A stretch of 64,000 nucleotides of DNA, from positions 62,001 through 126,000 of the forward strand of contig NZ_BAOS01000022.1 in assembly GCF_002443295.1 (NCBI RefSeq). Reading direction: 5' to 3'. This DNA comes from Candidatus Scalindua japonica. Lineage in GTDB: Bacteria; Planctomycetota; Brocadiia; Brocadiales; Scalinduaceae. Below the pieces are notes generated by a model. That model made no database searches. It saw only the letters and a list, made by a program, of their open reading frames with translations, and had not been told where the DNA came from. How positions within the stretch are numbered: the first letter of the stretch is position 1; every line of letters begins with the position of its first letter. The translations under genes and the position numbers were made by a program. Shown here piece by piece: positions 1 to 64,000 of the stretch.

Positions 1-11
1 CGCATCAGTCG

Positions 12-662
12 TTATTGACATTGCTGCAGATAGCTGGCTGCTATATTACCCCGATAACCTACACAACAGGTTACAATAATTTCTTCGTTTACCTTCAGTG
101 ACACACCTTTTAGAAGCATTTCCGTCAGTACCAAATGATCGGCCACTTCTATATGGCCTGTGTTCCATTCTGTTTCTGTCCTTATATCTACGACATGTTG
201 GAATCCGTTCTTTTCAAGTTTGTTCTTAAGATCATGAACAGAAACCTGAGGCAAACTAGCTATCTTAAATCCTTCTTCCTGCCATGCCGGTATACCTCCC
301 TGCAAATAACCAAGAATTTTATCGTAACCGATTCTGCAAAGCATTGTGCACATTCCCCAATACTGTGTCTCACCATCAACTACAAGAAGGATGTTTGAAT
401 CAGGTTCTACCGCCATTCCGACATAGTTGGCCATCTGATCTCCAAAGCCAATGTTGAAACTATCTGGAATATGGACTCCGCCAAAAGCAGCAGCATCCCT
501 TGTATCGATAATGATAGCGTCTTGCATTGCTTTTTGAAACTGTGAAGGAGGCATTGCACGAACCATTAGAGAACTTTCCAGAGACGGAACTCCCCGGGTA
601 TTCATTGCAATAATATGTGTTATCTTCATTCCCTCATTCTTTGCAATAACAAGATAGGCCAT
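12..662 (-). CDS. Tandem rhodanese protein lacking the usual metallo-beta-lactamase domain
   Basis: A 216-aa protein with two rhodanese modules, probably a sulfurtransferase. The first module (about residues 35-135, IIDTRDAAAFGGVHIP) has no catalytic Cys in its active loop. The second (about 140-216) keeps one in TCCVGYR. The arrangement of an inactive and then an active rhodanese, preceded by an MNTRG linker, matches the C-terminal half of metallo-beta-lactamase/rhodanese fusions such as persulfide-dioxygenase relatives. The N-terminal beta-lactamase domain is absent: an in-frame TAA lies directly before the ATG, and the copper-protein gene ends only 20 bp upstream. It may be a functional half protein or a truncation. 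A Met at residue 12 follows a GAGGG and is an alternative start. Confidence 0.8.
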   Translation of the reverse strand: MAYLVIAKNEGMKITHIIAMNTRGVPSLESSLMVRAMPPSQFQKAMQDAIIIDTRDAAAFGGVHIPDSFNIGFGDQMANYVGMAVEPDSNILLVVDGETQYWGMCTMLCRIGYDKILGYLQGGIPAWQEEGFKIASLPQVSVHDLKNKLEKNGFQHVVDIRTETEWNTGHIEVADHLVLTEMLLKGVSLKVNEEIIVTCCVGYRGNIAASYLQQCQ

Positions 663-682
663 TTATAGTCGATCCATTAAAC

Positions 683-1837
683 TTATTTACGCTTCTTTAA
701 TTGAAAATCGACAACTTCTGTTTTTTCTGCTTCTACTGTTACTTCTTTTGATACTGTCATTAACGATTCGTGCCAGGCATTTAGTTTGTACGTTCCGGGC
801 GGAACATTTTCAATTGTAAAGGCCCCGTCCTTACCCGTTACAGAAAAATAAGGATTGTCGAGTACAACCACAAATGCAGACATCTCGGCATGGACGTTAC
901 ATAAAAGAGGTATTTCACAAGCTTCGTTAAACTCTTCTGTCTTTACAACGCCAACGCCATACGTGCCGAGATTAAACGGCTGGCAGCAATCAGGTGGAGC
1001 GAAGACGTTGTGTAGAACACTATCGCTGTTTAGAAAATCAATCTTCGTTCCCTTTTGTACAGCTAAAACGTGTGGGACAAAAGTAAGGTTGAATTGATCA
1101 ATTTTTCCATGTTCCTCTGGGGCGGGATAGTTATCGTTTCCTGCTTTTTCTATGAAGACAACTACGTTTTCCGGGTATCTGGCTCTTTTACATTCCACAT
1201 TTCCAGTAATAGTTCCACCTTTCTCGACCTTAACATCGATCTTTATCTCCCGTTTTAATTCCACTATGGCCTTTTCTAGTTCCTCCCGCATTTTAGGGTT
1301 CTGCATCCTACAACCCGGGTTTCCACATCTCCATCCACCGCTATCGTTCCACATCCTTCCCTGTCTTTTGGGAGATTGATTGCCAAAGAGTCGCCTCCAA
1401 CCACGCCAAGCGGGAAACCCGTCCGCATCTCTCAGTACTAATATATCGTCTCCTTTTTTTACTTCATAAGCAGTTATGACTGGCTTGCCCTCATAAAAAG
1501 ACTTTGAACCAGTAATTTCAATCTTATCCTTCTCCTCAATCTTAATATCCTGGTTTTCAATGTACCATTCCGGTCCTAAGTGAACGGTTGCGGTTTCCTC
1601 GTCGGCCATCACTTTTAGATGGATTCCGGAAAACCCTTCATTTCCTCGAATAATCTTTTCTATGCTGACAACCTCTCCACTGATTTTTTCTTCTGTTTCC
1701 GAGTTATACATCCTGTAACACTGGTTCCCCCTTCCACATCCTCCTCTCATGCCCATTCCTCGTTTTGCAAAAGAGTCAATTGTGAAAAAAACATTTGAAA
1801 CTACTACCATAGTCATTAACATTATCAAAACTTTCAT
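683..1837 (-). CDS. Secreted OB-like/cupredoxin/carboxypeptidase-regulatory fusion protein
   Basis: A 384-aa exported protein. A signal peptide covers about residues 1-24. Residues ~50-140 resemble the small OB-like domain of periplasmic proteins and end in LRDADGFPAWRGW. Residues ~195-325 form a cupredoxin with a type-1 copper ligand set: His276, Cys313, His316 and Met319 (LLCNVHAEM). The last ~60 residues look like a carboxypeptidase-regulatory-like beta-sandwich (VPPGTYKLNAWHE). Proteins of this type are often annotated as methylamine utilisation protein. Periplasmic electron transfer or copper handling is inferred. A shorter paralogue without the OB part lies at 17897-18616. An AAGGAGG ribosome binding site precedes the ATG. 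A 63-bp element shared with another locus sits about 110 bp upstream. Confidence 0.85.
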   Translation of the reverse strand: MKVLIMLMTMVVVSNVFFTIDSFAKRGMGMRGGCGRGNQCYRMYNSETEEKISGEVVSIEKIIRGNEGFSGIHLKVMADEETATVHLGPEWYIENQDIKIEEKDKIEITGSKSFYEGKPVITAYEVKKGDDILVLRDADGFPAWRGWRRLFGNQSPKRQGRMWNDSGGWRCGNPGCRMQNPKMREELEKAIVELKREIKIDVKVEKGGTITGNVECKRARYPENVVVFIEKAGNDNYPAPEEHGKIDQFNLTFVPHVLAVQKGTKIDFLNSDSVLHNVFAPPDCCQPFNLGTYGVGVVKTEEFNEACEIPLLCNVHAEMSAFVVVLDNPYFSVTGKDGAFTIENVPPGTYKLNAWHESLMTVSKEVTVEAEKTEVVDFQLKKRK

Positions 1838-1944
1838 GGTTTGTTCCTCCTTTCTTACTAACCAAACTCTGTTAAAAAACAGTTTGTATAATAACTTTCT
1901 CTCTTCTCCTACTGTAATTATAGAGCAAGCTGAAGAATAAGAAA

Positions 1945-2007
1945 ATTGGACAAAGGTGGCATTTTACAATGTCTTTTGATTCCTTTTGGATGCAACTTTA
2001 GTTTCAT
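1945..2007. promoter_or_regulatory. 63-bp conserved upstream element, copy 1
   Basis: This stretch matches 26031-26093 at 57 of 63 positions without gaps. It lies between the divergent copper-protein and Rieske genes. One end (1990-2007) is an imperfect palindrome, ATGCAACT-TT-AGTTTCAT, which is perfect in copy 2. Neither copy contains a convincing ORF. A regulatory role (activator site) is inferred from the intergenic position at a similar distance from an electron-transfer gene in both places. Confidence 0.6.
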
Positions 2008-2240
2008 GCTTAATGCGATGAGGGAGAATCAATCAATTCATAGAAAAATATCTCCTCATGAATAGAAAAAGAAAGAACTTTTTTAGTGGTTTTTTTGTTG
2101 TCAATACCGGGTTTCTTATCAAAAGAAGTTAGTTTTACAAAGGTGTATACCAAATACGTAAGGCATAAACAGAAGAAGGGAGGTAAATAATTTTTCTCTT
2201 TAAATGAGTAAACTATATATAAGGAATGGAGGGCCGAATC

Positions 2241-2756
2241 ATGGCAGGCGATTTAAAAATAAAAGAAGAAGCTTGTCCGGGTAATATCTATACGTCCAAG
2301 AGAGACTTCTTTACATTGGCGGGATGGGCGGTGTTATTAACAACAGTTGCTATTTACACATCTAAATTATTAGGACCAAAAGCTATAGGAGGATTTTTCT
2401 TTCCTAGAGTTCTTTTTGAGCCTTCTCCTGTTTTTCCTGTGGGTTATCCGGCTGATTTTGCCCCCGGTACGGTTACCGTGTTAAAATCGAGAAAAATTTT
2501 TATTGTTCGAGAAGGTAACAGTTTCAAGGCTATATCGGTCATCTGTCAGCACCTTGGCTGTGCTGTACATTGGACGAAGGAGAAAAATATATTTGAGTGT
2601 CCATGTCATGGAAGCAAATACTATAAAAACGGAGTGAATTTTGCTGGTCCGGCACCAAGGCCATTGAATCATTTTCAGGTTTCTCTCTCAGATGATGGAA
2701 AGATGGTTGTTAATACGGAACAAAGAGTACCGATAGAGACTAAACTGGTTGTGTGA
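2241..2756 (+). CDS. Orphan Rieske [2Fe-2S] protein
   Basis: A 171-aa membrane-anchored Rieske protein of the bc1/b6f type. The N-terminus has one transmembrane segment (about residues 20-45) preceded by SKRDFF, which resembles a weak twin-arginine signal with K-R in place of R-R. Cluster ligands are Cys102/His104 in CQHLGC and Cys120/His123 in CPCHGS; Cys107 and Cys122 would form the usual disulfide. No cytochrome b gene is adjacent, so its partner must be encoded elsewhere. The ATG at 2241 is chosen over the in-frame ATG at 2226 because GGAGGG lies 7 bases upstream. It is divergent from the copper-protein gene, suggesting shared control through the intervening region. Confidence 0.92.
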   Translation: MAGDLKIKEEACPGNIYTSKRDFFTLAGWAVLLTTVAIYTSKLLGPKAIGGFFFPRVLFEPSPVFPVGYPADFAPGTVTVLKSRKIFIVREGNSFKAISVICQHLGCAVHWTKEKNIFECPCHGSKYYKNGVNFAGPAPRPLNHFQVSLSDDGKMVVNTEQRVPIETKLVV

Positions 2757-2888
2757 TTATCTTGAATTTAAATAGGTGTTTTTATCAAATGGCGTGTACG
2801 CTTTAAATCTAATGAGAATTACTAAAGGGTACGGGAGGAGGTTGTGTATACAATAATATAAATGGGTTCAAGATTATGGCCTTGTTGT

Positions 2889-3554
2889 CTATCTAGACCT
2901 CAAATCCTTCCTGCACCTTTGGTTCATGAGAAACACACTTGAGTTTAAGGCGTAGAGGGCAAGCTGGAGTCTGTCAGAGACACCTGTCTTCTTGTATATC
3001 CTGCTCAGATGTGATTTGACCGCCTGTTCACTGATATTCAGTGCTTTCTTTATCTCCTTGTTCGACGATCCATTACAGACCATTGTGACTACCTCTATTT
3101 CCCTATCTGTCAGAGAGGTTTCCTTGCCGCAGTTTTTTGTTTTCACACCGGGAATAATTTCAAGTAATTGCTTGTTTTCAAACCACAGCTCACCCGCGAG
3201 AACACACTCTATGGCCTTTATTAACTGAGGTGGATCGGTGTCCGGAGAAAGAATACCGGCAAGCCCACGAGAAATGAAACTTATCAGACATTCATTTTCT
3301 ATTTTCGGAAGACATCCGGTTCCAAGGAGAAGGATTCGTACTTTATGATTATCGGAAATGTCATCAAAAATAATTCCGGCAAGCGTATTAAAATCAGTGA
3401 TCAGGAGATCATTTTCCTCTTTAATAATTTCCCTGGGGTTTGTGCTGACGGTAATGGTAATATCAGCATCAAGATTACACTCCTCCCGTAATATCCTTTT
3501 AAGGCCTTCCCCTAATAGATAGTTGCAGCACCCAATGGTTATTTTTATTGGCAT
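2889..3554 (-). CDS. LuxR/NarL-type response regulator
   Basis: A 221-aa protein. Residues 1-~125 resemble a receiver domain, with an acidic phospho-acceptor candidate in LLITDFNTL, but are poorly conserved. Residues ~145-205 are a clear LuxR/GerE helix-turn-helix (LTDREIEVVTMVCNG, NKEIKKALNISEQAVKSH). The expected role is a DNA-binding regulator. The usual receiver signatures (acidic pair near the N-terminus, conserved Lys) are not obvious, so activation may not depend on phosphorylation. No partner kinase is adjacent and its target is unknown. Confidence 0.85.
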   Translation of the reverse strand: MPIKITIGCCNYLLGEGLKRILREECNLDADITITVSTNPREIIKEENDLLITDFNTLAGIIFDDISDNHKVRILLLGTGCLPKIENECLISFISRGLAGILSPDTDPPQLIKAIECVLAGELWFENKQLLEIIPGVKTKNCGKETSLTDREIEVVTMVCNGSSNKEIKKALNISEQAVKSHLSRIYKKTGVSDRLQLALYALNSSVFLMNQRCRKDLRSR

Positions 3555-3647
3555 AAATATATTTTATGTAAATGATCGCGAAAATCCAAGTTTATTTAAT
3601 TCTACGGACATCTCTTGTGCAAACTAACATGTAGATATAGGAATGAA

Positions 3648-3788
3648 ATGCTCTTTTTTTGTCGCATATTTACAGGCCGGTACCACGCGGAATATGAAAG
3701 ACGAGAAGCAGTCTGGTATGATAAATATGAAAGTCATTTTCCTGAATTTACTTTAATCCGTATGTCTTGTTGGATTTCATTTAACTGA
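3648..3788 (+). CDS. Candidate 46-aa small ORF
   Basis: An ATG-initiated 46-codon ORF with AGGA five bases before the start. The predicted peptide is charged and aromatic (RYHAEYERREAVWYDKYE). It ends 8 bp into the 3' end of the convergent beta-CASP gene. I do not recognise it. It could be a real small protein, a decayed gene fragment or chance. Confidence 0.25.
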   Translation: MLFFCRIFTGRYHAEYERREAVWYDKYESHFPEFTLIRMSCWISFN

Positions 3789-5193
3789 GAACATATTTAT
3801 CTCCACGAGACGGCCGTTCAGTAATGAAACCTAGTTTTTGTGTTACAACGTCTGCAAATATCTTTGATACTTCCTCTTCTCCGTGTGTAATAAATACTTT
3901 ACGGGGTGGATTGTCCTGAAATGAGGATATCCATTGTAATAATTCATCTTTATCTGCGTGAGCGGAAAACCCATCGATTCTAATTACTTTAGCCTTTACC
4001 GGAAAATGTTCACCTTGTATCCGCACCGTTTTCGCACCATCTACAATTTGCCGGCCAAGTGTCCCTATCGCCTGATAACCAACAAAAAGAATAGTACATT
4101 CTGGCCTGACGATGTTGTTAACGAGATGATGTTTTACGCGTCCGCCATTACACATGCCGGACCCGGCAATGATAACTACCGAGCCTCTAATATAGTTTAT
4201 TGCTTTTGACTCATCGACCGTCCTGCACAATTGCAATCCCGGGAGGTCACATGGATGATTGCCACTACGAAGTAACTCCGCAGCCTCTTCATCAAACAAA
4301 TCCGTATGATGACGAAAAACATCAGTAACTCTAATTGCCATTGGGCTATCAAGAAAGATCATAAAGTGTGGAATCCGATCCTGACGTAGCAGTTCATTTA
4401 AGCGGTAAAGTACTTCCTGTGATCTTTCTATTGCGAAGCTTGGGATAATAATGTTTCCACCTTTATCAAAAGTGTTGTTGATAATGTCGCCCAGGGTTTG
4501 CTGAATTTTTGCCGCGGAAGAAGGAGTCCCTTTGTTGCCATAAGTTGATTCCATCACAACATAGTCAGCTTGATTAAATAACGTTGGATCTTGAAGAATT
4601 GGCGTATCTTTTTTGCCTATATCACCGGAAAATATGAGAATCCTTTCCTCTCCATTGCTTTTCACAAACAGCTTAATAGTTGCCGAGCCGAGTATGTGTC
4701 CTGCATCATAAAACACTACACTGATACCGTTGCCCAGATCAATTTTCTGTTGATATTCAATCGACGAGAAGAGAGGGAATGCAGCCTCTGCATCTTCCTT
4801 CGTATACAGAGGGGTTTCCGGATAATTTCCTTTTTTACCTTCACGTTGATGCCTCTTCAGTTTAAATGCAGCGTCCTCTTCTTGTATTTTAGCTGAATCA
4901 AGAAGGACAATCTTCGCAATTTCTGTTGTTGCCGGTGTACAATAAATTCTATCTTTGAAACCCTCCTTAACTAATTTTGGTATCAGGCCACAATGATCCA
5001 GATGGGCATGAGTTAACAATACTATGTCTATCTTATCAGGTGATATATGAAACGGTTCCCAGTTCAAATTTTTTAAACCGCGTTCCTGGTATAATCCGCA
5101 ATCAACAAGCAAGCGGATACCATTAACTTCAACAAGGTACTTTGAGCCAGTCACATTACGAGCGGCCCCTAAAAAAGTTATATTTATTTCCAT
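3781..5193 (-). CDS. Metallo-beta-lactamase/beta-CASP ribonuclease
   Basis: A 470-aa protein of the RNA-processing beta-CASP family (YSH1/CPSF73-like). The metallo-beta-lactamase core has the His-x-His-x-Asp-His motif at residues 62-67 (THAHLDH), a later SGDIG metal ligand segment, and a beta-CASP insertion with MESTYGN and AGSGMCNGGR. The C-terminal lobe contains FSAHAD and THGEE. These are the ligands expected for two zinc ions. Its likely role is endo- or exonucleolytic RNA cleavage in the cytoplasm. Length is normal for the family. It stands alone, converging on the small ORF downstream. Confidence 0.93.
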   Translation of the reverse strand: MEINITFLGAARNVTGSKYLVEVNGIRLLVDCGLYQERGLKNLNWEPFHISPDKIDIVLLTHAHLDHCGLIPKLVKEGFKDRIYCTPATTEIAKIVLLDSAKIQEEDAAFKLKRHQREGKKGNYPETPLYTKEDAEAAFPLFSSIEYQQKIDLGNGISVVFYDAGHILGSATIKLFVKSNGEERILIFSGDIGKKDTPILQDPTLFNQADYVVMESTYGNKGTPSSAAKIQQTLGDIINNTFDKGGNIIIPSFAIERSQEVLYRLNELLRQDRIPHFMIFLDSPMAIRVTDVFRHHTDLFDEEAAELLRSGNHPCDLPGLQLCRTVDESKAINYIRGSVVIIAGSGMCNGGRVKHHLVNNIVRPECTILFVGYQAIGTLGRQIVDGAKTVRIQGEHFPVKAKVIRIDGFSAHADKDELLQWISSFQDNPPRKVFITHGEEEVSKIFADVVTQKLGFITERPSRGDKYVLS

Positions 5194-5239
5194 AATTCTG
5201 TTTTTACGCCGAAGCAGCTAATTCAAGTTTTTTTCAGGA

Positions 5240-6907
5240 CTACTTTATTATCTTATATACCCATGCCGCCATACTTCCTTCCATAAACTTTGCATCTTGA
5301 AACCCTGCATTTTTTAAGATACGGTGAGCATTAGAAGCCCTCAATCCTACGCCGCAATATGTGACAATCTCCTTTGATTTGTCTAACTGATCCATTTTTG
5401 ACGAAAGATCATTTAATGGTATGTGAATGCAGCCTTCTATGTAACCACTGTTATATTCCGGTTTTGTACGAACATCGAGCAAGATGAAATCGTCCTTCCT
5501 GTCTATCTTGTCTTTGACCTCCATCGCAGATATACTGTTTATTTTCCCCTTCAATTTATTGTGTAGGACGTTTGCGGCAGTAATAACTGGATCCATCGGA
5601 GACGAATAGGGTGGCGCATAGGATAAATCATATTTTGATAATTGCTCGACAGTTGCTCTTCCTGTCATAGCAGAAGCAACAACATCAATCCTCTTATCAA
5701 CTACACCATCTCCAACAATCTCAGCACCAAGTAAAAGTCCATTCCTTTTTTCAGTTATCAACTTTACAATAATCCTCTTCGAGCCAGGATAATAATGAGC
5801 CTTATCATTAGAAGGAACGATTATAGACTCTGTATCAAAACCATTTTTAATAGCTTCTTTCTCCGATAGTCCGGTTTTTGCAACAGACCAATCAAACACC
5901 TTAACGACAAATGTCCCCAGGATTCCCGGAAAAGTATCATTCCCACCGGTAATATTAATCCCTGCAACACGACCATGTTTATTGGACGTTGTAGCCAGTG
6001 GGATCCAGGCTGGTTTGCCGGTAATAAGGTGCATTGTTTCCACACAATCACCAACGGCGTAGATATCAGGAATATTTGTTTCCAGTTTTTTGTTTACTTG
6101 GATAGCGCCCGTTTGACCAATCTCAATCCCAGCTCTCTTTGCCAGTTGAATGTTCGGTCTTATGCTAGTTGCCAGCAAGACAAATTCTGCGGGGACAGTC
6201 TGCTTTTTTGTAATCACGTTTGCTACATTACCTTCTGCATCTGCCTTAAATTCCCTCACCTCGTCTTCTTCAAGAATCTGAACTCCTTTTGTCTTTATAT
6301 AATTCTGAACTAAAAGTGCAATATCCTTATCAAAATTAGAGAGAATCTGGCCACGGCGTATAATCAGTCGGGTATTGATTCCATGGGTAATCAAACTTTC
6401 TGCCATCTCCAAGGCAATAAACCCACCACCTACAATCAAAGCATCTTTTACCTTCTTTTGCCGGATCAGTGATTTGATCTGCATTGCACTTGGGATATTG
6501 TGTAACGTAAGAATATTTCCGTATCCAACGCCTTCAAAATCTGGAAGGTTCGGGATTGAACCAACAGCCAGAACAAGCCGGTCATAATCCAGGGTAAGAG
6601 ATTCGTTTGTTTTGAGATTGGTGATTTCTACCCTCTTCGTCTCTGGATCGATTGACTCGGCACGGTGTTCCGTCAGAACATCAACATTCAACATCTTTCT
6701 GAAATAGTCAGGTTCTCTGATAATAAGGGAATGACTGTTTTTGATCATATCTGAAATAAAATAAGGTGTCCCGCAAGATGCATACGAGATTTCAGCTTCT
6801 TCTGTAATAAGTGTTATCTCTGCATCAGGGTTTTCCCTTTTTGCCTTTGCCGCAGTTTTGGTTCCTGACGCCACAGCGCCAATTATTACTATACGTTTTG
6901 GTTTCAT
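5240..6907 (-). CDS. CoA-disulfide reductase-rhodanese fusion (FAD-dependent)
   Basis: A 555-aa two-domain enzyme. Residues 1-~440 are a pyridine-nucleotide-disulfide oxidoreductase with an N-terminal FAD Rossmann motif, a second NAD(P)H-binding motif (IVGGGFIALEMAE) and a single redox Cys45 in SYASCGTPYF, as in coenzyme A disulfide reductases. Residues ~460-555 are a rhodanese with active Cys518 (CGVGLR). Such CoADR-rhodanese fusions are linked to persulfide or polysulfide reduction. Expected location is the cytoplasm. With the tandem rhodanese at 12-662 and the DUF2892 gene next door, it suggests a small reactive-sulfur theme. Confidence 0.92.
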   Translation of the reverse strand: MKPKRIVIIGAVASGTKTAAKAKRENPDAEITLITEEAEISYASCGTPYFISDMIKNSHSLIIREPDYFRKMLNVDVLTEHRAESIDPETKRVEITNLKTNESLTLDYDRLVLAVGSIPNLPDFEGVGYGNILTLHNIPSAMQIKSLIRQKKVKDALIVGGGFIALEMAESLITHGINTRLIIRRGQILSNFDKDIALLVQNYIKTKGVQILEEDEVREFKADAEGNVANVITKKQTVPAEFVLLATSIRPNIQLAKRAGIEIGQTGAIQVNKKLETNIPDIYAVGDCVETMHLITGKPAWIPLATTSNKHGRVAGINITGGNDTFPGILGTFVVKVFDWSVAKTGLSEKEAIKNGFDTESIIVPSNDKAHYYPGSKRIIVKLITEKRNGLLLGAEIVGDGVVDKRIDVVASAMTGRATVEQLSKYDLSYAPPYSSPMDPVITAANVLHNKLKGKINSISAMEVKDKIDRKDDFILLDVRTKPEYNSGYIEGCIHIPLNDLSSKMDQLDKSKEIVTYCGVGLRASNAHRILKNAGFQDAKFMEGSMAAWVYKIIK

Positions 6908-7057
6908 CTTTTTCTTCCCTCTCAGTCCCTCATTAAGAGCTATGGTTCGATATTACAGTGTAGAAAATGCAGCTGAAGACGTTATCCTATATGGGTATAG
7001 TACATAATGCTTCACCGTTAAACAAATATTATTTGCACAAACTTAATTGGGCCGGAT

Positions 7058-7267
7058 ATGCGGTTGAAAAGTCAGAAAGCAGGGGTTTGGTCACTTGAGA
7101 GGCAGGTAAGGTTTGCCGCCGGCTTACTGGTCTTTCTCGGAGTCATCTTATCGGTTGTTTTAAACCTAATGTTTTTAACATTACCAGGTATAGTTGGAAC
7201 CGATCTTATTTTTGCAGCAGTAACGGATACATGTGGCATGGCAATGGTCTTAGCCAGGATGCCTTGA
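7058..7267 (+). CDS. DUF2892 (YgaP-type) membrane protein
   Basis: A 69-aa protein with the DUF2892 signature: WSLERQVRFAAG at residues ~11-22, two hydrophobic helices, and the ending TDTCGMAMVLARMP. DUF2892 domains are small membrane modules, often next to or fused with rhodanese, as in E. coli YgaP. It is divergent from the CoADR-rhodanese gene, consistent with a sulfur-related context. The exact function is unknown. The usual Trp-Asn after ARMP is missing, a minor difference. Its ribosome binding site is weak. Confidence 0.75.
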   Translation: MRLKSQKAGVWSLERQVRFAAGLLVFLGVILSVVLNLMFLTLPGIVGTDLIFAAVTDTCGMAMVLARMP

Positions 7268-7701
7268 AATCAAAAATGTTAAACAAGAATAAAAGAGAAT
7301 TTAAGATGTTTTGTTTTATTCATAATAATTATAACCACAAATCAATGTTTGACGTCAAAAACCGAAACTTACCGTTTCTCTGGCTATCGTCCGAACGGTC
7401 AATTGACGGGTTGGAATTTGACCAACTGACATATGTACGCCTCATGGCGTACAAGATTAGCACTAAAAGAGAAAAGCAGATAGATTACTCACGCGAAAAC
7501 GCCGAGTAGGCAAGGGAAAACTAGAATATAGGTGAAAAGTCGAAAGACATTGCACGCGGATATACGCAGATCCTGTTAACCATGTCTAAAGAACAACAAA
7601 TGCACAAATTGAGAATTATGATTTACGAATGACAAATAACAAATGACGAAATTAGATGCCGGTGGATTATTAAATATTTATAAAACTGCTAATTTTTATT
7701 A
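7268..7701. other. Intergenic region with short inverted repeats
   Basis: No convincing gene is seen. The region holds a perfect 8-bp inverted repeat, TGTACGCC/GGCGTACA, at 7434-7453 with a 4-base loop, and a 10-bp palindrome GTCAATTGAC at 7398-7407. An ORF at 7231-7509 overlaps the end of the DUF2892 gene and looks like chance. The last 150 bases are low-complexity AT-rich sequence. Confidence 0.4.
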
Positions 7702-7736
7702 TTGACATTACTATGTGTTATCGTATATTTACGATA
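7702..7736 (+). promoter_or_regulatory. Promoter with overlapping ArsR-type operator
   Basis: TTGACA at 7702-7707 and TATATT at 7724-7729 form a sigma-70-like promoter with a 16-bp spacer. A perfect inverted repeat, TATCGTA-N4-TACGATA (7719-7736), covers the -10 box. A palindrome across the core promoter of an ArsR-led operon is the expected position for autorepression by the ArsR protein encoded about 150 bp downstream. The spacing is direct observation; repressor identity is inference. Confidence 0.65.
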
Positions 7737-7884
7737 CAGGATAACCTTTTAGAATCTCTATAAAATTATGTAACCTTATCAAAAATTATCATAATCTGAA
7801 GGTTAAGCCAAAATGAAAGTTATTATCTACCATTTTGCGCAAGCAAAACAAAGAAGTGAGTGAGCGAATGAAAGGAGCTACGTT

Positions 7885-8217
7885 CTGGCTACATCAAAAT
7901 TCAGTGAATTTAATATCAAAGAACAAAAAATTGCAGAGCTCTGCAAAGCACTGGCCCATCCGGCTCGGTTAGCCATTATCAATTTTTTGATCAAGAAAAA
8001 AGAGTGTATATGCAGCGACGTTGTAAATGAACTCCCCCTGTCACAATCTACGGTATCCCAACACTTGAAAGAACTGAAAAATGCAGGACTGATAAAAGGA
8101 GACATAGATGGTCCCAGGGTCTGTTACTGTATTGATTTAAAAAGATGGCAAGAGGCAAAGGAAATTATCAATTTGTTTTTGTCGCAAGAGATAACACAAC
8201 CAAATAAACCTTGCTAA
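7885..8217 (+). CDS. arsR: ArsR-family metalloregulator, apparent CTG start
   Basis: A 110-aa winged-helix repressor of the ArsR/SmtB family. It contains [17 protein letters not shown], the metal-sensing helix with a Cys-x-Cys pair (ECICSDVV), and the recognition helix [17 protein letters not shown]. Binding of arsenite or another thiophilic metal would release it from the promoter palindrome upstream. The frame is open well upstream of the TTG at 7987, and conserved family residues lie before that TTG. The best start is CTG at 7885, seven bases after AAAGGAG, which gives a normal ArsR N-terminus (MATSKFSEF). There is no in-frame ATG, GTG or TTG further upstream. It is followed immediately by the arsenite permease fusion. 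Confidence 0.85.
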
Positions 8218-8222
8218 ATGAG

Positions 8223-9869
8223 ATGGATAATTTAAGAGAAAAGCTTAAAGAAGAAGCACTGAGATTGCGTGAAGACTTAGAGTATATTTATAAGACTCAC
8301 TGCGTTGCGGCTGAAAGGCAAAAAAGCATAAACCACAGTTTAGGTATCACTTCAATCATCTTCTCTGCAATAGCGGGAAGTCTTGCCCTGGGCAAATTAG
8401 TTCGATACTTTGACGTATTTGCAGGTATATCAGGATTTACAGCCGCAACACTTACTGTGCTTCTCATCTTTTTAAAACCCATGGAAAAGCATGAAAGATA
8501 TTTAAGATTAGGGAAAGAATACTTTGCCTTAAGAGAAGACACAAGACGGTTTTGTGAAATTGAGCTTTGTACTGACAAACCGGAAAGTGAATTAAAAACA
8601 GAACTTGAAATACTAATTTCAAAAAAGAGGGAGCTTGATTTAATAAGCCCTCTGCTTGCGATCCGTGCATTTATAAAAGCAAAGAAAAAAGTTGAGTTAG
8701 AAAAAGCAAAACACGGAATAAGAGTTAAAGAGGCCAAAGGGAAAAAGTTATCTGTATTTGAGAAATACCTGACATTCTGGGTCCTGGTTTGCATCGGAGC
8801 AGGAATTTGCCTGGGCAAGATGGCTCCTAACGTTGCCGTAAAACTGGATTCACTTTCAATATATCAGGTATCTATTCCCATTGCTGTATGCCTCTTTTTT
8901 ATGATGTATCCAATCATGGTAAAGATAGATTTTGCAAAGGTATTAAGCGCAGCAAAAACACCTAAGCCTGTGGCTATAACGCTGATTATCAATTGGGCTA
9001 TAAAGCCTTTTACCATGTTTCTGATTGCCTGGTTTTTCCTGGGTTACGTGTTTAAGGATTTCCTGCCTGGGACTGAGATCCTCAAAAACGGCCAGGAAGT
9101 TGAATTATGGAGAAGTTACATTGCAGGGTCAATTCTTCTGGGAATTGCACCCTGTACGGCAATGGTATTGATGTGGAGTTATCTGGCAAAAGGAAATGAT
9201 GGACTTACCCTGGTAATGGTTGCCATTAATTCGTTGACTATGCTGGTCCTCTATGCGCCACTTGGAGGTTTCCTGTTAGGGGTGAATGCAATGCCTATAC
9301 CATGGCAGACAATACTGTTTTCTGTGGCAATTTACGTAGCTCTGCCCCTTGTTACTGGCTATTTCACCAGGAAGTGGGTAATCAAATATAAAGGTCTGGA
9401 GTGGTTCAATGAGAAATTCCTGCACTGGCTTACACCCGTAAGCATATTTGCTTTGCTTGCCACATTAGTGCTTTTGTTTTCCTTTAAAGGTGAAATTATC
9501 ATGAAGAATCCATTAACGATCTTATGGATTTCAATACCACTTTTTATTCAAACAATATTTATTTTTGGTTTAGGATACTTTGTTTTGTCAAGGTTCTTAA
9601 AACTATCATATCATGATGCCGCTCCTTCCGCTATGATTGGCGCTTCTAATCACTTCGAGGTGGCGATTGCAACTGCAACAATGTTGTTTGGATTATCCTC
9701 TGGTGCTGCATTAGCTACGGTCGTTGGTGTTTTGATTGAGGTTCCCGTAATGCTTATGCTTGTCTCAATCTGCAAAAAAACATGCTTTTTGTTTAAAGAA
9801 TGTAGTCTGGAACTGCCACAGTGTAAAACTACCCAACTGATACAAAGTTACGAGAGTGCTGAGATATAG
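8223..9869 (+). CDS. SLATT domain-ACR3 arsenite permease fusion
   Basis: A 548-aa protein. Residues ~1-176 are a two-TM module (hydrophobic segments about 40-57 and 64-86) followed by an amphipathic region ([18 protein letters not shown]). This is the layout of SLATT domains, the 2TM effectors predicted in nucleotide-signalling conflict systems. Residues ~180-530 are an ACR3-type arsenite efflux carrier of about ten TMs, with the conserved transport Cys311 in GIAPCTAMV and Glu506 in [11 protein letters not shown]3 proteins are normally about 350 aa, so the N-terminal part is a true addition with no stop or frameshift between the two. The ATG at 8223 follows the arsR stop by 5 bp; a TTG at 8211 would overlap arsR. 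The ACR3 call is firm; the SLATT call rests on topology and motif pattern. Confidence 0.8.
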
Positions 9870-9906
9870 TGAAATACAATTATTACCTATTCAAAAGGAT
9901 GCTTTC

Positions 9907-10266
9907 ATGAGTAGAGAATGGAAGATACCTGGCGCATTAGTGGCCATCTTTGTTGTGGCTTATACTCTGCCTTTAGGGAATCCAAAGATTCAGGAGGCGT
10001 TTCGGTTACTACAGTGGTACGCGCGCAACCACACCTTAGCTTGCGTTGTGCCCGTTCTATTTATTGCAGGGGCCGTTATCACATTTCTATCACAGAACAC
10101 GGTAATGCGTTATCTGAGGCCCAAATCTAATCCGGTTATTGCTTATGCCGTGGCATCTGTTTCAGGCTGTATCCTGGCCGTTTGCTCGTGCAGCGTGCTG
10201 CCTATTTTTGCCGGTATCTATAAACTAGGCGCTGGTATCGTCAAAAATATTAACCGTAGAAAATAG
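9907..10266 (+). pseudogene. Truncated ArsP/DUF318-like permease
   Basis: Only the first ~119 residues of a permease remain. There are three hydrophobic segments and the cysteine motif VCSCSVLPIFAGIYKLGAG, typical of the ArsP/DUF318 metal or organoarsenical permease group. Family members continue for several more TMs, but here the homology stops after LGAGI and the frame ends after VKNINRRK. AAGGA lies eight bases before the ATG at 9907. The position directly after the SLATT-ACR3 gene suggests it was once part of the arsenic operon. Confidence 0.7.
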
Positions 10267-10288
10267 AATTATCTAAGGTATTGTCAAA

Positions 10289-10411
10289 ATGAATCATGTT
10301 TACGGCCCGGTGCCTTCAAGAAGATTAGGTTTGTCTTTGGGTGTGGATATAGTCCCCTATAAAATTCGTTACTATCTTGTTAGGCAAATATCATGGGTAG
10401 GAAGACTTTAA
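10289..10411 (+). pseudogene. 5' fragment of a radical SAM protein gene
   Basis: A 40-codon ORF begins with [20 protein letters not shown], the characteristic N-terminus of a radical SAM protein family. In intact members this is followed by the CxxxCxxC iron-sulfur motif. Here the homology ends at PYKI, just before the cysteines, and the frame closes after 16 further residues. It begins 22 bp after the truncated permease, so two adjacent genes have both lost their 3' parts. Confidence 0.7.
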
Positions 10412-10498
10412 TAGCAAACATTATTGAGAGACTGGCGTGGCCCATATTTTCCATTTGACCCAGAATTTTCGATGAATTTCCGAATTTTCCTATTGGAC

Positions 10499-11413
10499 AT
10501 GAAAATAGTTCGTATAAACTTGATAGTTATCGTATTTTTCACATGTTGCCTACGTGAATTAGAAAGCGCCGGGCATGGTCATAGTATACACACATCTGCT
10601 GACAGTATTCGACAGCGAACAACTGAAAACTTTGATGTAGTTAATTTATTCAAACCCATACATCCAAAAACACCTGATTCTCCTGGATTTGATATATACA
10701 TGACCCCTTTGATCATTCAGGAAATACCACCTGGTGGAGCAGGAGATATGACTGACCGGTTTGGTCTTGTTACTGCGGATTCTTCTGGACACCTTCATAT
10801 TGATTTGACGCACCCTGTTGTTTATTATTCTCAGTCTTACGTTGAGTTGGGTGGAAGCGTATATCAACAGATTTCTTACCTTTGGTGTTATGATATGGGC
10901 AACACAGAATGCTTAGCGAAGAATATGGGAATTGCCGTTCAAGGAATTCGTATGACGATGTATGGCGACGGATTCCCAGCGATAATTGAAGTCCTTGATG
11001 ATACGAGCAATCACCGTATCCTTTATGTTTCTACGACTCTAGAAGAGACTGCAGTGAATGTATTTGGCAAACCCCTGCCGGGCAGAAAATATTCCATTGA
11101 ATGTAATCAAGAGGACTTGCCGGATGTTGTTGTTGCTCGGGTTGTAAATAATGGACCAGAACCTTCCGGGCCGTTTGTATATATTAAATCCTGTAGCCAT
11201 GATATCACTACTCTACTTTGTCGCTGCGAAAACTCCCAATTCAGGGATATACAAGAAGATGTACTCTACGAGCTTTTACCGATCGAGGAACTCTCTTTTG
11301 TTGGAATTAATGATACGTCCTGGTCAAGGGAAATCCTAAACAACAAGTATCCACGGTCGAAGGAGGAAAAGAACCAATTGTTGAGGACCCTGCGGTTACC
11401 ACCGGAGTTTTGA
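10499..11413 (+). CDS. Secreted protein of unknown function
   Basis: A 304-aa protein if started at the ATG at 10499, which gives a signal peptide (KIVRINLIVIVFF then CCLRELESAGHG). Longer in-frame starts at 10424 and 10472 would bury this signal. The mature part is rich in beta-type segments with six or more cysteines (CYDMGNTEC, SCSHDITTLLCRC). I recognise no domain. The start of the mature protein has several histidines (GHGHSIH). It lies in the decayed tail of the arsenic locus but shows no internal disruption. Confidence 0.65.
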   Translation: MKIVRINLIVIVFFTCCLRELESAGHGHSIHTSADSIRQRTTENFDVVNLFKPIHPKTPDSPGFDIYMTPLIIQEIPPGGAGDMTDRFGLVTADSSGHLHIDLTHPVVYYSQSYVELGGSVYQQISYLWCYDMGNTECLAKNMGIAVQGIRMTMYGDGFPAIIEVLDDTSNHRILYVSTTLEETAVNVFGKPLPGRKYSIECNQEDLPDVVVARVVNNGPEPSGPFVYIKSCSHDITTLLCRCENSQFRDIQEDVLYELLPIEELSFVGINDTSWSREILNNKYPRSKEEKNQLLRTLRLPPEF

Positions 11414-11432
11414 TCTAGCAGAACGGCAACCA

Positions 11433-11710
11433 TTAAAAGCCTGACAGTTCATTGACCACGGCATCAGGATTCTGCCAAAGTTCTCTGTCTTTTCTATCAA
11501 GAAATTCAATATACTTCTGTTCGTCTTTAAATGGTTTTAAATCGTGAAGATTAATTCCCTGCTTTCGTAGAGGGCATTCGATAGACGGCAATTGGGAAGC
11601 ATGGCCAATTTCTTCTTTTTCCATGTACTTTGCTTTGCATTCCTTACTATCTAAAAAAGTTGATAATAGAAAGACCGTGATTAATGTAATAATTGTAATT
11701 TGAACATTTT
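11433..11710 (-). pseudogene. Fragment of a secreted SAM-dependent methyltransferase gene
   Basis: The frame encodes a hydrophobic signal-like stretch (ITIITLITVFLLSTFL), a Cys, then a segment ending DRELWQNPDAVVNELSGF. This matches the start of class I methyltransferases of the type EKPDEVVxALGLKxGxxVADLGAG. It stops just before the SAM-binding glycine loop. The only plausible ATG (near 11710) is out of frame by one base, in a short A run, suggesting a frameshift. The gene is therefore broken at both ends. It is a fourth gene in this stretch, with the permease, radical SAM and possibly the rhodanese, that has lost sequence. Confidence 0.6.
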
Positions 11711-11843
11711 CTCTTTTTCTGAAAGTCGGGTTAAACCAGTATCATTGTCATCGTAAGAAATGATATTTTGTCAAGAGCTGTTCCCACAACATGCATAACT
11801 CCCCATTAGCATGCGGTCAGAGAATGTGTAAGGCGCTTGTTAA

Positions 11844-12950
11844 TCAGGTACGACGGTAAGCCATTGCTCTCTTGACGCGATTGCATGCCATTTTTACGGC
11901 AGCCTCTCTGGGCAGCAAATTTTCCTTCTTTGATCTTTCCAATATCTCAACCGTATTGGTACGGATCTTTTCTTCAATCGTCTCCATAACCTGACTTTCA
12001 GACCCTCCGCGAAATTCTACGGCGGCACAAATAACACCACCAGCGTTGGCAATAAAGTCAGGGATATTCAGAATTCCCCTTTTATGCATCAGTTGTTCAG
12101 CCGTTTCTGTGGCGGGTATGTTGGCTCCATGTATAACCAGCCTTGCCTTGAGTTGATCTACATTGTTTTCTGTCAGCACATCTGGTCGCGCTGCCGGAAT
12201 CCAGATATCACATTTTATACCAACAAGTTCATCACGGCTTATTGCCTGGCCACCGGAAAAAGTGTGCACCGGAGAGCCTTCCTTCTTGTGCTTAATCAGT
12301 GCGTCTACGTCCAGGCCGTTTTGGTTCTGAATAGCACCTTGGCTATCGGAGACAGCGACCAGCATTGCACCTCGTTTGCCAAGAAAGTTAGCGGCATGCC
12401 TACCTACTGCGCCAAACCCCTGTATGGCAAGATGACTTTCTTTGAGAGGAATCCCTGCTTCTGTAGCCGCTACTTCAGCAGCTACTGCTACTCCAAAACC
12501 AGTAGCTCCTATCTCGTCTAGCGGAATACCGCCCAGTACTCTTGGAAGACCTGCCGCTCTACCAATTTCATCATCAACCCAAGCCATGCACTCTTCATTT
12601 GTTCCCATATCAGGCCCGGGGATGTATTCTGTAACCGATCTGATCATACGGGCAAAAGTGCGCATTAATTTTTCCTTTTGTTCATAACTGCAAGCAGGAT
12701 CAGCAATGATCCCTGCTTTAGCTCCTCCATGTGGAAGTCCTGCCGCGGCATTCTTTAGTGTCATGGCACGAGAAAGTCTGTATATCTCGTCTATCGTTAA
12801 ATCAGGTGCCATTCGCACGCCTCCAATTGCCGGTCCGCAGGCGACGTTGTCAACAACTACGATGGCTTCCAGAGCTATACGTGGCTGGCGTAACAACAAT
12901 ATTTTTTCTGGCCCAAGTTCATCACCGATATTGTGTATTTTAATTTTCAT
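11844..12950 (-). CDS. Glu/Leu/Phe/Val dehydrogenase family protein
   Basis: A 368-aa NAD(P)-dependent amino acid dehydrogenase. Catalytic Lys lies in LPHGGAKAGI and the Asp region is PGPDMGTNEE; the Rossmann motif is IQGFGAVGRHAA. The length fits the short (leucine/valine/phenylalanine dehydrogenase-like) branch better than hexameric glutamate dehydrogenase. The reaction is reversible oxidative deamination of an amino acid, releasing ammonium. It follows the alanine dehydrogenase/ornithine cyclodeaminase-like gene by 6 bp on the same strand, so the two form an operon for amino-acid deamination or ammonium assimilation. Substrate specificity cannot be read from the sequence. Confidence 0.92.
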   Translation of the reverse strand: MKIKIHNIGDELGPEKILLLRQPRIALEAIVVVDNVACGPAIGGVRMAPDLTIDEIYRLSRAMTLKNAAAGLPHGGAKAGIIADPACSYEQKEKLMRTFARMIRSVTEYIPGPDMGTNEECMAWVDDEIGRAAGLPRVLGGIPLDEIGATGFGVAVAAEVAATEAGIPLKESHLAIQGFGAVGRHAANFLGKRGAMLVAVSDSQGAIQNQNGLDVDALIKHKKEGSPVHTFSGGQAISRDELVGIKCDIWIPAARPDVLTENNVDQLKARLVIHGANIPATETAEQLMHKRGILNIPDFIANAGGVICAAVEFRGGSESQVMETIEEKIRTNTVEILERSKKENLLPREAAVKMACNRVKRAMAYRRT

Positions 12951-12956
12951 CTCTTA

Positions 12957-13946
12957 TCAGAACAGCTTTATATGTTTTGGTTTCTTCTGCTTCTTCATAA
13001 GCGTGTGATACACAACATACGCTGTAGAAATATCCTGGACGGCTAAACCGGTTGAATCAAATAAAGTGATTTCATCGTCTGCTGTTCTCCCTTTTTTCTT
13101 ACCGACAACAATTTCTCCAAGTTCCGCGTGAATATCTTTCTTCTTTAGTTTGCCTCTGGAAATCGGGACATTGATTTCTCCGGAGTGTGAGGCCTGTTGC
13201 CATTCGTCTAACACAATCTTGCAAGATTTAGTTAGAGTCGTTTCCAATTCCTGCTTTCCTGCGGCATCAGCGCCAATACCATTAATGTGTGTACCGGGAC
13301 CGATCCATGATTTCTTGATAATTGGCTTTCTGGCAGGTGTGGTTGTAGTAATAATATCCGCACCACGACAAGCTTTTTTGCCGTCAGGTTCCGGAAGGAA
13401 AGTGACTTTAGGATATTCCTTAGACATCTCCCTGCAGAATTTAATCATGGACTTTTCAGAACGTGCGTGTACACGAACTTCTTTGAGTTTTCTTGTAAGC
13501 ATTATATGATGTAATTGAGTGTAGGCTTGCGCACCTGCACCAATCAAAGCCATAACTTTGCTGTTTTTTCTAGATAAGTACTTCGTTGCCACACCACCTG
13601 CTGCACCGGTACGCATATTTGTAATATGCGTACCATCCAATACGGCAATATTAATCCCGTTCTTCGGGTCTGTCAGGAGAATAGTTGCCATAACGGTTGG
13701 CAGGCCGTATTTTTTATGATTATCAGGATGGACTGTAACCGATTTTATTCCGGCAACATTCATACCCCGATCATTAATGTAAGCGGGCATAGATCGTAAA
13801 TCACCAAATTTGAAAGTCAAGTATGACTTTGGCGGTTGACAAGCTTTGTGCCGACCAAAAGCTTTGAATGCCGCCTCAACTGTTTTCAGAGAAAGTGGAT
13901 ATGTCAGCACAGATTGTACATCTTTTGCTGTAATTAATAATGTCAT
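12957..13946 (-). CDS. Ornithine cyclodeaminase/mu-crystallin family (archaeal-type alanine dehydrogenase-like)
   Basis: A 329-aa protein of the OCD/mu-crystallin superfamily. A substrate-binding half holds AGIKSVTVHPDN and MRTGAAGGVATKYL, and a Rossmann half begins ALIGAGAQAYTQL. Members reduce or oxidise alpha-imino/amino acids with NAD(P)H. Some are alanine dehydrogenases, others ornithine cyclodeaminases. The ATG at 13946 gives the typical N-terminus TLLITAKDV; the frame extends 20 codons upstream without family-like sequence. It is the first gene of a two-gene operon with the amino-acid dehydrogenase at 11844-12950. Confidence 0.88.
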   Translation of the reverse strand: MTLLITAKDVQSVLTYPLSLKTVEAAFKAFGRHKACQPPKSYLTFKFGDLRSMPAYINDRGMNVAGIKSVTVHPDNHKKYGLPTVMATILLTDPKNGINIAVLDGTHITNMRTGAAGGVATKYLSRKNSKVMALIGAGAQAYTQLHHIMLTRKLKEVRVHARSEKSMIKFCREMSKEYPKVTFLPEPDGKKACRGADIITTTTPARKPIIKKSWIGPGTHINGIGADAAGKQELETTLTKSCKIVLDEWQQASHSGEINVPISRGKLKKKDIHAELGEIVVGKKKGRTADDEITLFDSTGLAVQDISTAYVVYHTLMKKQKKPKHIKLF

Positions 13947-14239
13947 ATGAAATTGGATGATAAGTAACTGTTTTTTATCAATATGTGTATTAGAACAAAA
14001 TACCACAAGAATTCAACAATTTTTCAGGTTTTTCGTAATGAATACGGTAATATTGCTCTGTGTCATCATTCAGAAAATTGGCATATCGTCATTTTGGACA
14101 AATGCACTTCGTTCAGTGTATACTCCTTGAAGAATCTAATATTTACAATATGTTACCCGTCCTCGGTTACACAGAAATTGATCGGCTAAGGCCTCAGAAT
14201 GACATTGTAACATTGTCTGTATGCCGATAGTGTGTCCAT

Positions 14240-14656
14240 CTACTCATCAATTTCAAACGGATCATCTATAGCTGATCCGTTAAACTTCTTTGCATGAGTT
14301 TGTGCGTGTTGCCTTTGTTGAAAGGCATGAATACGATTGTTATTAGTCTTATTTGTAATTAAGTCACTTTCTACAAAATACGCCATATAGGAATCTATCT
14401 TATTCCCCCTGATCTCATCGGTTACTATTACGTGGTCAACAACTTGTATATTTATTTTGAACCATTTCGTTGCACAATATATAGAACAGAACTTCTTGAC
14501 CGAGCCGTCATTCAGCACAATATCAACCTCGTAAATTGCTGTGACAGCAGAACCATCGTATGCACAATGATGAATGCTTAGATATTTCTGGTAAAATACC
14601 CCCATTACTGAAACGATTATGATAATAATTATCCCTATCCAGAATGATTTTGTCAT
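14240..14656 (-). CDS. NosL-like membrane-anchored protein
   Basis: A 138-aa protein with one N-terminal TM (SFWIGIIIIIIVSVMGVF) and an extracytoplasmic part laid out like NosL. It has HHCAYDGSAV, a strand with LNDGSVKKFCSIYC, then VDHVIVTDEIRGNKID, and a C-terminal AFQQRQHAQTHAKKFNG matching the NosL ending. NosL is a copper(I)-binding chaperone of the nitrous oxide reductase system. Here Cys and His residues could bind a metal, but the classical Cys-Gly-Met of NosL is not present. The start at 14656 overlaps the upstream gene by four bases (ATGA). It is the last gene of the ABC operon. Confidence 0.7.
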   Translation of the reverse strand: MTKSFWIGIIIIIIVSVMGVFYQKYLSIHHCAYDGSAVTAIYEVDIVLNDGSVKKFCSIYCATKWFKINIQVVDHVIVTDEIRGNKIDSYMAYFVESDLITNKTNNNRIHAFQQRQHAQTHAKKFNGSAIDDPFEIDE

Positions 14657-15681
14657 TGTATCAGTATCAAATGTACGGTTACCATCATTATAAAAGCCAG
14701 AAAGCAAAACGCGCTTAACACGTTTACCTTCCTTAGAAGCCTTTCTGTTACCGGTTGTGTTTCTTCATTCCTGCAGATGAGGCGGATAATGCCCATCCAT
14801 CCAATTGCAAATGTGCCAATAGCAAATAACCCAAGTATAACCGGCGCATCCGGTACTATACCTTTCCCCATAAAGCAGTAAATGCAGTGGTGAAGTGGCA
14901 GTTGCATAAGAGCAGGACCAATGTTCTCAAAAAACGAAATAATTACGATAGGAATATTAACAGCAGCTATCACAATCTGGCTGTAAAACATAACATTTCC
15001 GGGTATTGACACTGATGATTGCCATTTCCTGGAAAGGCTCGTAAATAATAAAATAATAAGAATTATGTTTGTCGCGTAGAAAACAATAAACAGAGCCTGT
15101 TGGAAATCTCTTCCGAAGAGAGCCTGTGGAATCATTGCAGAGGGTCTTAATGGAGTATCAAAGAAGGTTGCGCAACAGGAGACTGACATCAATGGCTTCA
15201 TGCGGATAACATAATAGATATCACCTATACTATCAGCTAAAAGCACGCCACAAATCGGGAGAAGGAATAACAGATTCTTTCTTGCCAGGGGTGATGTCGA
15301 GATAGATTTATCAACGTAATAGCATAACAACCAGCCTCCCATTATAAAAAATGAAATTGGCTTAATTATCTGCAAAAAAGTTACCGTATCTGGAAGAACA
15401 CGTGTAACTCCAAAAATACACATCGCCCCCGGTACTTCAGATACAAAGCTCTGGAGCATGAAATACAACCACGGCCAGGCAAACATTCGGACTGACAAAG
15501 CCACACATGCTAACAGAAATATCAGATACCCTTTTTCTTCAAAGCTACTTTTGGCCTCTAAAGGCACAGCTTTTTTGAAATGAAAGAGTGTTTTTATTGT
15601 GGCATAAAACAGATACCCACCCAGGGTACAACTTAATACGGCAATAAATAACATAATAAGGGTAAAGATGTTTACAATCAT
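14653..15681 (-). CDS. Polytopic membrane protein with HHCxxC motif
   Basis: A 342-aa integral membrane protein with about eight hydrophobic segments. I recognise no named family. Features of note are PLHHCIYCFMGKG in a loop near residue 275, SCCATFFDTP near 185, and no visible nucleotide-binding site. The CxxC next to a His pair would suit metal or thiol chemistry at the membrane. It is translationally coupled to the ABC ATPase upstream and the NosL-like gene downstream (4-bp overlaps), so a role in the same transport or maturation process is likely. Confidence 0.75.
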   Translation of the reverse strand: MIVNIFTLIMLFIAVLSCTLGGYLFYATIKTLFHFKKAVPLEAKSSFEEKGYLIFLLACVALSVRMFAWPWLYFMLQSFVSEVPGAMCIFGVTRVLPDTVTFLQIIKPISFFIMGGWLLCYYVDKSISTSPLARKNLLFLLPICGVLLADSIGDIYYVIRMKPLMSVSCCATFFDTPLRPSAMIPQALFGRDFQQALFIVFYATNIILIILLFTSLSRKWQSSVSIPGNVMFYSQIVIAAVNIPIVIISFFENIGPALMQLPLHHCIYCFMGKGIVPDAPVILGLFAIGTFAIGWMGIIRLICRNEETQPVTERLLRKVNVLSAFCFLAFIMMVTVHLILIQ

Positions 15682-16340
15682 TCTAACCTGCCATTTCTTA
15701 TTTTATAGATTTCATCTGCAACTTTGTCAAAACCGGTATCGTGTGTAGCTATCAATATTGTCACTCCGCGGGTTTTCAGTTCCGTTAAGAGTTCCAGTAA
15801 ATGTTCGCTTGTCTCATCATCAATGTTAGACGTTGGTTCGTCTGCAATAATAATTTCAGGGTTATTTACAAGCGCCCTTGCTATAGCTACCCGCTGTTGC
15901 TGTCCACCGCTGAGTTCTTCAGGCCTATGATCTAATCTGTCACGAAGCCCCACATTTTCTAAAAGTAATTTTGCTCTTTGAAAACGTTCTCTGGAACTGA
16001 TACATAAGGGTATAAGTGGATATGATACATTCTCCCAACTGGAAAGTCTGGGAATGAGGTGAAAGTCCTGAAAGATAAAACCTATCTTTTCACGGCGTAA
16101 CCTCGAAAGGCCAATGTCAGAAAATGAAGTAATCTCTTCATCATAAATGAACACTTTTCCCTCAGTTGGTCTGTCCAGAGCGCCAATAACATTTAGCAGG
16201 GTAGTCTTCCCTGAACCGGATGGACCGTTAAATACGACAAATCTGTTCTTTGATATATTCAGATTAATATCTCTTAAAGCATGTACTTCGTGCCGTGAAT
16301 GTATACTGTAATATTTACAGAGTTTTTCCGTTCGTATCAT
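15678..16340 (-). CDS. ABC transporter ATP-binding protein (MacB/LolD type)
   Basis: A 220-aa ATPase with Walker [13 protein letters not shown], the signature [14 protein letters not shown] and Walker [13 protein letters not shown], of the LolD/MacB/FtsE class. It would power the FtsX-fold permease encoded directly upstream. The ATG at 16340 shares one base with the permease stop codon (TAATG), which favours it over the 14-codon longer frame. Members of this class drive mechanotransmission or periplasmic extraction rather than classical import. Confidence 0.93.
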
Positions 16341-17488
16341 TATTTTAATGCCGCAACCGGAGATTCGGTTGACGCCCTCCATGAAGAATAGATACTACCA
16401 ACCATGGTTAATATTATTGCAAAGAAAAAACTAAGTATACACGGTAGAGGTAAAAACCTTGCGGGAACAACAAATTCAGGTAACATATTTATCTCTCCAA
16501 TAAAAAATTGGGAGATAAAAGCCCCATTGAAGCACTTCATCCATATAATCGACAATAATATGGCAGTGGTTGCTCCAAACAAACTGATTAATAACTGTTC
16601 AAAAGAGATGAGTTCCAGAACTTCCAGTGTCTGCCAACCGGTAGCTTTCATGATACCAATCTCCTTTCTCCGTTCTGATAGTCCAAAACCGGAGGCCACC
16701 AGTATAGCGGGAATACCTAAGGCAAATGCAACGGTATATAAAGCGGTGAAGATTCCCTCTTTAAGCATAAAGCCTTTTTTTACATACAATTCTATCATAT
16801 CTTTATCCTGCAATCTGTACGGTTCACCCTGAAATATATAGTACAGTTCAGTCGCAATCTCCGCGTTGTGACCTGGAACGCTGTACAGCTGTATATCAGT
16901 GGCAATTCCATATTTTCCGAATAATTCACCTGCATCACCAAAAGACATAAAAAGTGTAGACGCACTCCAGATGTTCGAAGCAGAAGAGAAAAAACCCACG
17001 ACGGTGAACAACTTACGATTTTGCCCTCGCATGCTTAATTGATCACCGATATTTAAATTAAAGTGCTCAGCCAAATCATTACCAACTACCACCTCATTTA
17101 CGTTTTCAAAAATCCTGCCTGAAATTAAGGAAGTTGATTCCGGCAGGTGCTCTTTGCCTATCCCCACAATAACAGCAAGTTTGTCCTGCAGATAGCATCT
17201 GCCAATAATTCTTGGTACAGCCTTTTTTACACCAAAAACCTCCTTTACCTCATCCAGATGTTTCAATGGAATAGCCGCATTCCTGCCAAATTCATCAAAT
17301 GTTAAATATAGATCAGCGCTTTCCTCGACAGAACTAAGGGACTGCAATCTGACGCCCTCTGAAATAGCAATGGCAGTTATAAATGGTAAAAGAATGGCGA
17401 TTATACAAAGAGAGACAACAACAGACTTTGTCTTATGTCTTAATAAATTTTCTGTTGCTAAAAGAAATAGATTAATATGCTTTTTCAC
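16340..17488 (-). CDS. ABC transporter permease, MacB/FtsX type
   Basis: A 382-aa permease with an N-terminal TM (about 20-40), a large periplasmic domain (about 45-245) and three C-terminal TMs. This is the FtsX/MacB/LolC fold, with ERRKEIGIMKATGW as the conserved coupling segment. The C-terminus ends WRASTESPVAALK, typical of the family. With its ATPase, NosL-like protein and polytopic partner it forms one operon. The substrate is unknown; a copper, heme or lipoprotein cargo is possible from context. Confidence 0.9.
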   Translation of the reverse strand: MKKHINLFLLATENLLRHKTKSVVVSLCIIAILLPFITAIAISEGVRLQSLSSVEESADLYLTFDEFGRNAAIPLKHLDEVKEVFGVKKAVPRIIGRCYLQDKLAVIVGIGKEHLPESTSLISGRIFENVNEVVVGNDLAEHFNLNIGDQLSMRGQNRKLFTVVGFFSSASNIWSASTLFMSFGDAGELFGKYGIATDIQLYSVPGHNAEIATELYYIFQGEPYRLQDKDMIELYVKKGFMLKEGIFTALYTVAFALGIPAILVASGFGLSERRKEIGIMKATGWQTLEVLELISFEQLLISLFGATTAILLSIIWMKCFNGAFISQFFIGEINMLPEFVVPARFLPLPCILSFFFAIILTMVGSIYSSWRASTESPVAALK

Positions 17489-17492
17489 GTTG

Positions 17493-17810
17493 TTAATTCC
17501 TGATTATTTGAACTGATACGCCCATTTCCACTTTACTTGGTATATAGGAGACAGTGCCAGTATGATCAGGGCAATAGCTATAACCACCAGGGATAGGCCA
17601 TTCGAAGCATGAACACCTGGCATCAATCCTCTGGTCAAAATTGATATAACACCAGGAAGGCTTTGTCGTGGCTCCCAGACCTACACCATGCACTAATTGT
17701 TGAAAGTTATTATCAACGCCTACATACATCTTGCTTCGGCATAGATAAATTGCAACTGATATTGTCATGCATAATAAAATGTTTAAAAACAGAAAAGGTA
17801 TTCTTTTCAT
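17493..17810 (-). CDS. Small secreted Cys-rich protein
   Basis: A 105-aa protein with an N-terminal signal or anchor (RIPFLFLNILLCMTISVAI) and a mature region holding several cysteines (KPSWCY, ARCSCFEW, YCPDH). No family is recognised. It lies 4 bp before the MacB-type permease gene on the same strand, so it is probably the first gene of that operon. A periplasmic metal-binding or substrate-binding role is conceivable but is only inference. Confidence 0.6.
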   Translation of the reverse strand: MKRIPFLFLNILLCMTISVAIYLCRSKMYVGVDNNFQQLVHGVGLGATTKPSWCYINFDQRIDARCSCFEWPIPGGYSYCPDHTGTVSYIPSKVEMGVSVQIIRN

Positions 17811-17896
17811 TTTGTAGAGTTGTCAAGTTGTTTCGATTGTTTTCTATTTTCAGTGTACAGGTTGAATAGTAGAAAGCCAGAGAAAATCTATAATAC

Positions 17897-18616
17897 TTAT
17901 TTTCGTTTTTTTAATTGGAAATCCATGCTTGTCGTCTTGCCCGCTTTTAACGTTACGTCTTTAGTTATAGTTTTAAGTTTTTCATGCCATGCACTCAGCT
18001 TGTAAGTACCTGGCGGTACATCCTCTATCTTGAAAACTCCATCCTTTCCAGTAAGAGAAAAATAAGGATTTTCCAGCACGAGCACAAAAGCCGACATCTC
18101 TGCGTGGACGTTACACAAAAGAGGTATCTCTCCGGATTTATCAAATGTTACGTGTTTTACAACGCCAACATCGTAAGTACCCAGATTGAACTGCATAGGG
18201 CAATCCGGAGGGGACAGAACATTGTGGCGAACACTATCACTATTAGGGAAATCTATCGTTGTTCCCTTCTGTATCGCTATTACGTGAGGGACAAAGGTCA
18301 AATTAAACTGATCCACCACACCATGCTCTTCAGGGGCAGGAAATTTATTGTCACCTATTTTTTCAATATAAACCACTACATTTTCCGGATATCTAACTCT
18401 CTTACATGTGACATTTCCCGTAATAGTACTACCATTCTCAACGTTAACCTCTGTTTTTATCTCCCGTTTTAAAGCCAGCATGGATTTCTTTAAGTTCTCC
18501 TGCATTATTTTAGCCTCCTCTGCTGTCAGGTTCTTTTCATCTTCCTGGGCATTAGTAAGAGAAGCAAATAAAATTAATGCTAAAATAACGAGCGTTGCTG
18601 GAAAATATTTCTTCAT
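17897..18616 (-). CDS. Secreted cupredoxin/carboxypeptidase-regulatory protein
   Basis: A 239-aa exported protein with a signal peptide cleaved near residue 23. It has a cupredoxin with type-1 copper ligands His131, Cys168, His171 and Met174 (LLCNVHAEM), and a C-terminal carboxypeptidase-regulatory-like sandwich (VPPGTYKLSAWHE). It is closely similar throughout to residues ~185-384 of the protein at 683-1837, but lacks that protein's OB-like N-terminal part. A periplasmic copper or electron-transfer role is inferred. It lies 86 bp before the Cys-rich/ABC/NosL-like operon on the same strand, with a good AGGAGG-type ribosome binding site. Confidence 0.85.
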   Translation of the reverse strand: MKKYFPATLVILALILFASLTNAQEDEKNLTAEEAKIMQENLKKSMLALKREIKTEVNVENGSTITGNVTCKRVRYPENVVVYIEKIGDNKFPAPEEHGVVDQFNLTFVPHVIAIQKGTTIDFPNSDSVRHNVLSPPDCPMQFNLGTYDVGVVKHVTFDKSGEIPLLCNVHAEMSAFVLVLENPYFSLTGKDGVFKIEDVPPGTYKLSAWHEKLKTITKDVTLKAGKTTSMDFQLKKRK

Positions 18617-18743
18617 ATCATTAAACCTCCTTTTTTTATAATTCCATATTAATAGATAAATAATTATAAACTTAGTTGTACTTAAAAATATTCATCCCTT
18701 TCTTGATTCTTGCCAGGCTTGGTTATAATTAAGTACCTGATAT

Positions 18744-19337
18744 TCAATGCTTCTCCTTATACCCCAGTATGATGCTACGAACATCATCCATTGTGAATCC
18801 ATAAGTCTTCCTTAGATCGCCCAGACACTCTTCTTTCTCTGTAGAGTGTGGAAGCTTGAGTTTTTCGATTATATATCCGGCAGGAACACCTGTAGCCTTT
18901 TCCGCCTCAAGTAAAGTCATTGATCCCCAGACCTGCACATTACCATGTCGTACTGAAGATAAGTCGCGACCACTACGGCTCTCCAGAGTTGTTTCTATCG
19001 GGCTTAACAAAGGAGCAATAGACAGCGCCAAAAGAGCTATTACTCCTACAATACCCAAACCTGCACGGAAACCGGATCCCTCCCGGGGCTTTCCGGTAAT
19101 CAGGTTTATAATCCATCGCCAGTGAAGTAACAAATGCATCACCAGAAGACCCAGAAATACAATAGAAATCCAGAAATGTATATCTCCCCACTCATGCCTG
19201 TCCAGGCCCCAGATTGTCTTGAATCGTTTACTCCCTGGTGGAAGAACATAACGCATCAATACACCGGTGGTAGTCAGGAAAACAAATCCGGCAAATGCGA
19301 CAGCATCAAATATAAAATTTAATTTAGAACGCTTCAT
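18744..19337 (-). CDS. DUF4405 membrane protein, putative b-type heme protein
   Basis: A 197-aa protein with three TM segments. Residues ~10-70 match DUF4405 (DAVAFAGFVFLTTTGVLM, HEWGDIHFW, MHLLLHWRW), whose paired His residues are thought to bind heme b. A C-terminal soluble stretch (about 125-197) carries a short helical domain (TLLEAEKATGVPAGYIIEKL). It is the first gene of a same-strand run ahead of the cupredoxin and ABC/NosL-like operon, so a membrane redox role connected to the copper protein is possible. Confidence 0.8.
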   Translation of the reverse strand: MKRSKLNFIFDAVAFAGFVFLTTTGVLMRYVLPPGSKRFKTIWGLDRHEWGDIHFWISIVFLGLLVMHLLLHWRWIINLITGKPREGSGFRAGLGIVGVIALLALSIAPLLSPIETTLESRSGRDLSSVRHGNVQVWGSMTLLEAEKATGVPAGYIIEKLKLPHSTEKEECLGDLRKTYGFTMDDVRSIILGYKEKH

Positions 19338-19421
19338 TTTTTGCTCCTTCCTCTTCAGTTTTTTAGCCTTCTCACGTAACCTTGCAAAATGCCAGTCTAA
19401 ATTGAGAGAGCTTTAATTTAA

Positions 19422-19565
19422 CTAGCGTCGTCTCCAACCACTCCGGGCTGGAAATCCGTTTTCATCTCTGAGCTTCAGAATTTCGTCTTCTTTACTTAAA
19501 TCTATCAACTGTTTCAAATCAGTATTTTTGTCAGGTTTCTCATACAAGCGCTTTGTGATGAACAT
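19422..19565 (-). pseudogene. Remnant of an OB-like domain C-terminus
   Basis: A 47-codon frame ends KEDEILKLRDENGFPARSGW, which matches the end of the OB-like domain in the copper protein at 683-1837 (GDDILVLRDADGFPAWRGW). The rest of the domain is missing: the frame meets a stop seven codons above the only Met. It lies about 85 bp before the DUF4405 gene. I read it as the tail of a deleted gene; a real 47-aa protein is less likely. Confidence 0.5.
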
Positions 19566-19685
19566 TTGATAATAGCTCTTCTTTCGTTATAGAGGATAGA
19601 GGGAAAATATACCTGAAATATACGCTTCATCAGATATCGTTTCAACAACAAAAAGTTAGATTTCGACGGCTATAAAAGACTAGCC

Positions 19686-19727
19686 TTCGACTCCGCTCAG
19701 GATGACGTTTCACTGAGCGGAGTCGAA
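19686..19727. repeat. REP-like palindrome
   Basis: A perfect 15-bp inverted repeat, TTCGACTCCGCTCAG at 19686-19700 and its complement at 19713-19727, separated by 12 bases. It is much more GC-rich than its surroundings. Near-identical palindromes occur as dispersed intergenic repeats in many bacterial genomes (general knowledge). The HPERSRR peptide read across it is a known artefact. It lies downstream of the ABC exporter operon, between convergent-free ends. Confidence 0.65.
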
Positions 19728-19801
19728 AGGTTATCAACATTGAAATCCCTATGCATAAATGTAATCGCTTAAAAGAATCCGCCTCACTTATGTGTGATTC
19801 A

Positions 19802-20932
19802 TCAGTTGATGGTCTTTTTGAATCTTTTCGATGCCAGCCATAACGTAGCCAGACCCATCGCTGCAAGGGCAATCATCTGCGGCCAGAGGATATCTGGGCC
19901 CACACCCTTAAGAAATATTCCACGTATGATTACGAGAAAGTACCGTAGTGGATTCAGGTAAGTAAACCATTGGACAAAAACCGGCATATTAGCAATGGGG
20001 AACATAAATCCTGAAAGGAGTACTGCCGGAAAATAGAAAAAGAAAGTGCTCATCATAGCCTCCTGCTGGGTATGACTTATGGTTGAAATCAGAAGTCCTA
20101 CACCCAGTGTTGTCATCAAGTATAGTATTGTCGCAACAAAGAGTAGTAATAGACTGCCCCGTATAGGGATCTCGAACCAGAACACTCCCAACAAGGTAAT
20201 CATAACCACATCGGCAATACCGATCAGAGCAAAAGGGACGGTCTTGCCGAGTATGAACTCTGTCTGTGTAATCGGAGTGACCATAATCTGTTCCATAGTT
20301 CCGATTTCCTTCTCTCTTACAACCGCCATACTGGTAAGCATCAGGGTGATAAGCATCACAATGATAGCGATTGTGCCGGGAACATAAAAATTACGGCTCT
20401 CAAGATTTTCATTGAACCATGCACGCGTCTGCATTTCCACGCGGCCAGGTTTCAGAGCATGGCCTTTTAACCGTGTAAACCGTGTAATAAGAATTTTTTG
20501 TGAAAACTGACCAACTATCCTGGCGCTATAATCCAGTGCGATCCCTGCCGTATTGGAATCCGTTCCATCCACAATTACCTGAAGCTGGGAGGTTCTTCCA
20601 GCCCGCAGGTCTTCTCCGAAGCCCTTGTTCATGCGTAGGACTGCCCTGACTTTACCACGGTCTATTAAATATTGGTCACGACCTTCGCTCTCAATATACT
20701 CCACAATGTAAAAATATCCGGAATTCACAAACCTGCTCACTAACTCGCGGCTCACAACGCTGTTGTCAAGATCATATACTGCAGTGGCAATGTGTTTGAC
20801 ATCAGTTGTTACCGCATATCCAAATATGAGCACCTGGATAACAGGCGTCAGGAAGATCATCACCTTCATCTTCGGGTCTCGGAATATCTGAATGAATTCC
20901 TTGATGAGTATGTGTTTAATTCGTTCAAGCAT
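19802..20932 (-). CDS. ABC-2 type permease (YhhJ/YbhR-like), second of two
   Basis: A 376-aa permease with an N-terminal TM (MKVMIFLTPVIQVLIFGYA), a large periplasmic loop (about 45-175) and five C-terminal TMs. The conserved TSMAVVREKEIGTMEQIMVTP is typical of ABC-2 exporters. It is paralogous to the adjacent permease at 20936-22069; the two would pair as a heterodimer. The gene is last in a five-gene operon that also encodes two ATPases and an HlyD adaptor. The likely role is export of a drug, lipid or other hydrophobic compound. Confidence 0.92.
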   Translation of the reverse strand: MLERIKHILIKEFIQIFRDPKMKVMIFLTPVIQVLIFGYAVTTDVKHIATAVYDLDNSVVSRELVSRFVNSGYFYIVEYIESEGRDQYLIDRGKVRAVLRMNKGFGEDLRAGRTSQLQVIVDGTDSNTAGIALDYSARIVGQFSQKILITRFTRLKGHALKPGRVEMQTRAWFNENLESRNFYVPGTIAIIVMLITLMLTSMAVVREKEIGTMEQIMVTPITQTEFILGKTVPFALIGIADVVMITLLGVFWFEIPIRGSLLLLFVATILYLMTTLGVGLLISTISHTQQEAMMSTFFFYFPAVLLSGFMFPIANMPVFVQWFTYLNPLRYFLVIIRGIFLKGVGPDILWPQMIALAAMGLATLWLASKRFKKTIN

Positions 20933-20935
20933 GGT

Positions 20936-22069
20936 TTACTCCAGTTTCTTTTTGAATTTTATATTGGCCAGTACCACCATGGCCATACCAAAGATGATCA
21001 AAAGTCCCACCTCTACAGCCAGTATCTCAAGCCCTACACCCTTCAGGTATATGCCTTTGAGTATGATCACGAAATATCTCGCTGGAATAATATAAGTAAT
21101 AAGCTGAATCGCCTTCGGCATGTTACTGATCCCATACATAAAATCAGAAAGCAGAAATGAGGGTAGAAACGTCAACACCATAGCTAACTGACTGGCCAGA
21201 AGTTGACTTTTAGTAAGTATGCTTATCACCATGCCCAGTGACAGTGCACCTGCCAGAAAGATCGCTGCCATACCAAAGAGTAATGCCACATTGCCACGCA
21301 GCGGTACATGAAAAAGATACTTACCCATAAGCACTGCAAGAAACACATCAAACATACCGATGGCAAAGTAAGGCAGGAGTTTGCCAAGAATCAACTCACG
21401 TAGTTTTACGGGCGTAGAGATGAGTTGCTCCATGGTACCCTGTTCCCATTCGCGGGCCACTGTCAGTGAGGTAAGGAGAGAAGCAATGACCATCATAATC
21501 ACGGCAATGAGCCCGGGAATAATGTAATTTTTAGATTCCATATCTGCGTTGAACCAGACACGTGTCTGCATATCTACAGGCGGATATAGTGTGCGTCCAC
21601 CGATGCGCTGAATGTCACCAACGGCAATATCCCGAGAGTAGGTTTGGGTAACCACATCAACATATCCAATTGCGATAGTCGCAGTGTTGGAATCGCTCCC
21701 GTCTACAATCAACTGGACAGGGGCTGAGCGACCTGACTCGATAAGACCGGCAAAGTCCGTTGGGATAATGAGGGCTACAAACGCGTCACCTGAATCTATC
21801 GCCCTTTCTATTTCCCTATAGTTGCGAACATAGTCATGAAGCGAGAAGTAACGAGAGCCTTCAAAACGATTGATAAACTCCCTGCTTATCCGGGATTCAC
21901 TCTGATCCCAGACTGCCATAGGCACATTCTCGACATCAAGTTTCAATGCATAACCAAATAATACCAGCAGCATCACAGGGATGACAACGGCCATGCCCAG
22001 GCTCCTTGGATCGCGGAAGATATGGGTAAATTCTTTACGGGCGATTGCCCGAATACGATATATTTTCAT
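20936..22069 (-). CDS. ABC-2 type permease (YhhJ/YbhS-like), first of two
   Basis: A 377-aa permease with the same layout as its downstream neighbour: N-terminal TM (GMAVVIPVMLLVLFGYALK), a periplasmic loop with IVDGSDSNTATIAIGY, and five further TMs including LTSLTVAREWEQGTMEQLI. The ATG at 22069 gives the usual KIYRIRAIARKEFTHIFRDP start; the frame runs 24 codons further upstream without family-like sequence. It lies 3 bp before the second permease. About 160 bp separate it from the ATPase genes upstream. Confidence 0.92.
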   Translation of the reverse strand: MKIYRIRAIARKEFTHIFRDPRSLGMAVVIPVMLLVLFGYALKLDVENVPMAVWDQSESRISREFINRFEGSRYFSLHDYVRNYREIERAIDSGDAFVALIIPTDFAGLIESGRSAPVQLIVDGSDSNTATIAIGYVDVVTQTYSRDIAVGDIQRIGGRTLYPPVDMQTRVWFNADMESKNYIIPGLIAVIMMVIASLLTSLTVAREWEQGTMEQLISTPVKLRELILGKLLPYFAIGMFDVFLAVLMGKYLFHVPLRGNVALLFGMAAIFLAGALSLGMVISILTKSQLLASQLAMVLTFLPSFLLSDFMYGISNMPKAIQLITYIIPARYFVIILKGIYLKGVGLEILAVEVGLLIIFGMAMVVLANIKFKKKLE

Positions 22070-22230
22070 CTGTATAAGGAATTTAAAATGTCCTGGTACG
22101 ATTGGGTTGCATGGACAAACTCGTTTGTCCGTGCAAAGCATTGCAACATATCAAAAACACGGATAAACAAAGTTTATCGATGCCATCACACAAGTTGGCA
22201 GCATAAGTGACAGAAAACCCGTACCTCATG

Positions 22231-23238
22231 TTAAGCTTGTTCTGCCCTGTCATAGGCCTCTATGAGCGATACAAACACATCCTCCATCGAGGGTAGTATT
22301 TTTTCGACACGTGATACCTGAACGCCTTGTTCATGAAGGAACTCTCGTATTGTGCCTGTTGCCGTTTTCGCATCTTCTACGACAACGTGTAACCCCTTGC
22401 CAAACAACGCTACCTCCTTAATCCCCACAAGCTTTTCAAGATTATCCATTACATCCTGGGGATGTTCACACAGAACATCAAGAACGTCCTCCTGCATGAG
22501 TTCTGTCTTAAGCACATCCGGTGTGCCTATAGCCGTTAACTCCCCGCAATAGATAAGCCCTATACTGTCACAATATTCGGCCTCGTCCATATAATGGGTG
22601 GTAACAAATATCGTAACACCTCTTCCTGAGAGTTCGTAGATCAGGTCCCAGAACTGACGTCTGCTGAGGGGGTCAACACCAGAAGTCGGTTCATCAAGAA
22701 ATAGTATGGGTGGTTCATGGAGAACTGCACAACCCAGCGCCAATCTCTGCTTCCAGCCACCTGAAAGGATTGACGTTTGTGACTGCCGGTGCTCCCTCAG
22801 ACCGGCCATTTCAATAACCCACTCCTTGCGTTCCTTCTTCTTTTCTGGATCGATGCGATAAATTCCGCTGTAAAAATCAATATTTTCTTCAACCGTCAAA
22901 TCTTCATACAGTGAAAACTTCTGGCTCATGTAACCAATGTGATTTTTAATACGTTCTGCTTCAGTCCTGATGTCGTACCCGGCAACGGTTCCCGTACCAC
23001 CAGTAGGTGTAAGAAGACCACAGAGCATCCTTATAGTTGTGGATTTACCGGCTCCATTAGGACCGAGGAGACCAAATATCTCTCCCCTTGCAACCTCGAA
23101 ACTAATGTGTTTCACCGCAATAAAATTGCCAAATTCCCTTTGCAGGTCATTTACAACAACAGCTTTCCCGTTATCAGTGGAATTCAGAATAATTACCTCC
23201 TTCTCTCCCGGTAATGACTGAAATGAAGACATCTTCAA
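22231..23238 (-). CDS. ABC transporter ATPase, second of two
   Basis: A 335-aa ATPase with Walker A GPNGAGKSTTIRML, an ILSGGWKQRLALG signature (Trp where Gln or Met is usual) and Walker B ILFLDEPTSGVDP, plus a C-terminal DUF4162-like tail that ends with SLIEAYDRA. It is similar to the second half of E. coli YbhF. Its start overlaps the upstream ATPase by 65 bp, so coupled translation is likely. In many genomes the two ATPase halves are fused in one YbhF-like protein; here they are separate. Confidence 0.9.
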   Translation of the reverse strand: MKMSSFQSLPGEKEVIILNSTDNGKAVVVNDLQREFGNFIAVKHISFEVARGEIFGLLGPNGAGKSTTIRMLCGLLTPTGGTGTVAGYDIRTEAERIKNHIGYMSQKFSLYEDLTVEENIDFYSGIYRIDPEKKKERKEWVIEMAGLREHRQSQTSILSGGWKQRLALGCAVLHEPPILFLDEPTSGVDPLSRRQFWDLIYELSGRGVTIFVTTHYMDEAEYCDSIGLIYCGELTAIGTPDVLKTELMQEDVLDVLCEHPQDVMDNLEKLVGIKEVALFGKGLHVVVEDAKTATGTIREFLHEQGVQVSRVEKILPSMEDVFVSLIEAYDRAEQA

Positions 23239-24121
23239 GTGAAGGATCGATAGTCTTGATGCTGTTGAGTTTGAGACCTGCCCTCATAAGCGCTTCTTTC
23301 GTTTGAGTTGCAGTCATGTCCGTCTCATGGGTAACAACATGTACACAGTCACCAAAAAGCCCCACAGAATCGGCCTGGAGTTGCTCACGGAGTACGACCA
23401 TTGCCCTGCGTGGTTCTGAAGAACGAATCTCCATGATCGTACCTCTCATAAGCCTCTTCACCTCTTCAGGTGTTCCACAGGCGAGCATTCCGCCTCTATT
23501 TATAAGCCCTACCCTGTTGCACCGCTCGGCTTCATCAAGATAGGCAGTCGATACAAAGATTGTGACCTTCTCGTGAAGTAAATGATACAGAATACGCCAG
23601 AAATCACGGCGAGATACGGGATCTACACCATTTGTAGGTTCATCCAGGAAAAGCACCTTTGGAGTATGGATTAAAGCACATACAAGACCGAGTTTTTGTT
23701 TCATTCCGCCTGAGAGATTTCTTGCCAGACGTTTCCTGAAGGGGGTTAAATTGCTGAATGACAGAAGACGGTCTTTTTTTGCTCTTCTACCTTTACGCGG
23801 CACTCTATATATGTCTGCATAAAAGTCTATATTTTCCTCAACTGTGAGATCTGCATAGAGGCCAAATCTCTGGCTCATATAGCCGATTTCCTCCTTGATT
23901 GCCTCCGCTTCATTCACAATATGTAGACCTCCCACCCAGGCATCACCTGATGTGGGTTCCATAATCGAGGTCAGGAGACGCATTGTTGTTGTCTTGCCCG
24001 CGCCATCGGGCCCTACAATGCCGAATATCTCACCTTTAGCAACAGCAAAAGTAAGACTGTCGACTGCGCATAACTCTCCGAATAATTTTGTCAAGGTTTC
24101 AGCTATGATGGCTTCCATCAC
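23174..24121 (-). CDS. ABC transporter ATPase, first of two
   Basis: A 315-aa ATPase with Walker A GPDGAGKTTTMRLL, the signature LSGGMKQKLGLVCAL and Walker B VLFLDEPTNGVDP. It corresponds to the first half of YbhF-like double ATPases. The C-terminal ~80 residues are a regulatory tail like its partner's. It overlaps the HlyD gene by four bases and the second ATPase by 65 bases. It pairs with the protein at 22231-23238 to power the two permeases. Confidence 0.9.
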   Translation of the reverse strand: MMEAIIAETLTKLFGELCAVDSLTFAVAKGEIFGIVGPDGAGKTTTMRLLTSIMEPTSGDAWVGGLHIVNEAEAIKEEIGYMSQRFGLYADLTVEENIDFYADIYRVPRKGRRAKKDRLLSFSNLTPFRKRLARNLSGGMKQKLGLVCALIHTPKVLFLDEPTNGVDPVSRRDFWRILYHLLHEKVTIFVSTAYLDEAERCNRVGLINRGGMLACGTPEEVKRLMRGTIMEIRSSEPRRAMVVLREQLQADSVGLFGDCVHVVTHETDMTATQTKEALMRAGLKLNSIKTIDPSLEDVFISVITGREGGNYSEFH

Positions 24122-25131
24122 TCACCTCCTTGAAGCTGGTCCATCAGTATGTCCGCATCAGCAGGCATACCGGGTTTGAGTTCCATGTTGGGATTCGGAA
24201 TTTCTACCTTTATCCGATAGACAAGTTTAACCCGTTGTTTCTCGGTTTGAACGGTCTTCGGAGTAAATTCAGCTTGAGGGGAGATGAAAGAGATACGTCC
24301 CTTGTATATCTTGTCAGGATAGGCATCAGTTAAGACATTCACCTGCTGTCCCACCTTTACCCGTCCCAGGTCAGTCTCGTTTATATAAGCGCGCAGCCAT
24401 ACATTTTCAAGCTCGCCAACCGTAACGACTGGAGTTCCGGGAGCAGCGTATTCTCCCGGCTCAACATTCTTTGACAGTACAATGCCGGAGAGTGGAGAAA
24501 AAAGTTTAGCATAGCCCAATCGAGTCCGGGCAAGTTTAAGAGATCCTATGGCTTGCCTGACCCTGGCTCTTGCCTGCTCTATGGTTTCCTTGCGTGGGCC
24601 CAGCTTGACGAGCTTGAACCATTCCTCAGCCTCCCGCAATCTGTTTAAGGCAACCTCATAAGCTCCCTCCGCGTGTGTATATTCTTCATCAGAGATCACT
24701 TTTTTTCTAAACAGGTCATCTGCCTTGTGAAAATCTCTTTCCTTGTGCTCTTTATCTGCTTTTGCCGCCGCCATTTTTGCCTTAGACGCAGAAATTTCTT
24801 CAGGACGTGAACCTGCCTCAAGCTCAGCCAGATCAGCCTGTGCCAGTTGCAGTTCCGCCTGCCTGATCACGACTTCATCTTCCAGGTCAGAACTGTCCAG
24901 GATAGCCACGATTTCATCTTTTCTGATCAGTTCGCCTTCATCTACATACCGCTTTTCCACACGCCCTGAAATCTTGAAGCTTACCTCAGCATCAGTAACC
25001 TCAATATTGCCGGAGACACGAATACTATTCAAATCATCCGGTGATCCACCTTGAATGTAGAGGTAAACCAATGCTGCTGCAGTTAATATTATGGGAATCA
25101 AAACGAATAATATTTTCATTTTTTTTATCAT
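24118..25131 (-). CDS. HlyD/MFP-family periplasmic adaptor (YbhG-like)
   Basis: A 337-aa membrane fusion protein with an N-terminal anchor (ILFVLIPIILTAAALVYLY), a barrel-sandwich/lipoyl half (VSFKISGRVEKRYVDEGE), a long alpha-helical hairpin (about 80-200, rich in Ala, Glu and Lys), the second lipoyl half (LFSPLSGIVLSKNVEPGE) and a beta-barrel (VWLRAYINETDLGRVKVG). It links the inner-membrane ABC exporter to an outer-membrane channel. No TolC-like gene lies nearby. GAGGAG sits eight bases before the ATG. Confidence 0.93.
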   Translation of the reverse strand: MIKKMKILFVLIPIILTAAALVYLYIQGGSPDDLNSIRVSGNIEVTDAEVSFKISGRVEKRYVDEGELIRKDEIVAILDSSDLEDEVVIRQAELQLAQADLAELEAGSRPEEISASKAKMAAAKADKEHKERDFHKADDLFRKKVISDEEYTHAEGAYEVALNRLREAEEWFKLVKLGPRKETIEQARARVRQAIGSLKLARTRLGYAKLFSPLSGIVLSKNVEPGEYAAPGTPVVTVGELENVWLRAYINETDLGRVKVGQQVNVLTDAYPDKIYKGRISFISPQAEFTPKTVQTEKQRVKLVYRIKVEIPNPNMELKPGMPADADILMDQLQGGE

Positions 25132-25143
25132 CTTATTTACTCC

Positions 25144-25461
25144 TCACGTGAATATATATTCACATGATAAACAATTTTCTTCTATCAGTTTCTGGTGAAA
25201 GGCAACGTTCCTGTTCTCCATTGAGATGTGTAGACCATTGGTAGTTTTTTTACCGATCTCTTCTATTTTGTGGCAGACAGTGCACTTCTCAGATGTACTG
25301 CCAATGAATGGTGTGTGGTATGCAAAACAATCTGTAGCAAGCTCAGCATGAACATCTATGAGTTTTCCTGGTCTGATCATCAGGTGAGGGAAGAATATCG
25401 CCAACAGAATCATGGCAACCAGATTAACAATAACAATTATGGTGACAGTTTTAATTTTCAT
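25144..25461 (-). pseudogene. Truncated multiheme c-type cytochrome
   Basis: A 105-codon frame with an N-terminal TM (TIIVIVNLVAMILLAIFF) and the start of a class III-type multiheme cytochrome. Only one intact heme motif remains, CTVCH near residue 60. An earlier CFAYH looks like a CxxCH that has lost its second Cys, and the last one reads CLSCE. The frame stops at the point where intact relatives continue with several more hemes. A near-palindrome at 25145-25166 lies at the breakpoint. It overlaps the upstream b-type fragment by four bases, so the two were an operon. Confidence 0.65.
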
Positions 25462-25904
25462 TTCCAATTCCAGAACAGAAAGATACTCAGAATGTGTAAG
25501 ATGCAGAGCACTGCAAAGACCAGTGTGATCGGCAGATGTACCGCACGCCATTTCTTCATCAAATCTAAGGTAGTCGCATCCCAGAAAATCTTCCTTTCGA
25601 TCTCCTCCTCGGATAAACCTAGTTGTGAATAAACCTTCTTCTTTTTTGCCAGGAAACGATGCGAACGATTCAGCAGATATGTGCCAGTCATACCGCTGAT
25701 GACGGTGATTAGCATGGTGATTAACGCCAGCCACGGCAAGATAGTATAGAAGTGGATTCCTGCGTGCACCAGAATCATCAGCGCTCCAATCCAAGTCAGG
25801 ATTTCATGCAGAACGAGAAACGCCTTGGACTTGCCGAAACGGATTAAGCATGCATTGCTGCGATTACTGAAAAAAACTTTTTTTGTTTTGTCTTTTTTGC
25901 CGAT
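25458..25904 (-). pseudogene. 5'-truncated b-type membrane cytochrome fragment
   Basis: The open frame encodes KAFLVLHEILTWIGALMILV, then three TMs with His residues (LVHAGIHFY, WRAVHLPI, CILHILSIFL) in a pattern fitting heme b ligands. Intact relatives have further N-terminal sequence; here the frame starts after a TGA at 25905-25907 with no proper start codon until the Met at 25778. It is coupled to the truncated c-type cytochrome, indicating a decayed membrane electron-transfer module. A shortened functional protein starting at 25778 cannot be excluded. Confidence 0.5.
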
Positions 25905-26030
25905 TCAATCAAATATCTCTTCCTTTGCATTGAATTAAACGCTAAATCTACTGCTAAATTGAAGGCACCCGTAAAAACAGATTTTCCTTTTACTCTAATT
26001 ATAACTATACAATAAGATAGAGAAGAAGCA

Positions 26031-26093
26031 ATTGGACAAAAGTGGCATTTAACAATGTCTTTGGATTCTTTTTAGATGCAACTTTAGTTGCAT
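26031..26093. promoter_or_regulatory. 63-bp conserved upstream element, copy 2
   Basis: This segment is 57/63 identical to 1945-2007. Its end, 26076-26093, is a perfect palindrome, ATGCAACT-TT-AGTTGCAT. It lies about 125 bp upstream of the cytochrome fragments and the exporter operon that follows them, as copy 1 lies about 110 bp upstream of the copper protein. A shared activator or repressor site is inferred. The rest of 25905-26564 shows no convincing gene. Confidence 0.6.
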
Positions 26094-26427
26094 TATGTTG
26101 TTGGGAGAAGGAAACGAGCCAGCGTGCTTTAATCAATAATCAAAAAGGCCGTCCTGCAAATCGATTATATTGATTGTCCGGATTTGATATGTTATTTTTT
26201 ATTTATTCGTTGGTTGTAGATGTTGACGCTTATGATGTATACTTACCACATAAAGCCAATGAAAGGGCGAAATTACTTAAACAATTATCTGGGAAACGAA
26301 GGAGGCTTGAGAGTTCAACCATTTGTAACAGGCAAGCTTAAGATTGGATGGTCTCTGGGACTAATTACTGGCAGCATACAACAACGTAATCTTTTTGCCT
26401 TTTCCCGCACTCCTTTTTTTTGTTATG

Positions 26428-26463
26428 AAGATTGACATAACTTCATTCAGTTATGTCAATCTT
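26428..26463. repeat. 15-bp perfect hairpin, copy 1
   Basis: AAGATTGACATAACT and its exact complement flank a six-base loop, TCATTC. It is preceded by an eight-base T run on the plus strand. A related hairpin at 31174-31226 differs at three stem positions, each compensated on the other arm. It lies downstream of the 161-aa gene on the minus strand, but no T run follows in that direction, so it is not a standard terminator. Confidence 0.6.
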
Positions 26464-26564
26464 ATCGGTATTACTACAGAAGTGTCAGATTAAATATAAA
26501 CTATCACACCTCATTTATTTGGTAAAGTATAATTGAAAATTACCTGACTTCCTTAAACTCTTTT

Positions 26565-27050
26565 TTACCATTTATCTTGTACCTTCTCATTCGCGGCTTC
26601 TTTTACTGTCTTAAGTTTGTCTAAAATCATTTTATTAATAGCATCCCAATTTTCATGGTAAATACAATAATGACACCTCTCTGCATCTTCTTGTGCTTTA
26701 TTTAAATCTTCATATTTCCCACCGAATACTTTAGTAATCCTTGTATCCATATAGTAATTGTAATCAATCTCCTTGTATAAACCTGGAGATTTACTGCTAT
26801 GCATAATTTTTTCTATAAAGTCATAACACTCCATCTCTGATTTAAATGCCCAGAAGTGTGCAATTTTATCAGCCGCCTTCGCATCAAGTGATTGAAGCTC
26901 AATTAATTCATCTAAACATCCCTTGTCACTCATTAGTGAATGGTTGACCTCTGAATATTCCCGATAAAAGCGTGAAAGGCTCGACTCATCGGCAAATAAA
27001 CAGATAGGAAACAAGAATAGAACAAGAAAAATTACAGTAGTATTCTTCAT
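26565..27050 (-). CDS. Secreted protein of unknown function
   Basis: A 161-aa protein with a clear signal peptide (TTVIFLVLFLFPICLFADE). The mature part is mostly helical and charged, with CLDELIELQ, ECYDFIEKIM and RCHYCIYHENW. The CxxC here is not followed by His, so it is not a c-type heme site. No family is recognised. The gene sits between the hairpin block and the 103-aa gene in copy 1 of the duplication but is absent from copy 2, so it was inserted in one copy or lost from the other. A GGAG-type ribosome binding site precedes the ATG. Confidence 0.65.
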   Translation of the reverse strand: MKNTTVIFLVLFLFPICLFADESSLSRFYREYSEVNHSLMSDKGCLDELIELQSLDAKAADKIAHFWAFKSEMECYDFIEKIMHSSKSPGLYKEIDYNYYMDTRITKVFGGKYEDLNKAQEDAERCHYCIYHENWDAINKMILDKLKTVKEAANEKVQDKW

Positions 27051-27161
27051 AATAAATATCTCCTTAATTTCGCTAGAAATTATAAATCTGAAAAGTCTGT
27101 ATTTAAAATTGTTTTCATCTTAGTGTTGCTGTAATTAAGAGACGCATCAGTCCTTTTTATT

Positions 27162-27473
27162 CTAAGTATAAGAGATACTATCATCACCTAATTTTGCTCT
27201 TCCACTTCTAAGACCCGCTCTCTTACCATCCGCATAAAACAGGAACAGATTTCTCTCACGTTGTGCAATATCCAACAATGTTCCAAGACGGTTAATGTCC
27301 ATGTTCAGAATAATCTTTCCGTTAGCGTCTATCTCAGCATCTTTTACGTCAGTCTCATTAGGAAAGAAGCGGATTTCTCCTCTTGCTTTTTGATTATCGT
27401 AAAAATGTATAGAAGTTGAATCTGTACCGTTAGACATAGATGTAGAGTAATCTGTAATCGAATATTCTTTCAT
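27162..27473 (-). CDS. 103-aa conserved hypothetical protein, copy 1
   Basis: A small cytoplasmic protein with no signal or TM, predicted mostly beta (STSIHFYDNQKARGEIRFFP, DANGKIILNMDINRLG, RNLFLFYADGK). The pattern resembles a family of small uncharacterised bacterial proteins with an xRFxxx-DANGxIxLxxxxxRxxxxxD core, but I cannot name it. It is identical to the protein at 31319-31630 except Tyr for Phe at residue 102. It has a strong ribosome binding site (AAAAGGAG) and a sigma-54-type promoter about 60-75 bp upstream. Expression is probably controlled by one of the neighbouring NtrC-type proteins. Confidence 0.75.
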   Translation of the reverse strand: MKEYSITDYSTSMSNGTDSTSIHFYDNQKARGEIRFFPNETDVKDAEIDANGKIILNMDINRLGTLLDIAQRERNLFLFYADGKRAGLRSGRAKLGDDSISYT

Positions 27474-27533
27474 TTTTTTCTCCTTTTAAATGTTTGGTTT
27501 TAAAGTATCAAAATTTAAGTCAATAATACTGTT

Positions 27534-27549
27534 AGCAAAAGGAATGCCA
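27534..27549 (-). promoter_or_regulatory. Sigma-54 (-24/-12) promoter of the 103-aa gene, copy 1
   Basis: On the minus strand this reads TGGCATTCCTTTTGCT. The -24 GG and -12 GC are separated by exactly 10 bases, as in the consensus TGGCAC-N5-TTGCW. The predicted start would lie near 27523, giving a ~50-base leader before the ATG at 27473. The element is conserved in copy 2. Confidence 0.75.
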
Positions 27550-27738
27550 TATTGATATTAATTTTTAACAACACTATTAAGCCAAATATTTATATATACT
27601 TATATACATAAGAAATTAAAAGCCATAGTTTTTTGCAGACCATCAAAAAGAGTGTAAATGACCTGAATCTAAACCCTCAGAATGAAATTGCAGGCGGAAG
27701 TTGTATTTAAGTTTCGTTCTAATATACTGATATGACAA

Positions 27739-27756
27739 TTGACCATAAGTGGCCAA
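27739..27756. promoter_or_regulatory. Candidate activator-binding dyad, copy 1
   Basis: TTGACCA-N4-TGGCCAA is a 7-bp inverted repeat with one mismatch, about 190 bp upstream of the -24/-12 promoter. That is the usual distance for a sigma-54 activator site. A further half-site, GGTCA, follows at 27770-27774. The copy-2 version is a perfect palindrome, supporting function. Confidence 0.5.
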
Positions 27757-27772
27757 GGTATGATAATTGTGG

Positions 27773-29149
27773 TCAGCAAGAAAGGTTTAATTTTATCATC
27801 TTGTTTCGGAGTGTAGTTCTGGGCATGCCAAGTATTTCAGCCATATGAACCTGGTTGCCATCAGCTTTTTTAAAAGCCCATTTAATTAATTTTTTTTCAA
27901 ATTCTGTAACTTCTTCTTGAAAATCAACCTTCTCCTTCTCTTCCAGATCCATTTGTATTTTGCCCGACACTCCTTCAGATTTCTTTAAGGATTCTGGCAA
28001 ACACTGCACTGTTATTTTATTGTTTGAAGCAAAAACTAATGCATGCTCCACAACATTTTCTAATTCTCTCACATTACCAGGCCAGCCATACTCCATCAAT
28101 AAATCCAGTGTATCCTGAGAAATATCTGGTCTGGTAATCTGTAAGCGCTCACTATATTTTCTTATAAAAAAATTTACCAATAGTGGTATATCATCTATTC
28201 TTTCTCTCAAAGAAGGCAAATTTATAGTAACAACATTCATTCTATAGTAGAGGTCTTCCCTGAATTTTTCCTGTTTTACGAGGTTTGCCAGGTCCACTTT
28301 TGTAGCACAAATTAAGCGGACATTGACCGAAGTAGTATCCTCACCACCTACTCTTTCATATTCTCTTTCCTGAAGGACCCTGAGTAGCTTTACCTGCATC
28401 TCTATAGGAATGTCGTCTACATCATCAAGAAATATAGAGCCGCCATCAGAAAGCTCAAATTTACCTTTTTTAGTTCTTATTGCCCCTGTAAATGCGCCTT
28501 TTTCATGACCAAATAACTCACTTTCCAATATCTCTTTATTAAGTGCAGCACAGCTTAATTTTATAAAAGGCCCATCTTTCCTACTGCTGTTGTAATGGAT
28601 AGCTCCGGCAATAAGTTCCTTACCAGTTCCACTTTCGCCTTGAATCAAGACTGTAGTTTCTCTAGCAGCAATAATTTGTATCGTATCTAATATCTTCATC
28701 ATTGGCTTACTCTTACCAATTATATTATTTTGTCCGTATAGTTCTTGAATTTCACAACGTAGTCTTGCTACCTCTGATGTTGCTTCTTTATAATTTAGAG
28801 ATCTTTCCATCCTCATAATCAGCTCATCTGTAGAGAATGGCTTGCAGATATAATCAAATGCCCCGTTCTTCATAGCTGTTACAGCGCTTTCTACAGTTCC
28901 ATAAGCAGTCATTATTATGACAATAGTTTCAAGAGAAATATTTTTTATTTCCTTTAAGAATTCAATCCCATCTAAGCCAGGTAATCTTAGATCAGACACA
29001 ACTATATCAAACTCTTCGCCTCTCATATATTTAAGCGCCTCACCAGCAGATTTAAGTGTTTTCACACAGAATCCTTCTTTTGTAAGTTGTGCCTCCAACG
29101 ACACCCTCATCAGTTTTTCATCATCAACAATTAGAATCTTACTTCTCAT
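27773..29149 (-). CDS. NtrC-family sigma-54 response regulator
   Basis: A 458-aa three-domain activator. The receiver (about 1-120) has an acidic pair (VDDEK) and phospho-Asp in VVSDLRLPG. The AAA+ domain (about 140-375) has Walker A GESGTGKELIAG and the sigma-54-contacting GAFTGA loop. The C-terminal Fis-type helix-turn-helix (about 415-455) ends RTTLRNKMIKLNL. It is coupled to its cognate kinase at 29146-30636 by a 4-bp overlap. Its 3' end is duplicated at 31925-31979. It lies directly upstream of the sigma-54 promoter of the 103-aa gene, a likely target. Confidence 0.95.
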   Translation of the reverse strand: MRSKILIVDDEKLMRVSLEAQLTKEGFCVKTLKSAGEALKYMRGEEFDIVVSDLRLPGLDGIEFLKEIKNISLETIVIIMTAYGTVESAVTAMKNGAFDYICKPFSTDELIMRMERSLNYKEATSEVARLRCEIQELYGQNNIIGKSKPMMKILDTIQIIAARETTVLIQGESGTGKELIAGAIHYNSSRKDGPFIKLSCAALNKEILESELFGHEKGAFTGAIRTKKGKFELSDGGSIFLDDVDDIPIEMQVKLLRVLQEREYERVGGEDTTSVNVRLICATKVDLANLVKQEKFREDLYYRMNVVTINLPSLRERIDDIPLLVNFFIRKYSERLQITRPDISQDTLDLLMEYGWPGNVRELENVVEHALVFASNNKITVQCLPESLKKSEGVSGKIQMDLEEKEKVDFQEEVTEFEKKLIKWAFKKADGNQVHMAEILGMPRTTLRNKMIKLNLSC

Positions 29150-30636
29150 AACATATCCTTGTTATTTCTCAATGGCAGACACACAGTAAAGGTCGTTTCT
29201 TCTGCTGCTGTGGACATTTCCACCCTGATTTCTCCACCATGATCTTCTATAATCCTTTTACTTATGGCAAGCCCTATACCAATACCCTTTCCTTTGTCTT
29301 TTGTTGTAAAGAAAGGATCAAATATTTTATTCATTTCTTCTTTATTGATCCCAGGCCCTGTGTCAGATATTGAAAACTGCACACACGAATCATGCTCATT
29401 ACATAGCCTGGTTTCAATCATTAATTTGCCGCCGTCAGGCATGCTGTCAATGGCATTTGACAATAGATTTATTACCACCTGTGAAATGCTGTCCCGGTCA
29501 ACATATATTCCAGGCAATCTTAATGCTAGTTTTTTTTGTATGGATATCTTTACGTTTTCCAACCTATGCATCATGAAAACAAGTGACGATTCTATTATTT
29601 CGTTTAAATCCTTATCTGATTTTTTTAAAACATGTGGTGTAGTAAAAGTGGTAAGACGTTTAACGATCACTTCTATTCTATCAAGACCTTCTTGTATCAA
29701 TTCTATAAATTCCTTAGTCTGTTGAATATTATCCGGTTCTCTCTCAATCATCCTTGTAAAATTCTGAAGCCCTCCCAATGGATTATTAATTTCATGGGCA
29801 ACCTCAGCAGCTAATTCTCCAATTGCAGCAAAACGCTCTGAACGAACAAGTTGTTGTTCCAATTTCTTTAGTTCAGTTATATCCCTGAGTATTCCTTCAA
29901 GACGAACAATTTCACCTTTTTCGTTTTTAATCACATTAGCGGTACGTTCAGCGTAAAAAGACTCTCCATCTTTCTTTTTACACAATGACTCAAAGTTTCT
30001 CCAGATTCCATCTTTTTCAAGCTTTTCGACAAGACGTCTTCTGTCATCAGGATTCATATAAATATTTTTTACCTTTGCACCGATTACCTCTTCAGGTGAT
30101 TTATAACCAAGCATTTCTGCACCTGCTTTATTAATCCATGTAAACTTTCCTTCGATTCCGGGTTCACATTGATATATGCCTTCTTTTAGTGAATTTAATA
30201 ATTGCCTTTTATGTTCTTCTGATTCCAGCAACTTTTCTTCCCGTTTTTTTCGTTCAGAAATATCGCTACATATATACTGTATTAATTTTTTATTGCCGTA
30301 TCCTATCACACTGGCACTTATGCTTGTAGGTGTTATGCTTCCATCCATCTTCCTGTGATTAACATCGTATAGAATGCCAGAACCTTCTTCTTTAACTTGT
30401 CTCCATAACTCCTCTAATCTGTTTTCATCCTGAACAGGATACAAATCCCATATCTTAAGTTTACAGAGTTCTGCTTTTGGGTAACCAGATATCGTTTCTG
30501 CTTTTTTATTAGAGTCGATTATTTGTGCTGTGTTTATGTTCAAAGAAAAGATCGCATCGTTTGCAAGATTAATTGATTCACGATATTTTTCCTCGGATTC
30601 TTTCAGTTTGGCCAGTTCTTTCATATATTTATTCAT
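29146..30636 (-). CDS. PAS-PAS sensor histidine kinase, soluble
   Basis: A 496-aa cytoplasmic kinase without TM segments. It has two PAS domains (about 15-130 and 140-255), then a HisKA domain with phospho-acceptor His in EVAHEINNPLGG and a HATPase (NLLSNAIDS, DTGPGINKEE, GKGIGIGLAISK). It pairs with the NtrC-type regulator at 27773-29149. The first Met is followed by a second at residue 5. The PAS ligand is unknown; a heme, flavin or small molecule is possible. NtrB-like kinases of this kind commonly sense intracellular redox or nitrogen state. Confidence 0.94.
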   Translation of the reverse strand: MNKYMKELAKLKESEEKYRESINLANDAIFSLNINTAQIIDSNKKAETISGYPKAELCKLKIWDLYPVQDENRLEELWRQVKEEGSGILYDVNHRKMDGSITPTSISASVIGYGNKKLIQYICSDISERKKREEKLLESEEHKRQLLNSLKEGIYQCEPGIEGKFTWINKAGAEMLGYKSPEEVIGAKVKNIYMNPDDRRRLVEKLEKDGIWRNFESLCKKKDGESFYAERTANVIKNEKGEIVRLEGILRDITELKKLEQQLVRSERFAAIGELAAEVAHEINNPLGGLQNFTRMIEREPDNIQQTKEFIELIQEGLDRIEVIVKRLTTFTTPHVLKKSDKDLNEIIESSLVFMMHRLENVKISIQKKLALRLPGIYVDRDSISQVVINLLSNAIDSMPDGGKLMIETRLCNEHDSCVQFSISDTGPGINKEEMNKIFDPFFTTKDKGKGIGIGLAISKRIIEDHGGEIRVEMSTAAEETTFTVCLPLRNNKDML

Positions 30637-31173
30637 TTTACCAGTAAATTGTGAGTTTACATTAACACATAGAAAAAGGCGCGCTTAAAATACAGGAATT
30701 GAATGTAGTAAAAGCTGTTGATTTTAAATCAGTTTATTACAGAGCATTATCGTATAATGGTATTGTATGATTTAAAGTATGGCAATAAAATAATATGTAC
30801 TATATATATTGACTCAACAGGATTTTTGTTTCAAATGTCGAAATTTACAAATACACAAATGGCTACTCTTCCATTGAGAACCTCTGCAGAGTCTGACATG
30901 AAAATCTTATGGGGGATTGAGAATAATCAGGCGGGGATGGTCAATAAATAGTTATGCTGCATGGCAAGGCGGAATCCTGGATTGCTGCATCTAGATTATA
31001 GAGTTGTTTCAAACGAAACTATCGAACTAAAACAAATAGAGAAACAATTGCGCTTGCTCATAATCATAATAAAGATATCTTCATTGTTATCACCTATTAA
31101 ACCTTTCTATACTGAAAAATTAATCTAACTTCGTAATGTTGTTTGTCTTTTCCACGCTCTTTTTTTTGTTCTG
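30637..31173. other. Intergenic region without a convincing gene
   Basis: An AT-rich stretch upstream of the soluble kinase. A 77-codon frame at 30718-30951 has no ribosome binding site and no recognisable product. No clear promoter for the kinase was found. The right end (from about 31146) starts a block homologous to 26395-26520 that carries the covarying hairpin. Confidence 0.4.
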
Positions 31174-31226
31174 ATGATGAACATAACTTCATTCAGGGTG
31201 AACCTTCATTCAGTTATGTTCATCAT
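31174..31226. repeat. 15-bp perfect hairpin, copy 2
   Basis: ATGATGAACATAACT and its exact complement flank a 23-base loop that contains an internal TCATTC repeat. The flanks are homologous to those of the hairpin at 26428-26463 (T run before, CTACAGAAGTG after). Three stem pairs differ between copies, with both arms changed to keep pairing. Confidence 0.6.
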
Positions 31227-31318
31227 TCATCAATACTTCTACAGAAGTGCCAGATAAACATAAACTACCTCATTTTCGTGTAGTTGTTATTAAGAGACGC
31301 ATCAGTCCTTTTTTTATT

Positions 31319-31630
31319 CTAAGTAAAAGAGATACTATCATCACCTAATTTTGCTCTTCCACTTCTAAGACCCGCTCTCTTACCATCCGCATAAAACAGG
31401 AACAGATTTCTCTCACGTTGTGCAATATCCAACAATGTTCCAAGACGGTTAATGTCCATGTTCAGAATAATCTTTCCGTTAGCGTCTATCTCAGCATCTT
31501 TTACGTCAGTCTCATTAGGAAAGAAGCGGATTTCTCCTCTTGCTTTTTGATTATCGTAAAAATGTATAGAAGTTGAATCTGTACCGTTAGACATAGATGT
31601 AGAGTAATCTGTAATCGAATATTCTTTCAT
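31319..31630 (-). CDS. 103-aa conserved hypothetical protein, copy 2
   Basis: Identical to the protein at 27162-27473 except Phe for Tyr at residue 102. The same ribosome binding site and sigma-54 promoter precede it. Strong conservation of both copies at the protein and promoter level suggests a recent duplication, gene conversion or selection for dosage. It sits downstream of the second kinase/activator pair (32018-35877), as copy 1 sits downstream of the first. Function is unknown. Confidence 0.75.
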   Translation of the reverse strand: MKEYSITDYSTSMSNGTDSTSIHFYDNQKARGEIRFFPNETDVKDAEIDANGKIILNMDINRLGTLLDIAQRERNLFLFYADGKRAGLRSGRAKLGDDSISFT

Positions 31631-31690
31631 TTTTTTCTCCTTTTAAATGTTTGGTTTTAAAGTATCAAAATTTAAGTCAATAATACTGTT

Positions 31691-31706
31691 CGCAAAAGGA
31701 ATGCCA
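31691..31706 (-). promoter_or_regulatory. Sigma-54 (-24/-12) promoter of the 103-aa gene, copy 2
   Basis: The minus strand reads TGGCATTCCTTTTGCG, with GG and GC 10 bases apart. It differs from copy 1 at one base outside the invariant dinucleotides. The position relative to the 103-aa gene is the same as in copy 1. Confidence 0.75.
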
Positions 31707-31895
31707 TATTGATATTAATTTTTAACAACACTATTAAGCCAAATATTTATATATACTTATATACATAAGAAATTAAAAGCCATAGTTTTTTGCAGACCAT
31801 CAAAAAGAGTGTAAATGACCTGAATCTAGACCCTCAGAATGAAATTGCAGGCGGAAGTTGTATTTAAGTTTCGTTCTAATATACTGATATGACAA

Positions 31896-31913
31896 TTGAC
31901 CATAATTGGTCAA
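31896..31913. promoter_or_regulatory. Candidate activator-binding dyad, copy 2
   Basis: TTGACCA-TAAT-TGGTCAA is a perfect 7-bp palindrome about 190 bp upstream of the copy-2 -24/-12 promoter, followed by another ATGGTCA half-site. This is the expected arrangement for an NtrC-type upstream activating sequence. Confidence 0.55.
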
Positions 31914-32017
31914 GGCATGATAATTATGGTCAGCAAGAAAAGTTTAATTTTATCATCTTGTTTCGGAATGTAGTTCTGGAATGATCCGGATGATTGATTA
32001 TGGAAATGGTTAAACCG

Positions 32018-33415
32018 CTATACTGTTTGTCCGGATTTAATATGATATTTCTTGAGTATACGTTGTAAATATTGCCGTTCTATTCCTATCTCCTTTGCCG
32101 TGTTTGTTACATTGCCGTTATTTTTGTTCAAGACATTCATTACATACTTAGTGTTAAATGCGTCAAGCGACTTTTTGCGTGCTTCCTTATAGGGCAGAGA
32201 AAACAATTCATCCCAGAACATGTCGTTTCCACCTGCTTTTTTTACAAATGGCAAAATAATGTGTAGAGGAATTATAGCTTCATTAGTAAGGGTAATCGCA
32301 CGCTCTATTACATTTTCAAGTTCACGAATGTTTCCTGGCCAGTGGTACTGATAAAATCCATCTTCCACATCAGGAGAAATTCCTTTTATGCGCTTATTTT
32401 CTCGTTCATTGTACTTTTCAATAAAATATTTTGTAAGTAATGGAATATCTTCTTTTCTGTCTCTTAAGGGCGGCATTGTTATATTGATAACATTCAAGCG
32501 ATAATATAAATCTTCACGGAAATCTTTTTCCTGTACTTTTTTGATCAGGTTCTGGTTTGTAGCCGCAATAATGCGAACATCTACATGCCGTGCAAGAGTA
32601 TCTCCCAGAGGAATAAATTCTCCTTCCTGTAGTACGCGTAATATTTTTGCCTGAACTGATACGGGAATATCTCCAATCTCATCCATAAAGAGAGTACCGC
32701 CATCCGCTTCCTCAAAAAGCCCCATTTTCGTTTGAATAGCACCGGTAAAAGCCCCTTTTTTGTGGCCAAACAATTCACTTTCCAGTAGATTTTCAGACAA
32801 TGTGGCGCAATTGATTACCACAAATTTTTTATTTTTCCTGTTACCGGTAAAATGAATGGCCCTTGCCACCAGATCCTTCCCCGTTCCACTCTCTCCGGTA
32901 ATTAAAATCGTGGCAGCACTGTGTGCCACTCTGGAAACCATATCTAATACCTTCTGGATTTCTCTGGAATTTCCTATGATAGTTTTGAGTCCGAAGGCTT
33001 TTTCCAACTCTGAATGAAGGTATTTATTTTCCTCAATGATATTGTATTGCGCAATCATACGGTCTACATTGAGAATGATTTCATCTAAACTAAATGGTTT
33101 TGTGATGTAATTAAATGCTCCTCGCTTCATGGCCTCTACCGCCGTTTCGATTCCGCCATAAGCGGTCATTATTAAAACGGAGGTATTATATTGTTCTTTC
33201 ACCTTCTGAAGTAATTCAAGCCCATCAATACCTCCAGGAAGTTTCATGTCAAGAATGATAACAGAAAACTCCTGATTTTTGAGCACCTCCAGTGCATCAT
33301 CTCCTGAGCACGCGGTTTTAACATAAAATCCGCGTTCCGTTAATGCGTTATTCAAAACCGTTCTGTATCCGACCTCATCATCTACAACCAGTATATTGGT
33401 TCCATTTTTACTCAT
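32018..33415 (-). CDS. NtrC-family sigma-54 response regulator
   Basis: A 465-aa activator with receiver (phospho-Asp in VIILDMKLPG), AAA+ domain (GESGTGKDLVARA, GAFTGA, DEIGDIP) and a C-terminal Fis-type DNA-binding helix (NTAKEIGIERQYLQRILKKY). It overlaps the 821-aa membrane kinase by four bases, so the two form a cognate pair. It lies directly upstream of copy 2 of the sigma-54 module. Either this protein or the one at 27773-29149 could control both copies, since dyads and promoters are conserved. Confidence 0.95.
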   Translation of the reverse strand: MSKNGTNILVVDDEVGYRTVLNNALTERGFYVKTACSGDDALEVLKNQEFSVIILDMKLPGGIDGLELLQKVKEQYNTSVLIMTAYGGIETAVEAMKRGAFNYITKPFSLDEIILNVDRMIAQYNIIEENKYLHSELEKAFGLKTIIGNSREIQKVLDMVSRVAHSAATILITGESGTGKDLVARAIHFTGNRKNKKFVVINCATLSENLLESELFGHKKGAFTGAIQTKMGLFEEADGGTLFMDEIGDIPVSVQAKILRVLQEGEFIPLGDTLARHVDVRIIAATNQNLIKKVQEKDFREDLYYRLNVINITMPPLRDRKEDIPLLTKYFIEKYNERENKRIKGISPDVEDGFYQYHWPGNIRELENVIERAITLTNEAIIPLHIILPFVKKAGGNDMFWDELFSLPYKEARKKSLDAFNTKYVMNVLNKNNGNVTNTAKEIGIERQYLQRILKKYHIKSGQTV

Positions 33416-35877
33416 GACTCATTTTTTATCCTGACTGGTAATAATACTCTGAATGTTGTTCCTTTCCCTACCTCACTCTCCACCTCAATATTGCCTTCAT
33501 GCATTTTTACAATTCCATAACTGATACTCAAGCCTAGCCCTGTTCCCTTGCCATCTTTTCTCGCGGTAAAAAATGGATCAAATATTTTATTAAAATCATA
33601 TTTATTAATACCTTTGCCTGTATCGCTGATAAATATTTCTACTAATTTCTTGTCAGCGTGAAATTCCGTGCCCATAGTCAGTGCTCCTTTTCTATAAACA
33701 TCTCTATGCCCTAAATCTCCAGCCGCTTCTTGCATAGCAAAAACAGCGTTATTTGCAATGTTAATTATAACCTGCTCTATCTGATGGCTATCCATCATAC
33801 AATCAGGAATGTTGGAACCGGGTTTTCTGATAACATTAATTTTTTCTTTATGGTACTGTTTTTCTACAATATTCAGTACGTTATCTATCAGATTATTTAC
33901 ATTTGACAATGCCATTTTTGGTTCTTTCTGCCTTGAGAAATCCAGCAGACCACTTATTAACTCTTTGCACCTGATGGACTCCCTGACAGATCCCTCCAGA
34001 TATTCATGCAAACAAGATCTGTTCTTGCTGATAATAGTATACGTTTCTCCCAATCCTGCATGGTATTTTCCTAAATCGCCCCTAATGTGCATCAATTCTT
34101 TTTTCAAAAGACCCACCCCCTGTCTCGTTTCTACTTCACTATCCATGTTCGCGATAATCCTATCCAAATGTTGTGTATATTCTGAAATGGAAAGAGAGCT
34201 GATATCCTTAAAACCGCTGGTAATCTTTTCAAAAATTTTCAAACTTTCAGTGCTATAAAGATAAATTACTCCTATAGGGTTATTAATTTCATGAGCAATT
34301 CCGGCGATCAATTGGCCTATAGAGGCCAACCTGTCAGACTGCACAAGTTTCTGTTCCAGTTTTCTCAGTTCGGTGATATCACTGGCAATCCCCAGTATGC
34401 TTATCAATACACCTTCCTTGTTTTTTATAGGAGAAGTGCTGAGTAACACATTTCTGATATTTTTCTGTTTATCGAGAATTTCAACTTCGAATCTACGGGG
34501 AAAATCGCTATGAATAACGCGATTATCATTCTTCCGCTTATTATCAAAAAAGACGGATATCAATGGAGTGCCTATTAAATCTTCTTCCGTGTAACCCCAG
34601 TCTTTAATTTTTGGATTCACAAAAGTAAAATTTCCTCGTGCATCCAGTGTAAAAATCAATTCATTAGCGAACCGTAAAACACTTTCTAAATATTCCTTTC
34701 TCTCTTCAAGATCACTCTTCAACCCGAGCAGTTTTTCACGAGAATCTTTGATATCACAGGTCATTTGATTAAACGATCCGGTAAGTTCTCCCAATTCATC
34801 CTTGAGACGTGTTTCTACCCGAAAGTTCAGATCACCTCCTGCAACCTTTTTCATACCCTTAACCAGCATGAGAATAGGATTAATAATACCTCTTGATACA
34901 AATAACGAAACAAATATAACACCAACAATACATATGCCAACCAATGTAATTACCCGGTTTTTAAAGGTATAAATGGTGGAATAAGCCTCTGATTCGTCTG
35001 TTTCAACCACTAAAACCCAGTCCATTTTCTTCAAATACACCGCTGCGCCAATAACGTTTACACCACGGTAATCCCTGTAGACCCCTACAAATTCTTTACC
35101 CTGTGAATGAACAGAAACTATAGGTTCTGATTGAACCATTTGTCTTAAGATGGCGTTATTCATAAATCTTGATTCGGTAATCAAGAAACCGCCTTTATTC
35201 ACAATATACACTTCACTGGTAAGCCCTCTTCTGTGAAAAGCACCCATATCAGCTTTTGTAATTATCTTTTTACCCACAGTAATTTCATTTAACTTATCGG
35301 CATTAAAACGGATTACAAGGACTCCCAACAATTTTTCTTCACTTTTTTTCAAAATCGGCGCCGCAAAGGCTATCGAATACTCACCAGTTTTATTGTCTCT
35401 GTAGACATCCTTCACATAAGTATCCTCTTTGCCGTATTTAAAATAATCTTCATCAACTTCATTCATCCCAATACTGTTTTTATTGCTGGAGGCAACCACA
35501 ATACCTGAAGGGTTTAAAATAAAAGTCTCATAGAATCCCGGGTTCAGATTTGTTTTATATACCATATAGTCGTTAAATTCCTTGACAGCCAGCTTGTCGC
35601 CGGGATTGTTATTTAATTTCTCCAGGTTCATTCGAATAAACTCATCAGACGCAAAAAATTGAGATGAATATTCCCCCGAATCGATGATAGTGAGTATGTG
35701 GTTCTTGATTCCTCCGGCAATGAATGACTGTTCTTTGAAGAGCTCGTTCTTGATGGTCTCCTGTGCATATTGATAGGTAAGAATCGCAACAACAATGATG
35801 GGCAAGATAGATAATAATAAAAACCAGCAAAATAATTTCCTGCCTATACCACTAAAGAGATTTACACTTTTTATCAT
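33412..35877 (-). CDS. Membrane sensor histidine kinase (dCache-HAMP-PAS-HK)
   Basis: An 821-aa kinase with TM1 (about 15-35), a periplasmic dCache-type sensor (about 40-300), TM2 (near 310-330), HAMP, one PAS (about 405-515), HisKA with His in GIAHEINNPIG, an extended insertion, and HATPase (NIANNAVFAM, DTGKGINKYD, GKGTGLGLSISYG). The ATG at 35877 is preferred to the TTG five codons upstream. The periplasmic module has YRGVNVIGAAVYLKKMDW, closely echoed in the kinases at 37805 and 48414. It pairs with the activator at 32018. An extracellular small-molecule ligand is likely. Confidence 0.94.
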   Translation of the reverse strand: MIKSVNLFSGIGRKLFCWFLLLSILPIIVVAILTYQYAQETIKNELFKEQSFIAGGIKNHILTIIDSGEYSSQFFASDEFIRMNLEKLNNNPGDKLAVKEFNDYMVYKTNLNPGFYETFILNPSGIVVASSNKNSIGMNEVDEDYFKYGKEDTYVKDVYRDNKTGEYSIAFAAPILKKSEEKLLGVLVIRFNADKLNEITVGKKIITKADMGAFHRRGLTSEVYIVNKGGFLITESRFMNNAILRQMVQSEPIVSVHSQGKEFVGVYRDYRGVNVIGAAVYLKKMDWVLVVETDESEAYSTIYTFKNRVITLVGICIVGVIFVSLFVSRGIINPILMLVKGMKKVAGGDLNFRVETRLKDELGELTGSFNQMTCDIKDSREKLLGLKSDLEERKEYLESVLRFANELIFTLDARGNFTFVNPKIKDWGYTEEDLIGTPLISVFFDNKRKNDNRVIHSDFPRRFEVEILDKQKNIRNVLLSTSPIKNKEGVLISILGIASDITELRKLEQKLVQSDRLASIGQLIAGIAHEINNPIGVIYLYSTESLKIFEKITSGFKDISSLSISEYTQHLDRIIANMDSEVETRQGVGLLKKELMHIRGDLGKYHAGLGETYTIISKNRSCLHEYLEGSVRESIRCKELISGLLDFSRQKEPKMALSNVNNLIDNVLNIVEKQYHKEKINVIRKPGSNIPDCMMDSHQIEQVIINIANNAVFAMQEAAGDLGHRDVYRKGALTMGTEFHADKKLVEIFISDTGKGINKYDFNKIFDPFFTARKDGKGTGLGLSISYGIVKMHEGNIEVESEVGKGTTFRVLLPVRIKNES

Positions 35878-35996
35878 AATAAGCCCACACAATTTATAAA
35901 TATCTGGTAGAGTTATAATTTATACACAAGTAATAAACTTAAATAAACCTCTATTTTTTACTAAAGTTTAAATATCATTATATTCAGTTTGAAACT

Positions 35997-37364
35997 TTAG
36001 TCTGTATTAATGTGCTCATAACGGGCAATGAGTGCCTTTGCGTATTCTACGTGAGACCACATAAGTGGTGTGGCAAAAAGGATAACCTCTTTCTTGCCCT
36101 CAGCAATATCTTTCCTAATCTTATCGTAACTTTTCTTCATGAAGAAAAGTTCCTCTACAATGAAATCATAGGATAATCCGGGTATAATGATATCAGGGTG
36201 AAATTCTTTTTTAGCATCAAGCCCGACTTCCCACTCTAACCGGACAAACTCTTCAAACCTTCTTTTCGTGCTTAAATGTTCTGGAATATACCCTTCTTCA
36301 GTACTATACTTATCAATTTGATTTAGTATGGCATCTCCTCTTTCTATCGCTCCCTCTTTATAGTAATATTGAGCCAACATCGCCGTATATTGTATCCATG
36401 GCCCGTTTCCTGCATGAATATGGGTTTCAATATCTTCAGTAAATGGAAGATATCTCTGTAACATACCAAGTTCAGGATCCCACAGGTTATCTACCATGAA
36501 GTTGATAGACTTGGTAATAATCTCCGGATTCTCATCTATGACGCAGGAATCACAATCGTCTTCCGTACATTGAAAGTAAACGGGACTCAACATTGTAATA
36601 TCTGGTCTCAGATCAAAAGCGCCATCTTTTGTTATGCGTCTGACAAATCTGTCGCTGAGGACAAAGCGTCGATGAACGGATTGACTGAATCGGCATTTGA
36701 ATGAGAGCTCTTCAGAAAAAAAGTCTTTCAGGTTGAATTTATTTGATAGCTGGGATATGAGACTAAAGAAGAGAATGTAAACGTGATTTACCCAGATGCT
36801 ATATCCCTTCTCAATTGCTGATTCATGTATGCCCGTTGTTGAGAAAAAAAGTAATATTTCTTCGCGATAAAAATTTTTAATCGCAAATTGAATTGCCTTT
36901 TTTATCTTTTTTAGATAGTCCTCTAATTCAGATGGTTCCTTACCATGGTGGTGGCAGGTTAATAAGTAGTTGGCCAGGATGATGCCTCCGTAAGCAGTAT
37001 TGTCCTCCTGAATGTAAATAGCTTTTTTCTGTCCCTTCAAGCCATAACGCTGTACCCACTCCCCATTCTCATCCTGAACAAAGGAAATAAACTGAGCTAA
37101 TCCCTTTAGCAGATTAAAGGCGTCTCCATTTGGGTCAAGGTCTTTTCCCACCATTTGTCTGAACAAAGAAGAGGCACAGGCACTATCCCTCGGGTATACG
37201 TACGGGTAGCGTGATTCAAGGATGGTTGCCAACAGAACGGTTCCATGCTCAGTTGAAATAGAACATTTAGAAATTATCTCCAAATGTTTAGATAGTTTTG
37301 CGCAAAGGCTATTCTTGTCCATAATTTCAGGAAGAAAGAAAGATGGATTAAGGCCAGAGGCCAA
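35997..37364 (-). CDS. GH15-like glycoside hydrolase (glucoamylase/trehalase type)
   Basis: A 455-aa protein with the six-hairpin (alpha/alpha)6 pattern of GH15. Key motifs are YPYVYPRDSACA near residue 55, YIQEDNTAYGGI, the acidic EGYIPEHLST near the end and ATPLMWSHVEYAKAL at the C-terminus, where GH15 members have P-L-x-W-S-H-A-E. These fit hydrolysis of alpha-glucosidic bonds (glycogen, maltodextrin or trehalose). No signal peptide, so it acts in the cytoplasm. Start is uncertain: TTG at 37364 has a GAGGA too close to it, and ATG at 37322 is the alternative. Confidence 0.82.
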   Translation of the reverse strand: MASGLNPSFFLPEIMDKNSLCAKLSKHLEIISKCSISTEHGTVLLATILESRYPYVYPRDSACASSLFRQMVGKDLDPNGDAFNLLKGLAQFISFVQDENGEWVQRYGLKGQKKAIYIQEDNTAYGGIILANYLLTCHHHGKEPSELEDYLKKIKKAIQFAIKNFYREEILLFFSTTGIHESAIEKGYSIWVNHVYILFFSLISQLSNKFNLKDFFSEELSFKCRFSQSVHRRFVLSDRFVRRITKDGAFDLRPDITMLSPVYFQCTEDDCDSCVIDENPEIITKSINFMVDNLWDPELGMLQRYLPFTEDIETHIHAGNGPWIQYTAMLAQYYYKEGAIERGDAILNQIDKYSTEEGYIPEHLSTKRRFEEFVRLEWEVGLDAKKEFHPDIIIPGLSYDFIVEELFFMKKSYDKIRKDIAEGKKEVILFATPLMWSHVEYAKALIARYEHINTD

Positions 37365-37447
37365 ATCCTCACATACACAGGCATCTTACCTGATTTACAA
37401 AAAACTGGCAATAAACCCATAATATTAATAGATTCTTATAAGCAGAA

Positions 37448-37675
37448 TCACTTCTGCTTCTGAACGATAAGGGCATCATAGCACCAGGCACATAGAATGC
37501 GTGGTAGCGGCATTGGCAAAGTCACCTCTTCTTCCCCTAATCCCCATTTGTATGTCTCTTTTACCGGTACCTGTTCACGGATCTGATGTTCCATGCAAAC
37601 AGCTATTCCGCAAACGATGCATATTGCTACCGCATCAGTCTCTTTTCCTTCTTTGTTACAAATATAACATTTCAA
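37448..37675 (-). CDS. DUF2180-like small zinc-binding protein
   Basis: A 75-aa protein with two zinc-knuckle pairs: KCYICNKEG at the N-terminus, ICIVCGIAVC in the middle, and ILCAWC near the C-terminus. The layout (CxxC-x14-CxxC-x3-C-x2-H, then CxxC) matches the DUF2180 family found mainly in archaea. The role is unknown; a structural zinc protein or regulator is likely. It precedes the GH15-like gene on the same strand, with a good AAGGAGG ribosome binding site. Confidence 0.75.
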   Translation of the reverse strand: MKCYICNKEGKETDAVAICIVCGIAVCMEHQIREQVPVKETYKWGLGEEEVTLPMPLPRILCAWCYDALIVQKQK

Positions 37676-37804
37676 AACACACCTCCTTGTTTAATAATTT
37701 TGGAACAAAAGCAGTAATTTAAAAAAATCCCATTATGTTTCAATTGCTCATATATTATTCTCATTTTAGAACCGGATCAGTTTTTGGAAGGCAGGTCAAT
37801 TATC

Positions 37805-39598
37805 TTACATCCTTTTTTTGTACTTTATTTGCTTAAATCTGATTTGGAATTCTGTCCCTTTGCTCCTATTCAGTTCTATCTTGCCATGAAGCTGGTTTTC
37901 CGCTAAATTGGTGACAAGCCTCAATCCCAGTGACTCGGTATTCCTGAAATCCAGGTCTTTGGGGAAACTAACACCGTCATTACTTGCTATGATTTCAAGC
38001 TCATCTTTGTCCAGTGAACGTAAAGATATATTGATTTCACCATCTCTGCCTTCCGGAAAAGCGTGTTTCAGAGAATTGGAGATCAGCTCATTAATAATTA
38101 AACCACAGGGAATGGCGGTTTCAATTGAGAAGAAAATAGTTTCGACATTTATCTTTAAAGTAATTTTATTAGTATCCATTTTATAAGATAGAAGCAATCC
38201 ATTTACGAGTGACTTAACATAATCATTGAAATCAATATTTGATAAATCTTTAGATCGGTAAAGATTCTCGTGAATAAGAGCCATTGCTTTTATCCTGTCC
38301 TGGCTTTCTTTAACCATTTCAATATACTTTTCATCTTTTATGTATTTACATTGAAGACTGAGCAAGCTGGAAATAACTTGCATATTATTCTTGACTCTAT
38401 GGAAAATCTCACGCATAAGCAACTCTTTTTCGTTGAGGAGCTCCTTGAGTTTGATCGTCATTGAATTAAATGATTCAACTACCTCTCCTATTTCATCACT
38501 CCTTTTACCAATCACTATTGAATGCTCTAAATCACCATTTGCAATCCTTTTGATCCCTTCTATCATTTTCCTTATAATTACATTCATTTTAGCAGAAATA
38601 ACAAATCCAAAAAAGAGTACGAGAAAAAATACTCCACCTCCCGAAATCACAAATATATATTTAATCCTTGTCAATGGCAAGAAAGCCTCTTTAACACTTT
38701 TCTCCGCAATAATTACCCAGTTTGCTTCAGGTACAAACAATGCCGAACCTAATACCATAACACCCTTGTAATTTCTATATATACCGGATATTTCTTCTTT
38801 TGAAATCAAAACTTCTTGTACTTCCTTTGTATCAACTATCTGATCAAAAATTACACCATTAGTTGCATCAGCTATCTTTATTTTGTCTCTGTTAACAATA
38901 TATATTTCACCGAAAGAGCCAAAACCTTCTTTATCAGGGTAATGCATATATTGGTTAAGTACACCCTGAAGGATGTCACCTTTTACTTTCGTTACCATAA
39001 CCCCTAAGGGCCTTTGCAAAATTCTTTCTTTTAATAAGGTAGAAAATACTAAATGAAAAGTCTCACCTGTTTCTGAGCTTTGAATGGCATCTGAAAAATA
39101 AGGACCTTTGTTCTCCAGTAAAACGTATGGGATTCTGAAGTAGTCTTCGTGTGATCTGTCATCACCTATCTGTTCTTTAGAAGTTGACGCAATAATTTTT
39201 CCTTCCTTATTAAGAATTTCTATCTCAAGAATATCAGGGTCTAATCTTTTCTTATTTACTATTAAGTGGGTATTTAGTTCTTCGTTTATTTGGAAAGTTT
39301 CAGGAGGCATTTGAGTCATCTGTTCTACATGGTCTCTGATAAAACCATCTGAGCCAAAATCTGCAACCCTGAATCTTCTTTTGGACAATAGGAGACCCAA
39401 CTGGTTATTAAGGCTATATGACATAGACCTCAGCTGCCTGAATACTTCATCTCGTGTTCTCTCATGGACATGTTTGTAAACTATTGTACCCGCAATACCA
39501 AGAGGTACGAGAGATGTCAATAAAAACAAAGAAAATAGTTTAAAAACAACCTTTGTATACCTGATTTTACACCTCAATCTAACCAATAAGCCACACAA
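37805..39598 (-). CDS. Membrane sensor histidine kinase (Cache-HAMP-HisKA_2)
   Basis: A 597-aa kinase with TM1 (LFSLFLLTSLVPLGIAG), a periplasmic Cache sensor (about 40-290, with YKGVMVLGSALFVPEANW), TM2 (about 300-325), HAMP, then a HisKA_2-type dimerisation helix (EIFHRVKNNMQVISSLLSLQ) and HATPase (NELISNSLKHAF, SNDGVSFPKDL). The kinase half is strongly similar to that of the Amt fusion at 41110. No REC protein is directly coupled; the nearest is at 40471, beyond the DUF3365 gene. Start is a TTG at 39598; no ATG precedes TM1. Confidence 0.9.
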   Translation of the reverse strand: MCGLLVRLRCKIRYTKVVFKLFSLFLLTSLVPLGIAGTIVYKHVHERTRDEVFRQLRSMSYSLNNQLGLLLSKRRFRVADFGSDGFIRDHVEQMTQMPPETFQINEELNTHLIVNKKRLDPDILEIEILNKEGKIIASTSKEQIGDDRSHEDYFRIPYVLLENKGPYFSDAIQSSETGETFHLVFSTLLKERILQRPLGVMVTKVKGDILQGVLNQYMHYPDKEGFGSFGEIYIVNRDKIKIADATNGVIFDQIVDTKEVQEVLISKEEISGIYRNYKGVMVLGSALFVPEANWVIIAEKSVKEAFLPLTRIKYIFVISGGGVFFLVLFFGFVISAKMNVIIRKMIEGIKRIANGDLEHSIVIGKRSDEIGEVVESFNSMTIKLKELLNEKELLMREIFHRVKNNMQVISSLLSLQCKYIKDEKYIEMVKESQDRIKAMALIHENLYRSKDLSNIDFNDYVKSLVNGLLLSYKMDTNKITLKINVETIFFSIETAIPCGLIINELISNSLKHAFPEGRDGEINISLRSLDKDELEIIASNDGVSFPKDLDFRNTESLGLRLVTNLAENQLHGKIELNRSKGTEFQIRFKQIKYKKRM

Positions 39599-39683
39599 AC
39601 ATCAAGATTAACGATTGATATAATCAAAGAGAAAGTTGCAGATTTATATTCCTTCTGGTCCGCGAAAGCTCCTTTTTTTATAC

Positions 39684-40301
39684 TTAATTTTCAAGTGGTA
39701 CAATAATGCTTATTCCGCCACGAACGTCTCCTTCTTTATACCCAAATGCCTGATCATACGGATATTTTCTCTCCAGAAATTTTCTTATTTCAGGCCGTGT
39801 TTTATCTTTTGAGGTATGACATTTCAAACACGCCTTTTCAACATAAATTGGTTTCATGTATCTATAGATTTTCCTGCCATCTGTTTCCAGAATCTCACCA
39901 AATCCGGTACCCTTTGGATATTTTGATAGCTCGAATTTATTTAATATTTTCTTTTCCCACTCATCAGGTTTATTATTAAGATTCCTGAGCTTAACGCTCG
40001 TTTGCTTTAGTTTATATCCAGTCATCAAACTGAAATCATTAGCTATTTCCGAACCAACCAGGGCAGGTACAAAGCCTTTGAAGTAGTAGTTTCCCGTTAC
40101 TGGGTCTATATTTATAAGGTCCTGGTTTTTTGCTATAACATTTCTCGTGGCAACTAACATGTTAATTGTTGAATCTGCCAATCTTTGCAAGCATTTCACA
40201 TTATCATTTCCTATGTCTTGAGCAAAAGTATAGTTATTGCTAATAACGGATATTGAAATTACAAGCATTGAAAACGATGATTTAATCAACCTGGAATACA
40301 T
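39684..40301 (-). CDS. DUF3365 periplasmic c-heme sensor-like protein
   Basis: A 205-aa protein with a signal peptide (SSFSMLVISISVISNNYTFA) and a DUF3365 (Tll0287-like) domain. It has one c-type heme site, CLKCH near residue 160, and the C-terminal GDVRGGISIIVPLE typical of the family. DUF3365 domains often occur as heme-containing periplasmic sensor modules of kinases. Here the domain stands alone between a REC protein and a membrane kinase, so a redox or NO/O2 sensing partner role is inferred. Confidence 0.85.
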   Translation of the reverse strand: MYSRLIKSSFSMLVISISVISNNYTFAQDIGNDNVKCLQRLADSTINMLVATRNVIAKNQDLINIDPVTGNYYFKGFVPALVGSEIANDFSLMTGYKLKQTSVKLRNLNNKPDEWEKKILNKFELSKYPKGTGFGEILETDGRKIYRYMKPIYVEKACLKCHTSKDKTRPEIRKFLERKYPYDQAFGYKEGDVRGGISIIVPLEN

Positions 40302-40470
40302 AATGTTACCTCCAATAATAGTTGTTTTTAAGAGCCTTGTGTTAATAAATTATAAAAACATCAGAGTTAAAATGGATTGCCTTGCTCCTAGACTATCAGC
40401 ATACTCCTGAATTTTTATTTTACGACAATCTGTCATTACATATTTCCACTTTTATCTCTCGTTTCCTGCC

Positions 40471-40974
40471 TTACTTCCAATTACCGTCTGCATCTCTTAT
40501 TTTTTTGCAGGAAGGACATACCGGGAGTAAGCCGGACAATGAGGTTATTTTTGGTAATGCACCTTGTAGTTCTTCAATGAACCGCTTTCTTTCCTTTTCC
40601 ATTCTATGCTTGTAGATGGCAATTTCAATTGATATTTTCAAGTCTTCGTTTACAAAAGGCTTGACGATGTATCCGAACGGTTCAGTTATGCTTGCTCGTT
40701 CCAGAATTTTATCATCGGTATAAGCCGTTAGATAAATAACTGGAATATTAAAGCGAGAACGAATTTCATTAGCTGCTTCTATACCGTCCATTTCTCCTTC
40801 CAGCACGATATCCATCAGTGCTAAATCAGGCTTATCTTTTTCCGCATTTTGAACTGCCTCCTCTCCCGAAGAGGACATAGAGGTTACCTCATATTTCATG
40901 CTTTGTAATACCAGCCTGATTTCTTCCGCAATCATCCACTCATCTTCCACAATCATGATTCTTGTCTTTGTCAT
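40471..40974 (-). CDS. REC-domain response regulator with shortened Cys-rich tail
   Basis: A 167-aa protein with a receiver domain (acidic EDEW, phospho-Asp in LALMDIVLEGEMDG, conserved Lys in IVKPF) and a helical linker followed by VCPSCKKIRDADGNWK. The paralogue at 43201 continues for 28 more residues with a second CxxC (MVCPVCEKI). Here a TAA follows GNWK directly, so half of the presumed zinc site is missing. The downstream bases do not continue in frame. It lies 135 bp downstream of the Amt-kinase gene on the same strand; REC-only output through protein contact is likely. Confidence 0.85.
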   Translation of the reverse strand: MTKTRIMIVEDEWMIAEEIRLVLQSMKYEVTSMSSSGEEAVQNAEKDKPDLALMDIVLEGEMDGIEAANEIRSRFNIPVIYLTAYTDDKILERASITEPFGYIVKPFVNEDLKISIEIAIYKHRMEKERKRFIEELQGALPKITSLSGLLPVCPSCKKIRDADGNWK

Positions 40975-41109
40975 AGTCTGTTCCTTTCCTACCAGAAAAT
41001 ATAATTACCACAATCTGGTATTTTTAATAATTTTTCTCTTTACCTATGGAAACACAATTCTTGTTTTAATTCCCTTTTATGAATGTAACATACATATGTC
41101 TCAGCAACA

Positions 41110-43113
41110 TTATATCCTGTCCTTGTATTCTTTCTCTTTAAAAATTATCTGGAATTCTGTTCCATTTTTTTTGTTTATAGTAACTGTACCATGTAGCGAA
41201 CGTTCTGTTAAATTAGTTATCATGCGCAAACCTAAAGATTCCGCCTTTTTGATATCAAGGCTGTCAGGAAGCCCAACTCCGTTATCACTGACTATTAATT
41301 CTTTCTTACCTTTATCAAGTAAACGAAGAGATATTCTGATTTCACCGTCTTTGTCCGGCCTGAATGCGTATTTCAGGCAATTTGTGACCAGTTCATTGAT
41401 GATTAATCCGGTGGGTATGGCAGTATCGATTCCCAGAGAAATATTTTCAATATCCATCTTCAACGAAATTCTGGAAGTACTCACTTTGTAGGAGACGAAT
41501 AGATCGTTTACCAGATTTTTGATATAGTCATTGAAGTCAACATTAGCAAAATCTTTTGATCGGTAAAGTTTTTCGTGAATAAGCGCCATTACCTTAATGC
41601 GGTTCTGGCTTTCCTGCGCCATCTCTATCGCCTGTTCATCCTTACGAGATCTGGATTGGAGGCTGAGCAGGCTGGAAATGACTTGTAAATTGTTTTTCAC
41701 TCTATGATGAATCTCGCGTAGAAGTAACTCTTTTTCATGGAGAGAAGCTTCTGTCTTCGCCGCCTCCCTTTGAAGTGCATCCATCACCCAATTGTAACGT
41801 TCAGCTATTTGTCCGACTTCTGTGAACGGTTCTACCGGTACACGGAGATTCATGTCACCACTCTTTGCCTGCCTATCCATAGTACTGAACATGTCATGCA
41901 GTTCTGTCCTCGCTCCATGCTCTGAGACATTAAGGCCAATGTATTCGTCATCTAGAGAGACTCGTAATGGGAAGAACCGGTTTATTAATAGAAAAAATCC
42001 ATAAGAGGTACCAAATGTCCACATAAAGCATACTCCTATACCCGATGCTTGAATTAAGAGTTGTTCACCACGGGTTAGACCTGTATCCAGGACTTCTGCA
42101 TTGCCAAAAATCGCTACAGCGATTGTACCCCATACACCAGCACCCAGGTGGACGGGAATAGCACCGACTGCGTCATCAATGTGTAAATAATCCAAAAGGT
42201 ATTCTACTCCTAACATCACAGTTCCACCTATACCACCAATAATCAGGGCATATACTGTGTTGACAGCATGAGCGGAGGCGGTTATGGCAACAAGGCCAGC
42301 GATCGATCCGAAAATTACGAGTTCAGCATCCGCCCGCTTTCGTATTATCCATCCTATAGTAAGTGTCACCATAGTACCTGATGCACCAGCAAGAAATGTA
42401 TTTGTGATAATAGCAGCAACCTGGTCATTCAAAGCAAGAGTACTTCCACCGTTGAAGCCAAACCAGCCGACCCACAGAAGCAAAGCTCCAAGTACCGATA
42501 AGGGAAGATTGCTGCCATGGATCTTCATATGTGCTCCAACTGCAGGGAAGCGACCTGTACGGGGTCCGATAACCAGCAATGCAGCCAATGACACCCAACC
42601 GCCGACACTGTGGACCACAGTAGAACCGGCAAAATCTATAAAACCTGCTTTTCCTAACCAACCGGAAAGAATTCCTGATTGTATTCCGTTCCAGGCCCAA
42701 TGTCCAAATATCGGGTATATCAGACCAGCAAGTATTATTGATATGATGATATAGCTCCTGAATCGCAATCGTTCCGCAGTCGCCCCTGAAACAATAGTCA
42801 CAGAAGTAGCACAGAACATAATCTCGAAAAGAAACAATGAATTTCTCTCTGGTCCGTTATCAAGAGATAAAAAGAAATCAGTTGATCCTGCCAATCCGCT
42901 ACCGGATGCCCCAAACATAATAGCAAAGCCAGAAGACCAGAATAAAATTGTCGTAATTCCAAAGTCAGTAATGTTTTTAATAGCGACATTGATGCTGTTC
43001 TTTGATCGTGTCAGACCTGATTCCAGACAGGTAAATCCTGCCTGCATGAAAAAAACCAGACCAGCGCATATTAAAACCCAGAAAATATCGGTTAATGATG
43101 TATCCATAATCAC
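41110..43113 (-). CDS. Ammonium transporter-histidine kinase fusion (Amt-HK)
   Basis: A 667-aa protein. Residues 1-~400 are a full Amt/MEP/Rh transporter with the pore histidines His168 (DFAGSTVVHSVGG) and His322 (VHLGAGVWG) and the C-terminal tail IGLNVSEHG. Residues ~405-460 are a HAMP-like coiled linker. Residues ~460-667 are a HisKA_2/HATPase kinase with His470 in EIHHRVKNN and DNGVGLPDS. This is the domain order of Ks-Amt5 of Candidatus Kuenenia, reported as an ammonium sensor kinase (established knowledge). It is flanked on the same strand by two paralogous REC genes. It probably signals external ammonium, the substrate of anammox. Kinase half is close to that at 37805. Confidence 0.95.
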   Translation of the reverse strand: MIMDTSLTDIFWVLICAGLVFFMQAGFTCLESGLTRSKNSINVAIKNITDFGITTILFWSSGFAIMFGASGSGLAGSTDFFLSLDNGPERNSLFLFEIMFCATSVTIVSGATAERLRFRSYIIISIILAGLIYPIFGHWAWNGIQSGILSGWLGKAGFIDFAGSTVVHSVGGWVSLAALLVIGPRTGRFPAVGAHMKIHGSNLPLSVLGALLLWVGWFGFNGGSTLALNDQVAAIITNTFLAGASGTMVTLTIGWIIRKRADAELVIFGSIAGLVAITASAHAVNTVYALIIGGIGGTVMLGVEYLLDYLHIDDAVGAIPVHLGAGVWGTIAVAIFGNAEVLDTGLTRGEQLLIQASGIGVCFMWTFGTSYGFFLLINRFFPLRVSLDDEYIGLNVSEHGARTELHDMFSTMDRQAKSGDMNLRVPVEPFTEVGQIAERYNWVMDALQREAAKTEASLHEKELLLREIHHRVKNNLQVISSLLSLQSRSRKDEQAIEMAQESQNRIKVMALIHEKLYRSKDFANVDFNDYIKNLVNDLFVSYKVSTSRISLKMDIENISLGIDTAIPTGLIINELVTNCLKYAFRPDKDGEIRISLRLLDKGKKELIVSDNGVGLPDSLDIKKAESLGLRMITNLTERSLHGTVTINKKNGTEFQIIFKEKEYKDRI

Positions 43114-43133
43114 TCCTTTATTATTCTTTTAAC

Positions 43134-43150
43134 AACTTTATGATAAAGTT
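43134..43150. promoter_or_regulatory. Palindrome in the Amt-HK leader
   Basis: AACTTTAT-G-ATAAAGTT is a perfect 8-bp inverted repeat with a one-base centre, 21 bp before the Amt-HK ATG and after the upstream REC gene stop. No T run follows on the minus strand, so a terminator is unlikely. An operator or a translational hairpin is possible. Confidence 0.35.
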
Positions 43151-43200
43151 ATTTCAGTATTTATATTGACACGTTGTCTTCACGTTGCCAGAAAACCTTC

Positions 43201-43788
43201 TTATGTATTACGGATTTTCTCACAAACAGGGCAAACCATATGTTTGAATTCCGCACCAGAAAGCTCACTAATAAAATCTTCAATTCGTTTCCAATCACCC
43301 TCTTCATCTTGTATTTTTTTACAAGAAGAGCAAATGTGAAGAGGACCAGCCAGTGTCCTGTTCTTAGCCAGCGCATTACTGAGATCTTGAATTCGTTTTC
43401 TTCTTTTTCCTTCGGCTTTGTGTTTATAAAGAGCCAGTTCAATAGCAATTTTCAAGTCTTCGCTTGTAAAAGGTTTGACTATATATCCAAACGGTTCTGT
43501 TACTTTTATTCGCTCCAGAATCTTGTCATCGGCATAAGCTGTTAAATATATAAAGGGGATATCAAAACGTGGATAGATTTGCTTTGCAACTTCAATCCCA
43601 TCCATTTCTCCCTCTAATACAATATCAGTCAACACCAGATCCGGTTTATCCTCCTCCGCCTTTTGAATCGCTTCCTTTCCGGTAGATGCCAGGGCAGAAA
43701 CAGTATATCCCATATCCTGTAATTTATATTGTGTATCCTCGGCGGCAATCCACTCATCTTCCACTATCATAATCTTTGCTTTTGTCAT
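43201..43788 (-). CDS. REC-domain response regulator with Cys-rich C-terminal tail
   Basis: A 195-aa protein. The receiver (about 1-120) has EDEW, phospho-Asp in LVLTDIVLEGEMDG and Lys in IVKPF. A helical linker leads to a tail with ICSSCKKIQDEEGDWKRIE and VCPVCEKI, two CxxC pairs that could bind zinc. Tails of this type follow receivers in many environmental bacteria, function unknown. It lies upstream of the Amt-HK gene on the same strand, so it is a likely phosphorylation partner. The paralogue at 40471, on the other side, has lost the second CxxC. Confidence 0.88.
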   Translation of the reverse strand: MTKAKIMIVEDEWIAAEDTQYKLQDMGYTVSALASTGKEAIQKAEEDKPDLVLTDIVLEGEMDGIEVAKQIYPRFDIPFIYLTAYADDKILERIKVTEPFGYIVKPFTSEDLKIAIELALYKHKAEGKRRKRIQDLSNALAKNRTLAGPLHICSSCKKIQDEEGDWKRIEDFISELSGAEFKHMVCPVCEKIRNT

Positions 43789-43813
43789 TTGCTCCCATCC
43801 TTTAATTGTATTT

Positions 43814-44071
43814 TTATTTCCCCGTTGACTTTAATTTGTCTATTTCCTGTTGTAACTTTTTTAATTCCATCTCCAACATACCTTTATGAGAAAGCTTCTG
43901 GTTAGCAACTTTAATGAACATCCTTCTGGTACCCTCATGTTTTATAGACTTTGCAAGATCATGGTAGAATTCGTATGCTACCTCCTCCCTGGGAATTGCA
44001 ACTATCAAAACTTCTATTACCTTTTCCAACTCTTTAATTCGTTTTCCTGATATTTCTATTTGATTATTCAT
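43814..44071 (-). CDS. Short ferritin-like domain protein
   Basis: An 85-aa all-helical protein resembling one half of a rubrerythrin/ferritin-like bundle. It has EEVAYEFYHDLAKSI with Glu and a Tyr in ferritin-like positions, and SHKGMLEMEL, where a ferritin would have Glu-x-x-His. Full ferritin-like domains have four helices and two such halves, so it may dimerise or be a degenerate derivative. It lies 25 bp upstream of the REC gene on the same strand, with a GGAGAG ribosome binding site. Iron or peroxide chemistry is only a suggestion. Confidence 0.55.
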   Translation of the reverse strand: MNNQIEISGKRIKELEKVIEVLIVAIPREEVAYEFYHDLAKSIKHEGTRRMFIKVANQKLSHKGMLEMELKKLQQEIDKLKSTGK

Positions 44072-44118
44072 GAATCACTCTCCTTGTTTCATGCGCCTAA
44101 GAAGCACTGACAGATTTT

Positions 44119-44616
44119 TCATCGAGGCAGTCCGTAAACTAACTTGCCTCCCATATGCCCAAGATAGACGATAAGTGGTATAGTAGAAATATTTAAAATA
44201 ATGAAAATTATATTGTATATACCGGTATAATTCAGCGTTTCCGGAAAAAACCAGTACCAGATAACACATAATGCCCCTACTACACTTAAAATCAAGCTGA
44301 AGCGTATTTTGTTAATAAAAATATGGGTTTTTGCTCCTCTATATTTATTTTTCCACTCAAGTATTCCGGTAAAATGGGAAATCGGTGTAAAAAAAACAGC
44401 AATGATCATAAGGTAAAAATATGTATTACGGAATGAATTCCGATCGAAAATCAAAGCAAGGAAAAGAAAAATAATTGCCACAGGGTAAAGGGCAGTTGGA
44501 AAATGGACACAAAGCGCATGAAACGGAATCTCGGGTAGTCTGATTTTCAGTTTTGTTTTTTCCGGAAATATTTTTTTCAGAATTTCCACCAGACTTGTTC
44601 TCACGGTCAATTTCAT
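44119..44616 (-). CDS. DUF2231-like membrane protein
   Basis: A 165-aa protein with four TM segments. The first TM starts FHALCVHFPTALYPVAI, matching the HPxxVHFPIAL signature of DUF2231, and the end carries LGHMGGKLVYG, also typical of that family. DUF2231 proteins are thought to bind heme through conserved His residues. It precedes the ferritin-like gene on the same strand. A membrane redox function is inferred. Confidence 0.7.
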   Translation of the reverse strand: MKLTVRTSLVEILKKIFPEKTKLKIRLPEIPFHALCVHFPTALYPVAIIFLFLALIFDRNSFRNTYFYLMIIAVFFTPISHFTGILEWKNKYRGAKTHIFINKIRFSLILSVVGALCVIWYWFFPETLNYTGIYNIIFIILNISTIPLIVYLGHMGGKLVYGLPR

Positions 44617-44681
44617 AAAAAAACCCCGCTTTCATTAATCCTGCCATTTTGTCTGCAATAAGTGGTATATGGAACGTTAAT

Positions 44682-46064
44682 TCAGTCCGATTTATCGTCT
44701 CTGTCTGTTTCTGTAATTGTCTGAATACCAACTATTGGCTGCGATCTATCTGCTATTCGCGTGACCATAAATTTTTTAATTTTTAGAAAATAATCTATTA
44801 TATAATTAGCTTCAAATGGTTCTGGTGGAGAATCTCCTTGCAGGCAGACAACTTGTCCATTACTCAGCCCGGAAATATCTTCTATCTGTAAGGCTAAACC
44901 TTTACAGGAATAATCACAAATTGTCTTTATTATAATAGTTTTCTTACTCTCTTCCCGACATAAGCTCACTGACGGTTGACCCCACTTCCAGGGTTGTCTT
45001 GGGAATTTACGCAGGTCAATTGCATTCGCGAAACTATCCTTCGGTTGGTAAAGCACCCCATGCACATGCTTAAACCACCAGGAATGCAAATCAAATATCT
45101 CTTTAACGATACGACCACGATCCGCATTTCGAGTTTCCGCGTGAAACAGGTCTATATTTGAGGTAGTCCACATTTTCAAAAAATGGTCTTTGAGTATATC
45201 GAAAGTCATTACATCCAACTGTTTCTGGAATTTAAACATCGGCATGTTATCACCGATGCACCTATTTGATACGTTTTGTTTCGGGCTTCTGCCAAAGGTA
45301 TATGGTTGAAAATAAACAGTATTGTCTACTAACGTTAACCAGCAGTTTGGAGTATGTGTATAAAACCTGACATTTGATCCAACATTTGGAAAGATTCGAA
45401 GCCTGTTACACGCGTAGACAAAATCACTGTAAACCCTCTGATGGAAGAATGGATCAGAGGGTTTTATTTTTGTTCTATCAGTATTAACGATCTTTGTCAC
45501 CTCAGAAGCAGTGCTCTCAAGTAATGTTCTAAAGACCGCCGCAGGTTGAAGCGCGTCAAGTAAAAGTATTCTGACATCCAGACCGCATGTTATCTTTTCA
45601 TCAAGGGAAGAAAGCAAATCATCCAATTGAACAATCTCAGAGTGTGCAATGCCAAGTAACCACAATCTTTTCTCGGCATTTTTTACGGCATTATATAGAT
45701 CATCCTTTGTATCCTTACGGGAATAATATATATCGGTAAGTCCACAGATTGAAGCGGTGCCGATGAGTTGATTGGACGAGCATAAAGTATTTTCTATGAG
45801 GGCTCTATTATCGTTGATAAGCTTGTTTGTGGGAGAAAGGGTGTCTGTAAAAATACTTTTCATGTGTCCAAATATTTCCCACCAGAAGAATGCGTACTCT
45901 ATGATATGAATACACATTAAGGCGCTCAGTACAAGGAGCAGATGTTTAATAGTTTCAGGTATGTCATGCCAGTAACGAGGTAACAAAATGTAGAAAGATA
46001 CCGCGATAAGGAAAAGGATGCATACAACTAACATTCGTGCAAATGGTCTTGGCCTTTCACTCAC
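44682..46064 (-). CDS. Membrane protein with PLD-like region and PilZ domain
   Basis: A 460-aa protein with two N-terminal TM segments (about 10-30 and 40-62). The middle (about 115-340) starts DLYNAVKNAEKRLWLLGIAHSE, as in phospholipase-D-like domains, but no HxKxxxxD catalytic motif is seen. The C-terminal ~110 residues contain RKFPR and CDYSCKGLAL, fitting the RxxxR and [DN]xSxxG motifs of a c-di-GMP-binding PilZ domain. The combination suggests a membrane effector controlled by cyclic di-GMP. Its function is unknown. No GGDEF or EAL protein is encoded in the window. Confidence 0.65.
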   Translation of the reverse strand: MSERPRPFARMLVVCILFLIAVSFYILLPRYWHDIPETIKHLLLVLSALMCIHIIEYAFFWWEIFGHMKSIFTDTLSPTNKLINDNRALIENTLCSSNQLIGTASICGLTDIYYSRKDTKDDLYNAVKNAEKRLWLLGIAHSEIVQLDDLLSSLDEKITCGLDVRILLLDALQPAAVFRTLLESTASEVTKIVNTDRTKIKPSDPFFHQRVYSDFVYACNRLRIFPNVGSNVRFYTHTPNCWLTLVDNTVYFQPYTFGRSPKQNVSNRCIGDNMPMFKFQKQLDVMTFDILKDHFLKMWTTSNIDLFHAETRNADRGRIVKEIFDLHSWWFKHVHGVLYQPKDSFANAIDLRKFPRQPWKWGQPSVSLCREESKKTIIIKTICDYSCKGLALQIEDISGLSNGQVVCLQGDSPPEPFEANYIIDYFLKIKKFMVTRIADRSQPIVGIQTITETDRDDKSD

Positions 46065-46164
46065 TGATCGTCACCTCCCTTATGAATAAGGATTTATTTC
46101 TCGATTATATCCCTTTTGTCTTTAAAAAACAGGTTTTATTCCTTTTATTCAAAGCTGGTTTTAA

Positions 46165-47820
46165 TTAATTTCCAGAAAGCATTTCTTTAATGTCTTCTGA
46201 GACTTTACCAATAGGTTTTACATTAAATTTTTCAACCATTACATTTGCCATATCAGGTGTCAAGAACCCGGGTAATGTTGGCCCCCGCCTTATTTTTTTC
46301 ACACCTAAATGAAACAATGCCAATAATATTGCTATTGCCTTCTGCTCATACCATGCAATATCGAAAGAAAGTGGCAATTCATTAATATCAGCCAGATCAA
46401 ACGCTTCCGTAAGCTTCTGGGCAATTATAACCAGAGAGTATGAATCATTACATTGCCCGGCATCAAGTACTCTTGGAATTCCATTAATATCACCTAACTC
46501 CAATTTGTTGTAGCGATACTTTGCACACCCAGAGGTTAAAATAATAGTATCTTTTGGTAGGGATATTGCTACTTTTGTATAGTATTCCCTGGTTCTGTGC
46601 CTTCCGTCACAACCTGACATTACAATAAAATGTTTAATCTTTTCTGTTTTTACTGCTTCAACTATTTTATCTTTCAGCGCTAAAACCTGATGGTGTGCAA
46701 AACCACCAACGATTTCGCCCTGTTCTAATTCAATTGGAGGCTGACATTTTCCGGCAAGTCTAATTATTTCAGAAAAATCTTTCATTCCTCCATCTTTCCT
46801 GCCGGCAATATGTTTTACACCAGGATATCCGGACATACCGGTCGTAAATATTCTATCTCTATATGCATCCTTTACAGGAACAATGCAATTTGTTGTTATT
46901 AAAACAGGCCCATTAAAGGAATCAAATTCTCTGCCCTGCTTCCACCAGGCATTTCCATAATTTCCAACAAGATGTTTATACTTCCGAAAACACGGGTAAT
47001 AATGTGCCGGAAGCATTTCACCATGTGTATAAACATCAATCTCTGTTCCTTCAGTTTGCTTAAGGAGGTCTTCTAAATCCCTATAATCATGTCCTGAGAC
47101 TAAGATACCGGGTTTATTACCGACTCCAATATTTACTCTGGTTATTTCCGGATTGCCAAAACTTTCGCAATTTGCCTTATCCAAAAGTGACATTGTTCTG
47201 ACTGCGCATTCTCCTGTTTTTCCCAGGATTCCCAGCAACTCCTTTATTGATAAGTCTTGGGTGGTTGCGGCTAATCCTTCCATTATAAAGTCATAAATTT
47301 CCCGCTCTTCAAAACCTAAGATTGCCGCATGATCAGCATAAGCGGAAATACCCTTGCATCCATAAATGATAAATGCTTTTAAAGCACGAATGTCTTCATC
47401 TAAATACGATAAAAACCCAACATCTTTTGCTTTTTCATGAAAGTCGCCGGCATTTTCAGAATGCCATAAAGCACAATCTGGAATATTTTGATAAAATTCA
47501 TTTTGAACAGAGACAGATAATAATCGCGCTTTTAAGTTTTTTTTAATATCCAAACCTTCTTTTATTAATGAGATGATTCTTTCATCATCGAAATTAGCAT
47601 TTGTGATTGTCGCGAAAAGAGATTTAGCAATAAACAAACCAATATTATTATCAATACGTTCAAACCTTTTTACTTCAACCCCATAGACACATATTCCCTT
47701 GAGCACAAAAATCAATAAATCTTGAAGATTAGCGGTTATTTCCGATTTACCACATACACCTCTTACCGTACATCCTGAGTTATTAGCGGTTTCTTGACAC
47801 TGAAAACAAAACATGCTCAT
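46165..47820 (-). CDS. hcp: Hybrid-cluster protein (hydroxylamine reductase)
   Basis: A 551-aa prismane/hybrid-cluster protein. The N-terminal iron-sulfur ligands are Cys5, Cys8, Cys17 and Cys23 (CFQCQE, CTVRGVC). C-terminal hybrid-cluster ligands lie in [36 protein letters not shown] and [10 protein letters not shown]. Hcp reduces NO to N2O and can reduce hydroxylamine; both are intermediates of interest in anammox metabolism, so detoxification or N cycling is plausible. Length is normal for the family. An AAGGAG ribosome binding site precedes the start. No HcpR or Hcr gene is adjacent. Confidence 0.96.
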
Positions 47821-47943
47821 TACTTTCTCCTTAATCTAAAATGAATTTTAAATTAGCATAACTATAGAGAATATATCACTCTGCAGTTCATTTTTCCCAT
47901 ATCCTGCCATCATGATGATTTGTAATCTCTTTTTAAAATCCAC

Positions 47944-48381
47944 CTAACACTCTTCGTGAATGTATCTCTCTAGTTCCTCATTCTCGAATTTCTGATCTGC
48001 TATTAACTGCTTGACCACATCACCCTGGGACACTACTCCAACCAGTTGTTTTTTTTCCATAACAGGCAAATGCCTGATGCATTTTGCCGTCATCAGTGAC
48101 ATGCAATCCTCAACTGAAGTTTCAGGATCAACGTAAAGCACTTCTTTAGTCATCAGTTCACTAACATTTGTAGTCTTGGAAGCCTTCCCTTTCAGAATTG
48201 CTTTGCGAGCATAATCACGTTCCGAGAAGAGGCCAACAACCTTTTCTTCCTCAATAACCAATAAAGCCCCCAAATTCTTCTCTGACATTAATTGCAATGC
48301 TTTATATGCTGTTTCATATGGAGCAATTGACCAAATCTTCTCTCCTTTGCTCTTCAAAATTTGACTGACTGGATTCTTCAT
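47944..48381 (-). CDS. Tandem CBS-domain protein
   Basis: A 145-aa protein made of two CBS motifs (about 10-65 and 72-130), with LGALLVIEEEKVVGLFSERDYARK and HLPVMEKKQLVGVVSQGDVVK as the two repeats. Such stand-alone pairs bind adenine nucleotides and act as energy sensors. It lies between hcp and a large kinase, 33 bp downstream of the kinase gene on the same strand. Role is unknown beyond nucleotide sensing. Confidence 0.92.
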   Translation of the reverse strand: MKNPVSQILKSKGEKIWSIAPYETAYKALQLMSEKNLGALLVIEEEKVVGLFSERDYARKAILKGKASKTTNVSELMTKEVLYVDPETSVEDCMSLMTAKCIRHLPVMEKKQLVGVVSQGDVVKQLIADQKFENEELERYIHEEC

Positions 48382-48413
48382 TGATATACACTCCTTTCTC
48401 CTTCAATACCGTA

Positions 48414-51182
48414 TTATAATAATGGTAAAGTAAATGAAAAGTTACTTCCCTTTCCCGGCTCACTTGCAACCCATATTTTTCCACCATGATGCTTTACTAT
48501 CTCTTTGCAGATTGGCAGACCAAGGCCCGTTCCTTTCTGTTTTCCTTTAATAGCTGTGTAAGACTGTTTGAATTTATCAAATATCTTCTCATGATCACCT
48601 TCAGGTATACCTTTACCTGTGTCTATTACACTTACCACTATCTCGTTATTCAGCTTCCTTGCCCTGCATGTTATGAATCCCTTTTTTGTAAACTTCAAAG
48701 CATTAGAAATCAGATTAATTATTACCTGTTCGAGCCTGTTCTTGTCGCCCAGAACTTCAGGCAATTCGTCATCGACATCTATTATTAACTCACAGCTGTC
48801 TTGCTCAAAAGAACTATGGGTAAGAGCTTTTGCTCGTTTCATAATCTCAACTACTGAAATGTGTTCCATTTTCCACTCAACTTCTCCACTTTCTATCTTT
48901 TCGATGTCAAGGAGGTCGTTTATAAGATCTGTCAATCTTCTCCCCTCTAATATTATGGTATCCAGGCCACTTTCCACTTTCCTTATTGACCTTGCAACCT
49001 TGCTGTCATCTGTTCTAACATTTGGAAAAACTGAATTTTGAAGTCTATTGTTTATAATCGTTGCATAGCCCAAAACAGCTGCAAGAGGTGTCCTTAATTC
49101 GTGCGAAGCTACGGTTAAAAATTCTGTCTTCCGCTGATCTGCTTCTTGAAGTTTCTTATTTGCCTCTCTTAATGCAAATGTCCTCGACTCTACTTTTTGC
49201 TCCAGCGCCTGACTATATTCCTCTAATTTAATTGACTTCTCTAACAACTGCTGTTTCGCATCCATTTCAAATGTTCTATCCCTGATTATTCCAGTAAAAT
49301 AATATCGTTTGTTTTCAATTTTCTGGAATGATAAAGACAATTCAATTGGGACTTCAATCCCTTCTTTTGTCTTTCCAGAAACTTCTATTGATTTACCAAT
49401 TATTCTGGCTTGACCGGTTTGTAAAAACCGCTTTAATCCTTCCTCATGTTCTTTTTTGTATTTTTCTGGAATAATTAATGTTACTGATTTTCCTATGATC
49501 TCACTCTTTGAGTATCCGAAGATCTTTTCAGCAGAGTGATTCCAGACTCTAACACTGCCATCTTCATCGATACAGACAATAGCATCCTGAGCAGTTTCTA
49601 TCAAATTCTCCGAAAACATCTCCGATCTTTTCATCTTTTCGTCTATTTTTTTTATCTCTGTTATATTTTTCTGTTGTCTAATGGCACCTTGAAATACATT
49701 TTCCTCATTAAGAAGAGGGTATATAAGCAAGAGGATAGTTTCTCCCGTAATTGGATCATCAAATTCTTCATATTCAGGTTTTAAACTTCTAGCACATTTT
49801 ACGAGTGAACATTTATGCAAGGCTGTGTCTGTGCAACGAAAAATCTCGGAGCATTTTTTGTCATATAACTGTTTTTCGTCTATGTTAAACGCATCATAAA
49901 ATGCTTTATTTGCCCTGACAATTTTATAATTCTTATCATGGATTGTAATAATATCAGGAGTCGCATCAAAGGTTATTGTCCATTCTTCACTACTCCTCTT
50001 TATCTTAAATAAAAACAAATCGTCATTCTTAATGGAACGGATGTCATAAGAGCTTGCTTGTCTGTGTTTATGCAACTCTGAATTAATGAGTTCTCCCAGT
50101 TTTTTTAAATCATTCATACTTCTATAACCCATTATTGGACTCTCTAAATCACTTCTTGCAATCCTTCTGGCCACATCTGTAGTTTTCTCTAGAGAGCCCG
50201 TAATTTTATTAGAAATATAGACTGCAACTAACAAAATAACTACAATACCGGTAGATCCAATAATGAGAATAAAGTATTTTAAATACGTGACAGGAGCAAA
50301 TGCTTCTGAGACATTTTTGCTTGCGGCGATAACCCAATCCATTTCTTCCATGTATTTAAAGACACCAAGTACTGAGATACCTTTATAGTCAGGATATATG
50401 CCAGACACGCTTGTTCTATTTTCAAATGCAGTTCGAATTCCCTCATTATCAACAATCTGATTGTACATGGCATCTTCAATGAATCTTGATTCAGTAATCA
50501 TTATTTTATTATTATTTACTATATACACCTCTCCTGTCTCCCCAAATCCATTCAGTTGTTTTTTCTGCCCAGATCCTTCTTTTATTTTACGATGGATAGC
50601 CCTATTGAGACTAAAACCGTTATATCTATTAATGATTAAACCAATAGGATCTTGCCCGCCTTTCCTTAAAAGAGTCCTGCTAACATCAAAGAAAGTATTC
50701 TGTCCATATTCTGAAGAATAATGTATATCAGTTATGCAAGAACCTTTTTTTAATGTCTCTGAGAAGTATGTTTCGCTTGAAATATTTCTGCCTAATATGC
50801 CTGCATCTGTTGAACTGATTATCTTACCATCAAGATCAGCGATAAAAACATCTAGAATGTCAGGATCAAGGGGTTTCTTGCTTGTAACAAGATGATTATT
50901 TAAGGAATTAGTATAATATTCTTTCGTGCTGTCATTCCTTATGATTCCTTCTGCACATTCTCTTATCAATCCGTCAGAGCTAAAGGCAAAAGTAAGGACT
51001 TGTTTTCCTGACAAGAAAATCTTTACGTTTGTACGTATTTCATCAGCAGCTATCTCTAGTTGATCAAAAATGTTTTTTCTTATTTCCCTGCAAGTATATA
51101 GATAGCAGATTACGGTTGTGACCGTTATGATGATAATCGATGGAATTAAGAACCAGAATAATATTTTATTTTTGATAGTCAT
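48414..51182 (-). CDS. Membrane sensor histidine kinase (Cache-HAMP-PAS-PAS-HK)
   Basis: A 922-aa kinase with TM1 (about 8-28), a periplasmic Cache sensor with YKGISVLGVFKYMEEMDW, TM2 (about 300-325), a HAMP-like region, a PAS with several Cys (CSEIFRCTDTALHKCSLVKC), a second PAS (VCIDEDGSVRVWNHSAE), a coiled linker, HisKA with His in VASHELRTPLAA and HATPase (NLISNALKFTKKG, DTGKGIPEGD, GTGLGLPICKE). No response regulator is coupled; the nearest regulator is the receiver-less activator at 51663 upstream. The Cys-rich PAS might bind iron-sulfur or respond to redox, which is inference. Confidence 0.93.
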   Translation of the reverse strand: MTIKNKILFWFLIPSIIIITVTTVICYLYTCREIRKNIFDQLEIAADEIRTNVKIFLSGKQVLTFAFSSDGLIRECAEGIIRNDSTKEYYTNSLNNHLVTSKKPLDPDILDVFIADLDGKIISSTDAGILGRNISSETYFSETLKKGSCITDIHYSSEYGQNTFFDVSRTLLRKGGQDPIGLIINRYNGFSLNRAIHRKIKEGSGQKKQLNGFGETGEVYIVNNNKIMITESRFIEDAMYNQIVDNEGIRTAFENRTSVSGIYPDYKGISVLGVFKYMEEMDWVIAASKNVSEAFAPVTYLKYFILIIGSTGIVVILLVAVYISNKITGSLEKTTDVARRIARSDLESPIMGYRSMNDLKKLGELINSELHKHRQASSYDIRSIKNDDLFLFKIKRSSEEWTITFDATPDIITIHDKNYKIVRANKAFYDAFNIDEKQLYDKKCSEIFRCTDTALHKCSLVKCARSLKPEYEEFDDPITGETILLLIYPLLNEENVFQGAIRQQKNITEIKKIDEKMKRSEMFSENLIETAQDAIVCIDEDGSVRVWNHSAEKIFGYSKSEIIGKSVTLIIPEKYKKEHEEGLKRFLQTGQARIIGKSIEVSGKTKEGIEVPIELSLSFQKIENKRYYFTGIIRDRTFEMDAKQQLLEKSIKLEEYSQALEQKVESRTFALREANKKLQEADQRKTEFLTVASHELRTPLAAVLGYATIINNRLQNSVFPNVRTDDSKVARSIRKVESGLDTIILEGRRLTDLINDLLDIEKIESGEVEWKMEHISVVEIMKRAKALTHSSFEQDSCELIIDVDDELPEVLGDKNRLEQVIINLISNALKFTKKGFITCRARKLNNEIVVSVIDTGKGIPEGDHEKIFDKFKQSYTAIKGKQKGTGLGLPICKEIVKHHGGKIWVASEPGKGSNFSFTLPLL

Positions 51183-51599
51183 TTTTCACCGGCAACTTAC
51201 CGAGAATATTAATTGTGATATTAAATGTTTTTTATCTAATATTTAAATATATACAAAAGACATACCTTGAATTGATATTTCTCTATAGATAAATATAACT
51301 GTCAACAAAATTAATCGTTACAAAATGAAATCTTTTGTTAAACCAGATGTCTCAGTGAGGGAAAAATGAATTTGTTGAATGACATGTAGCAAAAACGTAT
51401 TTTTTAAGTCTTTATATTTGGATGAGTTAAAAGAGTCGTGTTATGTTTTTGACATGTAATTCTACAGGAGGAGAATGAAGTTAATAACATCATAAGATAA
51501 AGCAAAATCCAGCATTAATAAGTACTCAAATAATGTTTAGACACCTTTGCGGCACTTTGCTTATTAATTTAAACAATGAGTCAAGGAGGCCCATAAAAC
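51183..51599. other. AT-rich intergenic region
   Basis: Between the kinase start and the nested hairpin. No ORF with a sensible ribosome binding site was found. No -24/-12 promoter is obvious on either strand. An AGGAGG at 51470-51475 precedes only a very short frame. Confidence 0.4.
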
Positions 51600-51649
51600 T
51601 GTCGCATTCGGCAGTTGTGTCGATAGAGACACATGTGTAATATGCGACA
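51600..51649. repeat. Nested inverted repeat
   Basis: An outer 8-bp stem (TGTCGCAT at 51600-51607, complement at 51642-51649) encloses an inner 6-bp stem (TGTGTC at 51616-51621, GACACA at 51628-51633) with a GATAGA loop. It lies 14 bp past the stop of the sigma-54 activator gene on the minus strand. It could end that transcript, though no T run follows in the minus direction, or bind a regulator. Confidence 0.45.
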
Positions 51650-51662
51650 CAAATTGCGGTGT

Positions 51663-53615
51663 TTATTGTGATCTTTCCTCCTCAGTTATATCAAACTGCT
51701 TCATCTTATTATAGATTGTTGCCCGGTGTATGCCAAGCAAACGTGAAGCTTTGGCCTTATTCCAGCCAGTTTTTTCCAAAGCTTGAAGTATTTGAAGTCG
51801 ATCATTTATTTCACCTGTTTCTTTACGAGGGCTTTTATCAAATTTAATATTTTCAAATTCGTATGGTAGATTATTTATAGTAATTATATTTTCGGTACTG
51901 GTTGCAAAAGCATATTCCATTGTATGGTAGAGCTCCCTTATGTTACCTGACCATCTGTAGTCCATAAATATCTTTAGAACATTTGGACAGATAGATTTAA
52001 TTTGTTTGTTTAATCTTACATTGAGTTTTTCTATAAAATGCTCTACTAAATGTGGAATGTCTTCACGCCTATCCCTGAGAGGAGGAATAGCTATCTCAAC
52101 TACTTTTAATCTATGATACAAGTCTTCTCTGAATTTCCCTTCACTAATCTTTCGTCGAAGGTCCTGGTTCGTGGCTGCAATTATCCTGACATTTGCTTTG
52201 AGGGTTTTTGAGTCTCCAACACGTTCGAAAACTCTTTCTTCAAGTATCCTTAATAGTCGTAATTGCATCGTATCTGATATATCTCCTATTTCATCCAAAA
52301 AGATAGTACCACCTTCAGCCTTTTCAAACCTTCCTACTCTATCACTTATAGCACCGGTAAAAGCACCCTTAACGTGTCCAAACAATTCACTCTCAAGTAT
52401 ACTGTCAGACAAAGAGGAACAGCTTACCACTACATAAGGGATGTTTTCCTTTTCCTTTCCATAGTAATGTAACGCTTCAGCTACCAACCTCTTCCCTGTA
52501 CCACTTTCACCCGTAATTAACACTGTAGTAGGTTTGTCTGATAAAATTTCAATCATAGAGAATACCTTCTGTATAGTATCACTTTTTCCTATGATATTAT
52601 GTAAGCGTCCAGGCTCATGCAGCTCACCCTCAAGGAGTGCAAGACGTGTTTCATCTCTCATTACTATGACACAACCATTAAACTGTTCCTGATTGTCAAT
52701 AATTGGGTATGCAATTATACTGACTAATGATCTATGTTTGTCTCTACTGAAACATTCAAAACGGTGTCTTTCAGCAGGAATTTTTTTCTTCGCTGTATCA
52801 AAAATAGTTTCAAAACATACTCCATCACACCCTTTTATAAACGACTGAAATTTTTTTCCTCTTGCTATTTTAATATCAGGAAAACCACATATTCCTCTAG
52901 CCAAGTCATTGAATTCAAGTATTCTCAGCTCTCTGTCTACCATAATAATACCATCTTTGATACTCTTAAAGATGGCATCAAGGTTTCTTTTATGCTCCCA
53001 ACTCTTTAAAAGAAATTTATTAATTTTCTCATCAGTTTTTATCTGATCGGTGATATCTTCTATGGACAATAAAATCAATTTACCGTCTTCTCCACAATTA
53101 ATTATGTGTTGTGCATTAAGCAGCATCATTCTTTTCCCAAGGGATTCAAAAACATGTACAACCATGTAATCAACTATTTTACCTTTATCTGGCAGGTGTT
53201 CTTCCAGAAGCTGCTTCAGTCTTGGAATATTCCACTCACGATTTCCAAGTTCATAAATTAATTTACCTACAGTATCTTCAGGTGAAACAACGAACGTCTT
53301 ATAAAATGGCTTGTTTGCAGTAATTACACATAATTTGGAATTCAACACGACAAGCGGTTTACGTACCGTTTCAATAATATATTCAGCATATTCATGGGAT
53401 GCAAGTACGGATAAGTCTTCTCGTTCTTTCTGGACCCTGCGGAGTTCATTATTTTGTTTCTCAAGCTCAATCTGTTTTATCTGAAGCGTATTTGCCAGTT
53501 TGCGAACTTCTTCATCTGACAGTTTCTCTATCGGTATTAATACCGGCTTATGTTTTGCCTCTGTTTTTTTTCTCAGTTCAGCAGATTTCTTATTTTTGAT
53601 ATGGCTTGTCTTCAT
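51663..53615 (-). CDS. PAS-type sigma-54 activator without receiver
   Basis: A 650-aa regulator. A coiled N-terminus (about 25-70) leads to two PAS domains (about 78-195 and 205-320), then an AAA+ domain (about 330-565) with GESGTGKRLVAEA, GAFTGA and DEIGDIS, and a Fis-type helix-turn-helix (NKAKASRLLGIHRATIYNKM). It has no receiver, so ligand or redox input through the PAS domains, or contact with a kinase, must control it. It is another candidate controller of the sigma-54 promoters at 27534 and 31691. It is the third bEBP in the window. Confidence 0.94.
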   Translation of the reverse strand: MKTSHIKNKKSAELRKKTEAKHKPVLIPIEKLSDEEVRKLANTLQIKQIELEKQNNELRRVQKEREDLSVLASHEYAEYIIETVRKPLVVLNSKLCVITANKPFYKTFVVSPEDTVGKLIYELGNREWNIPRLKQLLEEHLPDKGKIVDYMVVHVFESLGKRMMLLNAQHIINCGEDGKLILLSIEDITDQIKTDEKINKFLLKSWEHKRNLDAIFKSIKDGIIMVDRELRILEFNDLARGICGFPDIKIARGKKFQSFIKGCDGVCFETIFDTAKKKIPAERHRFECFSRDKHRSLVSIIAYPIIDNQEQFNGCVIVMRDETRLALLEGELHEPGRLHNIIGKSDTIQKVFSMIEILSDKPTTVLITGESGTGKRLVAEALHYYGKEKENIPYVVVSCSSLSDSILESELFGHVKGAFTGAISDRVGRFEKAEGGTIFLDEIGDISDTMQLRLLRILEERVFERVGDSKTLKANVRIIAATNQDLRRKISEGKFREDLYHRLKVVEIAIPPLRDRREDIPHLVEHFIEKLNVRLNKQIKSICPNVLKIFMDYRWSGNIRELYHTMEYAFATSTENIITINNLPYEFENIKFDKSPRKETGEINDRLQILQALEKTGWNKAKASRLLGIHRATIYNKMKQFDITEEERSQ

Positions 53616-54214
53616 TCTTAAATTTGACCTGTTAGTAACTTATTCTGTCTTGTATTACGCTGCTCTTTTCATTTTTTTGATATTTTTTTACTTCTGTCAA
53701 ATAAAGAAAGCCCAGGTATTTTTAATAAATACGAGGGCCTTAAAAATATAAATAATATGTAAATAGTGGTGAAAGCTGCCTAAATCCAGAGTTATGTACA
53801 GGAAGAAAGTAAAGTTTGATTTTTGAAAATAATCAGATTCGTTCGGCTTCATTCTGATTCCTTTAAACGAGTGTTAATATTTAGTGATACCCCCCCCCCG
53901 TCATAGGCACAGACTCCTCCAGGTATAAGACAGGCAATGTTAGACTAAGCCGAACCTGCATCTACCTGGTCGTTGCTTTGCGCCATATTATAACCCATTG
54001 AATACAAGATACAAGTTCAAAAGTATTGCTCTCTATTAGATGCACATGGGGTATTAAGATGATAATAGACAAAACTCTTTGAATCAGTTGAGCCAATGGT
54101 TGAGTAAAAATCAGGGTTGAATAGTAAATACGACAAAGGACAAGACAATTCCTGCTATAAAACAAGTTATGACATATCAAATACAGCTAAGTACATAGCC
54201 AAAATAAATTATTA
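53616..54214. other. Intergenic region with a run of ten C
   Basis: A long non-coding stretch between divergent genes. It holds ten consecutive C at 53890-53899, striking in AT-rich DNA. No gene with a ribosome binding site was found on either strand. The promoter for the downstream plus-strand gene is unclear; TTGACA occurs at 54215-54220 with a poor -10 match. Confidence 0.4.
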
Positions 54215-54307
54215 TTGACATGGTCACAATATTATGCTATGAGGGAACTATGGATGTCAACAGGGAGTTTCTTGTTAATTAATAAGTATAAACCCGGAAA
54301 AAAAAGA

Positions 54308-55123
54308 ATGTCATATTGTGTTCCAAGGCTACAAACCGCCCTTATTATAATATGTATTGTGCTCTCATTTGGAATACTTGAATCCCGTTCAACTACCCTT
54401 GCGTCTGGAACCTTAATAGTCGGTGTATATGATGTAAACACTCAACCTGTGGCAGGTGCTACAGTCGCTGTAGAACTAAGTGGTAACGTGATCAGACAAG
54501 CGACAACTCTTGCAAATGGAGAAGTTACATTCTCATTATCTGCCGGATTGAATTATGATGTCAAAGCAAGCAAGGGGGGGTTCAGTCCAGCCATAAGGCA
54601 ACATGTCAATATCATTGACGGGGTTACGACCCGTTTAACCATGATCTTACGGCAATGCCCGCTAACGTCTTCTCTTCAACACTACCTGGAGCAGATAACG
54701 AAGCCTGATGTTTCTGATTTTTTCTTATTATTCTGGAAAAAATACCTATTCCTAAACACTTTGAAAGATGTGCGGAACTTCCGAGACCAAGTCCTCTCGA
54801 AGAGTTCCGAAGGCCAGGATATCATTCAAATATATTACGATAATTCAGAAGAGATCACCCGAATTATGCAGAAGAAACCGTTACTGCTAAAGGCCACAGT
54901 TGCTCTTATACTTAACACATTATCCGAGATACGCTCAGCTTCTGTAAATGGAGGAGCTTTGACTGTTGATCGCCAGGCGTACTTACTCGGCACTGTCATA
55001 TTACATGTGTTTGAAAGCGAGGGAAGCCAGGAACTCAAGCAAGCTATAAAAGTTGCCAGACAATTTATAGAGACACGATCACAATCTAACGAAGTTGAAT
55101 TTGTCACTATAAACATTGAGTAA
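54308..55123 (+). CDS. Secreted protein with carboxypeptidase-regulatory-like domain
   Basis: A 271-aa protein if started at 54308, giving a signal peptide (LQTALIIICIVLSFGIL) after GGAAAAAAAAGA. An in-frame extension to 54215 adds 31 residues without a leader-like pattern. Residues ~33-110 form a beta-sandwich of the carboxypeptidase-regulatory/CnaB type (GTLIVGVYDVNTQPVAGATV, NGEVTFSLSAG). The rest is helical (ITKPDVSDFFLLFWKK) and unrecognised. A cell-surface or periplasmic structural role is inferred. Confidence 0.7.
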   Translation: MSYCVPRLQTALIIICIVLSFGILESRSTTLASGTLIVGVYDVNTQPVAGATVAVELSGNVIRQATTLANGEVTFSLSAGLNYDVKASKGGFSPAIRQHVNIIDGVTTRLTMILRQCPLTSSLQHYLEQITKPDVSDFFLLFWKKYLFLNTLKDVRNFRDQVLSKSSEGQDIIQIYYDNSEEITRIMQKKPLLLKATVALILNTLSEIRSASVNGGALTVDRQAYLLGTVILHVFESEGSQELKQAIKVARQFIETRSQSNEVEFVTINIE

Positions 55124-55152
55124 CTCTGTTAAATACAGAACCACCCTCTGAG

Positions 55153-55806
55153 CTACAAAGTGCCCAATACATAAGAAATAAATAATAATTGATTTCTGAA
55201 AGCGGTCCGCAAGATTCCATGATTTTCCCACCTTCTTACAGAAGAAGAGGTTCTTTCATCAAGTATAATAATTTTTCCCTGTTTTTTGAGACGGCAGACA
55301 AAATCGAGGTCCTCACAATTTGGCATCTCTCTGAAACCTCCCATTTCTTCAAATACGGATCTTTTCACAAACAGCCCCTGATCTCCATATGGTAGTTTAA
55401 AAACCTTAGAACGAAAGTTAATGCCCATTTCTATCAAACGGTATGAAAATTTATCAGACAACAACCTGATCTTAAACGCACCACCTACAAACGAATAGCC
55501 TTTAAATACATTATTAATACCCAAAACTGCTTCTCTTGGCAATATACAATCCGCATGAAGAAAAAGGAGAACATCACCACCTGCACACTCTGCTCCCTTA
55601 TTCATTTGCAAGCTCCTTCCCTTAACGGAAGTAACAATTTTGACGCCCCTGTATTGTCCGGCAATTTCTACAGTCCTGTCCGCACTTCCACCATCAGAAA
55701 CGATTACTTCAATTCCAGGGATATCCACTACCGTTTTAAGACAATGACAGATAGTCTCTTCCTCATTAAGGGTAGGTATTATTATGGAGAGCGTTATCTT
55801 TAGCAT
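55153..55806 (-). CDS. Family 2 glycosyltransferase (TIGR04283-like)
   Basis: A 217-aa GT-A fold transferase with LSIIIPTLNEEETI, the nucleotide-sugar site IVSDGGSADRT, a metal-binding FLHADCILP, and YGDQGLFVKRSVFEEMGG. The C-terminal SSVRRWENHGILRTAFRNQL matches the short family TIGR04283. No TM segment. Acceptor and donor are unknown. It lies 9 bp from the second glycosyltransferase on the same strand, suggesting joint work in surface glycan or glycolipid synthesis. Confidence 0.9.
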   Translation of the reverse strand: MLKITLSIIIPTLNEEETICHCLKTVVDIPGIEVIVSDGGSADRTVEIAGQYRGVKIVTSVKGRSLQMNKGAECAGGDVLLFLHADCILPREAVLGINNVFKGYSFVGGAFKIRLLSDKFSYRLIEMGINFRSKVFKLPYGDQGLFVKRSVFEEMGGFREMPNCEDLDFVCRLKKQGKIIILDERTSSSVRRWENHGILRTAFRNQLLFISYVLGTL

Positions 55807-55815
55807 AATTATGTA

Positions 55816-56514
55816 CTACTTAATAAAGCCATACTTAAAGATGGTATAAATGATTTTTACACCCGCACGCACTGTCCCTGAAAATGTACCAGTGATTTTT
55901 GATATACCGATTCGTTTTCGATACCTTACAGGCACTTCCATTATCCGCAACCTTTTATTCAACGCCTTAATCTGCATCTCAACAGTCCATCCAAAATTTT
56001 TATCCATCATGTTTAAGGCAAGCAGGTCTCTGTATTTAATTGCCCTGAATGGGCCAAGGTCTGTATACTTGAAACTCCAGAACAATCGGATTAAAAAGGT
56101 CGCCAGTTTATTCCCAAAAACAGCCTGGGGCAGCAGCGCACCCTTCTCTTTTTCTCCTGTCATTCGGGAGCCTATAACCATTTCTGCCTTGCCATTTAAT
56201 ATTGGTTTTACGACGGTATATAAATCCTGGGGATAGTCGCTGTAATCAGCATCGAGAAACACGACAATATCAGTATCTTGCTTAAGAGAGGATATGCCTC
56301 TGAGACAAGCGGCTCCATATCCTCTTAATGGTTCCAACACAACAGTTGCTCCAAGGTTTTTTGCCACAGCGACGGTATTGTCATTGCTTCCATTGTCTAC
56401 AACAATAATATCTTCAACTATTTCACCTGGAATATCATTAAGCACCATGCCAATAGATTCTTCTTCGTTCAGGGCGGGAATGATAACGGAAATTTTCTGG
56501 TAGTGATGCATCAA
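55816..56514 (-). CDS. Family 2 glycosyltransferase (DPM1/GtrB-like)
   Basis: A 232-aa transferase with ISVIIPALNEEESIGMVL, VVDNGSNDNTVAVAKNLGA, an FLDADYSDYPQD metal site and the acceptor region RYRKRIGISKITGT typical of polyprenyl-phosphate glycosyltransferases. It would transfer a sugar to a lipid carrier at the cytoplasmic face. It follows the MEMO1-type gene by 6 bp on the same strand and precedes the TIGR04283-like transferase. Confidence 0.9.
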   Translation of the reverse strand: MMHHYQKISVIIPALNEEESIGMVLNDIPGEIVEDIIVVDNGSNDNTVAVAKNLGATVVLEPLRGYGAACLRGISSLKQDTDIVVFLDADYSDYPQDLYTVVKPILNGKAEMVIGSRMTGEKEKGALLPQAVFGNKLATFLIRLFWSFKYTDLGPFRAIKYRDLLALNMMDKNFGWTVEMQIKALNKRLRIMEVPVRYRKRIGISKITGTFSGTVRAGVKIIYTIFKYGFIK

Positions 56515-56520
56515 TGTAAA

Positions 56521-57324
56521 TTACTTTATTATTAGTCCGGCATACCCAACTACTTGTTTGTAATCACCGGTAGTTTCTCCACTGGTTTCATATTTGATTA
56601 GCTCTGCCTTTACGGCACCCCGTTCTTTTGAACATACCATCATTGAAATTACAGGGCTTACGCCGCACATACTGATATCCAATGCGCGAACAACGTTGTA
56701 AAGCCCGTCTTCTCTTAAAGCAACAATTTCTGCAATTGCAGATTTATCTTTCTTATCAGCAGACTGTTTAGACTCGTAGTGGGTCATATCGGAGGATGCG
56801 ACCACAAGAGCATCTGGTCTTAGTTTTTTTAGAACATCACCAATAGATTTGCCAACTATTCTCAATTCCTCAATATTACCGGACCTGATTACAATAACAG
56901 CAATCTTAACCTGTAGATTACTATATTGAAGGAAAGGTAATATAACTTCTGCGGAGTGTTCTTTATTGTGAGCGATCTCATCTTTCTCAATAAGCTCGCA
57001 CCTGTTCAGTATCTCACTAACAAGTTCTTCGTCTATCGAGGTATCACCTAGCGGTGTATGCCAGTTCCCTTCCGGCCAGACGGAGAATGGTACCCCGCGG
57101 CCCGTATGGTTTGGCGCGAGCAAAACAACAGTATCAGGCACCTCTATTCTTGAAAAGACACTTCCCATTACGCGGCCCGAATAGACATATCCCGCGTGGG
57201 GAGAGATTACTCCCAGAGCCCTTTGCCTTTCGGGATAATCTTCCATAAGCACCTTAAGCGCACTCTGCAGTTCTTCTTTATTTCCAGGGTAGAAGCTTCC
57301 TGATGCGACTGGCAATCTGTTCAT
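56521..57324 (-). CDS. amrB: MEMO1-family protein (AmmeMemoRadiSam protein B)
   Basis: A 267-aa protein of the MEMO1 family. Motifs are RLPVASGSFYPG at the N-terminus, ISPHAGYVYSG, LAPNHTGRG, EHSAEVILPFL and SSDMTHYE, the set of conserved His/Asp/Cys residues that form a dioxygenase-like site. In prokaryotes members often occur with an AMMECR1 protein and a radical SAM enzyme; neither is present here. The biochemical role remains uncertain. It heads the glycosyltransferase run on the minus strand. Confidence 0.92.
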   Translation of the reverse strand: MNRLPVASGSFYPGNKEELQSALKVLMEDYPERQRALGVISPHAGYVYSGRVMGSVFSRIEVPDTVVLLAPNHTGRGVPFSVWPEGNWHTPLGDTSIDEELVSEILNRCELIEKDEIAHNKEHSAEVILPFLQYSNLQVKIAVIVIRSGNIEELRIVGKSIGDVLKKLRPDALVVASSDMTHYESKQSADKKDKSAIAEIVALREDGLYNVVRALDISMCGVSPVISMMVCSKERGAVKAELIKYETSGETTGDYKQVVGYAGLIIK

Positions 57325-57611
57325 TTCTCTCCTTTATATAACAGAACTTCGCTGATTATGGACATCAAATTGTATTAATATTTCTCCCCAAACCTGTCCT
57401 CATTCAGTCGCTGAGCAGCAAATGATACACAAGTTTGAGTCTAACAGTGATTTATATTTGTGTCAAAACCTTTTATTTGATAGAATGAGTCTTCAAATAT
57501 TTTCTGTAAGATAACTTAAACTGCAATTTCCCGCATTAAACTCATGTTTTAATGTTTTTACCATGCCGGCACAGTTTCTTACGTTTACCCGTTATATTTA
57601 AATAATTTGTT

Positions 57612-58619
57612 ATGACAACAGCGCTTGCTTTATTATCGGGGGGATTGGACAGCACCCTCGCCATACATGTAATCAAGAAACAGGGAATTGATGTTATTGC
57701 TCTGACTTTTACCACCGTATTCTGCCTCTGTACATCAAAAGGTAATTGTAAGTTGGAAGCAGTTAAAGTTTCTGAAAAACTCGGCATACCGGTTAAGGTT
57801 ATAAATACGACCAAAAGTTTTCTGGAAATCGTAAAGAAACCAAAACACGGCTATGGCAAGAACATGAATCCCTGTATAGACTGCCGCATTAATATCTTCA
57901 GGGCTGCCGGTGAATATATGAAGGAGATTGGAGCAGACTTTATCATTACAGGAGAGGTCTTAGGTCAGCGTCCCATGTCACAGAGAAAAGAGGCGATGAA
58001 AACAATTGACAGGGAAGCGGGTTTGACAGGACTTGTCTTGAGGCCACTTTGCGCAAAGCATCTTGAACCTACAATTCCTGAAAAAGAGGGACTGGTAAAT
58101 AGAGATGAATTACTTGAAATTAAGGGGCGTTCACGAAAGGACCAGATACAGCTTGCGGATATTTTTGAAGTGACAGATTATCCATGTGCGTCTGGCGGTT
58201 GTCTATTAACCGACCCGGAATTCGCCAACAGAATGAAGGATTCGGTTAATCACGGAGATCCGGGAGTAAATGAGGTTAATCTGTTAAAGGTAGGAAGGCA
58301 TTTCAGGATTGACGACAAAACCAAGGTTATTGTCAGCCGCAGGGAAGAGGAAAATTCTGTAGTAGAAAAACTGGCAACAGTCCACGATTTTTTGCTGGAA
58401 ATGAAAGATATAACCGGTCCATTGGCCATTATCAGGGGCGAGATTAGCGAAGAAAAGTTAAAGATTGCGGCGCAACTGACAGCAAGAAGCAGTAAAGCCA
58501 AATCTGAACCATCTGCTGAGGTTATAATATCTAAAGCTCAAACGGGGTCCATGCAAAGGGTATTGAGTGTCCCTCAAATTGATCCGGATCTTGTAAAAGA
58601 GTTAATGATAAAAAAATAA
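57612..58619 (+). CDS. PP-loop ATPase, tRNA-thiolation-like
   Basis: A 335-aa protein with the PP-loop LLSGGLDSTLA at the N-terminus, conserved cysteines in FCLCTSKGNC and NPCIDCR, ITGEVLGQRPMSQ and YPCASGGCLLTDPEFA. It belongs to the group related to MnmA/ThiI that adenylates a base for sulfur transfer. The C-terminal ~100 residues resemble an NFACT-R-like (DUF814) domain. tRNA modification is the best guess. Well-spaced ribosome binding sites are not visible; it stands alone between divergent genes. Confidence 0.85.
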   Translation: MTTALALLSGGLDSTLAIHVIKKQGIDVIALTFTTVFCLCTSKGNCKLEAVKVSEKLGIPVKVINTTKSFLEIVKKPKHGYGKNMNPCIDCRINIFRAAGEYMKEIGADFIITGEVLGQRPMSQRKEAMKTIDREAGLTGLVLRPLCAKHLEPTIPEKEGLVNRDELLEIKGRSRKDQIQLADIFEVTDYPCASGGCLLTDPEFANRMKDSVNHGDPGVNEVNLLKVGRHFRIDDKTKVIVSRREEENSVVEKLATVHDFLLEMKDITGPLAIIRGEISEEKLKIAAQLTARSSKAKSEPSAEVIISKAQTGSMQRVLSVPQIDPDLVKELMIKK

Positions 58620-59017
58620 CATTTCATATTACTGAATAATTATTTCATGCTTATGCCTAAATTTTTGTTGGTGAAAAACAGGGGATTATTGCCCAAAACC
58701 TACAAAACACCCACATGTGTAATCAAAAAAGAATCAATGTCATACCAGCTTTTTTTATACGGTATTCAATGTTTGAACACCAGAGTGTACGTTATAATTT
58801 AATATGGCAATGCCCTAACACATTGATATAAAAGGAATTAATCTTTCCCATCCTCTCAACTCCCGAATCTTTACACTGTAAACCAAAATATTTTTTTAAA
58901 TCATAAAATAGAATAAAAAAAGCTAAAGATTGGCATATTCCATGCGATAATAACAATATATAGTTTTGAGAGGAGAACAAAGCTATTGCCTGGTTTCACA
59001 TATGTAAAAATAACATC
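58620..59017. other. Intergenic region without a gene
   Basis: AT-rich stretch of about 400 bases with no convincing ORF on either strand. An apparent 62-codon minus-strand frame (58792-58980) lacks a recognisable product. The right end leads into a good promoter. Confidence 0.4.
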
Positions 59018-59045
59018 TTGACATATCTTTTATTTAATCTAAAAT
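59018..59045 (+). promoter_or_regulatory. Sigma-70-like promoter
   Basis: TTGACA at 59018-59023 and TAAAAT at 59040-59045 are separated by 16 bases. The predicted start lies near 59052, about 64 bases before the first gene of the four-gene operon at 59116. It is the only good match in the 500-base gap. Confidence 0.6.
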
Positions 59046-59115
59046 TTACAGGAGTTCAGGTATGTAAATAGTGTCATGCGATAAGCGAGACTCTTAATTA
59101 TTAAACTACAGGATT

Positions 59116-60045
59116 ATGAACAATATTCATCACCCATTTTTCGGTATACCACTAAGCAAGCTCGAAGATTTCTTACAGGATTCAATATACTTTAGAGATA
59201 CCAGGGCACGTACGCGTTTTCCAAGCTTAAGACATGGAGAGGATGACAACGGGAATGAAAGGTTGTATGTCTTTGACAGGTTTTTAATGCATCATGACTA
59301 TGTAATACAAAAATCATCAGGGAAACGATTTGTTCAAATAACAAATGATAAAAATGAGATTCATAGAAGCGGCAATGTCGTCCCCGGCGCCATGACTGTC
59401 TCAAAAATAATACTCCCTCTTGAAATACTTATACCGGAATTAGAGATACACAACGTCAGTATTAAGTTCACCAATTCATCCATTTACGACGAGAAAACAA
59501 AAGATGTCTACTCCTTTCAATTCGTAAACCGTGAACAAATACAAATCAATGTAAATACATTCCAGTCACAGGATACAGTTGCCAAAACCGTTATAACAGG
59601 GAGTATCAACCCTTTCAGAGAAAAATCGACGAAAGTTAAAGAAGAAGATGTCAACGAAACAAAACTGGATTCCATTCGAGAATACCTGGGCACATTGGCG
59701 GTTGAAGGTGAAGCCTATATACAAAAAGACAGCTATAGAGACTATACCTATCCACTTTCCTACATTTCTACACTACCTTCTGCCGCAATTGTCAAGCAGA
59801 TGGAAGGGAATGGTGGAATGATAAATATGTTGAAAATGGATTTTGGGAATGTTGATATGATACCAATAACTGACGAAAAAGGACCAATAGTAAAACTTGA
59901 AAGGGCAAGACCAAGAGCCTCTTTTAATAAAATAATAACAGAAATTGTAAATGGGGTTGTTACCTATTATCGGGGACTTGCCATAGTAAACCCGGTTGCA
60001 AGGTTCAGAAAACCCACTACGTCTGTGATTTTACCTGCAAAGTAA
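59116..60045 (+). CDS. Double hotdog / MaoC-like protein
   Basis: A 309-aa cytoplasmic protein. Residues ~65-110 read VQITNDKNEIHRSGNVVPG, matching the hydratase motif of MaoC/PhaJ-type hotdog folds, with Asp and His five residues apart as in the catalytic dyad. A second half (about 165-300) could be another hotdog. The substrate would be an enoyl- or hydroxyacyl-thioester. It is the first gene of an operon with DUF192, HAD-YvcK and HAD proteins, which gives no metabolic hint. Family assignment is by motif only. Confidence 0.6.
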   Translation: MNNIHHPFFGIPLSKLEDFLQDSIYFRDTRARTRFPSLRHGEDDNGNERLYVFDRFLMHHDYVIQKSSGKRFVQITNDKNEIHRSGNVVPGAMTVSKIILPLEILIPELEIHNVSIKFTNSSIYDEKTKDVYSFQFVNREQIQINVNTFQSQDTVAKTVITGSINPFREKSTKVKEEDVNETKLDSIREYLGTLAVEGEAYIQKDSYRDYTYPLSYISTLPSAAIVKQMEGNGGMINMLKMDFGNVDMIPITDEKGPIVKLERARPRASFNKIITEIVNGVVTYYRGLAIVNPVARFRKPTTSVILPAK

Positions 60046-60052
60046 CCACCTT

Positions 60053-60541
60053 ATGGATTCATCATTCCGCATCGTGAGAACCACGTATTGTCATATCGTT
60101 CTTCTTTTAGCCCTGTTTCCTACTATCACAGGTTGTTCCAACCGTGCTCCTGCTTCAAACAAAAACACATATGAAATAATAATAAATGACAAAATATCCC
60201 ATGCAGAAGTTGCTTTTACTCAAAAAGGCCGTACAATAGGCTTAATGTTTCGGGATAGATTAGACAACGATCATGGAATGTTGTTTATTTATCCACAAGA
60301 GCAGAATTTATCATTCTGGATGAAAAATACAAAAATTCCTCTTTCTATTGCCTTTATAAATTCTAAAGGAATAATTACTCAGATAGACTCTATGACCCCG
60401 TACAGTTTAATGAGCCATACTTCGAAAGAGAAAGTGAAATACGCTCTTGAAATGGAACAAGGCTGGTTCCGAAAAAATGAAATTAAGGCCGGCAGCAAGG
60501 TGAGCTTCTCTTCTGAAATTCAATACCTGAAAGTAGAGTAA
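60053..60541 (+). CDS. DUF192 lipoprotein
   Basis: A 162-aa exported protein with a lipobox at about residue 29 (FPTITGC). The DUF192 domain follows: HAEVAFTQKGRTIGLMFRD, GMLFIYPQEQNLSFWMKNT and SIAFINSKGIITQIDSM. DUF192 proteins are small conserved beta proteins with unknown function. The gene starts 7 bp after the hotdog gene and 6 bp before the HAD-YvcK fusion. Confidence 0.9.
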   Translation: MDSSFRIVRTTYCHIVLLLALFPTITGCSNRAPASNKNTYEIIINDKISHAEVAFTQKGRTIGLMFRDRLDNDHGMLFIYPQEQNLSFWMKNTKIPLSIAFINSKGIITQIDSMTPYSLMSHTSKEKVKYALEMEQGWFRKNEIKAGSKVSFSSEIQYLKVE

Positions 60542-60547
60542 ATAAAT

Positions 60548-62227
60548 ATGAAAGCAATAATATTTGATCTTGATGATACGTTATATGATTGCACTGGCTC
60601 ACTGCTTGAAGCGTCCCGAAAGCGTGCGGCAAAAGCAATGGTTAACGCCGGGCTACCTTGCACTGAAGAAGAAGCATATGTAATGCAAAAAGAAATTTCT
60701 GAAGAACATGGCCCCTACTATCCTGTTTTCAATGAGATAGCAAACAAATACAACAAAGACCATGACTTCGTCAGTACTATTCTGAAGACTTATAACAGTA
60801 ATGAAGTGACAGACATACAGCTCTTTCCGGATGTTGTTCCGACGTTAAAAACATTAGCACAGGAAAATTATAAGCTGTTCCTGCTGACAACAGGAATCCA
60901 CGAAAGACAACACAAAAAGATAGAGTTACTGAAGCTGAAACCATACTTTGATGAAATAATAATTAATGACCAGGAAGTTGGGCTATTAATGGAAGATTGC
61001 TTTGAGGCCATTGTCAGAAAGTATTCTTTAAGCCCACATAATGTTACAGTCGTTGGAGATCGGGTAAGGGAAGAGCTGAGAATCGCAAAAACCAAGGGAA
61101 TGGTAACTGTCCAGATGTTACATGGAAGGTTTAAGGAAGAAACGGCTTTTGATAACTCAAACAAACCCGATTACAAAATAAAACGTTTTTTCCAGCTACC
61201 CACTTTGCTCAAATTGAAGGATATTGGGACAACGCATAAAAATCTGAAAATATTAGCATTTGGCGGAGGAACCGGTCTCCCAATCGCGCTTGAGGGCCTG
61301 AAAACATATAGTGAAGACCTGACGGCAATTGTGACCGTTACAGACTCAGGCAGAAGCTCAGGTGTTATTAGAGAACAATACGGCATCCTGCCTCCCGGTG
61401 ATGTGAGAAACTGTCTGGTCGCGCTTTCAGAAACGGAGGAGCAGGAAAAAGACCTTTACCAACTTTTTCAGTACCGGTTTAATAAAGGGTCGCTAAATGG
61501 AATGAGCCTCGGTAATCTATTGATGGCCGCGTTAACAGATTTAACAGGAAGTTTTGAACATGCCATTAAAAAAGCAAGTAAAATACTGGCAATCAAGGGG
61601 AAGGTCCTGCCTGCTACCCTTACCAGCACTCACATTTGTGCTGAGTTAAAGGACGGTTCGATTGTCGAAGAAGAGTTTAATGTCCGTGGCCTCCAGAAAG
61701 CGCCGATAGAAAGGCTTTTTCTGAAATCAAATGACGCCAAATGTCCACCGGACGCAATCAGTGAAATTGAAAAAGCGGATGTAATTGTAATTGGTCCGGG
61801 AAGCCTTTACACAAGCATTATTTGCAATCTCCTTGTCGGTGGTATTAAAGACGCGTTACAGAATACAAAAGCAGTAAAAATATACCTATGTAACATCGTC
61901 ACACAACCCGGACAAACTGATAATTATACGGCATCAGAACATATTAAGGCTGTTACAAGATATCTTGGCGATGGTGTATTGGATTATGTGCTGGTTAACA
62001 ATAACTTTCCACGTAAAGAAATAATTGAAAAATATAGAAAAGGGGGCGCTGATATTGTCGCCCTTGATGACGACCTTGAAAATAATAATGTAGCGGTAGA
62101 GGTTACCGATTTAATTGAAAATCTTGATCACCAGAGAGTCTTGTGGGAAAAACAAGACTTGATAAGACACGACCCTGAGAAGCTGGCAGATTCTATCTGC
62201 AGGATTTTTGCAAAATTATGTCCCTGA
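60548..62227 (+). CDS. HAD hydrolase-YvcK/CofD-like fusion
   Basis: A 559-aa two-domain protein. Residues 1-~215 are a HAD-family phosphatase (motif I IIFDLDDTLYD, motif II LLTTGI, motif IV region VVGDRVREE), most like the pyrimidine 5'-nucleotidase/P5N-type subfamily. Residues ~232-559 are a complete YvcK/CofD-like domain (AFGGGTGLPIALEGL, VTVTDSGRSSG, PPGDVRNCLVALSE, VIGPGSLYTS). YvcK proteins bind UDP-sugars and affect cell-wall synthesis and carbon switching. They are normally single-domain of about 320 aa. There is no stop or frameshift between the parts. Confidence 0.9.
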   Translation: MKAIIFDLDDTLYDCTGSLLEASRKRAAKAMVNAGLPCTEEEAYVMQKEISEEHGPYYPVFNEIANKYNKDHDFVSTILKTYNSNEVTDIQLFPDVVPTLKTLAQENYKLFLLTTGIHERQHKKIELLKLKPYFDEIIINDQEVGLLMEDCFEAIVRKYSLSPHNVTVVGDRVREELRIAKTKGMVTVQMLHGRFKEETAFDNSNKPDYKIKRFFQLPTLLKLKDIGTTHKNLKILAFGGGTGLPIALEGLKTYSEDLTAIVTVTDSGRSSGVIREQYGILPPGDVRNCLVALSETEEQEKDLYQLFQYRFNKGSLNGMSLGNLLMAALTDLTGSFEHAIKKASKILAIKGKVLPATLTSTHICAELKDGSIVEEEFNVRGLQKAPIERLFLKSNDAKCPPDAISEIEKADVIVIGPGSLYTSIICNLLVGGIKDALQNTKAVKIYLCNIVTQPGQTDNYTASEHIKAVTRYLGDGVLDYVLVNNNFPRKEIIEKYRKGGADIVALDDDLENNNVAVEVTDLIENLDHQRVLWEKQDLIRHDPEKLADSICRIFAKLCP

Positions 62228-62907
62228 TATCACCCCGGATACAAGCAATCATTTTTGATCTGGACGATACCCTGTACGATTGCAGCGGAACTCTTGTTTT
62301 AAAAAGAAAAGAACTTGCCGCAATAATCATATCAAAGGCAATCAATTGTTCAGAAGCAGAAGCTTTACAATTACAATTAAAACTTGAAGACCGCCTTGGC
62401 CCGGAAGCTGACATTTCACGTGAAATTGCCAGTTTATACAACCTTTCAGAAGATTTCTGCAAAGAAATCGATAATACCATTAATATTTCTGAGGTGGAAG
62501 GCGCTGTTTTATTTCCTGACGCGATGGATTCCATTAATAAATTAATAATGACTGGCTATAAGCTATTCCTTGTTACTTTTGGTAATAGAGAGATGCAGGA
62601 GAAAAAGATAAAACTCCTTGGTCTTGAAAGAGTATTTGACGAAATAATCATAACGGAAACACATCGAGGAAAGGAGAAATGCTTTAGAGAGATTTTAACT
62701 AAGCACAATTTAGCAGCGGAACAGGTCCTTTGTGTTGGAGACAAGGTTAAAGATGAAATTGAAGTAGGAAAGAAGCTTGGCATGTCCACCGCATTAATGA
62801 AACATGGCAGGCACTACCATTTCTATAAATCTGAAATTGGTAATGAAGGATCTTATATGCACATTACTAAAATTTCAGACTTGTTGGAAAGTGATGAGGA
62901 TTATTAA
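62218..62907 (+). CDS. HAD-family hydrolase, paralogue of the fused domain
   Basis: A 229-aa HAD phosphatase. Motif I is AIIFDLDDTLYDCSG, motif II LFLVTFGN, and the later acidic motif VLCVGDKVKDE. It resembles the N-terminal domain of the HAD-YvcK protein directly upstream, sharing DLDDTLYDC. It overlaps that gene by 10 bases, so they are translationally coupled. It probably arose by tandem duplication. The substrate is likely a phosphorylated sugar or nucleotide. Confidence 0.9.
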   Translation: MSLISPRIQAIIFDLDDTLYDCSGTLVLKRKELAAIIISKAINCSEAEALQLQLKLEDRLGPEADISREIASLYNLSEDFCKEIDNTINISEVEGAVLFPDAMDSINKLIMTGYKLFLVTFGNREMQEKKIKLLGLERVFDEIIITETHRGKEKCFREILTKHNLAAEQVLCVGDKVKDEIEVGKKLGMSTALMKHGRHYHFYKSEIGNEGSYMHITKISDLLESDEDY

Positions 62908-63069
62908 AGAGGGAGGTTTCTGTACACACTGATTTTTATCCGGCATTTACTCTCAGTTCTTTACAGTAACATCCGATGATAAAGCATTTTTACATATGAA
63001 GTCACATCTCATTTATAAAACATGCACATGGCGGTATTGGGGATATGAATCCCAATTACTCCATTCCGG

Positions 63070-64000
63070 TCAGGACATTCTGTCTTTATCCACCACCTCA
63101 CCAGGAAGTGTTCCCAATCCCGGCCAGATCTTTCTTCCCGGATAGATGGCTGTTTTTATGCCTGTATGAACATCGTCGGCAATAATGGCCCCAAGTTTTC
63201 TTCTGCCTGTATCAACCGGTTTCCCCTTCACAACAGATCTTACATTTTTATTATCGTGTTTTAAATTTGCCGTTATTGTCCCGGCGCCTAAATTACTGTT
63301 TTTACCAATAATGCTATCTCCTACATAAGAGAGGTGAGGTACTTTCGCATTGTCCATAATTATACTGTTTTTTATCTCTACCGCCTGTCCGATATGACAG
63401 CCATTTCCGATAGAAGTATTACCTCTTAAATAGCAATTAGGCCCAATACTGCAATTTTCGCCAATAACTACATCTCCTTTTATATATGTTCCGGACAGGA
63501 TTTCCGTACCCTTTCCTACTATCAGTTTTCCCTTTACAGTAACATTTTTTTCTACTTTTCCTTTTATATCACTCTTTATTTTAGAAACCAGGATGCTGTT
63601 TGCTTCAATTAAATCCCATGGATATCCCACGGACAGCCAGTGTCCTTTTACCATTTCACACACGACTTTCTCTTTTTTAACAAGCGCATTTATATAATCA
63701 ACTATTTCATATTCCCCTCTTTGACTTTTCCTGAGCTTAATCTTAAAGATAGATTTATCAAAAACATATAATCCTGTATTCGCTATATCTGAAACAAACT
63801 GTTCAGGCTTTTCAACAATCTTTTTAACCTCTTTACCCTTTACAACAAAAACGCCAAACCTGTCCGGAGCTTCAACCTCACATCCCAACACCGCATATCT
63901 ATGTTTCAAGCACGCCTTTATATCTCTCTTTGAGAAAATATCATCTCCGCCTATAACAATAAATTTATCCTTAATCAACTCTTCAACAGATTTCAGTGCA
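63070..64000 (-). CDS. Sugar-phosphate nucleotidyltransferase with left-handed beta-helix (partial)
   Basis: The C-terminal ~310 residues of a bifunctional-type nucleotidyltransferase; the frame is still open at the right edge (the 5' end is outside). A GT-A fold portion (VIGGDDIFSKRDI, FGVFVVKGKEV, IANTGLYVFDKS) is followed by hexapeptide repeats forming a left-handed beta-helix (GSCYLRGNTSIG-like units, GAGTITANLKHD). It resembles GlmU or archaeal GlcNAc-1-P uridyltransferase/acetyltransferases. The reaction would be formation of a UDP- or dTDP-sugar. Which sugar cannot be told without the N-terminus. Confidence 0.88.
   Translation of the reverse strand, partial: ALKSVEELIKDKFIVIGGDDIFSKRDIKACLKHRYAVLGCEVEAPDRFGVFVVKGKEVKKIVEKPEQFVSDIANTGLYVFDKSIFKIKLRKSQRGEYEIVDYINALVKKEKVVCEMVKGHWLSVGYPWDLIEANSILVSKIKSDIKGKVEKNVTVKGKLIVGKGTEILSGTYIKGDVVIGENCSIGPNCYLRGNTSIGNGCHIGQAVEIKNSIIMDNAKVPHLSYVGDSIIGKNSNLGAGTITANLKHDNKNVRSVVKGKPVDTGRRKLGAIIADDVHTGIKTAIYPGRKIWPGLGTLPGEVVDKDRMS

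Follow-up and report, generated by a model that had tools for sequence, protein, structure and literature searches.

The window analysed here is a 64-kb stretch (positions 62001-126000 of contig C22) of the genome of Candidatus Scalindua japonica (4.81 Mb, 47 contigs). It carries two kinase-regulator pairs on the minus strand, each followed by a copy of the gene for a 103-aa protein. Its relevant features, as obtained from the ORF list, domain searches and a motif scan, are the following.

29146-30636, minus strand: HK1, a PAS-PAS-HisKA-HATPase kinase (domain search)
27773-29149, minus strand: RR1, with a receiver, an AAA+ sigma-54 activation domain and a Fis-type HTH (domain search)
27770-27775, minus strand: additional TGACCA half-site, which shares bases with the RR1 stop codon and is 20 bp away from the first half-site of the dyad
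27739-27756: upstream dyad of copy 1, TTGGCCA-N4-TGGTCAA, with one mismatch (GACC to GGCC)
27657-27664, minus strand: AGGTCATT, a block resembling a half-site that lies between dyad and promoter and in which GTC.TT is invariant
27534-27549, minus strand: predicted -24/-12 (sigma-54) promoter element of copy 1, TGGCATTCCTTTTGCT, with exact GG-N10-GC and TGGCA/TTGC-like boxes
27162-27473, minus strand: gene of the 103-aa protein, copy 1 (ORF list; no Pfam or NCBIfam match)
27115-27822, minus strand: copy 1 of the duplicated segment, which takes in the 3' end of RR1
33412-35892, minus strand: HK2, a dCache-HAMP-PAS kinase adjoining RR2 (domain search)
32018-33415, minus strand: RR2, a second sigma-54 activator, with copy 2 behind it (domain search)
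31896-31913: upstream dyad of copy 2, a perfect TTGACCA-N4-TGGTCAA (motif scan)
31691-31706, minus strand: predicted -24/-12 element of copy 2, TGGCATTCCTTTTGCG, inside the duplicated segment
31319-31630, minus strand: gene of the 103-aa protein, copy 2 (one base differs, Y to F)
31270-31979, minus strand: duplicated segment, copy 2, with a remnant of the RR1 3' end between RR2 and the dyad

RR1 and its adjoining kinase show the domain composition of an AtoSC-like pair, with a receiver, an AAA+ domain and an HTH next to a kinase. AtoC is also the best-scoring NCBIfam model for RR1, at 478.1 bits, which lies under its cut-off of 714 bits (NF008469). RR2 is 42.5% identical to RR1 and has a different HTH. 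It had been claimed that the 103-aa gene lies next to nitrogen-sensing genes. As written, this does not hold: both regulators score under the 558.6-bit cut-off of the NtrC model TIGR01818 (RR1 444.6, RR2 421.2), and HK1 contains no transmembrane stretch, as judged by the absence of any 19-residue hydrophobic stretch. A nitrogen link for the locus does appear, but by a different route.

The exact GG-N10-GC element described in the earlier note was found on the minus strand at 27534-27549. With its TGGCA/TTGC-like boxes, and in a genome that encodes RpoN (PF04552, 202 bits), it has the features by which a sigma-54 promoter is recognised. The copy 2 element ends in TTGCG, as compared to TTGCT in copy 1. 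The dyad that had been placed about 190 bp upstream, perfect in copy 2, was likewise recovered: it lies 190 bp upstream of the -24 box and has one mismatch in copy 1. Allowing up to one mismatch, this dyad occurs five times in the 4.8-Mb genome, two of the occurrences being these copies, and not at all as the control pattern. In the 3-kb loci around the other three near-dyads (L008-L010) no further RR1 target was recognised; the single strict promoter-like match lies in L010, about 850 bp off and inside a long ORF.

Both the -24/-12 element and the dyad might be chance matches devoid of function, and in the 64-kb window the loose motif TGGCAYN5TTGCW with at most one mismatch is indeed found at chance level (6 matches vs. 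4.69 expected, no enrichment). Genome-wide, however, TGGCAYN5TTGC gives 41 sites as compared to 11 for the reversed-pattern control. Eleven of the 41 were left unclassified with respect to ORFs of at least 100 aa, and among the remaining 30 as many as 23 lie outside such ORFs, vs. 1 of 11 control sites. This excess and intergenic bias, along with the conservation at near-equal distance behind RR1 in all seven other genomes that carry it, leave almost no room for a chance match, and we consider the promoter very probably real.

The architecture is present in both copies, as had been claimed, but this agreement loses its value as support for function, because both are parts of one duplicated segment and thus give no independent evidence of selection. 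The two copies, of about 710 bp, are one base apart in their coding parts, and this comparison identifies them as a recent segmental duplication. Since the last RR1 codons are found out of place behind RR2, copy 2 probably derives from copy 1, on the RR1 side. A stretch resembling the 3' end of RR2 is also present at 26166-26212 (81% vs. 32019-32065), 6 kb away, as a trace of an older rearrangement. Repeated palindromic stretches (families D4, D7 and D13) lie near the copies, at 26413-26493 and 31159-31258, and may have helped the duplication. Translation of 25144-25794 (minus strand) gives what has the appearance of a damaged membrane/haem protein gene, with overlapping frames and imperfect CxxCH motifs.

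The C-terminal part of RR1 has matches in 9 of the 17 genomes of the family, namely S. japonica, seven clear orthologues and a weak match in G294 (36%, E 3e-7), which was not counted as an orthologue, although hzsB/hzsC are nearby on the same contig; the other eight genomes gave no RR1 match. The orthologues in the seven other Scalinduaceae are 75-83% identical to RR1 over 422-457 aa (63-79% in the C-terminal part). Behind every one of them, TGACC at or beside the stop codon is followed by a GACC-N6-GGTC dyad and by GG-N10-GC, which supports the earlier claim of a sigma-54 promoter with an upstream dyad. With the RR1 stop codon as the origin of the count, the -24 box begins at nt 222-229 in the relatives and at nt 227 in copy 1. 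The TGACC of the half-site at 27770-27775 is invariant in copy 1 and the seven relatives, and the base altered in the copy 1 dyad is kept in copy 2 and in all seven.

Column conservation was assessed over a 242-nt region, using S. japonica copy 1 and the seven relatives, with dyad and promoter both named beforehand. Invariant columns were 15 of 34 in dyad plus promoter, as compared to 36 of 208 elsewhere (p = 9e-4). Taken separately, the promoter stands weakly above its surroundings (p = 0.017) and the dyad gave p = 0.011. When two half-site-like blocks chosen post hoc are added, the contrast sharpens to 25 of 46 vs. 26 of 196, but a p-value would be biased by such a choice; the block at 27657-27664 was picked in this way, from the alignment.

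The gene that follows the promoter differs between S. japonica and its relatives. In six of the seven relatives it is a hydrazine synthase gene (hzsB, hzsC or a fused hzsBC), and among the RR1-bearing genomes only S. japonica has the 103-aa gene there. Hydrazine synthase is the hallmark enzyme of anammox. The promoter is followed by a fused hzsBC and then the start of hzsA in G304, by hzsB and hzsC in G295, by two hzsB and one hzsC in G308, and by hzsC in G303; the genes of these four genomes score over the NCBIfam cut-offs for hydrazine synthase (NF052340, NF052341, NF052342). The assemblies of the relatives are mostly fragmented, with several contigs breaking off close to the hzs genes: what follows the promoter in G306 and G305 is the beginning of hzsB or hzsBC, truncated by the contig end and recognised by protein match, and in G309 the contig ends before any gene behind the promoter. 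In G306 (L082 ~7208, plus strand) and G303 (L083 ~1784, minus strand) a small hydrophobic ORF of 19-23 residues, with a ribosome-binding-site-like stretch, lies between promoter and hzs.

Because several RR1-bearing relatives have further hzs matches on other contigs (e.g. G304:C176, G308:C25, G306:C14), the RR1-linked hzs genes look like extra copies outside the canonical cluster. In the C45 cluster of S. japonica, the gene preceding hzsBC has an end that is matched by the leaders of four of the seven relatives, namely G304 (88% over 117 nt), G295, G308 and G305. This points to the hzs cargo, too, having been brought by copying into its place downstream of the RR1 promoter.

In S. japonica, hzsBC at C45 sits with hzsA in a cluster of canonical appearance. 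This cluster has a sigma-54 regulator of its own, which is 39.7% identical to RR1 and has a different HTH. A second hzsBC, at C34, lies behind a multihaem gene, and neither hzsBC is beside RR1. The RR1 unit is separate from the canonical hydrazine-synthase cluster. Control of these hzs copies by RR1 was considered and rejected, as neither the 14 kb of L092 nor the 17 kb of L093 contain a GACC-N6-GGTC dyad. In L092, the canonical cluster, an own GG-N10-GC element, TGGCACGCTATGTGCA, is found upstream of 5983, behind the different sigma-54 regulator. A tblastn search of the 64-kb window at E 1e-3 revealed no hzs remnants.

The 103-aa gene has a much narrower distribution, occurring in 3 of the 17 family genomes, S. 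japonica included, and in 3 of 62 genomes of the order, with two copies in S. japonica, one in G303 and two in G308. Named records with relatives of the gene are those of Ca. Scalindua sediminis and of another planctomycete MAG. The earlier note took the promoter to be dedicated to this protein, which it proposed as a candidate effector in stress or nitrogen responses, and the placement of the element with respect to the ORF, including its distance, agrees with that. Loss of the GG/GC pairs among orthologues, which it had named in advance as an argument against this reading, is nonetheless what we observed for the 103-aa protein, as none of its three orthologues has GG-N10-GC within 400 bp upstream. 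The element stays instead with RR1 and precedes hydrazine-synthase genes in six of the seven relatives. Dedicated control is thus very unlikely, and on the same two grounds, i.e. that the layout follows the RR1 orthologues and is missing at those of the 103-aa protein, we assign the predicted promoter to the RR1 unit and not to the 103-aa protein.

The kinases differ as well. Six relatives have a complete RR1-adjacent kinase on the contig, and these are membrane kinases of 767-785 aa as compared to the 496 aa of HK1, which matches only their C-terminal half and contains that PAS region twice. Since HK1 is devoid of the membrane part, the membrane signal is probably sensed differently in S. japonica than in its relatives.

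Taken together, these observations are best accounted for by a change of cargo at an AtoSC-like sigma-54 unit that drives extra hzs genes in the relatives, followed by a local duplication, and we regard this as the probable history of the locus. According to this explanation, HK1 would phosphorylate RR1. Bound to the TGACC/GGTC half-sites that directly follow its gene, RR1 would then reach across about 190 bp to contact RpoN-RNA polymerase at the -24/-12 element, in much the same way as AtoC at atoDAEB. The unit of the relatives would drive hydrazine-synthase genes outside the canonical cluster. In S. japonica it would have lost the hzs cargo and acquired the 103-aa gene, while the kinase lost its membrane part; the order of this exchange, hzs first and the 103-aa gene later, rests on parsimony. 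The piece of about 710 bp comprising the RR1 tail, the sites, the promoter and the gene would then have been copied behind HK2-RR2, where, considering that the HTH of RR2 differs, we infer that RR1 would act on copy 2 too.

The unit could also be decaying, given that the copy 1 dyad has lost an otherwise invariant base and that HK1 is without its membrane part. It would then have become unresponsive after the loss of hzs, with the 103-aa gene expressed weakly or constitutively from another promoter, and the two coding copies are too young to have diverged, as would fit such a remnant. RR1, however, is intact, and its dN/dS of 0.10-0.11 in three comparisons indicates purifying selection, which argues against plain decay; moreover, the -24/-12 element of copy 1 is intact and the dyad of copy 2 is perfect. 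For this reason we judge a decaying remnant to be rather improbable with respect to a cargo change at a working unit.

A bolder extension of the cargo change, which we put forward only tentatively, is that the Scalinduaceae possess, in RR1 with its sites and promoter, a conserved 'docking place' onto which different hzs gene sets would be loaded as cargo in different species and the 103-aa gene in S. japonica, and that the 103-aa protein acts in hydrazine/NO metabolism. If so, this protein would now be under the control that formerly governed an extra hydrazine synthase.

In E. coli, according to the available part of PMC3118216, the AtoSC pair of kinase and response regulator is associated with an inverted-repeat site upstream of the sigma-54-dependent target promoter of atoDAEB. 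As far as described there, the S. japonica unit resembles it in having a kinase, an NtrC-family activator and an inverted repeat upstream of a predicted sigma-54 promoter, and differs from it in the TGACC/GGTC half-site, the cargo and the kinase without membrane part. In Kuenenia, the accessible text of PMC12053348 places the sigma-54 regulator kuste2857 in the canonical hydrazine-synthase cluster; the accompaniment of hydrazine-synthase genes by a sigma-54 regulator gene is a shared trait, whereas the Kuenenia-like cluster of S. japonica (C45, L092) has a regulator different from RR1 and no GACC-N6-GGTC dyad in 14 kb. Extra hzs copies are reported in Scalindua, namely in S. brodae (PMC4290996) and S. 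sediminis (PMC7768721); the portions of these two papers at hand do not describe a two-component unit ahead of such a copy, and words in 'regulat-' are absent from the main text of both. A cis-acting site for the control of anammox hydrazine synthase was not found in the excerpts of the literature available to us, and we found little in print on the subject. With a conserved activator, dyad and promoter ahead of extra hzs genes, experiments on this control would have a defined site to start from. In S. japonica a conserved regulatory element appears to have been put to use for a new gene, twice, and this change of cargo amounts to an experiment of nature in the re-use of a promoter.

For the family of the 103-aa protein, the RR1 promoter context is a first functional lead. 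The protein has no match in Pfam or NCBIfam, and a profile search of the PDB gave a best E of 0.23. With respect to its orthologues the S. japonica protein shows dN of about 0.31-0.37 and dS of about 0.6-1.0, a fairly fast divergence. In a phylum sample of 392 genomes, weak matches (E 3.9e-6 to 0.1) were obtained in 11 further genomes and excluded as orthologues, four of them (G223, G191, G018, G178) being inspected; some of these proteins are alike over most of their length, and a wider, distant family is likely. An origin from a mobile element or phage was rejected, tblastn giving no match in phages or plasmids and none in viral contigs, and PHROGs a best E of only 0.037. The structure model (pLDDT 77.5) shows an OB-like arrangement only, with no significant match in the PDB (best Foldseek E 0.13) and a best VIA-align Z of 4.8 (rmsd 4.1 over 82 residues); one viral structure, from a Pandoravirus, matched at E 1.4e-4, and no function is drawn from the fold.

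About 110 bp behind copy 1 of the 103-aa gene lies an ORF of 161 aa (26565-27050, minus strand) with a signal-peptide-like start, which could be co-transcribed with it; it has no family match over cut-off and no counterpart listed behind copy 2. In G308, one of the 103-aa genes is immediately followed by a gene that is cyanase-like by translation (L050 3078-3530, minus strand), and two cynS genes are reported for S. sediminis in the available part of PMC7768721.
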